Below, piece after piece: positions 1 to 50,450 of a stretch of DNA of 50,450 nucleotides. Below the pieces are notes generated by a model. The model was not told the DNA's origin. It made no database searches and saw nothing but the letters and a program-made list of their open reading frames with translations. The DNA comes from Prevotella sp. (GTDB lineage Bacteria; Bacteroidota; Bacteroidia; Bacteroidales; Bacteroidaceae), in contig JAFPTC010000032.1 in NCBI GenBank assembly GCA_017400455.1, forward strand, positions 1 to 50,450, written 5' to 3'. The translations under genes and the position numbers were made by a program. The first letter of the stretch is position 1. Each line of letters starts with the position of its first letter.

Positions 1-689
1 CAATGAGCGAGGTTGACCCGCGTCAGGACGAGATTGACCAGATACGCAAGTGGATGCTCCTGATGAAGCAGACCAATGACTGGGGCAGCTACAGCCTTGC
101 CGCTGATGCCGTCAACAGCCTGATTCTTCATTCTTCATTAAAAACGCCCATCATCCGCGACCGAGGCACCCACCAGGCCCACGTGATGCTGGGCACACAG
201 GCCTTCAGCGCCGGCGACGACCGCCGCTGGGCGCTCTATCTGCTGAACAACATCCTGGGCGGGCCGGGCATGAACTCGCGGCTGAACCTTGCGCTGCGCG
301 AACGCCACGGACTGGTGTACACCGTGGAAAGCTCGATGACGAGCTATAGCGACACGGGGCTATGGACCGTCTACTTCGGCTGCGACGCCCACGACACCCA
401 GCGATGCCTCAAGCTGACACGCCACGAGCTGGACCGACTGATGCAGAAACCCCTGAGCGAGGCCCAGCTAAGGGCCGCCAAACGGCAACTGCAAGGCCAG
501 CTGGCCATAGCCATGGACAACCAGGAGCAGCGCGTGCTGGACTATGCCCGCACCTTCCTCCACACCGGCCACGGACGTACGCTGGCCGACGTGATGGACC
601 ACATCAACCGCCTCACAGTCAACGACCTGCAGCAGGCCGCCCAGCAGCTGTTCGCCCCCGAGCGACTCCTCACGCTCATTTACAAATAA
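1..689 (+). CDS. M16 family zinc peptidase, C-terminal half (5' end outside window)
   Basis: The reading frame is open at the window edge, so only the last 228 or so residues are visible. The segment THQAHVMLG...ALYLLNNILGGPGMNSRL...LRERHGLVYTVES is the usual start of the second M16 domain (the inactive C-terminal half of a processing-peptidase-like protein of about 410-430 residues). The zinc-binding HxxEH half must lie upstream. In this family the second half closes the peptide-binding chamber and carries the R/Y pair that helps bind substrate; GLVY here fits that. An unusual feature is the linker before the second domain: bases 122-142 are a short tandem repeat (two ATTCTTC-like units) of a kind otherwise seen between genes, read as ILHSSLK. 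The gene ends at TAA 687-689 with no obvious hairpin behind it. Family assignment is firm; substrate is unknown. Confidence 0.85.
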   Translation, partial: MSEVDPRQDEIDQIRKWMLLMKQTNDWGSYSLAADAVNSLILHSSLKTPIIRDRGTHQAHVMLGTQAFSAGDDRRWALYLLNNILGGPGMNSRLNLALRERHGLVYTVESSMTSYSDTGLWTVYFGCDAHDTQRCLKLTRHELDRLMQKPLSEAQLRAAKRQLQGQLAIAMDNQEQRVLDYARTFLHTGHGRTLADVMDHINRLTVNDLQQAAQQLFAPERLLTLIYK

Positions 690-777
690 AACGCGAGATT
701 TCAGCAACATTCTATTAAAAGTCCTTAAAAGGAAGGAACTTTTTTCTCATTTTTTTAGATAATTTGCAAGAAAAAGC

Positions 778-785
778 TATCTTTG
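778..785 (+). promoter_or_regulatory. -7 element (TATCTTTG) for the modular secreted protein
   Basis: TATCTTTG matches the Bacteroidetes -7 consensus TAnnTTTG and lies 38 bases before the ATG at 824. No TTTG is present at the ideal 19-20 base distance upstream, so the -33 half is weak. It argues for the start at 824 rather than the longer frame from 764, which would begin upstream of the promoter. Confidence 0.5.
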
Positions 786-823
786 CAACTGGATTACTAT
801 TTACTAACTTTATTTATATTTCT

Positions 824-3800
824 ATGAAGAAAATTCTACTACTTGTGAGTAGTGTGTTCTTCGCGCTTTCGTCGTTTGCACAGGAAGACGTGACGCACTA
901 CATCCAGAATGCAGGCTTTGACGAAGACCTGACATTCCAGGCCGATGGTACCATGAAGGAGGCCATCAGCACCGAGACCTCGCTCAGCGACCGTAGCTGG
1001 GCCTACATCGCAGCCGACTCAACAGTGTATGCACGCCCCAAGAGCACCAGCTCGCAGAACCGTCCCGACGGCCGCAAGCTGGAGGCCGTGAACGGCTTCA
1101 AGGGCCGCGTGAAGGGCTGGACCATGGAGTCGAACGCCGACTTCCCCAAGTGCGAATGGACCTATTTCGGCACCGTGCCCTATGACCTGGGCGAGCAGGC
1201 CGTACCCATTGCCGACGACGGTACTACCTACCTGGCCGTGCCCGAGCGTCCTACTGAGTTCGACGGTGGCGAAGGCTTCGTCTACCTGCGCGCCGGATGG
1301 ACCAACAGCGCCCTCTACAAGCAGGTGGTGAAGCTGCCCTGCGCAGTCTATCGCCTGGAGTATTGGACCATTAACATCAACCCCAACACCTCGGCCGTGG
1401 CTAAGGACCTGACGCAGATTGTATGCCGTAAGGAGACCTTCAAGGACGAGGAGAGCACCGGACTGAGCTCGCAGGTGTGGACCAAGCACGAGTTTGAGTT
1501 CACCCCCACCGCCGAGTTCACCATGCAGTTTGGCTATGAGGCTGCCAACGCCGGTTCAGGCGGCCAGCCTATCGTGGCCCTCGACGGCATCAAGCTCTAC
1601 AAGATCGACGAAGCCGACCCCGTGAAGATTCTGGAAAGCGACATCTCCGACCTGATGGACGAGTGCCAGGAGCTGAGCTACACCGCATCGTCGAACGGCT
1701 TCGACAACCTGGGTTCACAGATTGCCGACTATGAGATTGAGCTGGAAAGCTATCTCGGCGGCACGCAGGAAGAACTGGAGGCAGCACTGAAGGAGGCTAA
1801 CGCCCGCATGCAGGTGCTGCGCGACGCCGTGGCTGCCATCGGCGAGGTTGACGCCATCCTCTCGAAGATGGACGAGCTGCTGCAGACCACCGACTATCCC
1901 GGCAAGCCCGCCTTTGAGGAGGCCTACAAGAACATCCTGAACTACAAGAACGGCCTCCTGGGCGAAGACGTCGACGTGGCCGCTAAGATCCTGGGCGCCG
2001 TGGCCGAGGCCACCGAGGCCATCAAGGCCTACTTCATGACCCAGACCGCCACTGAGGACAATCCTGCCGACTTCACCATCTTCATCCAGCACCCCTGGTT
2101 CATCGATGCCGATGCCGAGCCTACGCTCATCGACGGCGAGTGGGTATTCCCCAAGCGCTATGACGAGGAGGGCAACGACCTCTACAAGCAGGGCGACGGC
2201 GCAAGCCCCAACCTGAACAAGGAGGGATGGTACATCGCAGGCGCCGAGGGCGGCGACCAGCGTCTGAACTGGCAGCAGGGACGCAGCTGCTGGAACGCTT
2301 GGAACAGCAACTTCACCACCACACTGGCCGTGGGCCAGGACTTCGAGGGACTGCCCAATGGCTACTACACCGTTTCGGCTGACCTCATCACGCAGTCGGG
2401 CTATGCCAACGGCACACAGAAGGTGTTTGCACAGAGCATCGCCGGCAAGAAGACCTCTTCGCAGGCCCTGTCCTCAGAGGGATGGGACGACGCTGACCCC
2501 GCCGCTGCACAGTGGGAGACCATCAGCATGACCAACGACGACAAGGTGCTCGTGGTCGACGGTAAGCTTACCATCGGCGCCGAGGGCAAGGGCGACGGCA
2601 ACGCTTCAGCCGGATGGTTCCTGGCCACCAACTTCCACCTCTACTACCTGGGCGAGGCTCCCGCCGAGGCCGTGAAGCAGGCCTTCGACCAGAAGATTGC
2701 CGACGCCAAGGAGATGCTTGCCAACATCCACTTCGCCGTTGACAAGAAGGCCCTGAGCGACGTCATCGACCAGCAGGCCTCCAGCACCGACTACATCGCT
2801 GCCATGACCGCCCTGCAAGAGGCCATGGCCGAGGCTCAGAAGAGTATCGCCAAGTACGAGGAGTACATCCCCAGCGACGGCACCATCGACGGCAAGACCA
2901 TTCCCACCGTGCAGAACACGCTGAAGAAGAATGGCGGCGAGGGCTATGACGCTGCCGAGGACATCATGCAGTTTGCCTACGACTGGGTGCAGACTTGGAT
3001 TGCCTGCGACACCGCTACCTACACCAAGTTCGACGCCACCGTGGACCTGCTGAAGAACTATCTGAACACCTACACGCCCGCCTACAACAATGCTGCTGAG
3101 GTGGCCAAGGCAGCTTCGGCTGCCGGCAAGGCTGCCCTGCAGGAAATCATGGACGCCCAGAAGGCTGCCGTCACCGCCGAGATGCGCGACAAGAACGCCA
3201 TCAACGCCTATGTGGAGGAGCTGAACCGCGTCATTGCCGTGGTGAAGAAGCAGAACATCGTGGACGATGCCAACGCCACCGACTACACCGCCTTCATCCA
3301 GAACCCGAACCTTGAGGCCGAGGCCGGATGGACCTTCGACAAGGGCAACGGCAACAATAACACCACCAGCTCGCAGTGGTTCGACGGAAGCAGCACACGC
3401 TACATCGATTCCTACAATGGTGCTGGCCTGGCTGGCTTCATCGCCACCCAGCTGGTGAAGGACCTGCCCAACGGTACTTACAACGTGGGTGTCTACACCC
3501 GTACGCCGGCTGAGGGCGCCTACATCCTGAACGCTCCCGCTGCCGACACCACCTTCGTCGAGATTCCCTTGAACTACTGGACCACCATCAGCTCCACCGG
3601 CGAGGATTCCATCGCCGTGGCCAGCGACACCCACGGACCGCTGTGGGAAGAGGCAAAGGCCCAGATTGAGGGCGGCATCGCCGTCACCGATCCCATGTAC
3701 GACCACTGGGATGCCATCTACAACGCCAACAACGGCAACGGCCGTGGCTGGCAGCACCAGGAGATGGCCAACATCGAGGTGAAGAACCACGAGCTGCTCA

Positions 3801-4072
3801 TCGGCACCATGGCCGGCACCGCTGCCAGCCAGACGCCGAAGGTGTTCGCCGGCAACTGGTACTCAGTGGGCGGCTGGACGCTGACGCTCGTCGCCAAGGG
3901 CGACAACACCGGATGGGACGGCCCGCTGGCTACCGGCATCAGCAACACCGTGGTGAAGGCCACCGCTGCCGACGGCATCTACACCCTCTCGGGCGTGAAG
4001 GCCGACAAGCTGCAGCGCGGCCTGAACATCGTCATCACCAACGGACAGGCTCGCAAAGTCATGGTGAAATAA
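824..4072 (+). CDS. Large secreted modular protein (carbohydrate-binding-like and helical linker modules)
   Basis: This 1082-residue protein starts with a clear signal peptide (MKKILLLVSSVFFALSSFAQ). Three beta-rich modules that look like jelly-roll, galactose-binding-type domains can be seen at about residues 25-270, 425-635 and 830-1050. The last two open with the same phrase, D-[FY]-T-x-F-I-Q-[HN]-P. They are separated by two Ala/Glu/Lys-rich helical stretches (about 275-420 and 640-825) that resemble FIVAR-type linkers. The C-terminus (GIYTLSGVKADKLQRGLNIV...KVMVK) is a variant of the terminal motif shared by four other secreted proteins in this window. No catalytic motif was recognised, so a binding or scaffold role at the cell surface is inferred. 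It is followed by a strong terminator and is probably transcribed alone. Neighbouring GH43 and GH53 genes suggest a plant cell-wall ligand. Confidence 0.75.
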   Translation: MKKILLLVSSVFFALSSFAQEDVTHYIQNAGFDEDLTFQADGTMKEAISTETSLSDRSWAYIAADSTVYARPKSTSSQNRPDGRKLEAVNGFKGRVKGWTMESNADFPKCEWTYFGTVPYDLGEQAVPIADDGTTYLAVPERPTEFDGGEGFVYLRAGWTNSALYKQVVKLPCAVYRLEYWTININPNTSAVAKDLTQIVCRKETFKDEESTGLSSQVWTKHEFEFTPTAEFTMQFGYEAANAGSGGQPIVALDGIKLYKIDEADPVKILESDISDLMDECQELSYTASSNGFDNLGSQIADYEIELESYLGGTQEELEAALKEANARMQVLRDAVAAIGEVDAILSKMDELLQTTDYPGKPAFEEAYKNILNYKNGLLGEDVDVAAKILGAVAEATEAIKAYFMTQTATEDNPADFTIFIQHPWFIDADAEPTLIDGEWVFPKRYDEEGNDLYKQGDGASPNLNKEGWYIAGAEGGDQRLNWQQGRSCWNAWNSNFTTTLAVGQDFEGLPNGYYTVSADLITQSGYANGTQKVFAQSIAGKKTSSQALSSEGWDDADPAAAQWETISMTNDDKVLVVDGKLTIGAEGKGDGNASAGWFLATNFHLYYLGEAPAEAVKQAFDQKIADAKEMLANIHFAVDKKALSDVIDQQASSTDYIAAMTALQEAMAEAQKSIAKYEEYIPSDGTIDGKTIPTVQNTLKKNGGEGYDAAEDIMQFAYDWVQTWIACDTATYTKFDATVDLLKNYLNTYTPAYNNAAEVAKAASAAGKAALQEIMDAQKAAVTAEMRDKNAINAYVEELNRVIAVVKKQNIVDDANATDYTAFIQNPNLEAEAGWTFDKGNGNNNTTSSQWFDGSSTRYIDSYNGAGLAGFIATQLVKDLPNGTYNVGVYTRTPAEGAYILNAPAADTTFVEIPLNYWTTISSTGEDSIAVASDTHGPLWEEAKAQIEGGIAVTDPMYDHWDAIYNANNGNGRGWQHQEMANIEVKNHELLIGTMAGTAASQTPKVFAGNWYSVGGWTLTLVAKGDNTGWDGPLATGISNTVVKATAADGIYTLSGVKADKLQRGLNIVITNGQARKVMVK

Positions 4073-4103
4073 GCATTCTTGAAATAGCTTTTACTCTTGT
4101 GAG

Positions 4104-4137
4104 GGGAGGCCGCTGCAATGGCGGCCTCCCTTTTTTT
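4104..4137 (+). terminator. Intrinsic terminator after the modular protein
   Basis: A GC-rich hairpin (GGGAGGCCGC, six-base loop, GGCGGCCTCCC) is followed by seven T residues. It lies 32 bases after the stop codon and is the clearest rho-independent terminator in the window. Confidence 0.9.
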
Positions 4138-4147
4138 CATCTATATA

Positions 4148-4179
4148 TTTGGCCGTTTGACTAATTATTCGTAACTTTG
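4148..4179 (+). promoter_or_regulatory. Promoter of the GH43 / DUF2264 operon
   Basis: TTTG (4148-4151), 20 bases, then TAACTTTG (4172-4179) gives the Bacteroidetes -33/-7 pattern. It sits just after the preceding terminator and 44 bases before the GH43 start. Confidence 0.75.
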
Positions 4180-4223
4180 CGCCAAATTGCCATTTTTCGC
4201 AAATAGTGGAACTAACTACAATT

Positions 4224-6362
4224 ATGAAGAAACAACTATCAGCATTACTATTATCCTTCCTGCCCCTGCTGGGCTTGCAGGCTCAGGAAACAGAACTCAC
4301 CACCACACAGGCCCGCACGCTCTACAAAGCCGTGACTAAGAAACGCGTCAGCGTGCACGACCCCTCGGTGGTCTATGATTCCGTGTCGGTCACGAAACGC
4401 TACTACATCATAGGCTCCCACCGAGGCATTGCCAACTCCACCGACATGCAGAACTGGACGGGCGTCACCGAGTCGTTTGCCCGCGTCAACGACGACGGCT
4501 CTACCACCACCGTGGCCACCAGCGGCTCGCAGATGGAGGCCAACCTGCGCCGCGTGTTCAGCCGCCATCGCACCACTACCATCTGGAAGGGCGGTCAGGA
4601 GGTGCCCTTCGGCAACTATGACGCCACCGAATGGTGCCGCGCCATTCCCGACGACCATGGCAACTGGGACATCAACGGCGTGATGTGGGCCCCCGACATG
4701 GTGTGGAACCCCGTGATGCAGAAGTGGTGCCAGTACCTCTCGCTCAACGGCAACGCCTGGAACTCGGTCATCGTGCTGCTCACGGCCAACAAGCTCACCG
4801 GCCCCTGGGTCTACGAGGGCCCTGTGGTCTACAGCGGTTTCCGCTCGCCCACCGACGAGCGCGTCAGCTGGAAGAAGACCGACCTGGAGATGGTCATCGG
4901 CGAGGTGTCTGCCCTACCCTCGCGCTACAACCATCCCTCCAATGCCAACAGCCAGATGTGGGGCGACTGGTGGCCCAACAACATCGACCCCACCGTGTTC
5001 TACGACGAGGAGGGGCAGCTATGGATAGCCTACGGCTCGTGGAGCGGCGGCATCTGGATGTTGCAGCTGAACGAGGAGAACGGCCTGCGCGACTATGACG
5101 TGAGCTACCCCAGCGACTATTCCGCCAAGGGCAAGCAGTGCACCAGCGACCCCTACTTCGGCAAGCGCATTGCCGGCGGCTGCTATGTCTCGGGCGAAGG
5201 CCCCTACATCGAGCACATCGGCGACTACTACTACCTGTTCATGAGCTATGGCGGCTTCGCCCCCGACGGCGGCTACGAGATGCGCGTCTTCCGCTCAGAG
5301 AAGCCCGACGGTCCCTACAAGGACCCGCAAGGCCGCTCCGCCCAGTTCACCAACTGGGTGCTGAACTATGGCAAGAACGCCACCGACAAGCGCGGCGAGA
5401 AGATCATGGGTGCCTACAACAAGTGGGGATTCATGACCGTGGGCGAGTGTGCCCAGGGCCACAACAGCATCATCAGCGCCCCCGACGGCCGCACCTACCT
5501 GGTCTATCACACGAAGTTCAACAACGGCACCTTTGGCCACCAGGTGCGCACCCACCAGGTGTTCATCAACAAAAACGGCTGGCCCGTGGCCGCTCCCTTC
5601 GAGTATAACGGCGAGGAACTTTCCGACGAGACGATGAAGCAGCCCCTGCCCTTCGGCACGGACGACCTTGTGGGCACCTACGACGTGATGGTGCATAAGT
5701 ACAACATGGACCACAACAACATGGAGGAGGTGACGCCCAAGCAGATTGTGCTGAATGCCGACGGCACCGTGCGCGGCGCCTACACCGGCACATGGAGCAT
5801 CGACGAGGGCACCTGCTACCTCACCATCCGCATGGGCGGCATCAGCTATTCTGGCGTCCTCTTCGAGGAAGTGATGGACGAGCAGAACCTCCACGCCATC
5901 AGCTTCACCGCCTGCTCGGCCTCGGGCATCAATGTGTGGGGCTATAAGCGTCATCCCAAGTATGCCCTGGCCTGGCAGCTGAACAACCAGAAGGTGCCCG
6001 TGCGCAACAACCAGACCGTGAAGGCCGACCTTGACCTCGACGGCGTGTGGCTGGGCGATGACAACGTCAGCGCCAGCTGGACCAGCAGCCATCCCGACAT
6101 CATCGACGAGCACGGCCACTTCAATGCCGCCGCCGTACCATCGTTAACCGACGTCACCCTCACCCTGCGCATCACCGCCGGCACCTACTACTGGCAGCAG
6201 GACTACACCGTGAAGGTGGCACCCGACCCCTCGGCCATCCACGATGTCACCCCCGCCCAGCCCCAGTTTGCCGGCGTGGCCTACGACCTGAAGGGCCACC
6301 GCGTGGACAATCCCCGAAGCGGACTCTACATCATCAGCGGAAAACTAACCCTAATAAAATAA
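4224..6362 (+). CDS. GH43 endo-1,5-alpha-L-arabinanase-like enzyme, secreted
   Basis: This 712-residue protein has a signal peptide (MKKQLSALLLSFLPLLGLQAQ); the ATG at 4224 is chosen because it begins this peptide and follows the promoter. The five-bladed GH43 catalytic domain occupies about residues 30-430. Its three acids are visible: Asp46 in VHDPSVV (base), about Asp255 in NNIDPTVFYDE (pKa modulator) and about Glu325 in GEGPYI (acid). GVMWAPDM and QGHNSII also fit the arabinanase branch. A beta-barrel C-terminal region (about 450-575) resembles the C-terminal domain of endo-arabinanases, followed by a bacterial Ig-like domain (about 580-670) and the shared C-terminal motif (YDLKGHRVDNPRSGLYIISGK). 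It would cleave alpha-1,5-arabinan of pectin outside the cytoplasm. Seven bases separate it from the next gene, so the two are probably one operon. Exact specificity is inferred. Confidence 0.88.
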   Translation: MKKQLSALLLSFLPLLGLQAQETELTTTQARTLYKAVTKKRVSVHDPSVVYDSVSVTKRYYIIGSHRGIANSTDMQNWTGVTESFARVNDDGSTTTVATSGSQMEANLRRVFSRHRTTTIWKGGQEVPFGNYDATEWCRAIPDDHGNWDINGVMWAPDMVWNPVMQKWCQYLSLNGNAWNSVIVLLTANKLTGPWVYEGPVVYSGFRSPTDERVSWKKTDLEMVIGEVSALPSRYNHPSNANSQMWGDWWPNNIDPTVFYDEEGQLWIAYGSWSGGIWMLQLNEENGLRDYDVSYPSDYSAKGKQCTSDPYFGKRIAGGCYVSGEGPYIEHIGDYYYLFMSYGGFAPDGGYEMRVFRSEKPDGPYKDPQGRSAQFTNWVLNYGKNATDKRGEKIMGAYNKWGFMTVGECAQGHNSIISAPDGRTYLVYHTKFNNGTFGHQVRTHQVFINKNGWPVAAPFEYNGEELSDETMKQPLPFGTDDLVGTYDVMVHKYNMDHNNMEEVTPKQIVLNADGTVRGAYTGTWSIDEGTCYLTIRMGGISYSGVLFEEVMDEQNLHAISFTACSASGINVWGYKRHPKYALAWQLNNQKVPVRNNQTVKADLDLDGVWLGDDNVSASWTSSHPDIIDEHGHFNAAAVPSLTDVTLTLRITAGTYYWQQDYTVKVAPDPSAIHDVTPAQPQFAGVAYDLKGHRVDNPRSGLYIISGKLTLIK

Positions 6363-6369
6363 TAAAAGT

Positions 6370-7638
6370 ATGAAAAAACTACTGACCATCATCCTGCTGG
6401 CATGCATAGCCCTGGTGCCCGCAGATGCCAAGAAGAAAGTGAACCCCCAACCCACCGACCGCGAGTATTGGTGCCAGGAGGCCTGGAAGATGGCCCAGCC
6501 CGTCTTAGAGAACATGGCCAAGGGCGAGCTGCAGAAGAACATGAAGACCGAGTTCAGCCCCTCCTTCGACAACCGCAACCGCAAGGTGGTATATATGGAA
6601 ACCTTCGGCCGACTCATGGCCGGCATAGCTCCCTGGCTGGCCCTGCCCGACGATGACACAGCTGAGGGCCAGCAGCGCAAGCAGCTGCGCCAGTGGGCGC
6701 TTGACTCCTATAAGAACAGCGTCGATCCCCAGTCGCCCGACTACCTCTGCTGGGGTGTCAGCGGCCAGAACCTGGTCGACGCAGCATACATTGCCGAGTC
6801 CTTCATCCGTGCCTACGACGCCCTGTGGGTGCCCCTTGACCAGCAGACCAAGGACCGCTACATCACCGAGTTCAAGAAGCTGCGCTCCATCGAGCCGCCC
6901 TACACCAACTGGTTCCTCTTCTCCTCGGTCATCGAGAGCTTCATTGCCAAGGCCGCCGGCCTAAGGGAGTATGACGACTTCCGCGTGATGATGACCATCC
7001 GCAAGGTGGAGGAATGGTATGTGGGCGACGGCTGGTATGCCGACGGCCCCGTCTTCGCCTTCGACTACTATTCCAGCTACGTCTTCCACGCCATGTACCT
7101 TGAGACGCTGCAGAACATGATCGACGCCAAGGCCAGCACCCGCCTGGAGTACAAGAAATACTACGACCGCGCCCTGAAGCGTGCCCAGAAGTTCAGCATC
7201 ATCCTCGAACGCTTCATCTCGCCCGAGGGCACCTTCCCCGTCTTCGGCCGCAGCAGCACCTACCGCATGGCCGCCCTGCAGCCCCTGGCCCTCATGGCCT
7301 GGAAGCAGACGCTGCCCAAGGAGCTGAGCAACGGCCAGGTGCGTTCCGCCCTCACGGCCGTCATGCACCGCATGTACGACCAGCAGCAAAACTACAACGA
7401 CGGTGGCTTCCTCACCATCGGCTTCTGCGGCTCCCAGCCCGACATGGCCGACTGGTACACCAACAACGGCTCGCTCTATATGACCTCGCTCTCGCTCATG
7501 CCCCTCGGCCTGCCCGCCACCCACGACTTCTGGGCCTGCCCCGCCGAGCCCTGGACGCAGGTGAAAGCCTGGGGTGGCCAGCCCTTCCCCAAGGACCACC
7601 GCTGGGCCGACGACATCGTGACCAAGGACCGCTGGTAG
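6370..7638 (+). CDS. DUF2264 family protein, probable (alpha/alpha)-barrel glycosidase
   Basis: This 422-residue secreted protein (signal peptide MKKLLTIILLACIALVPADA) matches the DUF2264 family: YMETFGRLMAGIAPWLAL, YLCWGVSGQNLVDAAYIAESFIRA, NWFLFSSVIESF, VGDGWYADGPVFAFDYYSSYVFHAM and FGRSSTYRM are its conserved blocks. Members have an alpha-helical barrel like GH88/GH105 hydrolases. I recall some relatives being placed in a glycoside hydrolase family with beta-glucuronidase activity on arabinogalactan, but I cannot confirm that this protein belongs to that branch. It lies 7 bases downstream of the arabinanase and is probably co-transcribed, which supports a role in trimming pectic or arabinogalactan oligosaccharides in the periplasm. 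The family call is strong; the activity is not established. Confidence 0.8.
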   Translation: MKKLLTIILLACIALVPADAKKKVNPQPTDREYWCQEAWKMAQPVLENMAKGELQKNMKTEFSPSFDNRNRKVVYMETFGRLMAGIAPWLALPDDDTAEGQQRKQLRQWALDSYKNSVDPQSPDYLCWGVSGQNLVDAAYIAESFIRAYDALWVPLDQQTKDRYITEFKKLRSIEPPYTNWFLFSSVIESFIAKAAGLREYDDFRVMMTIRKVEEWYVGDGWYADGPVFAFDYYSSYVFHAMYLETLQNMIDAKASTRLEYKKYYDRALKRAQKFSIILERFISPEGTFPVFGRSSTYRMAALQPLALMAWKQTLPKELSNGQVRSALTAVMHRMYDQQQNYNDGGFLTIGFCGSQPDMADWYTNNGSLYMTSLSLMPLGLPATHDFWACPAEPWTQVKAWGGQPFPKDHRWADDIVTKDRW

Positions 7639-7682
7639 CAGTGGCTCAGGAGGATACAAACAGCATTTTCCTGCAAAAACGC

Positions 7683-7713
7683 TTTGTCGTTTCGCAAATT
7701 TGCCGTATCTTTG
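7683..7713 (+). promoter_or_regulatory. Promoter of the VapC-type toxin-antitoxin pair
   Basis: TTTG (7683-7686), exactly 19 bases, then TATCTTTG (7706-7713). It lies 30 bases before the small first gene of the pair. Confidence 0.8.
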
Positions 7714-7743
7714 CACCCGATAGTGACAAACAACCATACAAAT

Positions 7744-7908
7744 ATGGAAGCAACAAATATGACCAAACCCGCTCCAAAGAAGCGGATTTCGAGAACAATG
7801 AGGTGGGCAAGGGCCCATAAGGGATTCATCACAGAAGTGACGGATGCCGAACTGCGCTCACAATTAGCGTTCTACAGGAAGAAAGAGCAGAAAGGTCAAG
7901 AAAAATAA
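7744..7908 (+). CDS. Small basic protein, putative antitoxin partner of the PIN toxin
   Basis: This 54-residue frame (MEATNMTKPAPKKRISRTMRWARAHKG...) begins at the first ATG after a well-formed promoter and ends four bases before the PIN gene. The N-terminal half is strongly basic and the rest (TDAELRSQLAFYRKKEQ) looks helical. I do not recognise a named antitoxin family: no clear AbrB, ribbon-helix-helix or Phd signature could be read. Position in front of a VapC-like toxin, and a size typical of antitoxins, are the main reasons for the call. An alternative start is the second ATG (MTKPAP...). Local GC is lower than in the flanking glycosidase genes, which suggests acquisition. Confidence 0.5.
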   Translation: MEATNMTKPAPKKRISRTMRWARAHKGFITEVTDAELRSQLAFYRKKEQKGQEK

Positions 7909-7912
7909 TAAG

Positions 7913-8332
7913 ATGAGAAGGCTGATGCTCGACACTTGCGTCGTCGTTGACATGCTGCTTGATGCTGACGGCCTTGATAATTGCGTGACCGATCTGCTGG
8001 ACGATCCGGACAATATGCTCTGTGCAAGCTTCGAGACAATGCGCGAGCTTGTGGTGCTCTTCAATAACAAGAAAATGTTCTCCAAACAATGGAAAACAGC
8101 CGAGGATGTCATCCACACCGTGCAGGACGACCTTGCAATAGAATTTCTTCCGTTGCGTGAGCAGGTGGGCTACACCTACTCACGCCTCACGCTGAACGAG
8201 GCAATGGACCATCGCGACCCAAGCGACCATGTCATCATCGCGCACGCCATCACCGAACATATTACGCTTCTTTCGAGCGACTTGAAGTTTCCCTTCTATC
8301 GCGCTCAAGGGCTCGACTTAATAGAATATTGA
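7913..8332 (+). CDS. PIN-domain toxin, VapC-like ribonuclease
   Basis: This 139-residue protein shows the four-acid PIN active site: Asp7 (MRRLMLDTCVVVD), Glu41 (SFETMRE), Asp102/Asp105 in HRDPSDHVIIAHAI, and Asp123 (LLSSDLKF). VapC toxins are Mg-dependent endoribonucleases that usually cut tRNA or rRNA and are held in check by a partner encoded just upstream, as appears to be the case here. The gene is preceded by a 54-residue frame at a 4-base distance, under one promoter. The lower GC content than the neighbours suggests that this two-gene module was inserted between polysaccharide-degradation genes. The PIN fold is firm; toxicity is inferred from context. Confidence 0.8.
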   Translation: MRRLMLDTCVVVDMLLDADGLDNCVTDLLDDPDNMLCASFETMRELVVLFNNKKMFSKQWKTAEDVIHTVQDDLAIEFLPLREQVGYTYSRLTLNEAMDHRDPSDHVIIAHAITEHITLLSSDLKFPFYRAQGLDLIEY

Positions 8333-8713
8333 TTGCACTTTTTTATCTTGCACTTCTTGCACCTGGGAAATGTAGCATGAGGCAACGCTGTATTTTCATA
8401 CGGCATTGAGTTTTGAAAAAATCTCACGTGAGATTTTTTCAAAACTCGGCCTCCCATGATGCTGCGGAGCCTCCCCGTGAGAACAGCTCGACGGTTGAGG
8501 GCTCAGGTGCAAGTGGTGCAAGCAGTGCAAGTTCTTCCGATGAATTGTTTTCCACATGCTGCCATACGACGTGGGAACGGGCTGGGTGTGCGGGGGTGCA
8601 GTCAGAGCCCCTGTGCAGGGAGCGCAGCAGGGGGCTACGGGTGGTATGCCAGGAAAGCCAATGACGAGCCAAAGGCAGGAAAAGGAAAATAATTGTCAAA
8701 AAAGGAAGAATCA
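8333..8713. other. Gene-free stretch with short TTGCAC/TGCAAG repeats and a 40-bp palindrome
   Basis: No convincing gene was found. The stretch holds repeated TTGCAC units at about 8334-8361, the 40-bp palindrome described separately, a 29-bp flank also present at 48054-48082 in the opposite orientation, and TGCAAG direct repeats at about 8508-8532. Open frames here (for example 8413-8664) run through the palindrome and have no family likeness. Confidence 0.6.
8408..8476. repeat. Palindromic repeat (40-bp perfect palindrome plus 29-bp flank), copy 1
   Basis: 8408-8447 is a perfect 40-bp palindrome (left arm GAGTTTTGAAAAAATCTCAC) centred on CACGTG. The next 29 bases (8448-8476) also occur, inverted, beside the identical palindrome at 48083-48122. 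The 69-bp unit is therefore present twice in opposite orientations. The palindrome could act as a bidirectional terminator (run of six T) or a REP-like element. Confidence 0.9.
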
Positions 8714-8745
8714 TTTGGCCGTTCACGTTTTTTACTGTATCTTTG
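8714..8745 (+). promoter_or_regulatory. Promoter of the GH53 operon
   Basis: TTTG (8714-8717), 20 bases, then TATCTTTG (8738-8745); 36 bases before the ATG at 8782. Confidence 0.75.
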
Positions 8746-8781
8746 CAGTGAAAATCTAAAAACAATAGAACTGTAACGACG

Positions 8782-10044
8782 ATGACACTGAAGCAGATGT
8801 TGCAGCATCCACGTGTAAGCGGCGTGATGCAAGCTTTTGCTCTGATATGCTGCCTGTTGGGGGCAAGGCCTCTGGCAGCACAGACCTTCTATGTTTGTTC
8901 GGGCAACAATACTACTACCACGAGCCAGCTCGACTTCACCGACGGCTCGCTGCAAACCTCAGCCATCGACAGCATCACCATCGACGTGCCTGCCGGCCAG
9001 CGTTTCGTGGGCGGCGACATCTCGCTGCTGCCCACCTACGAGGAGCATGGTGCCAAATACTTCGACCAGCAGGGACAGGCCCTGGACAACGTGCTGGCCT
9101 TTGTGAAGGAACAAGGCTGGAACGCCGCCCGCGTACGCCTGTTTGTCGACCCCTCGAAGGCCTCGGCCACCGATCGCGGCCAGGGCGTGCGCCAGGACCT
9201 GGACTACGTGGCCACCCTGGGGCGCCGCATCAAGGAGGCCGGCATGCTCTTCATGCTCGACTTCCACTACAGCGACTCCTGGGCCGACCCCGCCAAGCAG
9301 TGGACGCCAGCCGCCTGGCTGGCCCTGACCGACGAGCAGCTGGCCACCCAACTCTACGACTACACCCGCGAATGTCTTCAGCGCATGAACGCCGAAGGCG
9401 CCTCGCCCGACTTCATCCAGACGGGCAACGAAATCAGCTATGGCATGCTCTGGGGCAAACAGGGCACCACCGCCAACCGCTGCTACATGGGCAGCGACGA
9501 TGGCTGGCCGCGCTTCGGCCGACTGCTGAAGCAGGCCTGCCGAGCCTGCCGCGAGGTGTGCCCAAGGGCAAAAATCGTGATCCACACCGAGCGCGCCGGC
9601 CAGGCCAGCGTGCTAAAGAACTTCTACCAGCAGATGCAGCGCCAGGGCGTGGACTACGACATCATAGGCCTCTCCTACTATCCCTACTACCACGGTTCGC
9701 TCTCCACGCTCTCAGCATCGCTCAGTATGCTGGAACGCGACTTCGGCGGCCGGCAGGTGATGATAGTCGAAACGGGCTGCGCCTACCACTACCAGGTGGG
9801 CGACGACGACACGGGCTATCCCCTGACCTATGAAGGCCAGCGGAGCTTCACGGCCGACCTCATCGCCACCCTGCGCCAGCACGGAGCCGTCAGCGGACTG
9901 TTCTGGTGGTTTCCCGAGGCCAACGAGTATGGACTGAACTGGAACACCCAGCGCGTGACCGACAAATGGTACAACGCCGGACTCTTCGACAACGAGACGG
10001 GGCGCGCCCTGCCTGCCCTCTACGAACTAACCCACTTCAAATAA
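8782..10044 (+). CDS. GH53 endo-beta-1,4-galactanase, secreted
   Basis: This 420-residue protein carries an N-terminal signal segment (hydrophobic stretch ending ARPLAAQ, about residue 35). It then shows the GH53 (beta/alpha)8-barrel landmarks: GGDISLLPTYEEHG, RVRLFVDP, MLFMLDFHYSDSWADPAKQ, QTGNEI with the acid/base Glu217, LSYYPYYHGSL, and IVETGC with the nucleophile Glu330. The 113-residue spacing of the two glutamates is normal for the family. The enzyme cuts beta-1,4-galactan, the galactose side chain of pectin and type I arabinogalactan. It is followed after 29 bases by a secreted protein that is probably co-transcribed. With the GH43 arabinanase upstream it fits degradation of rhamnogalacturonan I side chains. 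No SusC/SusD pair is visible nearby, so this is not a classic complete PUL within the window. Confidence 0.92.
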   Translation: MTLKQMLQHPRVSGVMQAFALICCLLGARPLAAQTFYVCSGNNTTTTSQLDFTDGSLQTSAIDSITIDVPAGQRFVGGDISLLPTYEEHGAKYFDQQGQALDNVLAFVKEQGWNAARVRLFVDPSKASATDRGQGVRQDLDYVATLGRRIKEAGMLFMLDFHYSDSWADPAKQWTPAAWLALTDEQLATQLYDYTRECLQRMNAEGASPDFIQTGNEISYGMLWGKQGTTANRCYMGSDDGWPRFGRLLKQACRACREVCPRAKIVIHTERAGQASVLKNFYQQMQRQGVDYDIIGLSYYPYYHGSLSTLSASLSMLERDFGGRQVMIVETGCAYHYQVGDDDTGYPLTYEGQRSFTADLIATLRQHGAVSGLFWWFPEANEYGLNWNTQRVTDKWYNAGLFDNETGRALPALYELTHFK

Positions 10045-10073
10045 TTACCAACTATCAAAACAACTACAAAATT

Positions 10074-12788
10074 ATGAAGAGAATCTTTACACTGAGCATG
10101 CTCGCGCTGCTGGCCGTGATGACCATCAGCGCGCAGGGCTACCGTCGCTGGGACTTCACCAACTGGAGTACCCAGACCGTGGCTAACCTGGCCGAAGAGG
10201 CCACCAAGGGCGTCACCGGAGGCGCTTGGTCTGACACTGAGAAGGCCAATGGCGACAACCCTCAGCCGGGCAAGTGCTACTGGTCCTACTCTGCTGACAA
10301 CTGCGTCAACGGAACACTGATGGCCAACGGCACACCCATCTCCGAAACCGACGGACTGCTTTTCAACCCCGCTTACGTCAGCCGTCGTTCGCTGGCCATT
10401 GCCGTTGACTATCCCTCCACATCGCTGGGCGAATATAGTGGCCCGCAGTATCTGTGGCTGGGCGGCGGAAATGCCAAGAGTGCCGGCGCACGCCTCTACT
10501 GCTTCATCATTCCCCGCGTGCAGGTAGGCCAGAAGATTACCATCACTGCCGAGTCGCACAAGCCCAGCGACGCCCGTGGTGTGTCGCTCTTTGCCGGCGA
10601 CTGCACCAACGATGACAACAAGATTGGCGAGAGCTTCACACCCACCACACTGGATACCTATACCTGGGAAGAGGGCTGGACCCTGCCCGACGGAGTGACA
10701 GCCAGCGAGGACGGAACCATTGACATTCAGGTCTACAACACCAACGGCTGCCACATCTACTCGCTGGAAGTGGGCGACAACTCACAGAAGTCGAAGGTGG
10801 CCTTCCTCTATGGCGGCGACCTCGCCGTCGACCAGGCCTACATGCAGCTGGGCACCGACTTCAACTTCACCACCGAGGCCATCGAGGCCAACGGCCCGCT
10901 GACCATGGACCTGGCCGAGCAGTACGACGCCATCGTCATCAGCTCGACCGTTACCAACGCCGAGGCCATCAACTCGCTGAACGCCGTATCGCCCTTCGTG
11001 CCTACGCTCTGCCTGAACCCCGCCGTCTATGAGGCATGGGGTGTGGGCCAGGCCGTCGATGCCGGCACCAACTTCGCCATTGTGAAGAACAGCGGCAACG
11101 CCATCTTCCGCAACCTCACCGAGGACCAGATGCTGGAGGACCCCGACAATCCCGGCACCACCGTGCTCGTGCTCTCGGGCGGCACCAGCTATCAGGGCCT
11201 GAAGCTGGCCGGACGCTTCCAGGACGACCAAGTGCTGGCCACAGCCATGGGCAACGATGACATCGTGGCCATTCACCAGCACAACATGAGCCACAACGGC
11301 TACATCTACATCCCCTACACCCAGGAGCTGATGAAGGACGCCGTGGCCGACATGCTCCTGAACAACGCCGTGCTGGCACTGACCAACACCAAGGTGAAGG
11401 TGTCGCAGGCTCCCGCCCCCACCTTCGCACTGGAGTATAAGAACATGAACACCACCGTCAGCATCAAGAGCGGCGTGCCCGGTGCCGAAATCTTCTACAC
11501 CACCGACGGCAGCACGCCCACCGAGCAGAGCACACGCTACACCGAGCCCTTCAACCTCACGGCCGAGACCACCGTGAAGGCTGTGGTGCGCGGCGACGGC
11601 TACCTGATGAGCGACGTGGCCGAGCAGCTGGTTGACATGCGCCACCAGCAGCAACAGCCCACCATCGCCCTGGATCAGCAGGACGGCTACACAGTGGTCA
11701 GCCTGAGTGCCGGCGACGCTGAAGGCGTAGCCATCTATTACAACTATTCCGGCTCTGCCGACAGAAGCAAGTCTTCACTCTACAAAGAGCCGGTGAAGGT
11801 CAACGTCTTGGGACGCACCATCTATGCCTTCGCAGCGGTAGAGGGCTATGTAGACTCTGAGCTGGCCTCGGCCGAGGTGCCCGTGCAGAACCCGAAGGTG
11901 CGCATCGACGTGTTAGCCCACATGGACGCCAACGCCGAAACCTACAACGAGGGCAGCACTTCTACGGCCTACTACTTCTCGTGGGGCAAGAACAAGAGCG
12001 GCGAGAACGGCTACTTCTACTACAACCCCGACTCGGCCGAGGACCAGGTGGTAGTAGACCCCGAGACGGGAGAAGAGACCATTAAGACCGTCTACACCGA
12101 GATGAACCCCGAGGAGGAGAAAGACTTCGGAAACGGATGGATGATTCGCTCACGCGGACAGCTGGTCATCTGGGAGAACACCAGCAACGGCAACGAGTTC
12201 GGCAACTCCAACGGCTATAACTTCGCCACCGTGGACGACGAGAATCCCTACTTCCCCGTCACACGTTCCTACATCAACCTGGCCGACAAGAACACCCAGC
12301 CCGGCGGCGTGGACTTCCCCTACAACGCCTACATCGTCAGCACCCAGAAGTTCAAGGGTCCCTTCGACATCGTGGCCAACATTGGCAGCATCACCAAGCC
12401 CGACAGCCCGGGCACCCACCACGTAGTGCTGCAGACCTCGGCCGACGGCAACCAGTGGGAGAGCCAGTGGCAGACGGCTGGCGACACCATCGTCATCACT
12501 GAGAGCGCCCGCCTGACCCGCAACTTCGTGCGCAGCTATGAGGGCACCGACGAGGTGTATGTGCGTGCCTACCTCTGCGCCAACAACTCGAAGGTGGGCT
12601 TCTATGACCTCTACATCGCCAACCAGGGCAAGGAGTCGCAGAAGCTGCTCACCGGCATCGAGGAGCTGCCCGCAGCCATCGTGAAGCCCACGAGCAACAT
12701 GATCTTCGACCTGCAGGGCCGTCGCCTCAACGCCCGTCCCTCACAGGGCATCTACATCCAGAACGGACGTAAGTATGTGGTGAAGTAA
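10074..12788 (+). CDS. Secreted protein with chitobiase/hexosaminidase C-terminal-like domains
   Basis: This 904-residue protein begins with a signal peptide (MKRIFTLSMLALLAVMTISAQ). The ATG at 10074 is chosen because the longer frame overlaps the GH53 gene and lacks an export signal. Residues of about 25-230 form a beta-rich module rich in Trp/Tyr (possible carbohydrate binding), and about 235-435 an alpha/beta region. About 445-600 contains two chitobiase C-terminal-type repeats (EIFYTTDGSTPTEQSTRY...TVKAVVRGDGYLMS and a degenerate second copy). A further beta module follows. The C-terminus (FDLQGRRLNARPSQGIYIQNGRKYVVK) is the clearest example of the motif shared by five proteins here. No catalytic residues were recognised. 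Its position 29 bases behind the galactanase suggests a binding or accessory protein for the same polysaccharide. Confidence 0.72.
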   Translation: MKRIFTLSMLALLAVMTISAQGYRRWDFTNWSTQTVANLAEEATKGVTGGAWSDTEKANGDNPQPGKCYWSYSADNCVNGTLMANGTPISETDGLLFNPAYVSRRSLAIAVDYPSTSLGEYSGPQYLWLGGGNAKSAGARLYCFIIPRVQVGQKITITAESHKPSDARGVSLFAGDCTNDDNKIGESFTPTTLDTYTWEEGWTLPDGVTASEDGTIDIQVYNTNGCHIYSLEVGDNSQKSKVAFLYGGDLAVDQAYMQLGTDFNFTTEAIEANGPLTMDLAEQYDAIVISSTVTNAEAINSLNAVSPFVPTLCLNPAVYEAWGVGQAVDAGTNFAIVKNSGNAIFRNLTEDQMLEDPDNPGTTVLVLSGGTSYQGLKLAGRFQDDQVLATAMGNDDIVAIHQHNMSHNGYIYIPYTQELMKDAVADMLLNNAVLALTNTKVKVSQAPAPTFALEYKNMNTTVSIKSGVPGAEIFYTTDGSTPTEQSTRYTEPFNLTAETTVKAVVRGDGYLMSDVAEQLVDMRHQQQQPTIALDQQDGYTVVSLSAGDAEGVAIYYNYSGSADRSKSSLYKEPVKVNVLGRTIYAFAAVEGYVDSELASAEVPVQNPKVRIDVLAHMDANAETYNEGSTSTAYYFSWGKNKSGENGYFYYNPDSAEDQVVVDPETGEETIKTVYTEMNPEEEKDFGNGWMIRSRGQLVIWENTSNGNEFGNSNGYNFATVDDENPYFPVTRSYINLADKNTQPGGVDFPYNAYIVSTQKFKGPFDIVANIGSITKPDSPGTHHVVLQTSADGNQWESQWQTAGDTIVITESARLTRNFVRSYEGTDEVYVRAYLCANNSKVGFYDLYIANQGKESQKLLTGIEELPAAIVKPTSNMIFDLQGRRLNARPSQGIYIQNGRKYVVK

Positions 12789-12812
12789 GCCGAGACTGAG
12801 AAAAGAAGTCTT

Positions 12813-14564
12813 TTACGGATATATGTTTCCCTCATCATCTATCAGAAGGATGGTGAGGGATTCTTTTTCCACCAGCGGCTGGCAATGCTCCAGGCAGTGG
12901 CCCACCACCACGCGGGCAAAGTCCACCTTCTGCCCGTGGCTCAGCAGGTCCCACAGCTCGCGGGCCAGGGTGATGGTGCCCACGCTGACGTCAGGGCAGC
13001 CGGCCTCGCTGAGCATCTGGCCAATGAAGGCGCGGTCCATGGTGGAGCGCCGGCTGTGAGTGTCCAAATGGCCAGCAGCCAGCTTCACGGCCTTTCCCAG
13101 CATCACCCCCAGCGTGACGTTGGGAAAGCCCAGCTCATGGGCCATGGCCAGTGCCTGCCCAATGTAATTGCCATATTCCACAAAGGCCTGCTGGGGCAGG
13201 TCTGGATAGCGTGAACGCACAAATCGCTCGCTCTTGGCCCCGCTGTTCATCACCACGCGGTCCGAGCCGCTGGCCTTGGCCACCTCCATGCACTTGCGAA
13301 TACTCTCAATGAAAGCCTCCTCGCTGAAGGGTTTCACTATGCCGCTCACGCCAATGATCGAGATGCCGCCCTCGATGCCTAAGCGGGGGTTGAAGGTCTT
13401 GCTGGCCACGCGCTCGCCGTCGGGCACGCTGATGGTGACGCTGAGGGCGGGGGAAGAAAGGGGAAGAAGGTGCTGTAGGTTCTGCAGAATCATCTGGCGG
13501 GGCACGCGGTTGATGGCAGCCTCGCCAGGAAGATAGTCAAAGCCAGGCAGCGTGAAGCGGCCCACACCCTGGCCGCCCAGGATCTCGAACCGGGGAGCCA
13601 CGGCCACTTGCGCACGAATCTCCAGCCCGTCGGTCACGTCGGGATCGTCGCCGGCCTGCTTGATGCAGTAGGCATAGTCAGGCCCATAGCCCACGGGCAC
13701 GCTGATGGTCTCGCCGTTGGGCAGCGTCACCGCCACCTCAGCAGGGAGGGCGGTCGACGAGTGGCTTTTCAGGAGCTGAAGCGTAGCCGCAATGGCGGCC
13801 GCCGTGGCGCAAGTGCCCGTTGTCAGTCCGCTTTTCAGGGGGAAGAACGCCGGCAACAGCCTCTCCACCATGCGCCGCAGCCCATAAGGGCCGTTCACTG
13901 GCAGGAAGGATGCAGGCGTAGCAGGCCGTTTCAGCACAATGATGCGCATGCCCCTCCGTCGGGCGGCCTCCACCTTCTCGGCAAAACCGCCGCTCAGCCC
14001 GCTCTCCTTCAGCAGGATGGCATCGGCATCCACGCTGATGGTGCCGCCGTCCTCATAGTAGCAGAGCTGATCGTCCGTTGCCCCCTGTCTGTGGGCCAGG
14101 CTTACCGACGACGGCCGAGGCAGGATGCGGTAGTACACCTTCATGCCCTCGGCCTCCAACGGCTTCAGCCGGCTGATGCTCTGCACGCCCGTGGTGGCCA
14201 GCAGCGAGCCGATGTCGCGGGGCACCTGGTCGTAGTCCTCAATCCAGGTCAGGCTGGGGTCGCGCTCAGGATAGATGCGCTCAAAGCGAATGACGGGCAG
14301 CCCCAGCCTTGCGGCCACATGAGCCACCGTCTGGTGCAGCCGGCTGGCAAAGGGATGGGCGGCATCCACCAGCAGCCCTATGGCATGCTCACGGCAGAAG
14401 GCGGCCATCGCCTCCGCGTCCATGGCGCCGTCGAGCCGTCGTCCATGGTGCAGCGTCAGCTCCTGCTCTCCCGTCTTCGTCGAGTAGTAATAGGTCGAGC
14501 CGCTCTCTTCCAGCACCTCCACGGCCTTGCGTCCCTCCGTTGTTCCTCCAAAAAGCAATATCAT
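12813..14564 (-). CDS. CbiJ-CbiD fusion: precorrin-6A reductase / cobalt-precorrin-5B C1-methyltransferase
   Basis: The N-terminal quarter or so (MILLFGGTTEGRKAVEVL...VDAAHPFA...TGVQSI...LLKESGLSGGF) is CbiJ/CobK, the precorrin-6A reductase. From about residue 240 (LKSGLTTGTCATAAAIAA...GIEGGISIIGVSGIVKPFSEEAF...GNYIGQAL) it is CbiD, the C1 methyltransferase of the oxygen-independent B12 pathway. The two act near each other in corrin ring synthesis in the cytoplasm. I place the start at 14564 (MILLFGG): a longer frame from 14594 would begin inside the promoter element at 14592-14599. No cobalamin riboswitch is visible in the short 5' region. The gene converges with the preceding one with only 24 bases between stops. 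Other corrin genes are not in the window. Confidence 0.9.
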   Translation of the reverse strand: MILLFGGTTEGRKAVEVLEESGSTYYYSTKTGEQELTLHHGRRLDGAMDAEAMAAFCREHAIGLLVDAAHPFASRLHQTVAHVAARLGLPVIRFERIYPERDPSLTWIEDYDQVPRDIGSLLATTGVQSISRLKPLEAEGMKVYYRILPRPSSVSLAHRQGATDDQLCYYEDGGTISVDADAILLKESGLSGGFAEKVEAARRRGMRIIVLKRPATPASFLPVNGPYGLRRMVERLLPAFFPLKSGLTTGTCATAAAIAATLQLLKSHSSTALPAEVAVTLPNGETISVPVGYGPDYAYCIKQAGDDPDVTDGLEIRAQVAVAPRFEILGGQGVGRFTLPGFDYLPGEAAINRVPRQMILQNLQHLLPLSSPALSVTISVPDGERVASKTFNPRLGIEGGISIIGVSGIVKPFSEEAFIESIRKCMEVAKASGSDRVVMNSGAKSERFVRSRYPDLPQQAFVEYGNYIGQALAMAHELGFPNVTLGVMLGKAVKLAAGHLDTHSRRSTMDRAFIGQMLSEAGCPDVSVGTITLARELWDLLSHGQKVDFARVVVGHCLEHCQPLVEKESLTILLIDDEGNIYP

Positions 14565-14591
14565 GGCATGGCAAGATTCAGTATCGTGTTG

Positions 14592-14599
14592 CAAAGATA
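14592..14599 (-). promoter_or_regulatory. -7 element for cbiJ-cbiD
   Basis: On the minus strand this reads TATCTTTG, matching TAnnTTTG. It lies 28 bases before the chosen ATG and decides between the two possible starts. A -33 TTTG at the right distance was not seen. Confidence 0.5.
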
Positions 14600-14676
14600 G
14601 ATAATTATTCTGAGATTATGATGTCTGTCCGACAAAAAATGCGGAGCCACCGCAGAAATTTTCGTGAAATAATTAC

Positions 14677-14684
14677 TATCTTTG
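14677..14684 (+). promoter_or_regulatory. -7 element for the NUDIX gene
   Basis: TATCTTTG, 31 bases before the ATG at 14715 and divergent from the cbiJ-cbiD promoter. Confidence 0.5.
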
Positions 14685-14714
14685 CAAGCAGAAATAATTA
14701 TGCTGTCAAAAGTT

Positions 14715-15098
14715 ATGAAACGAATAGAAGTTGTTGCAGCCATCATCCACGATGACCAAGATCGTATCTTCGCCACGCAGCGGGGATATGGCGACTATAA
14801 GGACTGGTGGGAGTTTCCTGGCGGAAAGATGGAAGCGGGTGAGACGCCCGAAGAGGCGCTGAAGCGCGAGATATGGGAGGAACTGGAGACGCGCATCGTG
14901 GTGGAGCGGCTGGTGGAAACGGTAGAATGGGACTACCCGCAGTTCCACTTAACCATGCATTGCTACCTCTGCCACGTAGAGAGCGGACATCTGGAACTGA
15001 AGGAGCACGAGGCTGCGAAGTGGCTCCGCAAAGACGAGCTGGAAAGCGTCAACTGGTTGCCAGCGGACCGGGAATTAGTAAGGAAGCTGAAAAAGTAA
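14715..15098 (+). CDS. NUDIX hydrolase, MutT-like (8-oxo-dGTP diphosphatase type)
   Basis: This 127-residue protein has a complete NUDIX box, G-GKMEAGETPEEALKREIWEEL, in the expected GX5EX7REUXEE form, between a VVAAIIHDDQDRIFATQR strand and a WDYPQFHLTMHCYLC strand. The WWEFPGGK phrase is typical of MutT and CTP pyrophosphohydrolases, which remove damaged or unwanted nucleoside triphosphates. I choose ATG 14715 (MKRIEVVAA), the position where family members begin; 14700 is possible but gives only a very short leader. Substrate cannot be told from the sequence. Confidence 0.88.
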   Translation: MKRIEVVAAIIHDDQDRIFATQRGYGDYKDWWEFPGGKMEAGETPEEALKREIWEELETRIVVERLVETVEWDYPQFHLTMHCYLCHVESGHLELKEHEAAKWLRKDELESVNWLPADRELVRKLKK

Positions 15099-15104
15099 TC
15101 AAAA

Positions 15105-15279
15105 ATGCTTATTTTACGATTATTCTTTGGTAAGGTCACTGATTATGACGCAGATAGAAATTGGAACAGTTCTTTCTTGAAGAAATCATTTAAGGCGTTA
15201 ACATGGGGGGACGACTGTTTCCTGTAAAACCACCATTGAAGAATTGGCGAAGAAAGCGATAGAATATTTGTCGTAAAAA
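15105..15279 (+). pseudogene. Possible decayed small gene
   Basis: A short frame from ATG 15105 (MLILRLFFGKVTDYDADRNW...) stops after about 40 codons. A shift of frame continues into KTTIEELAKKAIEYLS and a stop near 15276. The stretch is AT-rich compared with its surroundings. It looks like a frameshifted remnant, but I recognise no family, and it may be chance. Confidence 0.2.
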
Positions 15280-15399
15280 CGAAAGTATTGTTTGAACCTC
15301 GTTGATTATTGTTTTTTATCAGTAATTCTTTTGGGCATTTATGCTTATGGTAAGGCTTATTTGCCAGTAACTTTAGCGAAGAACAATCATCTCTGAAAC
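15280..15399. other. AT-rich gene-free stretch
   Basis: Between the possible remnant and the first structured repeat copy I see no gene, hairpin or promoter that can be supported. Confidence 0.4.
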
Positions 15400-15726
15400 T
15401 TTTTCAACCTGTGCGGTTGCAAATCTGTTTTGTCTCCCGCCAGCCCTCTCTCCGCCCCTGCCATGCTTTTTTCATTCAGAAGCCCCTGTCTGCTGAAACG
15501 GGAGCACTGGAGAAAGGGGGAAAGACACGCGAGAAAAAGGGATAAGACGCTGGGTAATAGGGAAAAAGGTACCGGGTTGCCTGATTCGGGCGGCCGCCCT
15601 CATTAATAAGGGCGGGCGCCCTTATTAATGCGAGCGGGCGGGCTTATAGGTGTGGGCGGGCGCTGAATCCCGTGTTTTATTCAGGCGGTCTAATGTGGCA
15701 TATTTCATTTTTGTATTTGGGCAAAA
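15400..15726 (+). repeat. Structured interspersed repeat, copy A (about 327 bp)
   Basis: This is one of three copies of a long intergenic repeat. Blocks shared with the other copies, in order: TTTTCAACCTG...GCGGTTGCAAATC (shared with copy C only), CCCCTGCCATGC...CAGAAG-CCCTGTCTGC-GAAACGGGAG, GCTGGGTAATAGGGAAAAAG, a central inverted repeat (here ATTAATAAGGGCG / CGCCCTTATTAAT, 15602-15629), a hairpin CTGAAT...ATTCAG (15663-15684), and TCTAATGTGGCATA...GTATTTGGGCAAA. It has no credible ORF. It lies between the convergent NUDIX and tRNA genes. Confidence 0.9.
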
Positions 15727-15750
15727 TGCCATTTGAAGGTCACCAACCGA

Positions 15751-15788
15751 CAAAAGAAAAAGCACTTGCGAGAAACTCACAAGTGCTT
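15751..15788 (-). terminator. Intrinsic terminator of the tRNA gene
   Basis: On the minus strand a 9-bp stem (AAGCACTTG / CAAGTGCTT, 11-base loop) is followed by a T-rich tract, TTTTCTTTT. It lies 11 bases beyond the 3' end of the tRNA. Confidence 0.8.
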
Positions 15789-15799
15789 GACTTTCAGTG

Positions 15800-15873
15800 T
15801 GGACCAGCCAGGGCTTGAACCTGGGACCTCCAGATTATGAGTCTGTTGCTCTAACCAACTGAGCTACAAGTCC
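15800..15873 (-). tRNA. tRNA with CAU anticodon (elongator Met, or Ile2)
   Basis: Read on the minus strand, a 74-base cloverleaf can be drawn. The acceptor is GGACTTG/CTGGTCC with discriminator A, the D arm starts GCTC...GAGC, the anticodon loop is CTCATAA (anticodon CAU), and the T arm is CCAGG-TTCAAGC-CCTGG. The acceptor has a U-U at pair 6-67 and the anticodon stem an A-G at 27-43. CCA is not encoded. The D-arm sequence AGTTGGTTAGAGC favours elongator tRNA-Met, but a lysidine-modified tRNA-Ile cannot be excluded without a covariance model. Confidence 0.9.
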
Positions 15874-15923
15874 GAAAAATGTGGTTGCAAAGGTACGGTT
15901 TCTTTGGCAAATATCCAAATTTT

Positions 15924-15955
15924 TTTGGTGAAAAATAAAAAAAGCAGTAACTTTG
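15924..15955 (+). promoter_or_regulatory. Promoter of ribF
   Basis: TTTG (15924-15927), 20 bases, then TAACTTTG (15948-15955). The ATG follows only 8 bases after the -7 element, so the transcript should be leaderless or nearly so. An earlier in-frame ATG at 15904 lies upstream of the promoter and is unlikely. Confidence 0.75.
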
Positions 15956-15963
15956 CAGGCCAA

Positions 15964-16905
15964 ATGACAACGTTAAGACTGACGGAACATACTGATTTGG
16001 CGGCAGGAAGCGCTGCGACCATCGGTTTTTTCGATGGCGTTCATCGTGGTCATCAGTTTCTCATTCAACAATTGTGCCGCCTAGCATCAGGACGCGGATG
16101 CCCATCGATGGTGATTACCTTCGACCGACATCCGCGTGAGTTGCTGTGTACCGACTGGCGCCCACAGCTACTCACGTCTCTGCAGGAGAAAGAGCAGCTG
16201 CTTGCCCAAACAGGAGTGGATCGGCTCGTGGTGCTGCCCTTTGACCAGAGGATGGCCTCGCTGTCGGCCTACGACTTCATGCGGCAGGTGCTTGGCAAGC
16301 AGCTTGGCGTAAGGCTGCTGCTGACAGGCTATGACAACAGCTTTGGCCATCGCAGCCCCGACAGTCAGGAGGGTTTCGACGACTATGTGGACTATGGCCG
16401 TCAGCTGGGCATTGACGTTGTCTGCGCCACTGGAATCGAGGTTGACGATGACTATGTCAGCTCCTCGCGCATTCGCAAGCTGCTGGCCGATGGCCAGGTG
16501 GCCGAGGCCGTCCGCTGCCTGGGCCGTTACTATCAGCTTCAGGGCGTGGTGGAACATGGTGAGCAGCAAGGACGCCAGATAGGCTTCCCCACGGCCAACC
16601 TGCGGTTGAAGTTCGACGATGCCGTGGTGCCTCGCCATGGTGTCTACGCCGTACGCATTCAGCTGGGCTCTACCCTGCTGACGGGCATGACGAACATTGG
16701 CACTCGCCCGACCTTTGACGGTCATCGGCTGACGATAGAAACCCACATCTTCGATTTCTCCAACGACATCTATGGCCAGCCCCTGAGCATAGAGTTTGTG
16801 GAACGCCTGCGTGATGAACAGGCGTTCAGCACTGTTGACGCCCTGGCCCACCAGATGGCGCTCGACGCCGAACAAGCCAAACAAATATTATCCCACACGA
16901 TATGA
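15964..16905 (+). CDS. ribF: Bifunctional riboflavin kinase / FAD synthetase
   Basis: This 313-residue protein has both expected halves. The N-terminal nucleotidyltransferase has TIGFFDGVHRGHQFLIQQL, a VLPFDQRMASLSAYDF block, LTGYDNSFGHRS and SSSRIRKLL. The riboflavin kinase domain starts at about residue 185 (GRYYQLQGVVEHG) and has IGFPTANL, GVYAVRI and TNIGTRPTF. It makes FMN and FAD from riboflavin in the cytoplasm. The start at 15964 matches the usual family N-terminus just before the first strand. The stop overlaps the next start (ATGA, 4 bases), so ribF and the CPBP gene are translationally coupled. Confidence 0.95.
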   Translation: MTTLRLTEHTDLAAGSAATIGFFDGVHRGHQFLIQQLCRLASGRGCPSMVITFDRHPRELLCTDWRPQLLTSLQEKEQLLAQTGVDRLVVLPFDQRMASLSAYDFMRQVLGKQLGVRLLLTGYDNSFGHRSPDSQEGFDDYVDYGRQLGIDVVCATGIEVDDDYVSSSRIRKLLADGQVAEAVRCLGRYYQLQGVVEHGEQQGRQIGFPTANLRLKFDDAVVPRHGVYAVRIQLGSTLLTGMTNIGTRPTFDGHRLTIETHIFDFSNDIYGQPLSIEFVERLRDEQAFSTVDALAHQMALDAEQAKQILSHTI

Positions 16906-17693
16906 AAAAACCCATTCTTTATATGCTGGCCTTTCTGGCCGTCCAGTTTGTGGCCCAGTTCCTGGTGGTGGCCATCTACTCCCTCGTAAATGGTCAGGTG
17001 TCCGATGACCTGCCTCCCATGTGGGACATAGCCACTATGGTGCTCTTCTCCGTGGTGAGCATCGTGCTGTTTTTGAAGATGTGCTGGGCTGAGGCGTCGC
17101 GCAGCTATCTGCAGTCCCGTCCCTGGGATGTGCTGCTCTGGAGCGTAGTGGCCTCGCTGGGAGCCATTGTTCCGTCGCTCTTATTGCAAGGCCTCATTCC
17201 CGAATGGACGGGCTGGGCCAAGGACATTGTTGACCAGACGAACCAGCAGCTGGAGGGCCTGATGAGCATACCTGGCGGCTACATGGTCATTGCCCTGCTG
17301 CCGCCAGTGGTTGAAGAACTGGTGTTTCGTGGTGCCGTGCTCAGGAGTCTGCTGGAATGGAAACCTGAAAAGAAATGGGCGATGATAGCCTTGTCGGCCC
17401 TTTTCTTCTCGCTGGTTCACCTGAACCCAGCCCAGATGCCCCATGCCTTCCTCATCGGTCTTCTACTGGGCTGGATGTACACCCGCACGGGGAGCATTGT
17501 TCCCGGCGTGGCCTATCACTGGGCCAACAACACGGCTGCCTATGTGATGTTCCACCTGTACCACAACCCCGAGTCGCTACAAGACATCGTAGGCCCTGGA
17601 ATGCGTCCTGCGATGCTGGCGTTGCTGTTCTCGCTCTGCATCCTCATCCCTTCGATTTTTCAGTTGAATCTCCGGATGAAGAAGCCATCTTGA
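16902..17693 (+). CDS. CPBP family intramembrane metalloprotease
   Basis: This 263-residue membrane protein has about seven hydrophobic segments. It carries the three CPBP (CAAX protease / bacteriocin-processing) motifs: EExxFRG (VEELVFRGA, about residue 145), FxxxH (FFSLVHLNP, about 175) and HxxxN (YHWANN, about 207). These place the zinc ligands inside the membrane. Members cleave prenylated or other membrane substrates; the bacterial substrates are mostly unknown. It overlaps ribF by 4 bases. Its 3' end overlaps the convergent AraC-type gene by 50 bases, so one of the two may affect transcription of the other. Confidence 0.9.
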   Translation: MKKPILYMLAFLAVQFVAQFLVVAIYSLVNGQVSDDLPPMWDIATMVLFSVVSIVLFLKMCWAEASRSYLQSRPWDVLLWSVVASLGAIVPSLLLQGLIPEWTGWAKDIVDQTNQQLEGLMSIPGGYMVIALLPPVVEELVFRGAVLRSLLEWKPEKKWAMIALSALFFSLVHLNPAQMPHAFLIGLLLGWMYTRTGSIVPGVAYHWANNTAAYVMFHLYHNPESLQDIVGPGMRPAMLALLFSLCILIPSIFQLNLRMKKPS

Positions 17694-18852
17694 AGCTTTT
17701 GGGTGAGCAGCCCCTGAAAATCTTGAAGTTGCGATAGAACGACGTGGTGCTGGCAAATCCTGCCCGCGTCGCCACCTCAGTCAGCGGCATTTGCGGCTGG
17801 CTGAGCATCAGCTGTTCGGCATATTCTATGCGCATTCGGTTAACGTATTCTGCAAAGGGCATGCTCATCTCGATGTTGATAGCCTGATAGACATAGTTGC
17901 GGTTCGACCCTAAGCGCTGCACCAGGTCGGTGAGTTTCAGCTGCGGGTTCAGGTAGAGCTGTTCCTTGCTCATCAGCTGGTCAATGCGCTGCCGCAGGGT
18001 GAGGCTGTCCTGCACCTCCTCGGTCGCAGCCATTGGCGGCAACTTCACCCTCTCAGTAGCCGGCTCAACGGTTGTCTTCTCCTCCGCCTGGGGCAGGTCT
18101 ACTTCCTTTTGCTTCAGTCCCACATAGCCCACGGTGAAGAGCAGCATCGTGAACAGCGTCGACGGCAGAGCCAGAAGTGTTTCGTCGTTCGTAAAGCGAT
18201 AGCGTCCCACCAGGCTGCTCACGAAGCCCACAATCGAGGTACCGGTAAAAATCAGCAACATCAGCTTCACCCATGTCAGCCGTCTCTCCTCGGGCGAAGA
18301 GTAATATCGTTCCAGCTCTTGGTCATAGGCATTGATGCGCTTGAAACCCAGCCAGAGAATGGGTATGAGCTGCAGCCCATAGACCACCTTCACTGCCATG
18401 TGGGCCAGCGATTGCCATCCCATGAGCCCCTCCGTCTGCATGTAGTTGTTGTAAAGATATTCCTCAATGAAGCTCACTTTTTCTGTCGGTTCCATCAGTG
18501 CGTAGAGAATGCCCACCGCCACTCCGCAGCATATTCCTGGAGCCAGGGTCATGGCGATGCCGCCCACGCCCCAGAAACCAAACCGTGCGCCAGTGAGCCG
18601 CTTTATATATAAGTAATAGAGTGGGTACACCAGCGGATTGCAGAAACTATAAATCGTGTCGGTCACGGGTATGAGCCGCGTCTCATGGCAGAAGTACACA
18701 CAGTGACACAGATAGAGCATGGCGGCCGTGGCCATGAAGATGGTCAGCGCCCGCCTTGCCGGGGTGGGGTTTTGCACCAAATCCAGCAGCATGATGGCCG
18801 TAAACGTGGCGCACACGAAAAATGGCATCGAGGCCAGCAGATAGTATTCCAT
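17644..18852 (-). CDS. Membrane-anchored AraC-family transcriptional regulator
   Basis: This 402-residue protein has about six to seven hydrophobic segments in its first 250 residues (FFVCATFTAIMLLDLV, ALTIFMATAAMLYLCHC, GIAMTLAPGICCGVAVGIL and others). A charged linker follows, then a C-terminal AraC/XylS DNA-binding domain (LTLRQRIDQLMSKEQLYLNPQLKLTDLVQRLGSNRNYVYQAI...MPFAEYVNRMRIEYAEQLM...PLTEVATRAGFASTTSFYRNFKIFRGCSPKSFK) with both helix-turn-helix units. The architecture suggests sensing at or in the membrane with regulation from a tethered position. No ligand or target can be read. Its 3' end overlaps the convergent CPBP gene by 50 bases. Confidence 0.88.
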   Translation of the reverse strand: MEYYLLASMPFFVCATFTAIMLLDLVQNPTPARRALTIFMATAAMLYLCHCVYFCHETRLIPVTDTIYSFCNPLVYPLYYLYIKRLTGARFGFWGVGGIAMTLAPGICCGVAVGILYALMEPTEKVSFIEEYLYNNYMQTEGLMGWQSLAHMAVKVVYGLQLIPILWLGFKRINAYDQELERYYSSPEERRLTWVKLMLLIFTGTSIVGFVSSLVGRYRFTNDETLLALPSTLFTMLLFTVGYVGLKQKEVDLPQAEEKTTVEPATERVKLPPMAATEEVQDSLTLRQRIDQLMSKEQLYLNPQLKLTDLVQRLGSNRNYVYQAINIEMSMPFAEYVNRMRIEYAEQLMLSQPQMPLTEVATRAGFASTTSFYRNFKIFRGCSPKSFKMASSSGDSTEKSKG

Positions 18853-18868
18853 GCGTTGATTCTGTGTG

Positions 18869-18876
18869 CAAAGTTA
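18869..18876 (-). promoter_or_regulatory. -7 element for the AraC-type regulator
   Basis: Minus-strand TAACTTTG, 16 bases before the ATG at 18852; an ATTG stands 19 bases further upstream as a poor -33. Confidence 0.5.
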
Positions 18877-18983
18877 GCAAAAAGTCTTGGTTTCCCAATT
18901 AAAAAATCGCCATAATTGCATTTTCTGCAAAAATGGCATATAAATTCTGCGATTATGAAACTCAGACTATGCGTTAAATTGCC

Positions 18984-18991
18984 TATCTTTG
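18984..18991 (+). promoter_or_regulatory. -7 element for the LRR / giant protein / BACON operon
   Basis: TATCTTTG, 40 bases before the ATG at 19032. The -33 half is not recognisable. It would drive the whole three-gene run to 31426, because the gaps are 19 bases and an 8-base overlap. Confidence 0.5.
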
Positions 18992-19031
18992 CCAGCAAAT
19001 TACCAAATACAAAAATCTAAATGCTATAGGA

Positions 19032-22000
19032 ATGATGAATAATAAAAGATTAGAATTACTTGTTGCTGCGACGACGTCTTGGCTGGCAGCCTCTATGTCG
19101 TGGGCTCAGCAGTGGACAGAGTTCGTGCTGCCCGCCACGCTGGAAGAGGTGCCCGCCAAGATCGAGCAGCAGTTTGGCTGCACCTGGCAGCAATTGGCCG
19201 AGCAGCAGAACATCACCCACCTGAAGATTACGGGTCAGGACTTTTCCAACAGTTGGTATAGCGAAGGCAAACAAGCCTTACGCCAGCTGGTGGTTAAGGC
19301 ACGCGAGCTTGACTTCTCAGAGGTCACAGCCAATCCTGACTGGGCCATCCATTCAAACTATTACGAAGGCCCCGACCCCTTTGCGTTCATAGAGTTCATG
19401 GGACTCACTGATCTCGATTCGCTGCGCCGCATCACTTTTCCCAAGACCCTGCACGTGCTCTATGGCACCAGCCTAAGGAATTGCGACAACCTGGAGGAAG
19501 TGGTCTGGCCCGACAATATCCTTCAGCTGAACTATGACATGTTTCGCAATTGCAAAAGCCTGAAGCAGATTGACATTCCCGCCTCCATTGTCGAGCTTCC
19601 CAGCAGTTGCTTCCGCGACTGCAAGCAACTCACCACGGTGACGCTCCACGAGGGATTGCAGAAAATAGGCGATGACTGTTTCTGCTACTGCGATGCACTG
19701 ACTACTATTGACATTCCTAAGACTGTTACTGATGTAGGTTCTTCCCTCTTCTATGCCTGTCCGCTGCTGGCCAGTGTCACACTGCCCGAAGGGCTTCCCA
19801 TGATTTCCAATAGCATGTTCGAGCGTTGCACCAGTCTGACAGCCATTGACATTCCCTCCAGCGTCACCACCATCGGCCGTTCAGCTTTCTCTGAATGTTC
19901 AGCCCTGAGTTCCATCACCCTGCCCCAGCAAGTCACCACTATTGGCGAATATGCTTTCTATTATACCTCGCTTGAACAGTTCACCATGCCCGATGCCGTC
20001 ACCTCGCTGGGCGATTACGCCTTTGTCGGTTGCCAGCAGCTGAAAACAGTCCACCTGAGCCGCGCCCTCACCTCCATCCCCATTCGTTGTTTCAGCGACT
20101 GCCAGGTACTACAGGAGGTGAACATTCCGCAGCGCGTCACCCGCATCGGCCACGATGCCTTCGTGCGCTGCTATCAGCTGGCGGCTCCCGTGCTGCCCGA
20201 AGGGCTCATCACGCTCGACGAGGCAGCCTTCTGGGACACCCGTTTCGAGCAAATCACCCTGCCCTCTACCCTTCAGAACATTGGCCTGCAGTGTTTCCGC
20301 TATAGCCGCCTGACCAGCATCAACGTACCCGCCAGCGTGGTATCAATTGGCAGCGGAGCCTTCCAGGACTGCCCCAACTTGCGCCAAGCCACGCTGCACG
20401 AGGGACTGCTCTACCTGCTCCAAAACGCTTTCGATAATTGTCCGCTGCTGGAAGACGTAGCACTGCCCAACAGTCTGCGCGTGCTGGGCGACTGGGTGTT
20501 CAACGGCAACAAGAGCAAGAAAACCTATGTGCAGCCCCCGCTAATTAACAATGTTCCCAGTTACATCTGCCAAAACTGCGAGAACCTGACCAGCGTGACG
20601 CTTCACAACCGCATTACCAAGATTGGCAACAATGCCTTCTGTGGGTGCACGCAGCTGGCCCATATCGACCTGCCTGAAGGCCTGGTCACGGTAGGTGCCT
20701 GGTCTTTCTACAACTGTCCGCTCACCCAGGTCAACATTCCCTCCACCGTACGCAGGATCGAGGACAGGGCCTTCAATGGCGGCAACTACACCCGCGTGGT
20801 GGTGCCCGAAGGCGTGGAAAGCATTGCTGAGCGAGCTTTCTATAGCAAGAACCTGCGGGTGGTCGACCTCCCCAGCACCGTCGCTGCCTTAGGCTCCTGG
20901 GCTTTCCAGGGCGACGGCGGTGCCTGCGACAGCATCGTGCTGCGTGCAGCAGTGCCTCCGCGCAACTGGGGCGGCCTCTATCGCAACTGGCTCGAAGGCG
21001 CACTCTACGTACCGGCCCAGTCGGTCGAGGCCTACAAGCACAACAGCGGCTTCAGCGGCTTCAACACCATCCTTCCCCTCACAGGCTATGCCATCCAAAA
21101 CGTCGTAGTGGCCGAACCTTTCTCTACCGACTCCATCTGGTTCCCCGTAGTGCCCAACGCCAACCTCACGGTCACCCACAACCCCGACTGGAACGACAGC
21201 TTCCACTCCGGCCATCTGCATGTGGGCAACAAGGTCACTTGGCCCGTCAGCCACCTGCGCTACGACTACCAGCAGCCCTGGCAGAACTACGACTGGGAGA
21301 ACCAGCAGCCCTCGGCCACCCTCATCAACGAGGGCACCATGACGGCTCAGACCATGGAGCTGAACCTGCGCTTCCCGGTGGGCCAATGGCTCTACTTCAC
21401 CCCACCCTTCGACATGAAAGCCAGCCAGCTCACCTGCAGCGACCCGCGCACGCCCTACGTACTGCGCACCTTCGACGGCGCCCAGCGTGCTGCCGGCAAC
21501 CACGACCATGTATGGGCCGACGTCGCTGCCGACGCCACCTTAGAGGCTGGCCACGGCTATATCCTGCAATACGGCACTTACCGCCAGCAATCGGGCTTCG
21601 AGAACAACAACTACGGCAATCCCACGTGGAAGGACTTCAGCGACGGCATCGTGTTCAACCTTCAGAGTTCGCAGCCCTTGCGCACCACGGCCCTCAGCTC
21701 CGAGCCTGTCACCATCCCCCTGCAGGAATACAAGAGCGAGTATCCTCACAACGAGGGCTGGAACTTCGTTGCCAACCCCTTCATGTCCTACTTCGACATT
21801 GAGCATTTAGACAGCGACGCCCCCATCCTCGTTTCCGACCGCTCGTCGTTCCGTACCCTCCAGGCCGTCAGTCCGCTCGACGACGACTTCGTGCTGAAAC
21901 CCCTTCAGGCCTTCCTCGTCCAGCGCAGCAGCACCCAGCAGCAAGTGGTCTTCCACCCCGAAGGGCGCCAGCCCGACTTCCCCAAGCACCAGGAGGCCAC

Positions 22001-22592
22001 CAACAATGCCCGCCAGCTGCGCCGCCAGGCCCTGCGCCAATCCCGCGTCCGCTATGATGCAACACTGTCGCATCAAAGCCAACAGGGCGACACCCTCCTG
22101 GCCCGCACCCGCTTAGTGGTCACCCCGCGAGCCACCGAGGGCTACGACCCTGGGCAGGACGCCCCCTTCCTCACCATGGACGACAGCCTCACCGCCCTCT
22201 ATACCCGCGTCAACGGTCTGCGCTACAGCCTGAACGAGCAGCCACCCACGGTCACCAGCGTCCCTTTGGGCATGTATCTTGCCCAGGCCGGCACCTACAC
22301 GCTGGCCGTGACCGTAAAGGGCACTCCTTCCAACGCCAACCTTCGCCTGCTCGACCGTGAAAGCGGCACCATCACCGAAATAACCAGCCAGCCCTATACT
22401 TTCACCGTCGACGAGCCCACCACGCTGAACCACCGGTTCCTACTCCTGCTGGGCGACGGCATCACCGAGGTGGAGCCCGTTGCCGTGCCCACGTCGCCAT
22501 CTGAGCAGCTCTACGACCTGCAGGGCCGCCGCATCAGCAGCCCCGGCCGAGGCCTTTACATCCGTGGAGGCAAGAAGTACACACATTATTAA
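19032..22592 (+). CDS. BspA-like leucine-rich repeat surface protein
   Basis: This 1186-residue protein has an N-terminal signal (MMNNKRLELLVAATTSWLAASMSWAQ). Residues of about 95-620 form a long run of LRR_5/BspA repeats of about 23 residues, with the recurring pattern LTxIDIPxxVTxIGxxAFxxCxxL; a typical cap (ALYVPAQSVEAYK) follows. The remainder (about 660-1140) is beta-rich, and the C-terminus YDLQGRRISSPGRGLYIRGGKKY is the shared terminal motif. BspA-type repeats mediate binding to host proteins, other cells or polymers. The ATG at 19035 is an equally possible start. It is the first gene of a cassette with the 2060-residue protein (19-base gap) and the BACON lipoprotein. Ligand unknown. 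Confidence 0.87.
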   Translation: MMNNKRLELLVAATTSWLAASMSWAQQWTEFVLPATLEEVPAKIEQQFGCTWQQLAEQQNITHLKITGQDFSNSWYSEGKQALRQLVVKARELDFSEVTANPDWAIHSNYYEGPDPFAFIEFMGLTDLDSLRRITFPKTLHVLYGTSLRNCDNLEEVVWPDNILQLNYDMFRNCKSLKQIDIPASIVELPSSCFRDCKQLTTVTLHEGLQKIGDDCFCYCDALTTIDIPKTVTDVGSSLFYACPLLASVTLPEGLPMISNSMFERCTSLTAIDIPSSVTTIGRSAFSECSALSSITLPQQVTTIGEYAFYYTSLEQFTMPDAVTSLGDYAFVGCQQLKTVHLSRALTSIPIRCFSDCQVLQEVNIPQRVTRIGHDAFVRCYQLAAPVLPEGLITLDEAAFWDTRFEQITLPSTLQNIGLQCFRYSRLTSINVPASVVSIGSGAFQDCPNLRQATLHEGLLYLLQNAFDNCPLLEDVALPNSLRVLGDWVFNGNKSKKTYVQPPLINNVPSYICQNCENLTSVTLHNRITKIGNNAFCGCTQLAHIDLPEGLVTVGAWSFYNCPLTQVNIPSTVRRIEDRAFNGGNYTRVVVPEGVESIAERAFYSKNLRVVDLPSTVAALGSWAFQGDGGACDSIVLRAAVPPRNWGGLYRNWLEGALYVPAQSVEAYKHNSGFSGFNTILPLTGYAIQNVVVAEPFSTDSIWFPVVPNANLTVTHNPDWNDSFHSGHLHVGNKVTWPVSHLRYDYQQPWQNYDWENQQPSATLINEGTMTAQTMELNLRFPVGQWLYFTPPFDMKASQLTCSDPRTPYVLRTFDGAQRAAGNHDHVWADVAADATLEAGHGYILQYGTYRQQSGFENNNYGNPTWKDFSDGIVFNLQSSQPLRTTALSSEPVTIPLQEYKSEYPHNEGWNFVANPFMSYFDIEHLDSDAPILVSDRSSFRTLQAVSPLDDDFVLKPLQAFLVQRSSTQQQVVFHPEGRQPDFPKHQEATNNARQLRRQALRQSRVRYDATLSHQSQQGDTLLARTRLVVTPRATEGYDPGQDAPFLTMDDSLTALYTRVNGLRYSLNEQPPTVTSVPLGMYLAQAGTYTLAVTVKGTPSNANLRLLDRESGTITEITSQPYTFTVDEPTTLNHRFLLLLGDGITEVEPVAVPTSPSEQLYDLQGRRISSPGRGLYIRGGKKYTHY

Positions 22593-22611
22593 TATATAAG
22601 TGCGAACCATT

Positions 22612-25600
22612 ATGAAACGACTATTGAGCATCATCAGCCTGTGCCTGCTCTCCGCAGCACTCTTTGCACAGCAGACATATACACTCACCGTCAACACCCT
22701 GCCCCAGGGCCTTGGATTGGTCAATGTCCATATTGACGGCCACGGACAGCCCCGAACGGGCACATACAGCGTCCCGGCAGGCAGCAGTCTGTATGTTTAC
22801 CTGCAAGACATGCCCTCCGGCTGGAAAGTAGCCAATTGGCGCACCACGCAGGGCACGGCCTCGCTGTCGCCCCATCCCAACAGCCCCACAGTCGAACTGA
22901 CCATGCCGGCTGAGAACCTCACCCTCACCGCCGTCATGGAGTTTAATCCCGACAACCCCGACAATCCCATGCCCAACGGCTGGTATCCTGCCGAGGGCAA
23001 GCTCGTCATCGACTACATGAACGGCCAGGATTTCATGTCGCAGTGCCGAAAACTCATCCCCGATGCCGCTGACTATGCACTGGTGCAGGAGGTCGTGGCA
23101 GGTGGCTATACCACCTATGGCGATATACTGAGCCAGATGACGGCCCAGAACTTCCCCAACCTCCTTCGCGTCGACATCAGCCGCGTCAACGGGCAAAGGG
23201 AGGACATAGGAGCGTGGTACTACTACCGTAACCTCCCATGGACCGAGCTGTTGCTACCACCGACGGTGAAACGCATCAGAAGGAACGCGTTCCAGGACAC
23301 TTGGCTGGAAGCACTCACCATCTACGCCACCACGCCACCCGAACTGAGCATGGAGGATATATACAACGAACAGGGCCAGATCATTGGCCAGCGGCAGGAT
23401 GCCTTTCCTTCGTCACGCGACATGACGGTCTACGTACCCGAGGAGTCGCTGCCCCTCTACGAGGCAGCCCCCGGCTGGAAGGAGTTCAACCTGCTGCCCA
23501 TCATTGAGGACGCTGCCAACCTGACGGTGAACGTCAAGCCCTCAGTAGGCTCACTGGCCGACTACTTCGGCATGACGCTTGAGTTGCTCAACGTGAAGAG
23601 CTTGCTCAGCCGCACCATGCTCATCTCCAACCGCTCAGCCTACAAGTTTGCCACCCTGCCCAAGAACACGCAGTATCAGGTGCGCCTGCTCAGCAGCACA
23701 GGCAGCGTTGTGGGGCAGGTAGAGAATGTATTTCTGGGCGAGGAGGACCTTATGGTAGACCTGGCTCAGCTGAAGCGCCTCTGCACGCTCCAGCTTCAGG
23801 TGGCCCAGGGCGCAACGCCCGTTGACCAGCAGAAGTATTCATGCCTGTGGCTCAATAGCCAGGGCCGCGTGCTTAGCCGCAGCACCCAGCTCGGCGGCAT
23901 TGTGGAGGACGAGACCGTTCAGGCCGTCATCACCCTCACCGACCGCGAGTTACAGGCCAACTATCGCCACCGCGACACCATCACCATCAGCCGCCCAATC
24001 GACCATCAGGCTTCCGGCCTCAGCTACCAGCTGAAGCCCATGCCCACCTACCGGCTCACCACCACCGTGCAACGAGCCGATGGCCAGTTCCTTGGCCGCC
24101 AGTCGGTGCGCCAGAACATCTATCGCGTCACCAGTAATGGCAGCGAGCTGGTGCGCGAGCTAACATTCAGCGACCTCACACCTGGTGGCGGCATCAGCAG
24201 CGGAGCCATCGACCCACTGCCTGAGGGCATATACGACGTTACGGTGCGCGTGGAGAACACCGACCTCAGCACCAGTTCGCAGCGCATCCAGCTTTACAGC
24301 GACCAAACGGTGGATTTCCGTCTCAGCGAAGCCGCTGGAAGCACCCTGCGCCTGGCGTGGCGCCACTATGGTGTGGCCGGCGTAAGCGAACAGGCCGATG
24401 CCGCCACCTATACCGACCGCCAAATTACCGAAGCCGCCATCACCATTCGCGACCTCACCAACGGCGTGGAGCTGAAGAACTTCAGCGTCAGGCCCGGCGG
24501 CACCATCCGCCTTCAAGAGCAGCTCGAAGCCGGCACGCAAGTGGAAGTCACCATCGGTGCCAGAGGCAACGCACAATTCATGCCCGTCAGCCAGACGGCA
24601 ACCATAAATAGCGACGGTTCAGCCAACCTTTCTATCACCACTCGCGACTTTGGTTCACTCAGCACCGTCTTCCGCCAGACGGAGTGTACCAGCGTCAGCG
24701 TGAAAGTGTTCGACGCATCCGGTCAGCTTGTGGCCAGCCACCTGTGCAACGCCTCCAACAACCACACCTTCACCCGCTTGCCCGATGGTCCCTACACCGT
24801 TGTCTTCCTCGACGGCAGCAGCAGCATTGCCAGTGCCATGACGTCGATGGCCGATGTCGAAAAACTTCTGGTTGAGAACTCCGACTTCAGCCGCGTGGCT
24901 GCCGTGGTGGCTTCGGGCACTACTGCCGAGGCTGTGGCACCTGCCGTGCCGGCCATGGGCGACAACGTGAATTTCTATACCGAAGCCAACCAGACGCGCA
25001 TCTCACCCAAGCGTTCCTCCATGATGGCCGGCCTCTACCAGACACTGAGCATGCAGGCCGTCTTCCGCCCACAGTACAAGGGGCGCATCAGCCAGGTGAA
25101 GGCTGTGTTCACCGTGCCCGACGACATACACTTCATTGAAGGCTCGGTGCTGATGAATAGTCTTTCAACCGCTTATACCTACAGCGACGGACAGCTCACC
25201 GTACCGTTGCTTGAGAACAAGGTGCTGCGCTTCTGCGTGGTGCCTATAGCCGAGGGTCAGCGCATAATCAGCGGCAAACTCACCTTCCTGCTCGACGGCG
25301 AGCCATGCGAGCAGCCCCTGCCCACCACCGCCTTCAGTGTTGAGGCGGCCAACATCCGCGTGCCTGAAGTGTGTGTAGAGACCACCGTGCCCGTTGTTGG
25401 CACCGCCCTGCCGGGTGCCGACGTCACCGTGGTGGTGAACGACGAGGAGGTGGGCACCGTGCGCAGCAATAACCAGGGAGAATGGCAGATGAATGCTCCC
25501 CTGTCGCTGACCTACAACATGGCTGTGAACCGTGTCTATGCCTATTACAGCGGCCTCGACGGCAGCCAGCTGAAGACGCCCGTGACCTCCGTAACGTTAG

Positions 25601-28600
25601 ACAAGGGCGGCATCCGCCCGTTGAGTGTCACCATGACCCACTTCAACAAATATTACAAGAAGAATCAGACCGTGGTATTCGACCTGGAGAAGAACGACTG
25701 CCAACCGCGCTCCTACTACTTCTTTCGCGAGGCCGAATTCACCTTCGACATTCAACTCAACGTCACTGACGAGACCTACGTGGACGACGTCATGCTCTAC
25801 GTCTATTGTGGCCAGACACCCCACTCGCTGCAGGCCAAGTTCAACCCGCAGACGGGCCATTGGATGGCTTCCCACACGTTCAATGCCAGCAGCCTGCCCA
25901 CGCAGGTGGCCGTCTACGTCACCGACCATGCCCCGAAAATATTGGGCGAACAGGGCATCAGCGACCGCCTGCACTTCATGGATGTCATTATTGATGAAGC
26001 TCGCTCGGGCGTTGTCAGCGTTCAGCAACAGACGGAAGCCATTGACGGCATGACACCTGGCTCTGACGAGGAGCAGAAAGCTGTAGAAGATTTAATGGTT
26101 GAACTGGGCATCGACCCCAACGGAGGCGATGAAACCTCCTACCCCGACACCGAAGAGGGCTATCAGCAGTGGCTCAGCGATGCCCAAGCCGCAATAGCTG
26201 AGCTCGATGCCCTTTATAAGGAATACGAGCTGGATGGTTCGGGATGGACCATTACCGACCCCACACCCTTCAACCAGTTGGGCATAGTAGTGCCGGGCTA
26301 CACCATGTCGAAGCCATCGGCCGCTACACGCCAGTACGTAGAGGCACGCAGCCGGGCCACTCAGCCTGCACAGGCTGAGGAGAATCCCGATGTGCTGGAA
26401 TATACCGTGCCCTGCGAAAACGGCAGCAACGTCTTCATGCGCATGAACGACAATGGCTACACGCTGGTGCTGCTCGATGAAGACTTGCAGATTGACGTAG
26501 ACTTCAGCGCCATCAGCCCCGAGCTGGCTGCCAGCGTGTATGAGTTGCGGGCTGCCGCTCAGGAGCTGCAGCAGCTACAGGCTCAAGCCAGGTCATTGGC
26601 AGGCGAGTCAGAAGATGGCTTCATTGCCAGCATCATGAGGACGATGTCGAAGGTGAAGGACGCCATGTTGAAGCTGAACAGCACCCTCTCACAGTGGGCC
26701 GACTGGATGAACTATCGTGCCGAGAAATGTGAACAGGCCTACAAAGCGCTCAACAAGTCCACCCAGAAAAGCTGGGAACTGTTCCATAAGTGCAAGGCCG
26801 ACTGGGGTCCCCGTGCCGGCGACATCTATCGGTCGTTGCGCGGAAAGGCAAGCAAGGCCATGCAGGAAGCGGCCGAACTGAAGGAGCTGAAGGGCATGTT
26901 CGAGAAGTTGCGCGGCTCAAAAATCTTGGGTCCCATCTTTGCCGGTCTGTCGCTCTATGGCGACTACAACGATTTCGTTGACATCTGCATGAAAACCATC
27001 TCGGCCTATGAGAGTGTGCCCAAGCCCTGTCCCAAGGATCAGTCTAAGGCCGATGCCATTCTCGGCTCGCTGCGCGGGTGGGGCTCGGCACGCATCATCC
27101 AGAAGGGAGCGGCCGTCGTGGCCGACGTCACGTCGCTGGTCACCGCCATTACCGGCCTCATTGCCGGCATGCCCACCGGAGGCTTCAGCGTGGCCGTAGG
27201 AGCTGGAGTAACCATTGGCATCAGCGCAGCCAACTGGATTGGCGGCCTGGTGTTCGACTACGCTTATAAGGACTATTTTAAGGATATTAACCAGCGCATC
27301 AAAGAGCTACACTGCAGATGCGAGCCCAACGACCCCGACTGCAAGTGCCCGCCGGGTGACCACAGCGCCGAGTGCTGCAAGGGCGACAAGTGCTGTACAG
27401 GCCCTGGTTGCGGACCTCCACCGCCTCCTCCTGGCGGCACCCCCATCATGGACCCCTCGGGCTATGTCTTTGAGGCCGTGGCCTCCAACCGCGTGCAGGA
27501 TGCCCTGGCCAGCGTTTACTACAAGGACATCTATGAGGATATGTATGGCGACAGCCAGGAGCGCATCGTGCTCTGGGACGCTGAGGAGTTTGCCCAAGTG
27601 AACCCCATGCTGACCGACGAGAACGGCGAGTATGGCTGGGACGTGCCCGCCGGACTGTGGCAGGTGCGCGTGGTGAAGGACGGCTATCTCGACACACAGT
27701 CGGAGTGGCTGCCCGTGCCGCCGCCACAGCTCGACGTGAACCTGTCCATGACGCAGCCATCGGCCCCCGTGGTCAGTCGCGTCGTAGCCAGCGAGCAAGG
27801 CGTGGAAGTGGGTTTCGATAAGTATATGAAGCCAGCCCACCTGACGCCCAACAACATCTTCGTGACCCGTGCCGGCCAGAAGCTCGACGGCACCATACGC
27901 CTGCTGGACAGCGAGCGCACGCCCGACTCAACGAAGACCTTTGCCCGTCGCGTGCTGTTCGTGCCTGCACAGAAGCTAAGCGTCAACGAAAAGGTGCAGC
28001 TCACGGTAAAGGCCGGCGTGGAGAGCTATGCCAACGTGGGCATGGTGCAGGACTTCACTCAGGAGTTTGACGTGGAGCAGTGCGTGGCCGAGCTGGTGGC
28101 CGACAGCGTAGTGGGCATCCTCTATGGCGAGGAACACACGCTGGAGATTGCCGCACTGCCCGCCAGTGCCGCCGCCGGCCAGAAGGTGCTGGTGAGCTCG
28201 CTCAACAACGACATCGTAGGCCTGCAGCAAGAGAGCGTCACCCTCGACGCCAACGGACGCGCCACCCTGACCTTCAGCGGACGGGGCTATGGCACCACCG
28301 CCCTGCGCATGCAGCTGGCCGAAGATCCCGAGGTGCAGGCCATGACCGTGGTAGGCGTGCGCAGCAGCGAGGGCATGATGACCCGCATACCCACAGCATC
28401 GCTCATTAGCGGCATCGAGGTGAAATATGGCACCACGCTGCGCCTGCAGAGCGCCACCCCCGACGCACAGATTTACTACACGCTGGACGGCACCTGTCCG
28501 TGCGACAACCCCAACCGCCTGCGCTACGACGGCAGCATCGTCCTGACGAAGGACGTCACCGTGAAGGCCATGGCCGTGGCTCCGGGATATGCCGAGAGCG

Positions 28601-28794
28601 ACGTGGCCACCTTCACCTACAAGGTTATCATTCCCGAAGCCATCGAAACCGCAGATGGCGACCAGCAGCTTGACCCCGTTTACGACCTGAAAGGCGTACA
28701 GGTAGATGCCGAGAAGCCTATGAATAAAGGCGTCTACCTGAAACGGGGCAAAAAAGTGGTGGTGAACCCCTTAAAACGAAACATACATGAATAG
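22612..28794 (+). CDS. Giant (2060-residue) multidomain surface protein with hydrophobic and Cys-rich segments
   Basis: The signal peptide MKRLLSIISLCLLSAALFAQ sets the start at 22612. In order: an InlB-B-like repeat (about 22-105); a short BspA-type LRR/cap (about 140-300); beta-sandwich modules to about 1110; a mostly helical Ala/Gln/Glu-rich part (about 1150-1450). A glycine-rich hydrophobic stretch follows (about 1490-1545, VVADVTSLVTAITGLIAGMP...), then a segment with nine cysteines in about 36 residues (about 1567-1603) followed by six prolines. Next come a carboxypeptidase-regulatory-like module (VLWDAE...GWDVPAGLWQV...SEWLPVPPPQ), a bacterial Ig-like module (about 1720-1830), a chitobiase-type repeat (QIYYTLDGTCPCDNPNRLRY) and the shared C-terminal motif. 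No enzyme active site was seen. The next gene starts inside its last codons. Adhesion or delivery of the hydrophobic segment are possible roles; both are inference. Confidence 0.75.
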   Translation: MKRLLSIISLCLLSAALFAQQTYTLTVNTLPQGLGLVNVHIDGHGQPRTGTYSVPAGSSLYVYLQDMPSGWKVANWRTTQGTASLSPHPNSPTVELTMPAENLTLTAVMEFNPDNPDNPMPNGWYPAEGKLVIDYMNGQDFMSQCRKLIPDAADYALVQEVVAGGYTTYGDILSQMTAQNFPNLLRVDISRVNGQREDIGAWYYYRNLPWTELLLPPTVKRIRRNAFQDTWLEALTIYATTPPELSMEDIYNEQGQIIGQRQDAFPSSRDMTVYVPEESLPLYEAAPGWKEFNLLPIIEDAANLTVNVKPSVGSLADYFGMTLELLNVKSLLSRTMLISNRSAYKFATLPKNTQYQVRLLSSTGSVVGQVENVFLGEEDLMVDLAQLKRLCTLQLQVAQGATPVDQQKYSCLWLNSQGRVLSRSTQLGGIVEDETVQAVITLTDRELQANYRHRDTITISRPIDHQASGLSYQLKPMPTYRLTTTVQRADGQFLGRQSVRQNIYRVTSNGSELVRELTFSDLTPGGGISSGAIDPLPEGIYDVTVRVENTDLSTSSQRIQLYSDQTVDFRLSEAAGSTLRLAWRHYGVAGVSEQADAATYTDRQITEAAITIRDLTNGVELKNFSVRPGGTIRLQEQLEAGTQVEVTIGARGNAQFMPVSQTATINSDGSANLSITTRDFGSLSTVFRQTECTSVSVKVFDASGQLVASHLCNASNNHTFTRLPDGPYTVVFLDGSSSIASAMTSMADVEKLLVENSDFSRVAAVVASGTTAEAVAPAVPAMGDNVNFYTEANQTRISPKRSSMMAGLYQTLSMQAVFRPQYKGRISQVKAVFTVPDDIHFIEGSVLMNSLSTAYTYSDGQLTVPLLENKVLRFCVVPIAEGQRIISGKLTFLLDGEPCEQPLPTTAFSVEAANIRVPEVCVETTVPVVGTALPGADVTVVVNDEEVGTVRSNNQGEWQMNAPLSLTYNMAVNRVYAYYSGLDGSQLKTPVTSVTLDKGGIRPLSVTMTHFNKYYKKNQTVVFDLEKNDCQPRSYYFFREAEFTFDIQLNVTDETYVDDVMLYVYCGQTPHSLQAKFNPQTGHWMASHTFNASSLPTQVAVYVTDHAPKILGEQGISDRLHFMDVIIDEARSGVVSVQQQTEAIDGMTPGSDEEQKAVEDLMVELGIDPNGGDETSYPDTEEGYQQWLSDAQAAIAELDALYKEYELDGSGWTITDPTPFNQLGIVVPGYTMSKPSAATRQYVEARSRATQPAQAEENPDVLEYTVPCENGSNVFMRMNDNGYTLVLLDEDLQIDVDFSAISPELAASVYELRAAAQELQQLQAQARSLAGESEDGFIASIMRTMSKVKDAMLKLNSTLSQWADWMNYRAEKCEQAYKALNKSTQKSWELFHKCKADWGPRAGDIYRSLRGKASKAMQEAAELKELKGMFEKLRGSKILGPIFAGLSLYGDYNDFVDICMKTISAYESVPKPCPKDQSKADAILGSLRGWGSARIIQKGAAVVADVTSLVTAITGLIAGMPTGGFSVAVGAGVTIGISAANWIGGLVFDYAYKDYFKDINQRIKELHCRCEPNDPDCKCPPGDHSAECCKGDKCCTGPGCGPPPPPPGGTPIMDPSGYVFEAVASNRVQDALASVYYKDIYEDMYGDSQERIVLWDAEEFAQVNPMLTDENGEYGWDVPAGLWQVRVVKDGYLDTQSEWLPVPPPQLDVNLSMTQPSAPVVSRVVASEQGVEVGFDKYMKPAHLTPNNIFVTRAGQKLDGTIRLLDSERTPDSTKTFARRVLFVPAQKLSVNEKVQLTVKAGVESYANVGMVQDFTQEFDVEQCVAELVADSVVGILYGEEHTLEIAALPASAAAGQKVLVSSLNNDIVGLQQESVTLDANGRATLTFSGRGYGTTALRMQLAEDPEVQAMTVVGVRSSEGMMTRIPTASLISGIEVKYGTTLRLQSATPDAQIYYTLDGTCPCDNPNRLRYDGSIVLTKDVTVKAMAVAPGYAESDVATFTYKVIIPEAIETADGDQQLDPVYDLKGVQVDAEKPMNKGVYLKRGKKVVVNPLKRNIHE

Positions 28795-31426
28795 CAAGAA
28801 ACTATTTGGCTGGCTATTGTTGCCGGCATTAGCCCTCCTCATGGGGGCCTGCGAGGAGAGCAATGACGAGGCCGAAGGCGGCTCTGGGGAAAAGACGGAG
28901 ACGGCCTTCGAGGCCATACCCACCACGTCGACCGTGACGGCGAAGGATTTCCAGATGAGCGACATCGACGCCCTGGTGGAGCTGTCGCTGAAGATGGAGG
29001 GCTTGCGCGTGCAGTATGCCAAGATGATGAGCAACGGCTGGCATGGCGAGCTGTACAGCGGACCAGGACAGTTCACCGACGGACAGAAGTTCTACGACTA
29101 CGTGGCCGACCTGCTCGACAATGAAGAAGCCTACACCGCAGCCCTGAAGCGGCTGGAGCAGGACGGCATCCTGACAAAGTCCACCATCACGCGTGGCATC
29201 ATGCTCGACTTCGCCAACTGGTGCTACAGCCTGAATGCTCCGAAGGAAGTGGCCTACGAACGCATGCTCACCATCCTTAACAAGAACAAGGTGATGGGCA
29301 ACATGGCTGCCATGCAGCGGCTGTTCAACGCTGTACCCGACAAGCACAAGTGCGGCGAGACCGATGCCCGCACGTGGTTCGTCAACCTCTATAACGGCGA
29401 CTACAAGAACAAGTGCATGAGCATCCACGACGCATGGCTCATCGAGGGTGAGGGTGAGGGTAGCGGCAACGACGCTGTGGCACAGTATTTCGACACCTAT
29501 GCCGCTCTCTACGACAACGGCCCCGGCAACCCCCGCTGGAAGGACAGCCACGAGGTAATCAAGGATGTGGCCGAGAAGGGCGGTACCTTCTACGTGTCGT
29601 GCGTCGATGAAGTGACAGGCGGCTACGTAGGCAAGTGGGTGGACATCAACGACATCTCGGAAGAGACCATCCGTCTGGCCAAGAAGATCAAGGAAGGAAA
29701 AGCCACCACCAGCGACCTGAAGCGCTTCGCAGCCACCCTGGGCAGCAAGTACGTCAAGGACAAGGCCGGCGACTTCATCGGCGAAGATCCAGGCGGGCTG
29801 GAGAAGCTGGCCGGCGAGATTACCGACTATGTCACGGCAAATGCTATCGAGGCTGCCGACGAGGAGATAGCCGAGGAGCTGGGCATGAACCTCTATGAGA
29901 TACAGAAGAACTCGCCGCAGGGCACGTTGGTGACCATCATCGAGGACGTGAAGGCCGGCAACGTCACCATCGGCTTCCCTAACAAGGACGGCGATACACA
30001 CATCGTCACCAAGCCGGGCGAAAAGAACGTCACCGTGGTGACTACCGACGGCGAACGCATTACGCAGAAAGTGCCCGAACAGAAGCCTGGCAAGGTGGAG
30101 GTGGAGGCCCAGCCCCAAGAGACGAAGGCCACCATCAAGCTGTCGCCCGAGAAAGTCGACATGGTGGCTACGGGCGGCAAGACCACAGTAGAAATCCTGA
30201 CCAACTGCCCCTACGCCCGCTTTCGTTTCAACGGCAAGGAGCCCGACTGGCTGAGTGTAAGCCGCAAGGGCAAGATGCTGACTCTTGACGCGAAGGCCAA
30301 CGACAGCGAGCAACCACGCTCGGTCACCTTCAGGGTTGATGTGTCGTTCGACGGAAAGAATGCCGACACCAGCGCCAACATCACCATAACGCAGGCGGGC
30401 TTCAAGGAGGAAGACGACCGACCGCAGATAGAGGCCAACCAGACGGAGTTGCTGTTCGATGCCAAGGGAGGCTCACAGACGGTAAAACTCGACGTGAAGA
30501 CCTACGAATACTATGGCGGCTTTGCCGATGACGACTGCGAGGACTGGGTCACCGTGAAGAGCAACGGCTCCCAGGTCAGCCTCACCATCACCGTTGCTGC
30601 CAACAAGACGGACCAGGAGCGTACGGGCACCATCTACGCTTTTGCCACCAACAAAAGCCATGTGGAGACGGAGGACGACTATGTGCTGCTGCCCATCACC
30701 GTCAGGCAGGCGGCAGGAGACAACACTCAAGAAGAAAGCCCACAATGGAGCATATTTGGTGCTTATGTCAATATTAACTTGTGTTCATACCTAAAAGGTA
30801 CAGCTTTCTATCGCGTAGTTGAGATAGGCAACGTTCAAGTCACAACATACTACGATGGGGCAGAATTTACTGCCACCCCGAATGGCAAGGGATTGGACGT
30901 GAAAGTGGAGTACAACCACGACAATGGACCGCTCTCCGATGGTTTGACGGAGCATAAGCACAAAATAGGTTCGTTCACCGTTGACGACCTTTCACTGCTG
31001 GAAAGCAAAGAAGCAAAGGTAAGCAACGTGAAATTTGAGTCTGTTTATACCTATAACTCTCCTAATTCACGTGATGTCACGTCAACCAGAGAGGAGAGCC
31101 GCTTTGCTTCCGATGCAGTACTTCCCATTACTTCTTTCGATTATTCGGACTATAGTTCACGAGATGACTATGACATTGAGATATGGTGGCGAGTGGATGG
31201 AGAAGACGTCACCTATACTGACTTCTTCTGGAAGTACACCGTCACGCACAAAGATGAAAAAACGGATGTATACGAGAGCCATGACGTGGTGGAAGCATTC
31301 GAAGACGGTACTCCAATATCGAAGGACTTCTCGGTAGTTCTTATGCTGAAGAAGGTGAATAAGAGCCAAGCCACCCGCTCCGACCTCACGATGCTTGAAC
31401 GCGTGATACGCGCCATGGAAAAGTAA
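28787..31426 (+). CDS. BACON-domain surface lipoprotein
   Basis: This 879-residue protein starts with a lipoprotein signal (LALLMGAC, Cys22) followed by EESNDEAE. Such an acidic run is the usual signal for moving Bacteroidetes lipoproteins to the outer surface. Residues of about 40-370 are mostly helical and I do not recognise them. Two BACON domains follow at about 450-540 and 545-645 (WLSVSRKGKMLTLDAKAND...ITQAG and WVTVKSNGSQVSLTITVAANKTDQERTGTI...VRQAAG). These often bind carbohydrate or mucin. The last 230 residues form an unrecognised module. From about base 30740 the composition becomes clearly more AT-rich, suggesting a replaced C-terminal module. The gene overlaps the giant gene by 8 bases and is probably translated with it. 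Confidence 0.82.
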   Translation: MNSKKLFGWLLLPALALLMGACEESNDEAEGGSGEKTETAFEAIPTTSTVTAKDFQMSDIDALVELSLKMEGLRVQYAKMMSNGWHGELYSGPGQFTDGQKFYDYVADLLDNEEAYTAALKRLEQDGILTKSTITRGIMLDFANWCYSLNAPKEVAYERMLTILNKNKVMGNMAAMQRLFNAVPDKHKCGETDARTWFVNLYNGDYKNKCMSIHDAWLIEGEGEGSGNDAVAQYFDTYAALYDNGPGNPRWKDSHEVIKDVAEKGGTFYVSCVDEVTGGYVGKWVDINDISEETIRLAKKIKEGKATTSDLKRFAATLGSKYVKDKAGDFIGEDPGGLEKLAGEITDYVTANAIEAADEEIAEELGMNLYEIQKNSPQGTLVTIIEDVKAGNVTIGFPNKDGDTHIVTKPGEKNVTVVTTDGERITQKVPEQKPGKVEVEAQPQETKATIKLSPEKVDMVATGGKTTVEILTNCPYARFRFNGKEPDWLSVSRKGKMLTLDAKANDSEQPRSVTFRVDVSFDGKNADTSANITITQAGFKEEDDRPQIEANQTELLFDAKGGSQTVKLDVKTYEYYGGFADDDCEDWVTVKSNGSQVSLTITVAANKTDQERTGTIYAFATNKSHVETEDDYVLLPITVRQAAGDNTQEESPQWSIFGAYVNINLCSYLKGTAFYRVVEIGNVQVTTYYDGAEFTATPNGKGLDVKVEYNHDNGPLSDGLTEHKHKIGSFTVDDLSLLESKEAKVSNVKFESVYTYNSPNSRDVTSTREESRFASDAVLPITSFDYSDYSSRDDYDIEIWWRVDGEDVTYTDFFWKYTVTHKDEKTDVYESHDVVEAFEDGTPISKDFSVVLMLKKVNKSQATRSDLTMLERVIRAMEK

Positions 31427-31466
31427 TGTAGCGCTGCTTAACGCTTACTATTGAGGGGGTGTCTCG
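31427..31466. other. Short spacer before repeat copy B
   Basis: Forty bases between the BACON gene stop and the structured repeat. No hairpin terminator was recognised here, so the repeat itself may end transcription. Confidence 0.4.
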
Positions 31467-31739
31467 CCGCCCCTGCCATGCTTTTTCACTCAGAAGACCC
31501 TGTCTGCCGAAACGGGAGAAAGGGAAAAAGGGAAAAAGGCACTGGGTAATAGGGAAAAGGCACTGGGTAATAGGGAAAAGGCACTGGGTAATAGGGAAAA
31601 AGGTACTGGTTTGCCAGATTCGGGCGGCCGCTCTCATTAATAAGGGCGGCCGCCCTTATTAATGAGAGCGGCCGGTCTTATATGTGTGGGCGTGCGCTGA
31701 ATCCCGAGTTTTATTCAGTCGGTCTTATGTGGCTTATTT
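31467..31739 (+). repeat. Structured interspersed repeat, copy B, with 50-bp perfect palindrome
   Basis: It shares with copies A and C the CCCCTGCCATGC...GAAACGGGAG block, the GGTAATAGGGAAAAAGGTAC block, the CTGAAT...ATTCAG hairpin and the TCTTATGTGGC end. Copy B lacks the 5' GCGGTTGCAAATC block. It contains three tandem units of a 21-base repeat (AAGGCACTGGGTAATAGGGA, about 31540-31603). Its core, 31625-31674, is a perfect 50-bp palindrome (left arm begins CGGCCGCTCTCATTAATAAG). Its 3' end runs over the comEC stop codon (31734-31736). Confidence 0.9.
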
Positions 31740-33113
31740 GGCGGCGGATTTCAGGCTCAGGATGAAGAGGAGCACGCCTATGCAGACATAGGCCATGACC
31801 ACCTGCAGGGGCGAGGGGTGGAGGCCGCTGATGCTGGCCAGAGGCAGGCGCGACTCCCACTCAAGGAAAGCGTTGAGCACCTCCACCACCCACAGCAGCG
31901 CGCCGCCCAGGGCGGGCACCACCAGCACCAGCACGGCGCCGTGGAGGATGACCGTGGCCAGGGGGATGACCACCAGGTTGGTGAGCAGGAACCACACGGG
32001 CAGCTGGCCAAAATAATAGGCCACCAAGGGCGCCGTGCCCAGCTGGGCCGAGAACGAGACGGCCGCCAGGTCGTAGACCCACTTCACGGGCCAGTGCTCC
32101 ATGAGCCAGCGGGTGGAGATGAGGCCCTTAAAGAAGGGGTCGAAGAGGAGGATGGCCAGCATGGCCATGAACGACAGCTGGAAACCCACGTCGAAGAGCG
32201 AGGCGGGGCTGACCAAGAGCATGACCAGGGCCGTGAAGCTGAGCACGCCCAGCGACGAGCGCCGACGGCCGCCAAGCGAGAAGAGGGCATAGACGGTGAG
32301 CATGGTGGCGGCTCGCACCACGCTGACCGACAGGCCCGTGAGCAGGGCGTAGGCCCAGATGGCCAGCACCACCAGCACCTGGGTGAGCCACCAGCGGCGG
32401 CGGCCCAGCGTGAGGCGCGACAGCAGCAGGTAGATGATGCTCAGGTGCAGTCCGCTGAGGGCCAGCACGTGGGAGGCGCCGCTGCTGCTGTAGGTCTGGC
32501 GCAGGTCTCGCGTCAGGGCCGACTTGTCGCCCAGCACCATGGCCGCCAGCACGGCCTGCGCCTCGTCGTCGCCCTCCATGCTGCGATAGCGCTCCAGCAG
32601 CCTGCCGCGCCACTGCAAGGCCCTGATGCGCAGTCGCTGAAGGCTCGTCGCGTGGTTGAAGGCATCGCCGCCCGGGCGCCAGTCGCTGCGGCCAATGAAC
32701 TGGCCGTCGTGGATGCGGACCATCAGGTTCTGGCCCACGTGCAGCTGCTGGCTGCGCTCGTCGCTCCACAGGTAGCAGCGGCGGCGTTCGCCCGTGGCGG
32801 GCAGCAGCAACTCTGCCATAATGGTCTTGGGCCGCTGCGCCGGAGCCGACGCCACCACCGCCTCGGTCCACGTGCCGTCGGCCACGCGGGGCTCGTCGGC
32901 TGGCGACAGCAGCATGCCTAACAGCAGGAAGCCCGCCCCAAGGGCCGCGCTCTGCCATAAGGGCCACCGCCCCAGGAAGAGGGCCGCCACAATGGCCCCC
33001 GCCAGCAGGCAAAGCACCCCCACGGCGCTCAGCGGCATGCCCACGGCAATGCCCGCTGCCAAGCTGGCGGCCGGCAGCAGCAATGGGGCATGGAACGGAT
33101 GTTGGTGCATCAT
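31734..33113 (-). CDS. comEC: ComEC/Rec2-type DNA channel protein, lacking the metallo-beta-lactamase domain
   Basis: This 459-residue polytopic membrane protein has the ComEC core: an N-terminal OB-like region (about 80-150), then the competence domain with the conserved ASHVLALSGLHLSI (about 220) and LLTGLSVSVVRAATMLTVYAL (about 260) segments, and several membrane helices. ComEC carries single-stranded DNA across the inner membrane during natural transformation. The C-terminal metallo-beta-lactamase-like domain of full-length (about 700-750 residue) ComEC is absent; short forms are seen in Bacteroidetes. The stop codon lies inside the end of structured repeat copy B. An array of promoter-like repeats stands in front of it. 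Confidence 0.85.
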   Translation of the reverse strand: MMHQHPFHAPLLLPAASLAAGIAVGMPLSAVGVLCLLAGAIVAALFLGRWPLWQSAALGAGFLLLGMLLSPADEPRVADGTWTEAVVASAPAQRPKTIMAELLLPATGERRRCYLWSDERSQQLHVGQNLMVRIHDGQFIGRSDWRPGGDAFNHATSLQRLRIRALQWRGRLLERYRSMEGDDEAQAVLAAMVLGDKSALTRDLRQTYSSSGASHVLALSGLHLSIIYLLLSRLTLGRRRWWLTQVLVVLAIWAYALLTGLSVSVVRAATMLTVYALFSLGGRRRSSLGVLSFTALVMLLVSPASLFDVGFQLSFMAMLAILLFDPFFKGLISTRWLMEHWPVKWVYDLAAVSFSAQLGTAPLVAYYFGQLPVWFLLTNLVVIPLATVILHGAVLVLVVPALGGALLWVVEVLNAFLEWESRLPLASISGLHPSPLQVVMAYVCIGVLLFILSLKSAAK

Positions 33114-33132
33114 GGCGTAGAAAAAGTAGTGG

Positions 33133-33163
33133 CAAAGTTACGAAAAAACGAGAGTAAAACAAA
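33133..33163 (-). promoter_or_regulatory. comEC promoter within a repeated promoter cassette
   Basis: On the minus strand: TTTG (33160-33163), 19 bases, then TAACTTTG (33133-33140), 19 bases before the ATG. The intervening sequence CTCTCGTTTTTTCG is the same as in the kduI promoter. Confidence 0.8.
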
Positions 33164-33360
33164 AGAAATTTATTTCTTTTTTTTGCCGAGTGCCGAGGAG
33201 TTTCCTTGAGCAAAGCGAAAAACTTCGCGCTGTAAGCGCAAAGTTACGGAAAAACGAGAGAAATGCAAAAGAAAATCGAGATTTTCTTTTCATTTGCGAG
33301 TGCCAAGTAAGTTCGGCGAAGCCAAAGTTACGCAAAAACGAGAGAAATGCAAAAGATTTT
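33133..33360 (-). repeat. Three tandem promoter-like repeat units upstream of comEC
   Basis: Three minus-strand copies of a TTTTG...CTCTCGTTTTT-CGTAACTTTG unit end at about 33133, 33240 and 33324. The first and third keep the exact 19-base -33/-7 spacing; the second has an extra T (TAACTTTTG). A/T-rich hairpins of the AAAAGAAAT...ATTTCTTTT kind lie between. No gene was found in 33114-33441. Confidence 0.75.
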
Positions 33361-33393
33361 CCCTTTTTTTGCTTCTAATATATTTAAAATGTG

Positions 33394-33401
33394 TAACTTT
33401 G
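33394..33401 (+). promoter_or_regulatory. -7 element for the M16 peptidase
   Basis: TAACTTTG, 40 bases before the ATG at 33442. A TTTG stands 22 bases upstream, slightly too far for the consensus. Confidence 0.5.
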
Positions 33402-33441
33402 TACCCAAATTGCGTTTAATTTAATCATTCAAAAAACGAAG

Positions 33442-36261
33442 ATGAAAAAATTATTTATGGCAGCGCTGCTGCTCTTTTCCGGAGCAGCTGCTGTGACGGC
33501 ACAGACACAGATGCCGCCCATTCCCGTGGACAAGGCCGTGCGCATCGGCAAGCTCGACAACGGTCTGACTTACTACATCCGCCACAACGAGTGGCCTGAG
33601 CATGTGGCCAATTTCTACATTGCCCAGCGCGTGGGCTCCATCCAGGAGGAGGAGAGCCAGCGCGGACTGGCTCACTTCCTTGAGCACATGGCCTTCAACG
33701 GCTCGGAGCACTTCAAAGGCAACGACCTCATTGAGTTCACCCGCTCGCTGGGCGTAGAGTTCGGCAGCGACCTGAACGCCTACACCTCGATTGACCAGAC
33801 GGTCTACCGCGTTTGCAACGTGCCCACCACGCGCCAGTCGGCCCTCGACTCGTGCATGCTCATTCTGAAGGACTGGAGCAACGGCCTGCTGCTGGAGAAG
33901 GACGAGATAGTGAAAGAGCGCGACGTTGTGCACAACGAGTACCGCCTGGGCGAAGGCCCCTCGCAGCGCATGATTACCCGCTCGCTGCCCAAGCTCTATC
34001 CCGGCTCGAAGTACGGCGTGCGCATGCCCATCGGCCTGATGAGCGTCATCGACAACTTCAAGCCCAAGACGCTGAAGAAATACTATCAGAAGTGGTATCG
34101 TCCCGACAATCAGGCCATCATCGTGGTGGGCGACATTGACGTGGACCACTTCGAGCAGAAGGTGAAGGAGCTCTTCAGCGGCATCAAGGTCAGCCCCAAA
34201 GCCCCGAAGGTGGTGCCCGAGGAGGTGCCCGACAACGAGGAAGCCATCTACATCTTCGAGAAGGACAAGGAGATGCGTGTCAACCAGATAATGGTGTTCA
34301 TGAAGCACGACGCCACCAAGCCCGAGGAGAAGGTGAACATGGACTACCTGATTGAGGTCTACGTGAAGAACGTCATTGCCAACATGTTCAACGCCCGCTT
34401 ACAGGAGCTGACCAACGACCCCGACTGTCCCTTCCTGCAGGCCATGGGCGATGACGACGTGTACCTGCTGGCCTCGACGAAGGACGCTTTCCAGCTCATT
34501 GGTGTCCCCAAGGACGGCCGCGACATGGAGACGCTCACCGCCCTGATCCGTGAGGCTCGCCGCGTGGCCAAGTTCGGCTTCACCGAGACGGAGTATGAGC
34601 GCGCCAAGGCCGACTACCTGAGCTCACTGGAGAAGCAGTATACCAACCGCGCAAAGATCACCAACGACCAGTTTGGCGACAATTATCGCGACAACTATCT
34701 GACGGGTGAGCCCATCCCCTCGATTGAGGACCTCTACCAGACCATGCAGATGCTGGCCCCCAACATTCCCGTTGATGTGATCAACATGGCGCTGCCCGAG
34801 ATGATTACCGACGGCGACAAGAACCTCGTAGTCATGGAGTGGGCACGTGAAGCCGACGGCCTGACCTACCCCACTGAGGACGACATGCGCCAGGCAGTGG
34901 CCAAGGCTCGCGCCGAGGAGCTCACCGCCTATGTGGACAACGTGAAGAACGAGCCGCTCATCGCCCAGTTGCCCGAAAAGGGAACCATCGTCAGCGAGAC
35001 CACCGACAAGACCTTCGGCTACAAGGAGCTGAAGCTCTCGAACGGGGCCACCGTGCTGCTCATGCCCACTGACTACAAGGACGACGAGGTGCTGCTGCAA
35101 GCCTGGGCACCCGGCGGCAACAGTGCATACAGCAGCGCTGACGACGTGACCAACCTGAAGCTGTTCGACGATGTGGTGGGCATCAGCGGACTGGGCAACT
35201 TCAACAGCACTGAGCTGCAGAAGGCACTGGCCGGCAAGAACGTCAATGCCAACCTCACGCTCAGCGACTCACGCCAGTACGTCAACGCTCACTCCACGCC
35301 CAAGGACTTGGAAACAATGATGCAGCTCGTCTATCTCTACTTCACAAACATCAGCAAGGACGAGAAGCAGTATGATAATCTCATCAACATGCTCGACATG
35401 GCCCTGAAGAACATCTCGCTGTCGCCCGATGCCGTCTTCAGCGACTCGCTTACCAGCACGCTCTACGCTCACAATCCGCGCCATATGATTCCCCACGTGG
35501 AAGATTTGCCCAAGATGAACTACGACCGCATCCTGGAAATGGCACGCGAGCGCACCAGCAACGCCGGCGCATTCACCTTCGCCTTCGTGGGTAAGTTCGA
35601 CGAGGCTCAACTGCGCCCCCTTATCGAGCAGTACATTGCCAGCCTTCCCGCTAACAACAAGCCTGCTGAAAAGGTGGTCAACATCCAGACGCTGGCACGC
35701 GGCGAGGTGAAAAACCACTTCACCATGAAGGCAGAAAGCCCCAAGGCCGTGGTACGTGAGATTTGGTGGGCTAAAGCTCCCTACAATCTGGAGAACGCCA
35801 TCAAGGTTGACGCCATAGGACAGATTCTCTCGATGCTCTACCTCAAGACCATCCGCGAGGACGAAAGTGCGGCTTACAGCTGCGGCTCCGTTGGTCAGCT
35901 CGATATCTCATCGCCCGAACCAAAGCTCATAGTCATGGCCTACTGCCCCATGAACCCCGACAAGAGCGCCATCGCCCTGCGCCTGCTGGACGAGGGCATG
36001 AAGAGCGTGGCTAAGCAGATTGATCCCGACCAGCTGCAGAAGGTTAAGGACTATATGCTGAAGCAAATCGACATCGACGCCAAGACCAACAGCTATTGGA
36101 TGGGTGCCATTGACAAGATGCGCACCTACGGCGTTGACATCTTCCACGACTACAAGAAGATTGTCGAGTCGCTGACGCCCGAGGCCCTGAGCAAGTTCGT
36201 CCGCGAGCAGCTGCTCAGCAGCGGCAACCACGTAGAGGTGGTGATGCTGCCCGAAAAATAA
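33442..36261 (+). CDS. M16 family zinc peptidase (PqqL-like), periplasmic
   Basis: This 939-residue protein has a signal peptide (MKKLFMAALLLFSGAAAVTAQ) and two tandem M16 units, the long form seen in E. coli PqqL. The zinc site is in the first unit: HFLEH with His78, Glu81 and His82, and the third ligand Glu159 (VKERDVVHNEYR), exactly 76 residues further as in the HxxEH-X76-E rule. QAIIVVGDIDVDHFEQKV marks the end of the first domain. The second unit (from about 530, FGYKELKLSNGATVLL) has lost the HxxEH residues. Such proteins degrade peptides or small proteins in the periplasm; PqqL itself is linked to iron scavenging. Eleven bases separate it from the ResB-like gene. Confidence 0.92.
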   Translation: MKKLFMAALLLFSGAAAVTAQTQMPPIPVDKAVRIGKLDNGLTYYIRHNEWPEHVANFYIAQRVGSIQEEESQRGLAHFLEHMAFNGSEHFKGNDLIEFTRSLGVEFGSDLNAYTSIDQTVYRVCNVPTTRQSALDSCMLILKDWSNGLLLEKDEIVKERDVVHNEYRLGEGPSQRMITRSLPKLYPGSKYGVRMPIGLMSVIDNFKPKTLKKYYQKWYRPDNQAIIVVGDIDVDHFEQKVKELFSGIKVSPKAPKVVPEEVPDNEEAIYIFEKDKEMRVNQIMVFMKHDATKPEEKVNMDYLIEVYVKNVIANMFNARLQELTNDPDCPFLQAMGDDDVYLLASTKDAFQLIGVPKDGRDMETLTALIREARRVAKFGFTETEYERAKADYLSSLEKQYTNRAKITNDQFGDNYRDNYLTGEPIPSIEDLYQTMQMLAPNIPVDVINMALPEMITDGDKNLVVMEWAREADGLTYPTEDDMRQAVAKARAEELTAYVDNVKNEPLIAQLPEKGTIVSETTDKTFGYKELKLSNGATVLLMPTDYKDDEVLLQAWAPGGNSAYSSADDVTNLKLFDDVVGISGLGNFNSTELQKALAGKNVNANLTLSDSRQYVNAHSTPKDLETMMQLVYLYFTNISKDEKQYDNLINMLDMALKNISLSPDAVFSDSLTSTLYAHNPRHMIPHVEDLPKMNYDRILEMARERTSNAGAFTFAFVGKFDEAQLRPLIEQYIASLPANNKPAEKVVNIQTLARGEVKNHFTMKAESPKAVVREIWWAKAPYNLENAIKVDAIGQILSMLYLKTIREDESAAYSCGSVGQLDISSPEPKLIVMAYCPMNPDKSAIALRLLDEGMKSVAKQIDPDQLQKVKDYMLKQIDIDAKTNSYWMGAIDKMRTYGVDIFHDYKKIVESLTPEALSKFVREQLLSSGNHVEVVMLPEK

Positions 36262-36272
36262 ACTGACCCTAT

Positions 36273-37229
36273 ATGACAAAGGGAAAGCCTTGGCACCTGA
36301 AGGAGGGATTCCTCCTCGGAGCCGGACTGATAGTGATGGGACTGGTGCTCCAGCTGAGCATCGGCCCCATCAATTGGTCTATATTTACCTGGCCCGTGAA
36401 CATAGTGGCACTGGGCGTGCTGGTGGCCGTCATCGTGGGCATGTACCTGCTGCGGCGGCGCGTCGTCGCCTTCCAGTTCCTCGCCACGTTCGGCGCCGCC
36501 GTGCCGGCACTGGCCTATGGCACACTGCTCACCATTGTGATGGGCCTCACCCGCCAGGAGCCCGACGGCTCGTGGCTCAGCGACATGCTCACCTTCTGGC
36601 CCTTCGTGCTCATCTATACCTACATTGAGCTGATTCTGGGCCTGGTCATCCTGAAGCAGATAAGCGTAGCCATAGCCCGCCGCTCGCCGCTCATGCTCCG
36701 CCCGTCGTTCATTGCCCATCTGGGCCTGTTCATGGCCCTGGCCGCAGGCACGCTGGGCAACGCCGACATGAAGCAGCTGCAGATGTGGACAACAAACAAC
36801 CCAGAGCTGGCCAACCGCTACGCCGGCTCAGACGCCTTCCACCAGTACGAGCGCTTCGCCCTCGACGAGAACGGGCGCCACGTGGAGCTGCCCATAGCCG
36901 TGGAGCTGAAACGGTTTATCATGGAGATGTACGAAGACAGCGTCACGCCGAAGCGCTACGCCTCCGAGGTGATCATCTACTCCAAGGCTTCAAACCACCA
37001 GTATGCCGCCACCATCGACGTGAACAAGCCCGTGACCATTGACGGCTGGAAGATTTACCAGAAGGACTACCGGCTGACCGACGCCGGCGACGAGTGCCAG
37101 ATCAGCATCCTCGAACTGGTGAGCGACCCCTGGCTGCCGTGGGTCTACGCGGGCATCTTCCTGATGCTGGCCGGCGCCCTGCTGATGCTGTTCACAGGAA
37201 GAGGGAAAGAGTTAAGAGTTGAGAGTTAA
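36273..37229 (+). CDS. ResB-like cytochrome c biogenesis protein (System II)
   Basis: This 318-residue protein has about five membrane helices (WHLKEGFLLGAGLIVMGLVLQLSIG, VNIVALGVLVAVIVGMYLL, FIAHLGLFMALAAGTLG, and a C-terminal LPWVYAGIFLMLAGALLMLF). Between the last two is a soluble loop of about 110 residues with VNKPVTIDGWKIYQKDYRL, typical of the ResB/CcsB family. System II delivers heme to apocytochromes c outside the inner membrane as a ResB-ResC (CcsB-CcsA) pair, and a CcsA-like gene follows. The last residues (GKELRVES) are encoded by the short tandem repeat at 37206-37242, an apparent repeat-derived extension. nrfA/nrfH, often beside this pair, are not visible here. Confidence 0.85.
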   Translation: MTKGKPWHLKEGFLLGAGLIVMGLVLQLSIGPINWSIFTWPVNIVALGVLVAVIVGMYLLRRRVVAFQFLATFGAAVPALAYGTLLTIVMGLTRQEPDGSWLSDMLTFWPFVLIYTYIELILGLVILKQISVAIARRSPLMLRPSFIAHLGLFMALAAGTLGNADMKQLQMWTTNNPELANRYAGSDAFHQYERFALDENGRHVELPIAVELKRFIMEMYEDSVTPKRYASEVIIYSKASNHQYAATIDVNKPVTIDGWKIYQKDYRLTDAGDECQISILELVSDPWLPWVYAGIFLMLAGALLMLFTGRGKELRVES

Positions 37230-37242
37230 GAGTGAGGAGTTA
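37206..37242. repeat. Short tandem repeat (GAGTTAAG/GAGTTGAG units) at the ResB-CcsA junction
   Basis: Several 7-9 base units (AAGAGTTAAGAGTTGAGAGT and so on) cover the last codons and stop of the ResB-like gene and the region before the CcsA start. Similar units occur at 38043-38062, at 49475-49509 and 49942-49976, and on the opposite strand at about 122-142. Confidence 0.75.
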
Positions 37243-37245
37243 GTT

Positions 37246-38040
37246 ATGTTCTGGAATTCATTCATATATTTCGCCATCGCGGCCCTGCTGCTCTGGACCG
37301 CAGGCGCCTTCCTGGCCTGGAAGAGCAAGGAGAAAGCCGCCATAGGCCTGACCGTAGCCGGACTGCTGGTGTTCTTTGCCTACATCCTCGCCATGTGGGT
37401 CACGCTGGAACGGCCACCCATGCGCACCATGGGCGAGACGCGCCTGTGGTATTCGCTGTTCCTGCCGTTGGCCGGACTCTTCGTCTACGGCCGCTGGCGC
37501 TACAAGTGGATACTGACGTTCTCGACCATCATGGCCACCGTCTTCATCTGCATCAACCTGTTCAAGCCCGAGATTCACACGAAGATGCTCATGCCGGCCC
37601 TGCAAAGTCCCTGGTTTGCCCCCCATGTCATCGTCTACATGTTTGCCTACGCCATGCTGGGCGCCTCGTTCCTCGTGGCCGTGTGGCTGCTGATAAAGGG
37701 CGAGAAGAGGCTGGCCAACACCACGGCCGACCACATGGCCTCGGTAGATAATCTGGTTTACGTGGGCCTGAGCTTCATGACCTTCGGCATGCTCTTCGGC
37801 GCCCTGTGGGCCAAGGAGGCCTGGGGCCACTACTGGGCCTGGGACCCCAAGGAGACGTGGGCCGCCGCCACCTGGCTGGGCTACCTCACCTACGTCCACT
37901 ATCGCCGCTATCCGCGCCACCGCACCAAGGTGGCCCTGTGGATGCTCATCGTATGCTTCGCCCTGCTCCAGATGTGCTGGTGGGGCATCAACTACCTGCC
38001 CTCGGCTCAGGGCGCCTCAGTGCATACTTACAACTCGTAG
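37246..38040 (+). CDS. CcsA/ResC-like cytochrome c biogenesis protein (heme handling)
   Basis: This 264-residue polytopic protein ends in a typical heme-handling domain with the tryptophan-rich WWD signature, WGHYWAWDPKETWAAATW (about residue 195), flanked by conserved histidines (APHVIVYMFAYAMLGASF, YVHYRRYPRHR). It pairs with the ResB-like protein to attach heme to c-type cytochromes at the outer face of the inner membrane. I start it at ATG 37246 (MFWNSFIYFAIAALLLW); an earlier in-frame ATG at 37219 would add repeat-encoded residues. It ends directly in another short tandem repeat. Confidence 0.9.
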   Translation: MFWNSFIYFAIAALLLWTAGAFLAWKSKEKAAIGLTVAGLLVFFAYILAMWVTLERPPMRTMGETRLWYSLFLPLAGLFVYGRWRYKWILTFSTIMATVFICINLFKPEIHTKMLMPALQSPWFAPHVIVYMFAYAMLGASFLVAVWLLIKGEKRLANTTADHMASVDNLVYVGLSFMTFGMLFGALWAKEAWGHYWAWDPKETWAAATWLGYLTYVHYRRYPRHRTKVALWMLIVCFALLQMCWWGINYLPSAQGASVHTYNS

Positions 38041-38042
38041 TG

Positions 38043-38062
38043 GAGTGAAGAGTGAAGAGTTA
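38043..38062. repeat. Short tandem repeat (GAGTGAAGAGTGAAGAGTTA) after the ccsA stop
   Basis: Two to three units of GAGTGAA/GAGTTA lie between the convergent CcsA and rfbC genes, immediately after the stop codon, as in the other copies of this repeat type. Confidence 0.7.
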
Positions 38063-38066
38063 GGGT

Positions 38067-38621
38067 TCAAAAGCTGAACGGACTGCTGAAGTCTTTCAGG
38101 CAGGCGTGCCGCATGTCCTTCTCTGAGAGGATGGCATGCTCGGTGGGAATGCGCCAGTCGATGCCCAGCTCCTGGTCGAGGATGCAGATGCCGTCGTCGG
38201 CCTCGGGATGATAGAACTCGTCGCACTTATACTGGAAGACGGCCGTTTCCGAGAGCACGGCAAAGCCATGGGCAAAGCCCTTGGGAATGAAGAACTGACG
38301 ATGATTGTCCTCCGTGAGCTCCACGCTGACGTGCTGGCCATAGGTGGGGCTGCCCTTGCGGATGTCGACCACCACGTCGAGCACCGCCCCCTTGACACAC
38401 CTCACCAGCTTGCTCTGCGTGAACGGCGGGCGCTGGAAATGCAGTCCGCGCATCACGCCGTAGCTCGACTTGCTCTCGTTGTCCTGCACAAAGGTGATGT
38501 TTCCAACCTTCTCGTTGAACTCTCTTTGCGAGAAGCTCTCGAAAAAATATCCTCGCGCATCCTCAAACAGGCGCGGCTCAAGGATGAGCACGCCGTCGAT
38601 GGCTGTTTTGATTACGTTCAT
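38067..38621 (-). CDS. rfbC: dTDP-4-dehydrorhamnose 3,5-epimerase
   Basis: This 184-residue cupin protein shows the RmlC landmarks: FEDARGYFFESFSQREF, QDNESKSSYGVMRGLHFQ with the catalytic base His61, GAVLDVVVDIRKGSPTYG, FIPKGFAHGFAVLSE, and YKCDEFYHPEADDGI with the tyrosine acid Tyr131 and nearby Tyr137. It converts dTDP-4-keto-6-deoxyglucose to the L-rhamno form for surface polysaccharide. The other rml genes are not adjacent. It is a single minus-strand gene with a full promoter. Confidence 0.95.
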   Translation of the reverse strand: MNVIKTAIDGVLILEPRLFEDARGYFFESFSQREFNEKVGNITFVQDNESKSSYGVMRGLHFQRPPFTQSKLVRCVKGAVLDVVVDIRKGSPTYGQHVSVELTEDNHRQFFIPKGFAHGFAVLSETAVFQYKCDEFYHPEADDGICILDQELGIDWRIPTEHAILSEKDMRHACLKDFSSPFSF

Positions 38622-38644
38622 AGCTTTCTGTTCTTTTTCGGCTG

Positions 38645-38676
38645 CAAAGGTACTGAAAAAAGCCTACAGAACCAAA
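38645..38676 (-). promoter_or_regulatory. Promoter of rfbC
   Basis: Minus strand: TTTG (38673-38676), 20 bases, then TACCTTTG (38645-38652), 24 bases before the ATG. Confidence 0.75.
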
Positions 38677-38704
38677 GAAAATGATGAAGTATTTTTCTTG
38701 GGGT

Positions 38705-38843
38705 GCCTTCCCGTGAAAATTTCTCACGTGAGATTTTTTCACGGGAGGCCTTCCCAGAAAAATTTCTCACGTGAGATTTTTTCACGAGAGGCCTTCCCAG
38801 AAAAATTTCTCACGTGAGATTTTTTCACGCGGCGCCTCCCCGC
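38705..38843. repeat. Tandem array of three palindromic units, 43-bp period
   Basis: The core TCTCACGTGAGA occurs at 38722-38733, 38765-38776 and 38808-38819, exactly 43 bases apart. Each has AAATT on the left, TTTTTTCACG on the right and a GGCCTTCCC-like joint. The core and GGCCT-CCC joint match the palindromes at 8408 and 48083, so these belong to one family. There is no unique spacer sequence, so it is not a CRISPR array. No gene was found in 38622-38947. Confidence 0.9.
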
Positions 38844-38878
38844 TGAAACAGGGCCTGCCGCCGGGCTGTTTTCCCATG

Positions 38879-38919
38879 AGAAAAGGCACCTGCAAAGACG
38901 CATGCCTTGCAGATGCCTT
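38879..38919 (-). terminator. Intrinsic terminator behind the CbiK-like gene
   Basis: Minus-strand 13-bp stem with one mismatch (AAGGCATCTGCAA / TTGCAGGTGCCTT) followed by TTTTCTC, 29 bases after the stop codon. Confidence 0.8.
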
Positions 38920-38947
38920 ACTCGTGGCTTCAGGCCTTGCCCTCAGA

Positions 38948-40051
38948 CTACTCCTCGGGGAACATGGAGTGATAGAAGTCTACCACCTCGGCCTGGCGGG
39001 TGTGCTGCTTGTAGATGGCGCGGATGTTCTCATACTCCAGCATGCCCTTCACCAGGGCGTCGTTGCCGTTGTCCTTGAAGGTGGCGGGGTCGATGGTGTA
39101 GCCCATGTGCTGGAAGTACATCTTCCACGAGGTGTCCTCCACCTCGCCGTCCTCGTTCTCCTCGAAGCCGCCCTCCCAGGCGTCGTCGTCGCCAGCCATG
39201 TCGTTATGGGCATGGTCGCCTGCGATAGACATCAGCGGGGCGCAGTAGACATTGCCGCTCACCAGTCCGGCCTCGGCCATGCGCTGGCGCACCTGCACCT
39301 TGTAGTTGTCGGCCATGTCCACCGTGCCCACGAAGTAGTTCTTGCTAAGGGCATGCAGGGCCTCCTCCAGCTGGGTGTAGCGCACGTTGGCCTTGTAGGT
39401 GTCATACTCGTCGGGGTTGCCGTGGCCCATGAAGAGCATGGCGCCCTTCTGGGCATACGTCTGGAAGTTGGCGTTCAGGGCGTTGGCCAGCGTGCGGGTG
39501 TCGTCGACGGTGTACATCAGCGGCATGCCCAGCTTCAGCGTTACCTGAGACATGTACTTGTCGTCCAGGTCGCCGTTGGAGTTGTTGCCAAAGTCCTTCA
39601 TAGCGTTCACCACGCGGCTGAACTCCTCGCCGGGGATGACCTGCATGGACTGGACGATGATTTCGCTGTACTGCACGCGTCCGAAGGCTTCGAGCCAGTA
39701 TTTGGGCTCGTAGAACGAGCGGGCGGCGGTGTTCTCGGCAGCCAGTGCGCGATTGATGCAGATGGCGCTGGAGAACGAGAGGTAGACGTCGTAGCCGGGG
39801 AACTCCTTCTCGTATTCCGAACGGGTGAGGTCGAAGGCGTCGTAGGCCTGCTGCCAGGTGCTGCCGAAGGCCACCAGGAGGATGGCCTTCTGGTTCTTCT
39901 TCTGGGCGCGCACGGTCTGTTCCACTTCCTGCTGATAGCGCTCCATGTTCGACTTCGGAGCGTCATCATCGTCGTCACTACAAGCCACAAAGGCTGTGGC
40001 TGAAATTGCGGCCATCATGGCCACCATGAGAAACTTAATCTTGTTCATCAT
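38948..40051 (-). CDS. CbiK-like chelatase as a probable surface lipoprotein
   Basis: This 367-residue protein begins with a lipoprotein signal ending TAFVAC (Cys24), followed directly by SDDDDD, the strongest type of Bacteroidetes surface-export signal. The mature part matches CbiK sirohydrochlorin cobaltochelatase: AILLVAFGSTW near its start, FMGHGNPDEYDTY with one metal-binding His, and CAPLMSIAGDHAHNDMAGDDD with the other. Cytoplasmic CbiK inserts cobalt for B12 synthesis. An exported form is unlikely to serve that pathway directly; P. gingivalis IhtB, a CbiK-like outer-membrane lipoprotein, is described as a heme chelatase. The gene overlaps the 3' end of the TonB receptor by 17 bases and shares its cobalamin riboswitch. 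Corrinoid or tetrapyrrole metal handling at the surface is inferred. Confidence 0.85.
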   Translation of the reverse strand: MMNKIKFLMVAMMAAISATAFVACSDDDDDAPKSNMERYQQEVEQTVRAQKKNQKAILLVAFGSTWQQAYDAFDLTRSEYEKEFPGYDVYLSFSSAICINRALAAENTAARSFYEPKYWLEAFGRVQYSEIIVQSMQVIPGEEFSRVVNAMKDFGNNSNGDLDDKYMSQVTLKLGMPLMYTVDDTRTLANALNANFQTYAQKGAMLFMGHGNPDEYDTYKANVRYTQLEEALHALSKNYFVGTVDMADNYKVQVRQRMAEAGLVSGNVYCAPLMSIAGDHAHNDMAGDDDAWEGGFEENEDGEVEDTSWKMYFQHMGYTIDPATFKDNGNDALVKGMLEYENIRAIYKQHTRQAEVVDFYHSMFPEE

Positions 40052-42218
40052 CTTGTTGTTTGTTTTTTAAATTAGACTTATCGGTGAATTTTACTCGTTT
40101 TCCTTTCTTCAGGCTCACGCTCAGCGTGGCATAGACGGTGCGGCCGGGGGTGGTGGTGCCCAGGTGGAGGCCGTGGGGCGTGCGGTCGCAGTAGTTGAAG
40201 ATGTTGTCTACGCCGGCCTCAACGCTCATGCCCAGTGCGGGCAGGCTGGGCAGCGTGAACCGGTAGTTGGCGGCCAGGCGCCAGGTGTGGTATCCCTTTC
40301 CGTTGCCGTCGAGCTGATAGTAGCGCTTGGTGGAGAAGCGTCCGTAGAGGCCAGCGCCGTAGGACGACGTCCTTCCGTGGCCTTTCGCCTCGTGCTGCCA
40401 GGTCAGGAAGACGTTGCCCTTGTGGTGGGCCATGCCGTCGATGGTCACTTGCTTCAGGCGCTCGTGGTCGGCGTCATAGACGTGGGCATCGGTGTCAAGG
40501 TAGCTGTAGCCCAGTCCGGCGCTTATCTCTTTATGGGCGTAGCGCAGGCTGACGTCAACGCCGCTGGTGCGGGCATCCTCCATGTTCTGGTAGCGGCGCA
40601 CCTTGCCCAGCATCTCGCCATACTGCTGTCGATATTCGTCGGGCGCCTCGCTGCGGGGCACGGTGACCAGGGTGATCATGTTGTCGAGCTTGTTGTAATA
40701 GCCCGTGACCGTCAGGTTCACGTCGCCCCAGGTGTACTCGGCGTTCAGCGCATAGTAGTTGCTGGTCTGGGGCTTCAGGTCTTTGTTGCCCAAGTACATG
40801 ATGATGGTAGTCATCTCGCGCAGGTAGCGATAGTTCTGCTCCTTCAGCGTGGGCGTCTTGAATCCCTGGCTCCAGGAGGCTCTCAGGCGCAGGCTGCCTG
40901 CCGAGAGCATGGCCGAGAGCTTTGGCGTGAGCCGCAGTCCAAAGGCTTGGTTGCGGTTGAGGCGCAGTCCGGGGGTGAGGTGGGCCGTGACCGAGCCCTG
41001 GCCTATGGGCAGCCGCCATTCGTCTTGCACGTAGAGTGCCTCGGTGTTGTCGCTGGCCGTCTTCCCTGCAATGCTGGTTGGGGCGCGCAGGTAGTCGTAG
41101 CGTGCCTCCAGTCCGGCGCTGAGCCGGTGGTCATGGGGCAGCGAGAAGACGCCCTTGAGGTGGGCCATGGTGCGCTCCTGGTTGGTTTGCAGGTTCTCCT
41201 GTCCGGCAAAGTAGGGATAGTCCAGCATGAAGCGGCCCTGCTCGTCGAAGCCCTCGGCCAGCGTGGTCGAGGTGAAGGCATGATAGTAGGCGTGGCGGTT
41301 CCAGTCAATGTCGAGCGTCAGCAGGTCGCCGTCGTCCGTGGTCAGCCCGTGGCGCCACTTGCCGCCGATGCTGGCCGATGCGTTGCGGTATTTCATGTCG
41401 AAGGTCTTCACGTCGTACTTCGGGTACTTTCCCTTCGGCCTGTAGATGCCTTTCCGGTAGTAGGTGCCGCCGGCCGTCAGCTCCAGGCGCGGGCTGAGGG
41501 TCCAGGTGAGCTGCTCGGAGAGCTGCCAGTTGGTATGCTCGTTCACGGTTTTGTTTCGCGAGTCGGTGACGGGCGCGGCCGACGAGGGGGTCCACTCCGT
41601 GGCGGTGTTCTGCCATCCGTCGCTGTGCTGCAGCTGGAAGTTGGTGTAGCTCTTCAGCTTTCCCCAGGCCAGCCCCAGCCCGTTGTGCTGGCGCAGGTCG
41701 CTGTAGGAGCCCAGGCGGGTGCTGTTCTCAACGAGCAGGGCGTCGTCGTGGCGCTTGGTGATGATATTCACCACACCGGCAATGGCGTCGCTGCCATAGA
41801 GGGCGCTGCTGGCTCCCTTCACTATCTCTATTCGCTCGATGTTGTGGGGATCTATGAGCTGCAGGTCGTTCTCGCCGCCCACGTCGCCGTGGAGCCGCTT
41901 TCCGTCCACGAGCACCAGGATATAGCTGTTGCCCAGTCCGTTCAGCTGCATCTGCGAGCCCATGTCGCCCTCGTTGAAGGCAAACGAGGCCGAGAGTCCT
42001 CCGAGAATGTCTTCGAGCGAGCGCCCGCCGTACTGGCGCAGCTGGCGTCCGCTGATGACCTCGGTCTGCACGGGGGCGTTGCGCAACAGGTGCTGCGTGC
42101 CCGTGCCGGTGACGACCACCTCGCCCAGCGAGTCGCCCTTGAGCGGCTCCTGGGCGGCCGCCCCCATGCCTAACGCGGCTAAGAAAAATGTGAATATGCT
42201 TTTGAATGATGATTTCAT
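40035..42218 (-). CDS. TonB-dependent outer-membrane receptor under B12 control (BtuB/IhtA-like)
   Basis: The protein of about 727 residues has a signal peptide (MKSSFKSIFTFFLAALGMGAAAQ), a TonB-box-like GEVVVTGTG, a plug domain (about 35-145: LRNAPVQTEVISGRQL...GLGNSYILVLVDGKRL...IERIEIVKGASSALYGSDAIAGVVNIITK) and a 22-strand-type barrel ending in an aromatic-rich strand. It lacks the N-terminal carboxypeptidase-like domain of SusC proteins and fits cobalamin/heme-type receptors. Transcription starts at a promoter followed by a cobalamin riboswitch, so expression should fall when B12 is plentiful. The chelatase-like lipoprotein gene overlaps its end. Start 42218 begins the signal peptide; 42227 is also possible. 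Ligand is inferred to be a corrinoid, with heme as the alternative. Confidence 0.92.
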   Translation of the reverse strand: MKSSFKSIFTFFLAALGMGAAAQEPLKGDSLGEVVVTGTGTQHLLRNAPVQTEVISGRQLRQYGGRSLEDILGGLSASFAFNEGDMGSQMQLNGLGNSYILVLVDGKRLHGDVGGENDLQLIDPHNIERIEIVKGASSALYGSDAIAGVVNIITKRHDDALLVENSTRLGSYSDLRQHNGLGLAWGKLKSYTNFQLQHSDGWQNTATEWTPSSAAPVTDSRNKTVNEHTNWQLSEQLTWTLSPRLELTAGGTYYRKGIYRPKGKYPKYDVKTFDMKYRNASASIGGKWRHGLTTDDGDLLTLDIDWNRHAYYHAFTSTTLAEGFDEQGRFMLDYPYFAGQENLQTNQERTMAHLKGVFSLPHDHRLSAGLEARYDYLRAPTSIAGKTASDNTEALYVQDEWRLPIGQGSVTAHLTPGLRLNRNQAFGLRLTPKLSAMLSAGSLRLRASWSQGFKTPTLKEQNYRYLREMTTIIMYLGNKDLKPQTSNYYALNAEYTWGDVNLTVTGYYNKLDNMITLVTVPRSEAPDEYRQQYGEMLGKVRRYQNMEDARTSGVDVSLRYAHKEISAGLGYSYLDTDAHVYDADHERLKQVTIDGMAHHKGNVFLTWQHEAKGHGRTSSYGAGLYGRFSTKRYYQLDGNGKGYHTWRLAANYRFTLPSLPALGMSVEAGVDNIFNYCDRTPHGLHLGTTTPGRTVYATLSVSLKKGKRVKFTDKSNLKNKQQDDEQD

Positions 42219-42227
42219 AGGGAACAT

Positions 42228-42549
42228 TTCATAAGAAAAAGAGCAGAAGATGCTATCTCACGACAGTATCTCCTGCCAAGAACTTATATAATAATACACG
42301 TACTATCTGTCTGTACACACCTCGCCCCTGCTGTACCCTGAATACTGGCGCACAGCCGCAAAGCGGCATGACACAACAAGCTGACGACCTTGCGTCGCTA
42401 ATGCTTCTCATCTTTTGCTATTGCTTTTCTAACGTCTGCGGCACCTTGTTCCCGAGGCTGTCGCGTTGTTGTTCCGACTGACAGGTTTGGCCTATGGCCT
42501 AACCTTGTCTGCGCACGGCAAATTCCAAGCAAGCTTGGCCTTTGCGTTC
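42228..42549 (-). other. Long leader between the cobalamin aptamer and the receptor gene
   Basis: About 320 bases with no gene. It contains a GGTTAGGCC/GGCCAAACC hairpin (about 42482-42502) and a GCCGC/GCGGC hairpin (about 42355-42367). Either could belong to the riboswitch expression platform; I could not work out the alternative pairing. Confidence 0.5.
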
Positions 42550-42735
42550 GCTTTGGCAGGTTTCCTGGCTCTCTCCGGAAAGTCCGCCTTCCCAGCAACA
42601 CGATGCTTTCACCTTGTTGTCAGTGGCGTTTGTGGGCTTCCCATAATGGAGATGACAGTAGCGGGCACTGCTCAGGACTTTCACCTGATTCCCTCTCTGC
42701 CCCGGGCCGCTTTGGCGCGGGGCATCACCAAATCG
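42550..42735 (-). promoter_or_regulatory. Cobalamin riboswitch (aptamer)
   Basis: On the minus strand the classic blocks appear in order: GGTGATGCC, GAATCAGGTGAAAGTCCTG, AGCAGTGCCCGCTACTGT, GAAGCCCAC, GCCACTGAC, GGGAAGGCGG and the B12 box AGCCAGGAAACCTGCC (42555-42570). Order, spacing and sequence are those of an adenosylcobalamin-class aptamer. It precedes the TonB receptor and CbiK-like lipoprotein genes and is expected to repress them when bound to B12. Confidence 0.95.
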
Positions 42736-42739
42736 TGTG

Positions 42740-42747
42740 CAAAGGTA
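42740..42747 (-). promoter_or_regulatory. -7 element for the riboswitch transcript
   Basis: Minus-strand TACCTTTG just upstream of the aptamer. A clear -33 TTTG was not identified. Confidence 0.55.
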
Positions 42748-42805
42748 ATGCTTTTTTTCCTATCGGCCAAGAAAAAAGCGAAAAAACTCCTTGGTGTCCA
42801 GGCGG

Positions 42806-43246
42806 TCAGCGCCTCTGGCGGAAGAAATCCTGCATCAGCTGCCTGCACTCGTCCTCCAGGATGCCGCCCAAGAGCTGCGCCTTGGGATGAAGGGCGCGGG
42901 GGGCAAATGCCTGGAAGCCGCGCTTCTCGTCGCTGCAGCCGTAGACCACGCTTGGCACCTGCGCCCAACCCAGCGCACCGGCGCACATCACGCACGGCTC
43001 AACGGTGACATAGAGGGTGCAGTCCTGCAGGTATTTTCCCCCCAGCTCGTTGGCTGCCATGGTCACGGCCTGCATCTCGGCATGGGCCGTGGGGTCGCCC
43101 AGGGTCTCGGTCAGGTTGTGGGCGCGGGCCACTACCCGCCCCTTGCAAACGACAACGGCGCCAATGGGCACTTCGCCCTCTTCCAGGGCCTTTCGCGCTT
43201 CGGCCAGGGCCAAGCGCATGTATTTCTCGTGAGATGTGGTTTCCAT
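42806..43246 (-). CDS. tadA: tRNA adenosine(34) deaminase
   Basis: This 146-residue protein has the cytidine/deoxycytidylate deaminase zinc site: His55 and Glu57 in TAHAEM, and Cys85 and Cys88 in EPCVMCAGA, with GEVPIGAVVV before it. TadA converts adenosine 34 to inosine in tRNA-Arg(ACG). Closely related guanine deaminases share these motifs, but length and TLYVTVEPCVMCAGA favour TadA. It lies 15 bases behind recO and is the last gene of a minus-strand FadL-like/recO/tadA run. Confidence 0.92.
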   Translation of the reverse strand: METTSHEKYMRLALAEARKALEEGEVPIGAVVVCKGRVVARAHNLTETLGDPTAHAEMQAVTMAANELGGKYLQDCTLYVTVEPCVMCAGALGWAQVPSVVYGCSDEKRGFQAFAPRALHPKAQLLGGILEDECRQLMQDFFRQRR

Positions 43247-43261
43247 TGTTTTTATATAGGG

Positions 43262-43999
43262 CTAATGGGGTTGATGGGGAACGGCATACAGGTCTTTCAG
43301 AACCGACAACGAGCGCAGCTCGGGAAAGGCCGGCAGATGGAGCCTGTAGTAGAGCAGCAGGATTTCCAGTATGCGGGCGCGCTCCGGGCGGCTCAGGCGG
43401 AAGAGATGCATGGTGGAGTAGTCCATGCGCATGAGCAGGCGAATGTGGGTTGACTCCTGGGGCAGCAGGAAGTCGCGGTGGAGTGGCGGCTGGGCGGTGA
43501 ACACGGCTCCGCGCAGGTCGAAATAGTCGCCCTCGTCCTCCAGATTGGGATAGAAACCCAGGAAGCGGCTCAGGCGCATGAGGAACACCAGATGGAAATT
43601 GGCCACGGGCCCTTGCGTGCCGTCGAGCCACTCCAGACTGCCGCGCACATAGTCGAAAAGCAGCTCGTTGCGCTGCTCGCCCTTCAGGGCGTGATAGAGA
43701 AATTCCGAGATGAAGAGTCCCACCGAGAGCTTCTCGGCATGGCTGAGCAGCGACGGCAGCGGCTGAAGCAGCCCCACGTCGCGCAGCTTCTGTAGCTGGG
43801 CCTGCGGCCTGATGTCGGCCTCAATCTGGAGCAGCGTCAGGGGCTGCAGATACTGTTTCTTCAGCTTCGAGCGCTCCGAGCGTGGCAGGGACACAATAAA
43901 TGATAGTCGGCCATGTTCACGGGTGAACATGTCGACTATCATTTGTTTCTCGCCATACTTCAGTGCATGCAGCACGATGGCCTCGGTCTTTGTCAGCAT
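43262..43999 (-). CDS. recO: DNA repair protein RecO
   Basis: This 245-residue protein has the RecO N-terminal OB fold (TEAIVLHALKYGEKQMIVDMFTREHGRLSFIV...YLQPLTLLQIEAD) and the helical C-terminal domain (LSVGLFISEFLYHAL, FLMRLSRFLGFYPNL). RecO loads RecA on gaps with RecR. The four-cysteine zinc site of some RecO proteins is absent, as I expect for this lineage. It lies 11 bases downstream of the porin gene and 15 upstream of tadA. Confidence 0.92.
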   Translation of the reverse strand: MLTKTEAIVLHALKYGEKQMIVDMFTREHGRLSFIVSLPRSERSKLKKQYLQPLTLLQIEADIRPQAQLQKLRDVGLLQPLPSLLSHAEKLSVGLFISEFLYHALKGEQRNELLFDYVRGSLEWLDGTQGPVANFHLVFLMRLSRFLGFYPNLEDEGDYFDLRGAVFTAQPPLHRDFLLPQESTHIRLLMRMDYSTMHLFRLSRPERARILEILLLYYRLHLPAFPELRSLSVLKDLYAVPHQPH

Positions 44000-44010
44000 A
44001 CCATGGCAAC

Positions 44011-45495
44011 CTACAACCGAATGTCGCAGCCTATGCCCAGCACGCGGTTGGTGCGGGTGAACGAGTCGCTCACGCCCTGCACGGGATAGTTCTTGCGGTC
44101 GTAGTCCTCGTAGTTGGTCTGGAAATAGGCAGCCTTCAGCGTCACGACGTCGCTCAGCTTGTAGTTGGCACCAAAGCCGAAGCTGTAGCTGTCGACCACG
44201 AACGACATGTCGTTCATATACTCATCAGAGAGTCCGTAGCGCGTGAGCTGTCCACCCACGGAGGCCGTCAGCCGGTCGGTGATGTCCCACTCCACACCAG
44301 CCAGGAACTCGTTGGTGTCGCCGTCGAGCAGCTTCTGGGTATTGCCATACCAGTTGGCTTCCTTGTCGAAGAAGTGGTGATAGCCCAGGTTCAGGCGCCA
44401 GTTGTCCAGCATGTTCCACTGAGCACCCACGGCCAGCAGGGCGGGAGCATCCTCGTCCACCTTCTCGCCATCGCGGAACTTGTTCACGGCGGGAATCTCC
44501 GAAGCCTCGTTCACCGTCGAGTTGTTCTCCATGCGCATCTGCGTCTTGAACTCATACTTGGCGGCAAAGTTGAAGTCGCCCACCTTGTAGTCGATGCCCA
44601 CGACGGGAGCAAAGCCCAGGCCCGACTGGTCGCACTTCAGGTTCACGCCCTCGTTGTATTTCTGCAGCGGAGCCAGTGCCTGCTGCGTGCCTTGCAGCTG
44701 GGCCAGCTTAGCCTTCTGCGCGCTGGCGTCCATGCCGGCATCCTCCATCTGGGCAATGTCAGCCTGGAGCTGGGCGATGCCGCCGTCGATGGTGGCGGTG
44801 GCCTGCTGCATGAAGCTGCCGAAGTCCACGTAGCCATTGCCGGCCTTCTTCACCTGGATGTTGCTAATCTTAGCCTTGTAGGTGGCGTCGCCATAGAGCA
44901 GGCGCAAGCCGCCGTAGATGGAGAAATTGTCGTTCACCTTGTAGGCCGTGCCTAACTGGAAGCCGTAGTAGTACTGCCGGCCCTGCATGTAGCCGTCCAT
45001 GTCGTAACGCTCGGCACCTAAGGGAGCCAGCTGCTGGGCGATGCTGCCCACCACGCTCTCGAAGGAGCCCAGCCCCTGGTCGAACTCGCACTTGCCGCCA
45101 CCACCGGGCACCGAGAAGTTGAACTGCAGGCTCCAGTTGTCCGTGTTGTAGGCAGCCTGGATGGAGGGGATGATGGGCGCATCGGCCACGCCCTCGAAGG
45201 TCTTGGTCGTCAGGTCATGGTTCTTTGCTCCCAGTTCGAATACGGGATTGGTCGAGGTGATGGTACGCGTCTGGTGGGCATACTGCCAGTTCAGGCCCAG
45301 GTGCAGGCCGTTGGGCAGGAAGGCCACGCCGGCAGGATTCGAGTAGACGCCGTCGAGCCCGATGGCACCATCGCGGGCGGGGTTACGCAGGAAGTCGATA
45401 CTTTGGTTCGTGTTGGTCAGAATGCCACCGGCCCAAGCCGTGGTGGTGGCAGTGGCAGCCAGAAGCAGGCTGGCCAGAATTGCTTTTGCTTTCAT
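44011..45495 (-). CDS. FadL/OmpP1-family outer-membrane transporter
   Basis: This 494-residue protein with a signal peptide (ending TAWAGG) starts its mature part with GGILTNTNQSIDFLRNPARDGAIGLDGVYSNPAGVAFL. This matches the N-terminal hatch and the asparagine-proline-alanine features of FadL, a 14-strand barrel for hydrophobic compounds. Strands continue to the last residues (RVLGIGCDIRL). A 50-residue Ala/Gln-rich helical insertion (about 225-275, GIAQLQADIAQMEDAGMDAS...) interrupts the barrel and probably forms a coiled coil. It leads the run with recO and tadA. The ligand is not known; fatty acids or aromatic compounds are typical. Confidence 0.85.
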   Translation of the reverse strand: MKAKAILASLLLAATATTTAWAGGILTNTNQSIDFLRNPARDGAIGLDGVYSNPAGVAFLPNGLHLGLNWQYAHQTRTITSTNPVFELGAKNHDLTTKTFEGVADAPIIPSIQAAYNTDNWSLQFNFSVPGGGGKCEFDQGLGSFESVVGSIAQQLAPLGAERYDMDGYMQGRQYYYGFQLGTAYKVNDNFSIYGGLRLLYGDATYKAKISNIQVKKAGNGYVDFGSFMQQATATIDGGIAQLQADIAQMEDAGMDASAQKAKLAQLQGTQQALAPLQKYNEGVNLKCDQSGLGFAPVVGIDYKVGDFNFAAKYEFKTQMRMENNSTVNEASEIPAVNKFRDGEKVDEDAPALLAVGAQWNMLDNWRLNLGYHHFFDKEANWYGNTQKLLDGDTNEFLAGVEWDITDRLTASVGGQLTRYGLSDEYMNDMSFVVDSYSFGFGANYKLSDVVTLKAAYFQTNYEDYDRKNYPVQGVSDSFTRTNRVLGIGCDIRL

Positions 45496-45522
45496 TTTTT
45501 CAATTTAATAAAAAATCGGGTG

Positions 45523-45530
45523 CAAAGGTA
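45523..45530 (-). promoter_or_regulatory. -7 element for the FadL-like/recO/tadA run
   Basis: Minus-strand TACCTTTG, 27 bases before the ATG at 45495. Confidence 0.55.
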
Positions 45531-45590
45531 AGCAGATAGAACGAAAGAGAAGCCATTGTGCGCCCACACTTAAAGTTTATTAACAAAAAA

Positions 45591-45748
45591 ACTGCACATT
45601 TCTGCACATTTCGTGCATTCTGTGCAGAAAAACATTGCGCATTTTCGCAAAAAATGTGCAGCGCAGAAGGCTGAAGACTTCAGGGCAAGCATCTGGCAGT
45701 ATCACTAAAAAATGCACATTTTTGCACCGCTCGTACATTCTGTGCAGG
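45591..45748. repeat. Two copies of a TGCACA-rich 38-bp element, 120 bp apart
   Basis: Copy 1 (45591-45628) and copy 2 (45711-45748) align without gaps over 38 bases, e.g. TGCACATTT-TGCAC and ACATTCTGTGCAG/GCATTCTGTGCAG. Their left ends are exactly 120 bases apart. Each contains an inverted pair (CTGCACA/ATGCACA with TGTGCAG). They fill the divergent region between the FadL-like gene and GH3 and may be regulator sites. No gene was found in 45531-45812. Confidence 0.75.
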
Positions 45749-45754
45749 ATTCTT

Positions 45755-45785
45755 TTTGGCGTCTCGTAAAAAATGCTTACCTTTG
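45755..45785 (+). promoter_or_regulatory. Promoter of the GH3 gene
   Basis: TTTG (45755-45758), 19 bases, then TACCTTTG (45778-45785); 27 bases before the ATG. It begins 7 bases after the second TGCACA element. Confidence 0.8.
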
Positions 45786-45812
45786 CTACATGATTAACAA
45801 CTTACTTACACA

Positions 45813-47963
45813 ATGAAGAAAAAGAACATGATGGTTGCCGCACTCATGGTAGCCGCCACCCCGGTCATGGCTCAGCCAAAGCTGGAGCAGCTGGAACAAG
45901 AGGCCAACGCGCTGATTGAGAAGATGACCCTTGAGGAGAAATTCTCGCAGTTGATGAACGAGACGCCTGGCATACCCCGCCTGGGCATTGAGCCTTACGA
46001 CTGGTGGAACGAGGGCCTGCACGGCGTGGGCCGCAGCGGCCGCGCCACCGTCTTCCCGCAACCCATAGGGCTGGCAGCCACGTTCAATGCCGACCTGGTG
46101 AAGCACATCGGCGACGCCATAGCCACCGAGGCCCGCGCCAAGTACGTGGTGGCGCGTCGCAACAAGAACTATGCCCGCTACACGGGCCTGACGTTCTGGA
46201 GCCCGAATGTGAACATCTTCCGCGACCCGCGCTGGGGCCGTGGCATGGAGACTTGGGGCGAGGACCCCTTCCTCACCGGCACGCTGGGCACCGCCTTCGT
46301 GCGCGGCATGCAGGGCGACGACCCCGTCTACCTGAAGGTGGCGGCCTGCGGCAAGCACTATGCCGTGCATAGCGGCCCGGAGGCCACCCGCCACGAGGCC
46401 AACGTGGAGCCGTCGAAGCGCGACCTATGGGAGACCTATCTGCCTGCCTTTGAGATGCTGGTGAAGGAGGGCAAGGTAGAGATTATCATGGGAGCCTACA
46501 ACCGCGTCTACGGCGAATCGGCCTCGGGCAGCAAGCTCCTGCTCACCGACATCCTGCGCCAGCAGTGGGGCTTCAAGGGCCACATCGTCAGCGACTGCGG
46601 TGCCGTGACCGACATCTTCAGCGGCCACCACATTGCCAAGACCGAGGCCGAGGCCTGCGCCATTGCCATCAAGGCGGGCCTGAACGTGGAGTGCGGCACC
46701 AGCTTCCGCGCCCTGAAGGAGGCCCTCGACCAGCAGCTGCTCACTGAGGACGACATCAACCGCGCACTGAAGCCGCTGATGATGACGCGCCTGAAGCTGG
46801 GCATCATCCACGACGACCCCGACTGCCCATACAACCATGTGGGCGAAGAGCAGATAGGCTCGGCCGAGCACATCAGCCTGGCCCGCCAGGCCGCCGTAGA
46901 GGGCATGGTGCTGCTGAAGAACGAGCGCGGCGCACTGCCCATCGACAAGAACATCCACACGCTGTTTGTCACCGGTGCCGGTGCGGCCGATGCCTTCTGG
47001 CTCATGGGCAACTATTTCGGCATCAGCGACCGCTACAGCACCTACCTGCAGGGCATCGTCTCGAAAGTGTCTAACGGCACCGCCGTGAACTACCGGCCCG
47101 GCGTCCTGGAGAACACGCCGACGCGCAACGCCATCAACTGGGCCGTCGACGAGGCTGCCGGTGCCGAGAAGACCATCGTCATCATGGGCAACAACGGCAA
47201 CCTGGAGGGTGAAGAGGGCGAGGCCATCGACTCGGAGCGCGGCGACCGCGAGAGCATCAGCATCCCTGCAAGCCAGATGGACTATCTGCGCCAGATATGC
47301 CGCAGAAAAAAACAGGGAGTCATCGTTGTGCTCACCGGCGGCAGCCCGGTCGACGTGCGCGAGGTGTGCCAGCTGGCCGATGCCGTGGTCATGGCCTGGT
47401 ATCCGGGTCAGGAAGGCGGCTATGCCCTGGGCGACGTGCTCTTCGGCGACGCGAACTTCTCAGGCCGCCTGCCCATCACCTTCCCCGAGGACGGCGACCG
47501 CCTGCCACCCCTTGCCGACTACTCCATGCGCGGGCGCACCTATAAATACATGACCGACAACATCTACTTCCCCTTCGGCTATGGCCTCAGCTATGGCCAT
47601 GTGGACTACACCGACATGCAGGTGAAGGCCGACAGGAAGGCTGGCGTGACCCTGAGCCTGACGTTGACAAACAACAGCGACCACGCCGTCAGCGAAACGC
47701 CACAGGTCTACATTTCTGCCCCTGGCGCCGGCACCACAGCACCGCTGCAGCAGCTCGTGGCCTTCAGCCGTGTCACCGTGGAGCCGGGACAGACCCTCAG
47801 CACCCGTTTCGACATTCCCGCTGAGCGCCTGATGACCGTCCAGGAAGATGGCAGCCGCAAGCTGCTGAAGGGCGAGTACACCGTCACCGTGGCCAGCGCA
47901 GCCCCCTCGCCGCGCAGCCAGGCCCTCGGCGTGCAGGCCCTGAGTGCCAAGGTGAAGCTTTGA
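45813..47963 (+). CDS. GH3 glycoside hydrolase, probable beta-xylosidase / beta-glucosidase
   Basis: This 716-residue protein has a signal peptide (MKKKNMMVAALMVAATPVMAQ). The GH3 N-terminal barrel shows LIEKMTLEEKFSQL, YDWWNEGLHGVG, FWSPNVNIFRDPRWGRGMETWGEDP, KHYAVHSGPE and the nucleophile Asp261 in GHIVSDCGAV. The alpha/beta-sandwich domain follows (about 330-590), then a fibronectin-III-like C-terminal domain (about 610-710). The YDWWNEGLHGVGRSG and SDCGAV variants are common in the bacterial xylosidase branch, so xylo-oligosaccharides are the likeliest substrate, but beta-glucosidase activity is possible. It is preceded by duplicated TGCACA elements and probably transcribed alone. Confidence 0.9.
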   Translation: MKKKNMMVAALMVAATPVMAQPKLEQLEQEANALIEKMTLEEKFSQLMNETPGIPRLGIEPYDWWNEGLHGVGRSGRATVFPQPIGLAATFNADLVKHIGDAIATEARAKYVVARRNKNYARYTGLTFWSPNVNIFRDPRWGRGMETWGEDPFLTGTLGTAFVRGMQGDDPVYLKVAACGKHYAVHSGPEATRHEANVEPSKRDLWETYLPAFEMLVKEGKVEIIMGAYNRVYGESASGSKLLLTDILRQQWGFKGHIVSDCGAVTDIFSGHHIAKTEAEACAIAIKAGLNVECGTSFRALKEALDQQLLTEDDINRALKPLMMTRLKLGIIHDDPDCPYNHVGEEQIGSAEHISLARQAAVEGMVLLKNERGALPIDKNIHTLFVTGAGAADAFWLMGNYFGISDRYSTYLQGIVSKVSNGTAVNYRPGVLENTPTRNAINWAVDEAAGAEKTIVIMGNNGNLEGEEGEAIDSERGDRESISIPASQMDYLRQICRRKKQGVIVVLTGGSPVDVREVCQLADAVVMAWYPGQEGGYALGDVLFGDANFSGRLPITFPEDGDRLPPLADYSMRGRTYKYMTDNIYFPFGYGLSYGHVDYTDMQVKADRKAGVTLSLTLTNNSDHAVSETPQVYISAPGAGTTAPLQQLVAFSRVTVEPGQTLSTRFDIPAERLMTVQEDGSRKLLKGEYTVTVASAAPSPRSQALGVQALSAKVKL

Positions 47964-48053
47964 GCGCGGTGGGTGCAGAATCAACAACCATTGAAGCTGC
48001 ACTACCTGCAATACTTGCACTCTTGAACCACATGCACCAGGTGCCGTTTTTCT

Positions 48054-48122
48054 GGGGAGGCTCCGCAGCATCATGGGAGGCCGAGTTTTGAAAAAATCTC
48101 ACGTGAGATTTTTTCAAAACTC
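48054..48122. repeat. Palindromic repeat (40-bp palindrome plus 29-bp flank), copy 2, inverted
   Basis: 48083-48122 is the same perfect 40-bp palindrome as at 8408-8447. The 29 bases on its left (48054-48082) are the exact reverse complement of 8448-8476. TTGCAC-type short repeats lie just upstream (about 48005-48038), as at the first copy. Confidence 0.9.
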
Positions 48123-48131
48123 GCCTTCCTT

Positions 48132-48449
48132 TTTTTTCGACCTGTACTCGCGGTTGCAAATCGCGTACTCTCTCCCCTGCCCTGCCCTGCTTTTTCACTC
48201 AGAAGACCCTGTCTGCTGAAACGGGAGCACTGGACAAAAGGGGAAAAGGCACGGGAGAAAAAGGGAAAAGGCGCTGGGTAACAGGGAAAAAGGTACCGGG
48301 TTGCCCGATAAGGGCGCCCGCCCGCAATGATAAGGGCGGCCGCCCTTATAACTGCGAGCGGGCGGGCTTATAGGTGTGGGCGGCCGCTGAATTCCGAGTT
48401 TTATTCAGTCGGTCTAACGTGGCATAGTTCATTTTGTATTTGGGCAAAA
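48132..48449 (+). repeat. Structured interspersed repeat, copy C (about 318 bp)
   Basis: It shares with copy A both ends (TTCGACCTGT...GCGGTTGCAAATC and GTATTTGGGCAAAA) and the internal blocks. The central structure is an inner stem ATAAGGGCGG/CCGCCCTTAT (48330-48349) inside an outer stem GCCCGCCCGC (48316-48325) / GCGGGCGGGC (48358-48367). The outer stem sequence differs from that of copy B but still pairs. It lies between GH3 and kduI; 47964-48631 contains no gene. Confidence 0.9.
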
Positions 48450-48500
48450 GTACGAAATAATATGAAATTATCTTCTGAAATTGTTCGTTTGTTACAACCT

Positions 48501-48600
48501 TTTTTCGTAACTTTGGCTTCGCCGAAGTTACTCGGCACTTGGAAATGCAAAAGAAAATCACGCTTTTCTTTTGCATTTCTCTCGTTTTTTCGTAACTTTG
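48501..48600 (+). repeat. Promoter-bearing repeat upstream of kduI (two units)
   Basis: Two CGTAACTTTG ends (48506-48515 and 48591-48600). The interval holds a GGCTTCGCCGAAGTTACTCG block, also seen reversed at about 33305-33323, and an 11-bp hairpin GCAAAAGAAAA/TTTTCTTTTGC. It is the same family as the comEC upstream array in opposite orientation. Confidence 0.75.
48570..48600 (+). promoter_or_regulatory. Promoter of kduI
   Basis: TTTG (48570-48573), 19 bases, then TAACTTTG (48593-48600); 31 bases before the ATG. The spacer contains CTCTCGTTTTTTCG as in the comEC promoter. Confidence 0.8.
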
Positions 48601-48631
48601 CAGCCAGACTAATCGAACAAAACGTAAAGTA

Positions 48632-49474
48632 ATGAAAACAAACTATGAATTGCGCTATGCAGCACATCCCGAGGATGCACGCCACTACGACACCCAGCGG
48701 CTGCGCCGCGACTTCCTGATTGAGAAGCTGTTCGTGGCCGACGAGGTGCAGATGGTCTACTCCATGTACGACCGCATGGTGGTGGGCGGAGCCATGCCCG
48801 TGAACGAGGCGCTGACGCTGGAAGCCATCGACCCGCTGAAGGCCCCCTTCTTCACCACCCGCCGCGAGGTGGGCATCTACAACGTGGGTGGAGCAGGCTG
48901 CGTGATGGTGGGCGACGAGGCCTTTGACCTCGACTTCAAGGAGACGCTCTACGTGGGCCGAGGCGACCGCGAGGTGCGCTTCTGCTCGAAGGATGCCGCA
49001 CAGCCCGCCAAGTTCTACTTCAACTCGTGCACCGCCCATCAGGAATATCCCTGCCGGAAGGTGACGAAGCAAGAGGCCGTGGTGGCCCACATGGGCAGCC
49101 TGGAGATGAGCAACGAGCGCAACATCAACAAGATGCTGGTGAACCAGGTGCTGCCTACCTGCCAGCTGCAGATGGGCATGACCGAACTGGCCCCGGGCAG
49201 CGTGTGGAACACCATGCCGGCTCATACCCACAGCCGCCGCATGGAGGCTTACTTCTACTTTGAGCTGCCGCAGGACCAGGCCGTGTGCCACTTCATGGGC
49301 GAGCCGCAGGAAACGCGCCACATCTGGATGCACGCCGAGCAAGCCGTTCTCTCGCCCGAATGGAGCATTCACAGCGCTGCCGCCACCCACAACTATACGT
49401 TCATCTGGGGCATGGGCGGCGAGAACCTGGACTACGGAGACCAGGACTTTTCGCAAATCTGCGATTTGCGATGA
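48632..49474 (+). CDS. kduI: 5-dehydro-4-deoxy-D-glucuronate isomerase
   Basis: This 280-residue cupin matches KduI along its length. The zinc ligands are His198, His200 and Glu205 in PAHTHSRRMEAYFYF and His247 in EWSIHSAAATH, each two residues later than in the 278-residue E. coli enzyme. It converts 5-keto-4-deoxyuronate, made from unsaturated uronic acids released by lyases, to 3-deoxy-D-glycero-2,5-hexodiulosonate. The next step is done by KduD, whose gene follows after an interruption of about 520 bases. Pectin or glycosaminoglycans are the usual source. The stop codon is followed at once by the GGAGTTGCT repeat. Confidence 0.96.
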   Translation: MKTNYELRYAAHPEDARHYDTQRLRRDFLIEKLFVADEVQMVYSMYDRMVVGGAMPVNEALTLEAIDPLKAPFFTTRREVGIYNVGGAGCVMVGDEAFDLDFKETLYVGRGDREVRFCSKDAAQPAKFYFNSCTAHQEYPCRKVTKQEAVVAHMGSLEMSNERNINKMLVNQVLPTCQLQMGMTELAPGSVWNTMPAHTHSRRMEAYFYFELPQDQAVCHFMGEPQETRHIWMHAEQAVLSPEWSIHSAAATHNYTFIWGMGGENLDYGDQDFSQICDLR

Positions 49475-49509
49475 GGAGTTGCTGGAGTTCAGGAGTTGCT
49501 GGAGTTCAG
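49475..49509 (+). repeat. Left flanking repeat, 17-bp period, two units
   Basis: GGAGTTGCTGGAGTTCAG occurs at 49475-49492 and again at 49492-49509 (period 17). The same 18 bases appear inverted at 49942-49959, on the other side of the four-helix-bundle gene. Confidence 0.9.
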
Positions 49510-49536
49510 ACATTAGATTATATAATAATTGATATG

Positions 49537-49914
49537 ATGCCGTCATTCTCTTTTGAGCAAATAATTGCATGGCAAAAAGCCCATGCATTTACGGTATTAG
49601 TATATCAAACAACAAGGCATTTCCCTAAGGACGAGCTTTTTGGCTTGACTTCTCAGTTCCGTCGAGCCGCTGTTTCAATAGAAGCAAATATCGCCGAAGG
49701 CTATAAAAAAATAAGCAAAACTGACAAATTACGGTTTTTAAATATATCAGAAGGAAGTCTGGCTGAATGTAGGAACTACGTCATTCTCTCACGAGATTTG
49801 GATTATATTAATGGTGAACAATATTCTCAATTGTTTTACTCAATAGAAGAGGCAAGTAAATTATTGACAGCATATAGTAAAGGTATTATTAATAACAACG
49901 GAATAAAGGAATAA
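49537..49914 (+). CDS. Four-helix-bundle protein (23S rRNA intervening-sequence / S23 family)
   Basis: This protein of about 125 residues begins MPSFSFEQIIAWQKAHAFTVLVYQTTRHFPKDELFGLTSQFRRAAVSIEANIAEGYKKISKTDKLRFLNISEGSLAECRNYVILSRDL. The blocks W-x-K-A, FP--E-FGLTSQ-RRAAVSI-ANIAEG and F---S-GSL-E are diagnostic of the four-helix-bundle family, first known from intervening sequences in 23S rRNA genes and related to the Avd protein of diversity-generating retroelements. Its biochemical function is unclear. It is much more AT-rich than kduI and kduD and splits that pair. It is flanked by an 18-bp inverted repeat, which suggests insertion as a unit. ATG 49534 is an alternative start. Confidence 0.88.
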   Translation: MPSFSFEQIIAWQKAHAFTVLVYQTTRHFPKDELFGLTSQFRRAAVSIEANIAEGYKKISKTDKLRFLNISEGSLAECRNYVILSRDLDYINGEQYSQLFYSIEEASKLLTAYSKGIINNNGIKE

Positions 49915-49941
49915 TGGAATTGTCTGAGATGAGACTATCTT

Positions 49942-49976
49942 CTGAACTCCAGCAACTCCTTAACTCCCGAACTCCT
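49942..49976 (-). repeat. Right flanking repeat, inverted relative to the left one
   Basis: CTGAACTCCAGCAACTCC (49942-49959) is the exact reverse complement of the left unit, followed by a degenerate second unit (TTAACTCCCGAACTCCT). It ends 15 bases before the kduD start. Confidence 0.9.
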
Positions 49977-49991
49977 AAAAACAAAACAGTT

Positions 49992-50450
49992 ATGGCAAAT
50001 TTATTTTCATTAGAGGGTAAGAACGCCTGGATCACCGGCGCTTCCTACGGCATTGGCTTCAACATTGCTAAGGCTTTTGTTGCAGCAGGTATCAAGAACA
50101 TCATCTTCAACGACATCAACGAGGCTGCACTGCAGCGCGGTCTGGACAACTACAAGGAGGCCGGCATCGAGAACGTGAAGGGATATGTGTGCGACGTCAC
50201 CGATGAGAACGCCGTGAAGGCTCTCGTGGAGCAGATCCACAAGGAAGTGGGCCAGATTGACATCCTGGTGAACAACGCCGGCATTATCAAGCGCATCCCC
50301 ATGCACGAGATGAAGCGCCAGGAGTTCCAGCAGGTCATCGACATCGACCTCGTCGGTCCGTTCATCTGCTCCAGCGCCGTCATCCCCGAAATGATGGAGC
50401 GCAAGGAGGGTAAAATCATCAACATCTGCTCGATGATGAGCGAGCTGGGC
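49992..50450 (+). CDS. kduD: KduD-type SDR dehydrogenase (2-deoxy-D-gluconate 3-dehydrogenase), 3' end outside window
   Basis: The first 153 codons are visible: MANLFSLEGKNAWITGASYGIG..., a short-chain dehydrogenase with the TGxxxGIG nucleotide motif, a CDVTDE block and NNAGIIKRIPMHEM. The catalytic Ser is expected in the INICSMMSELG stretch at the window edge; the Tyr-x-x-x-Lys lies beyond it. NNAGIIKR and the neighbouring kduI indicate KduD, which reduces 3-deoxy-D-glycero-2,5-hexodiulosonate to 2-keto-3-deoxygluconate. Gluconate 5-dehydrogenase is the close alternative. It is separated from kduI by the four-helix-bundle insertion, so transcription from the kduI promoter would have to pass through that element. 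Confidence 0.9.
   Translation, partial: MANLFSLEGKNAWITGASYGIGFNIAKAFVAAGIKNIIFNDINEAALQRGLDNYKEAGIENVKGYVCDVTDENAVKALVEQIHKEVGQIDILVNNAGIIKRIPMHEMKRQEFQQVIDIDLVGPFICSSAVIPEMMERKEGKIINICSMMSELG

Follow-up and report, generated by a model that had tools for sequence, protein, structure and literature searches.

REP sequences are dispersed palindromic repeats related to the repeats found beside the gene of RAYT, a Y1 nuclease. In plasmid centromeres such as StbA-stbDR and ParR-parC, an array of direct repeats adjoins a gene whose product binds DNA, while an integron cassette consists of a gene and attC, a structured, sequence-variable site. The intergenic repeats considered here, which lie in a 50,450-nucleotide stretch of a Prevotella sp. 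genome (the window; GenBank assembly GCA_017400455.1, contig JAFPTC010000032.1), recall each of these systems in part. As in REP/RAYT, palindromic repeats scattered over the genome have relatives next to a single protein gene, but that gene encodes HU-HIG (PF18291) rather than RAYT, so that the original prediction of a possible long REP-like element holds as an analogy and fails in the identity of the gene. As in the plasmid centromeres, direct repeats accompany a gene for a DNA-binding protein; however, the HU-HIG arrays are chromosomal and 3' of the gene, and an HU-HIG query had no match in the plasmid collection. The HU-HIG unit shares its layout with the integron cassette, in that a structured site of variable sequence comes after the gene, although in the HU-HIG unit this site is a period-22 array.

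The nearest described element found is BrickBuilt, a MITE of Porphyromonas gingivalis that, in the available text of its report, is intergenic, has 19 copies in one strain and occurs also in P. gulae (PMC4596501). The same text describes a leader and a tail flanking a 23-nt direct tandem repeat that is predicted to fold, ends that are often truncated, ISPg1-like terminal inverted repeats and, for some sites, target duplications (PMC4596501). As far as that text allows a comparison, the Prevotella arrays are likewise intergenic, present in many copies and made of direct tandem repeats, but differ in having a 22-bp period and a remnant of the HU-HIG gene start, and no such ends were found. Two features of the MITE type are present in the Prevotella arrays, namely many non-coding copies (29 places) and internal deletion of a coding unit (13 of 25 aligned copies).

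A 2017 paper by Burroughs and colleagues on clades of the HU superfamily reportedly predicts a role against mobile elements, which is taken here as a lead only. Pfam describes PF18291 as HU fused to a winged helix-turn-helix, Ig or glycine-rich motif, and the accessible part of one paper names HU-HIG in a gene table and gives no tested function there (PMC11035120). In the open-licence PMC literature, no paper was found on a Prevotella element of this sort, nor any description of its link to HU-HIG, of a 22-bp period across HU-HIG paralogs or of co-divergence.

Anatomy of the Arrays in the Window

Three homologous copies of about 300 bp, predicted originally to share one orientation, were borne out by reading and alignment (Table 1): copies A, B and C are collinear, lie in one orientation and have a mean column identity of 80%. 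Each matches R1, a sequence-only model of the core (15539-15679, 31573-31713 and 48263-48403, E <= 1e-38), by construction, as all three went into building the model. Along a copy, purine-rich units of 21-23 bp (approximately GGGRAAAAGGYACTGnGTAACA) are followed by four 12+10-bp units and then by TGAATTCCGAGTTTTATTCAG. Each of the four units joins a 12-mer close to GRGCGNNCGNNC to a 10-mer close to TTATnnnnnn, and the units have a palindromic core. The boxes of copy A are separated by 10-bp AT-rich spacers, which gives 22-bp steps, a period that was tested on gene-linked arrays (below); the lag-22 z is 8.4 in copy B (piece 31501-31720) and 8.8 in copy C (piece 48151-48370). The purine-rich units of copy B are a local expansion, and its right end extends to the stop codon (31734-31736) of a convergent ORF (31734-33113).

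Table 1. Features of the three array copies in the window. The minus strand denotes the sense of the ancestral HU-HIG gene.
Feature	Position	Strand	Basis
Copy A, solo array	15400..15726	-	read, aligned, R1 match
Copy A, four 12-mer boxes (15588-15599, 15610-15621, 15632-15643, 15654-15665)	15588..15665	-	read from sequence
Copy A, remnant of the first six HU-HIG codons	15684..15701	-	3/18 mismatches to ATGCCACGTAAGACCGAC
Copy B, solo array	31467..31739	-	read, aligned
Copy B, three near-identical purine-rich units of 21-22 bp, GGGAAAAGGCACTGGGTAATA	31530..31593	-	read, alignments
Copy B, four 12-mer boxes in 22-bp steps	31622..31699	-	read from sequence
Copy B, HU-HIG start remnant	31718..31735	-	2/18 mismatches
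Copy C, solo array	48132..48449	-	read, aligned, R1 match
Copy C, four 12-mer boxes (48312-48323, 48334-48345, 48356-48367, 48378-48389)	48312..48389	-	read from sequence
Copy C, HU-HIG start remnant ATGCCACGTTAGACCGAC	48408..48425	-	1/18 mismatches
Copy C, stretch like the region upstream of HU-HIG start codons	48426..48466	-	by-eye comparison

The perfect 50-bp palindrome announced for copy B was found at 31625-31674, as a self-match in blastn, and the outer arms of copies B and C differ as described. The core, however, had been taken for an inverted repeat, whereas the constant feature is a tandem array with a 22-bp period; divergent copies in genomes G006 and G007 show that it is the register, rather than the palindrome, that is kept, and a palindromic unit was present at p < 0.05 in 28 of 56 arrays, i.e. 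half. Neither the direct period nor the HU-HIG remnant at the right end had been part of the original prediction.

Copies in This Genome and in Relatives

It had been proposed to search the genome for further copies, and these occur at 29 distinct places, far above chance (blastn with copy B, E <= 1e-3, 58 rows reduced by hand), in a draft assembly of 2.54 Mb in 160 contigs that is 71% complete. Twenty-five of the places were aligned (C140, C79, C51 and C64 were left out). A DNA search of 40 genomes, the own genome included, returned that genome and weak matches in two others. The exact central palindrome had one match in the genome collection, in Prevotella sp. RUI566, which carries one array copy; this genome is G226, as contig and coordinates agree, and was counted as belonging to the same genus. 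With R1, 54 of the 299 genomes of the genus proved to carry arrays, G226 and the own genome among them, and copy counts in the other genomes rest on the best ten scored candidates per genome.

One contig of the own genome (C119, with locus L012) shares 95.5% identity with RUI566 across 3 kb, well above the 64-87% of the long matches between the window and RUI566, so that its array copy may sit on a mis-binned contig, recent transfer being the alternative. Another contig (C139, loci L021 and L027) carries two array copies about 1.2 kb apart that have left flanking letters in common, and one of them ends at the palindrome centre.

Set against the refuting outcomes named in the original prediction, the picture is mixed, in that further copies exist, covariation exceeds background only slightly (below) and a match to a named element family was not found. 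An Rfam scan of the whole window at gathering scores gave nothing over the copies, a lax scan of copy C gave only matches far under gathering scores, and no Rfam family fits. Phage, plasmid and viral origin were without a DNA match, and a search of viral contigs returned no HU-HIG relative; among phages, an HU-HIG query had one match, 22.8% identical.

Linkage to HU-HIG Genes and the 22-bp Period

In many of the genomes with R1 arrays, the array adjoins the stop codon of one gene that reads towards it. Its product, a protein of about 210 aa with an HU-like domain, is HU-HIG (Pfam PF18291, E 1.2e-15), and Pfam finds only HU-HIG there. An R1 array lies near the gene (E <= 0.005) at 27 of the 30 loci retrieved for the nearest HU-HIG relatives, mostly right at the stop codon. 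A protein search found an HU-HIG homolog at E <= 1e-20 in 84 of the 299 genomes of the genus, made up of 48 of the 54 array genomes versus 36 of the 245 array-free ones (Fisher p 7e-26). One close HU-HIG gene was found in the own assembly, at 71% completeness, and its array (C126) is the gene-linked one. Some Bacteroidales have many PF18291 proteins, with up to 21 matches, ordinary HU genes included, in one of 60 genomes searched. A search by sequence for a solved structure of an HU-HIG relative returned none.

The period was examined in the 3' flanks of 50 HU-HIG loci of the same genus, 30 of them closer and 20 more distant, of which L101 and L131 were left out because the flank was too short. 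Lag-22 z exceeded 3 in 47 of the remaining 48 flanks, and lag 22 was the top of lags 5-59 in 43 of them, a count that dinucleotide shuffles also gave (43/48). Because R1 detects just one of the 20 distant loci while the period is still there, the sequence has changed and the period has not. Values above 3 were rare in the controls: 1 of 50 5' flanks, 1 of 44 regions 400 bp further 3', and none of 19 3' flanks of short HU-like genes from other genera, which were taken as ordinary HU by length (3 of 22 were left out, the match lying at a contig end). Three of 112 window pieces exceeded 3, namely copy B, copy C and 15751-15970, a piece beside copy A that contains a tRNA (z 3.2). Among additional PF18291 hits, four of them in the own genome and the rest in other genera, z was above 3 in 7 of 39 cases (one of 40 was dropped, with a flank under 200 bases), and the own four were all negative.

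In other Bacteroidales genera, seven loci (L224, L203, L207, L202, L221, L222 and L220) carry HU-HIG genes with 22-bp-period 3' arrays, the array of L224 having the core GTATATAC. At L098 (G114:C43) the purine-unit part is expanded, and the top lag of the flank is 42 bp.

Co-divergence of Array and Protein

Similarity between array units follows the identity of the linked proteins (Mantel r 0.677, 0 of 2000 permutations) across 46 arrays, L101, L130, L131 and L132 being left out. Unit similarity between arrays was 0.54 at 80-100% protein identity, 0.48 at 60-80%, 0.39 at 50-60%, 0.37 at 40-50% and 0.34 at 20-40%. Units inside one array have a mean similarity of 0.52; for 28 of 46 arrays this internal similarity exceeds that to every array of a protein less than 60% identical, even though the best shift was allowed in that comparison. 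Some low values come from arrays whose sampled piece missed the register, and they enter uncorrected. The partial r was 0.53 for the C-terminal half of the protein versus 0.31 for the HU half (39 of 46 arrays, 7 left out). That the array changes together with the protein suggests that the two act as a pair; co-divergence is, however, also to be expected from nothing more than linkage and shared ancestry.

Solo arrays were also compared with the gene-linked array resident in their genome. The resident array ranked 1 of 28 for 15 of 38 solo arrays, in the top three for 30 and eighth or lower for 8, although copies of one genome are related and these ranks are thus not independent; 4 of 42 solo arrays had no resident array available for comparison and were dropped, and 15 of the 25 own copies were used.

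Pairing and Folding

That sequence changes while pairing is kept, as originally proposed, is true of copies B and C, but many other copies break the outer palindrome pairs (e.g. in 22, 20 and 14 of 25 copies), which leaves weak support overall. In 25 aligned copies (24 from the own genome, one from G007), the 25-pair palindrome had 80.5% of cells paired versus 78.9% in shuffles (0 of 500 as high), 17 double-changed cells versus 11.8 (1/500) and 6 double-changed pairs versus 5.2 (150/500), a slight excess of covariation of the kind that related sequences may show over shuffles without any structure. Sliding the partner by +3 gave an equally high covariation score (0.055 versus 0.053), and RNAalifold chose a different fold with a covariation term of 0.03. 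The second hairpin (CTGAAT/ATTCAG), said to be kept in all copies, keeps its six pairs in 18 to 24 of 25.

The 48 gene-linked arrays (110 nt) fold better than their shuffles, with a z of -3.65 in the sense and -3.32 in the antisense direction (Wilcoxon p 0.16), compared with -0.21 and -0.13 for a control inside the gene. Equal folding on both strands fits DNA dyads and does not favour RNA. A structured RNA family, one of the options raised at the outset, is accordingly not favoured, given the weak covariation, the lack of an Rfam match and folding without strand bias.

Origin of the Dispersed Copies

On the minus strand, the copies have ATGCCACGTAAGACCGAC-TGAATAAAACTCGG as their right end, in which the first six HU-HIG codons (MPRKTD) are joined to the array start, and some copies run on into a stretch resembling the HU-HIG upstream region (TTTGGATTCTTCC...). 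In 13 of 25 copies the start remnant departs from the HU-HIG start at no more than 4 of its 18 letters, and in C85 all 18 are intact. The 12 copies without a strict remnant include C126, the gene-linked array, as well as C77, C87 and C138, in which altered remnants are recognisable by reading; the remainder are shorter or lack it. Other deletion derivatives, with different internal deletions, occur in other genomes (L159, L141 and L261). The dispersed copies, judged from these joints, look like internal-deletion derivatives of a unit of HU-HIG gene and array, and because at least 13 own copies have one common deletion form, they multiplied after gene loss.

Of the options first considered, a non-autonomous mobile element fits best, as a deletion derivative amplified later, while the ends expected of one were not found. 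No terminal inverted repeats were seen when the 25 aligned copies were read and the ends of 11 were compared with shuffles, of which 16 of 300 scored as high in the best case, and the search for target duplications and clean empty sites established none, the copy ends being ragged. In G268 (87% identical), both neighbour genes of copy C are kept and the array is absent, with about 2.7 kb of other sequence between them.

Interpretation and Alternatives

The repeats are probably solo binding-site arrays of an HU-HIG protein that have spread in a MITE-like manner. A complete unit comprises the HU-HIG gene and, from its stop codon on, an array of four palindromic-core units followed by several purine-rich units. 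A protein dimer is predicted to bind each 22-bp unit, so that in-phase units might assemble a multi-protein DNA complex, and protein and array would co-evolve. On this reading, one unit in this genome lost its ORF by a deletion that spared the first six codons, probably between the short direct repeats GGAATARAA, after which the gene-less form reached many intergenic sites, where the resident HU-HIG protein presumably continues to bind the solo arrays in trans. Its cellular role might be site marking or nucleoid organisation, or the unit may be a hitchhiking element.

Several observations could be read differently. Arrays begin at the HU-HIG stop codon and fold strongly (z about -3.6), and 8 of 46 HU-HIG genes start 2-27 bp after a long co-directional ORF, as might be expected if the array were a conserved element in the 3' untranslated region of HU-HIG mRNA, such as a terminator, stability element or small RNA, that was reused behind other genes. 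In other genomes, moreover, 18 of the 36 solo arrays that were retrieved have a gene that reads towards them and stops no more than 35 bp off, and none has a gene reading away at that distance. These 18 include orthologous sites (rnc four times) and are thus not independent, and in the own genome the right-hand neighbours, chosen like the others as ORFs by length and without a gene caller, number 11 towards and 13 away. As folding has no strand preference, covariation is weak or near zero, and a hairpin does not need the direct-repeat likeness of all four units, an RNA element is considered unlikely. The array might instead be internal filler of a non-autonomous transposon with the HU-HIG gene as its passenger. 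The dispersed, gene-less and internally deleted copies, amplified after the deletion, agree with this, as do the many 5' contexts of HU-HIG units (39 clusters among 46 loci), from which gene and array seem to relocate together; yet the part that is conserved and co-diverges with the protein is the array and not the ends, where neither inverted repeats nor a target duplication were found, and no transposase whose ends would match the copies is known here. A plain transposon of this kind is considered quite improbable. Least probable is that the solo copies are pseudogene remains of old duplications in a decaying HU-HIG gene family. Broken HU-HIG copies do occur, some of them beside arrays (internal stops in G236:C42 and G049:C6, split matches in G105, G148 and G279), but the at least 13 own copies of a single deletion form multiplied once the gene was lost, so that decay is insufficient for this genome, although it may hold for single copies elsewhere.

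If the repeats are indeed binding-site arrays, a broader proposal can be put forward tentatively, with rather less than even confidence: Bacteroidales HU-HIG proteins and their 3' arrays might belong to a large family of protein-DNA address pairs that is diversifying, in which each protein would read its own 22-bp palindromic unit, specificities would shift jointly in the C-terminal domain and in all units, and gene-less arrays would let one protein mark or organise tens of sites. A co-diverging array beside the gene supplies a predicted target sequence for each PF18291 protein, which renders binding, specificity and role directly testable, and the HU-HIG link explains a class of Prevotella intergenic repeats without an Rfam name.

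Other Elements in the Window

A second repeat with dispersed copies lies at 48490-48610 and at about 33130-33260; it looks like a promoter, is palindromic in part (CGTAACTTTGGCTTCGCCGAAGTTACTCGGCACTTGGAAATGCAAAAG...) and has many matches in RUI566. A third repeat, at 48090-48115, contains the palindrome AATCTCACGTGAGATT or close variants of it and also adjoins the array copies C13C, C23, C6, C85, C121 and C138. The minus strand carries a cobalamin riboswitch (Rfam RF00174) at 42538-42747.
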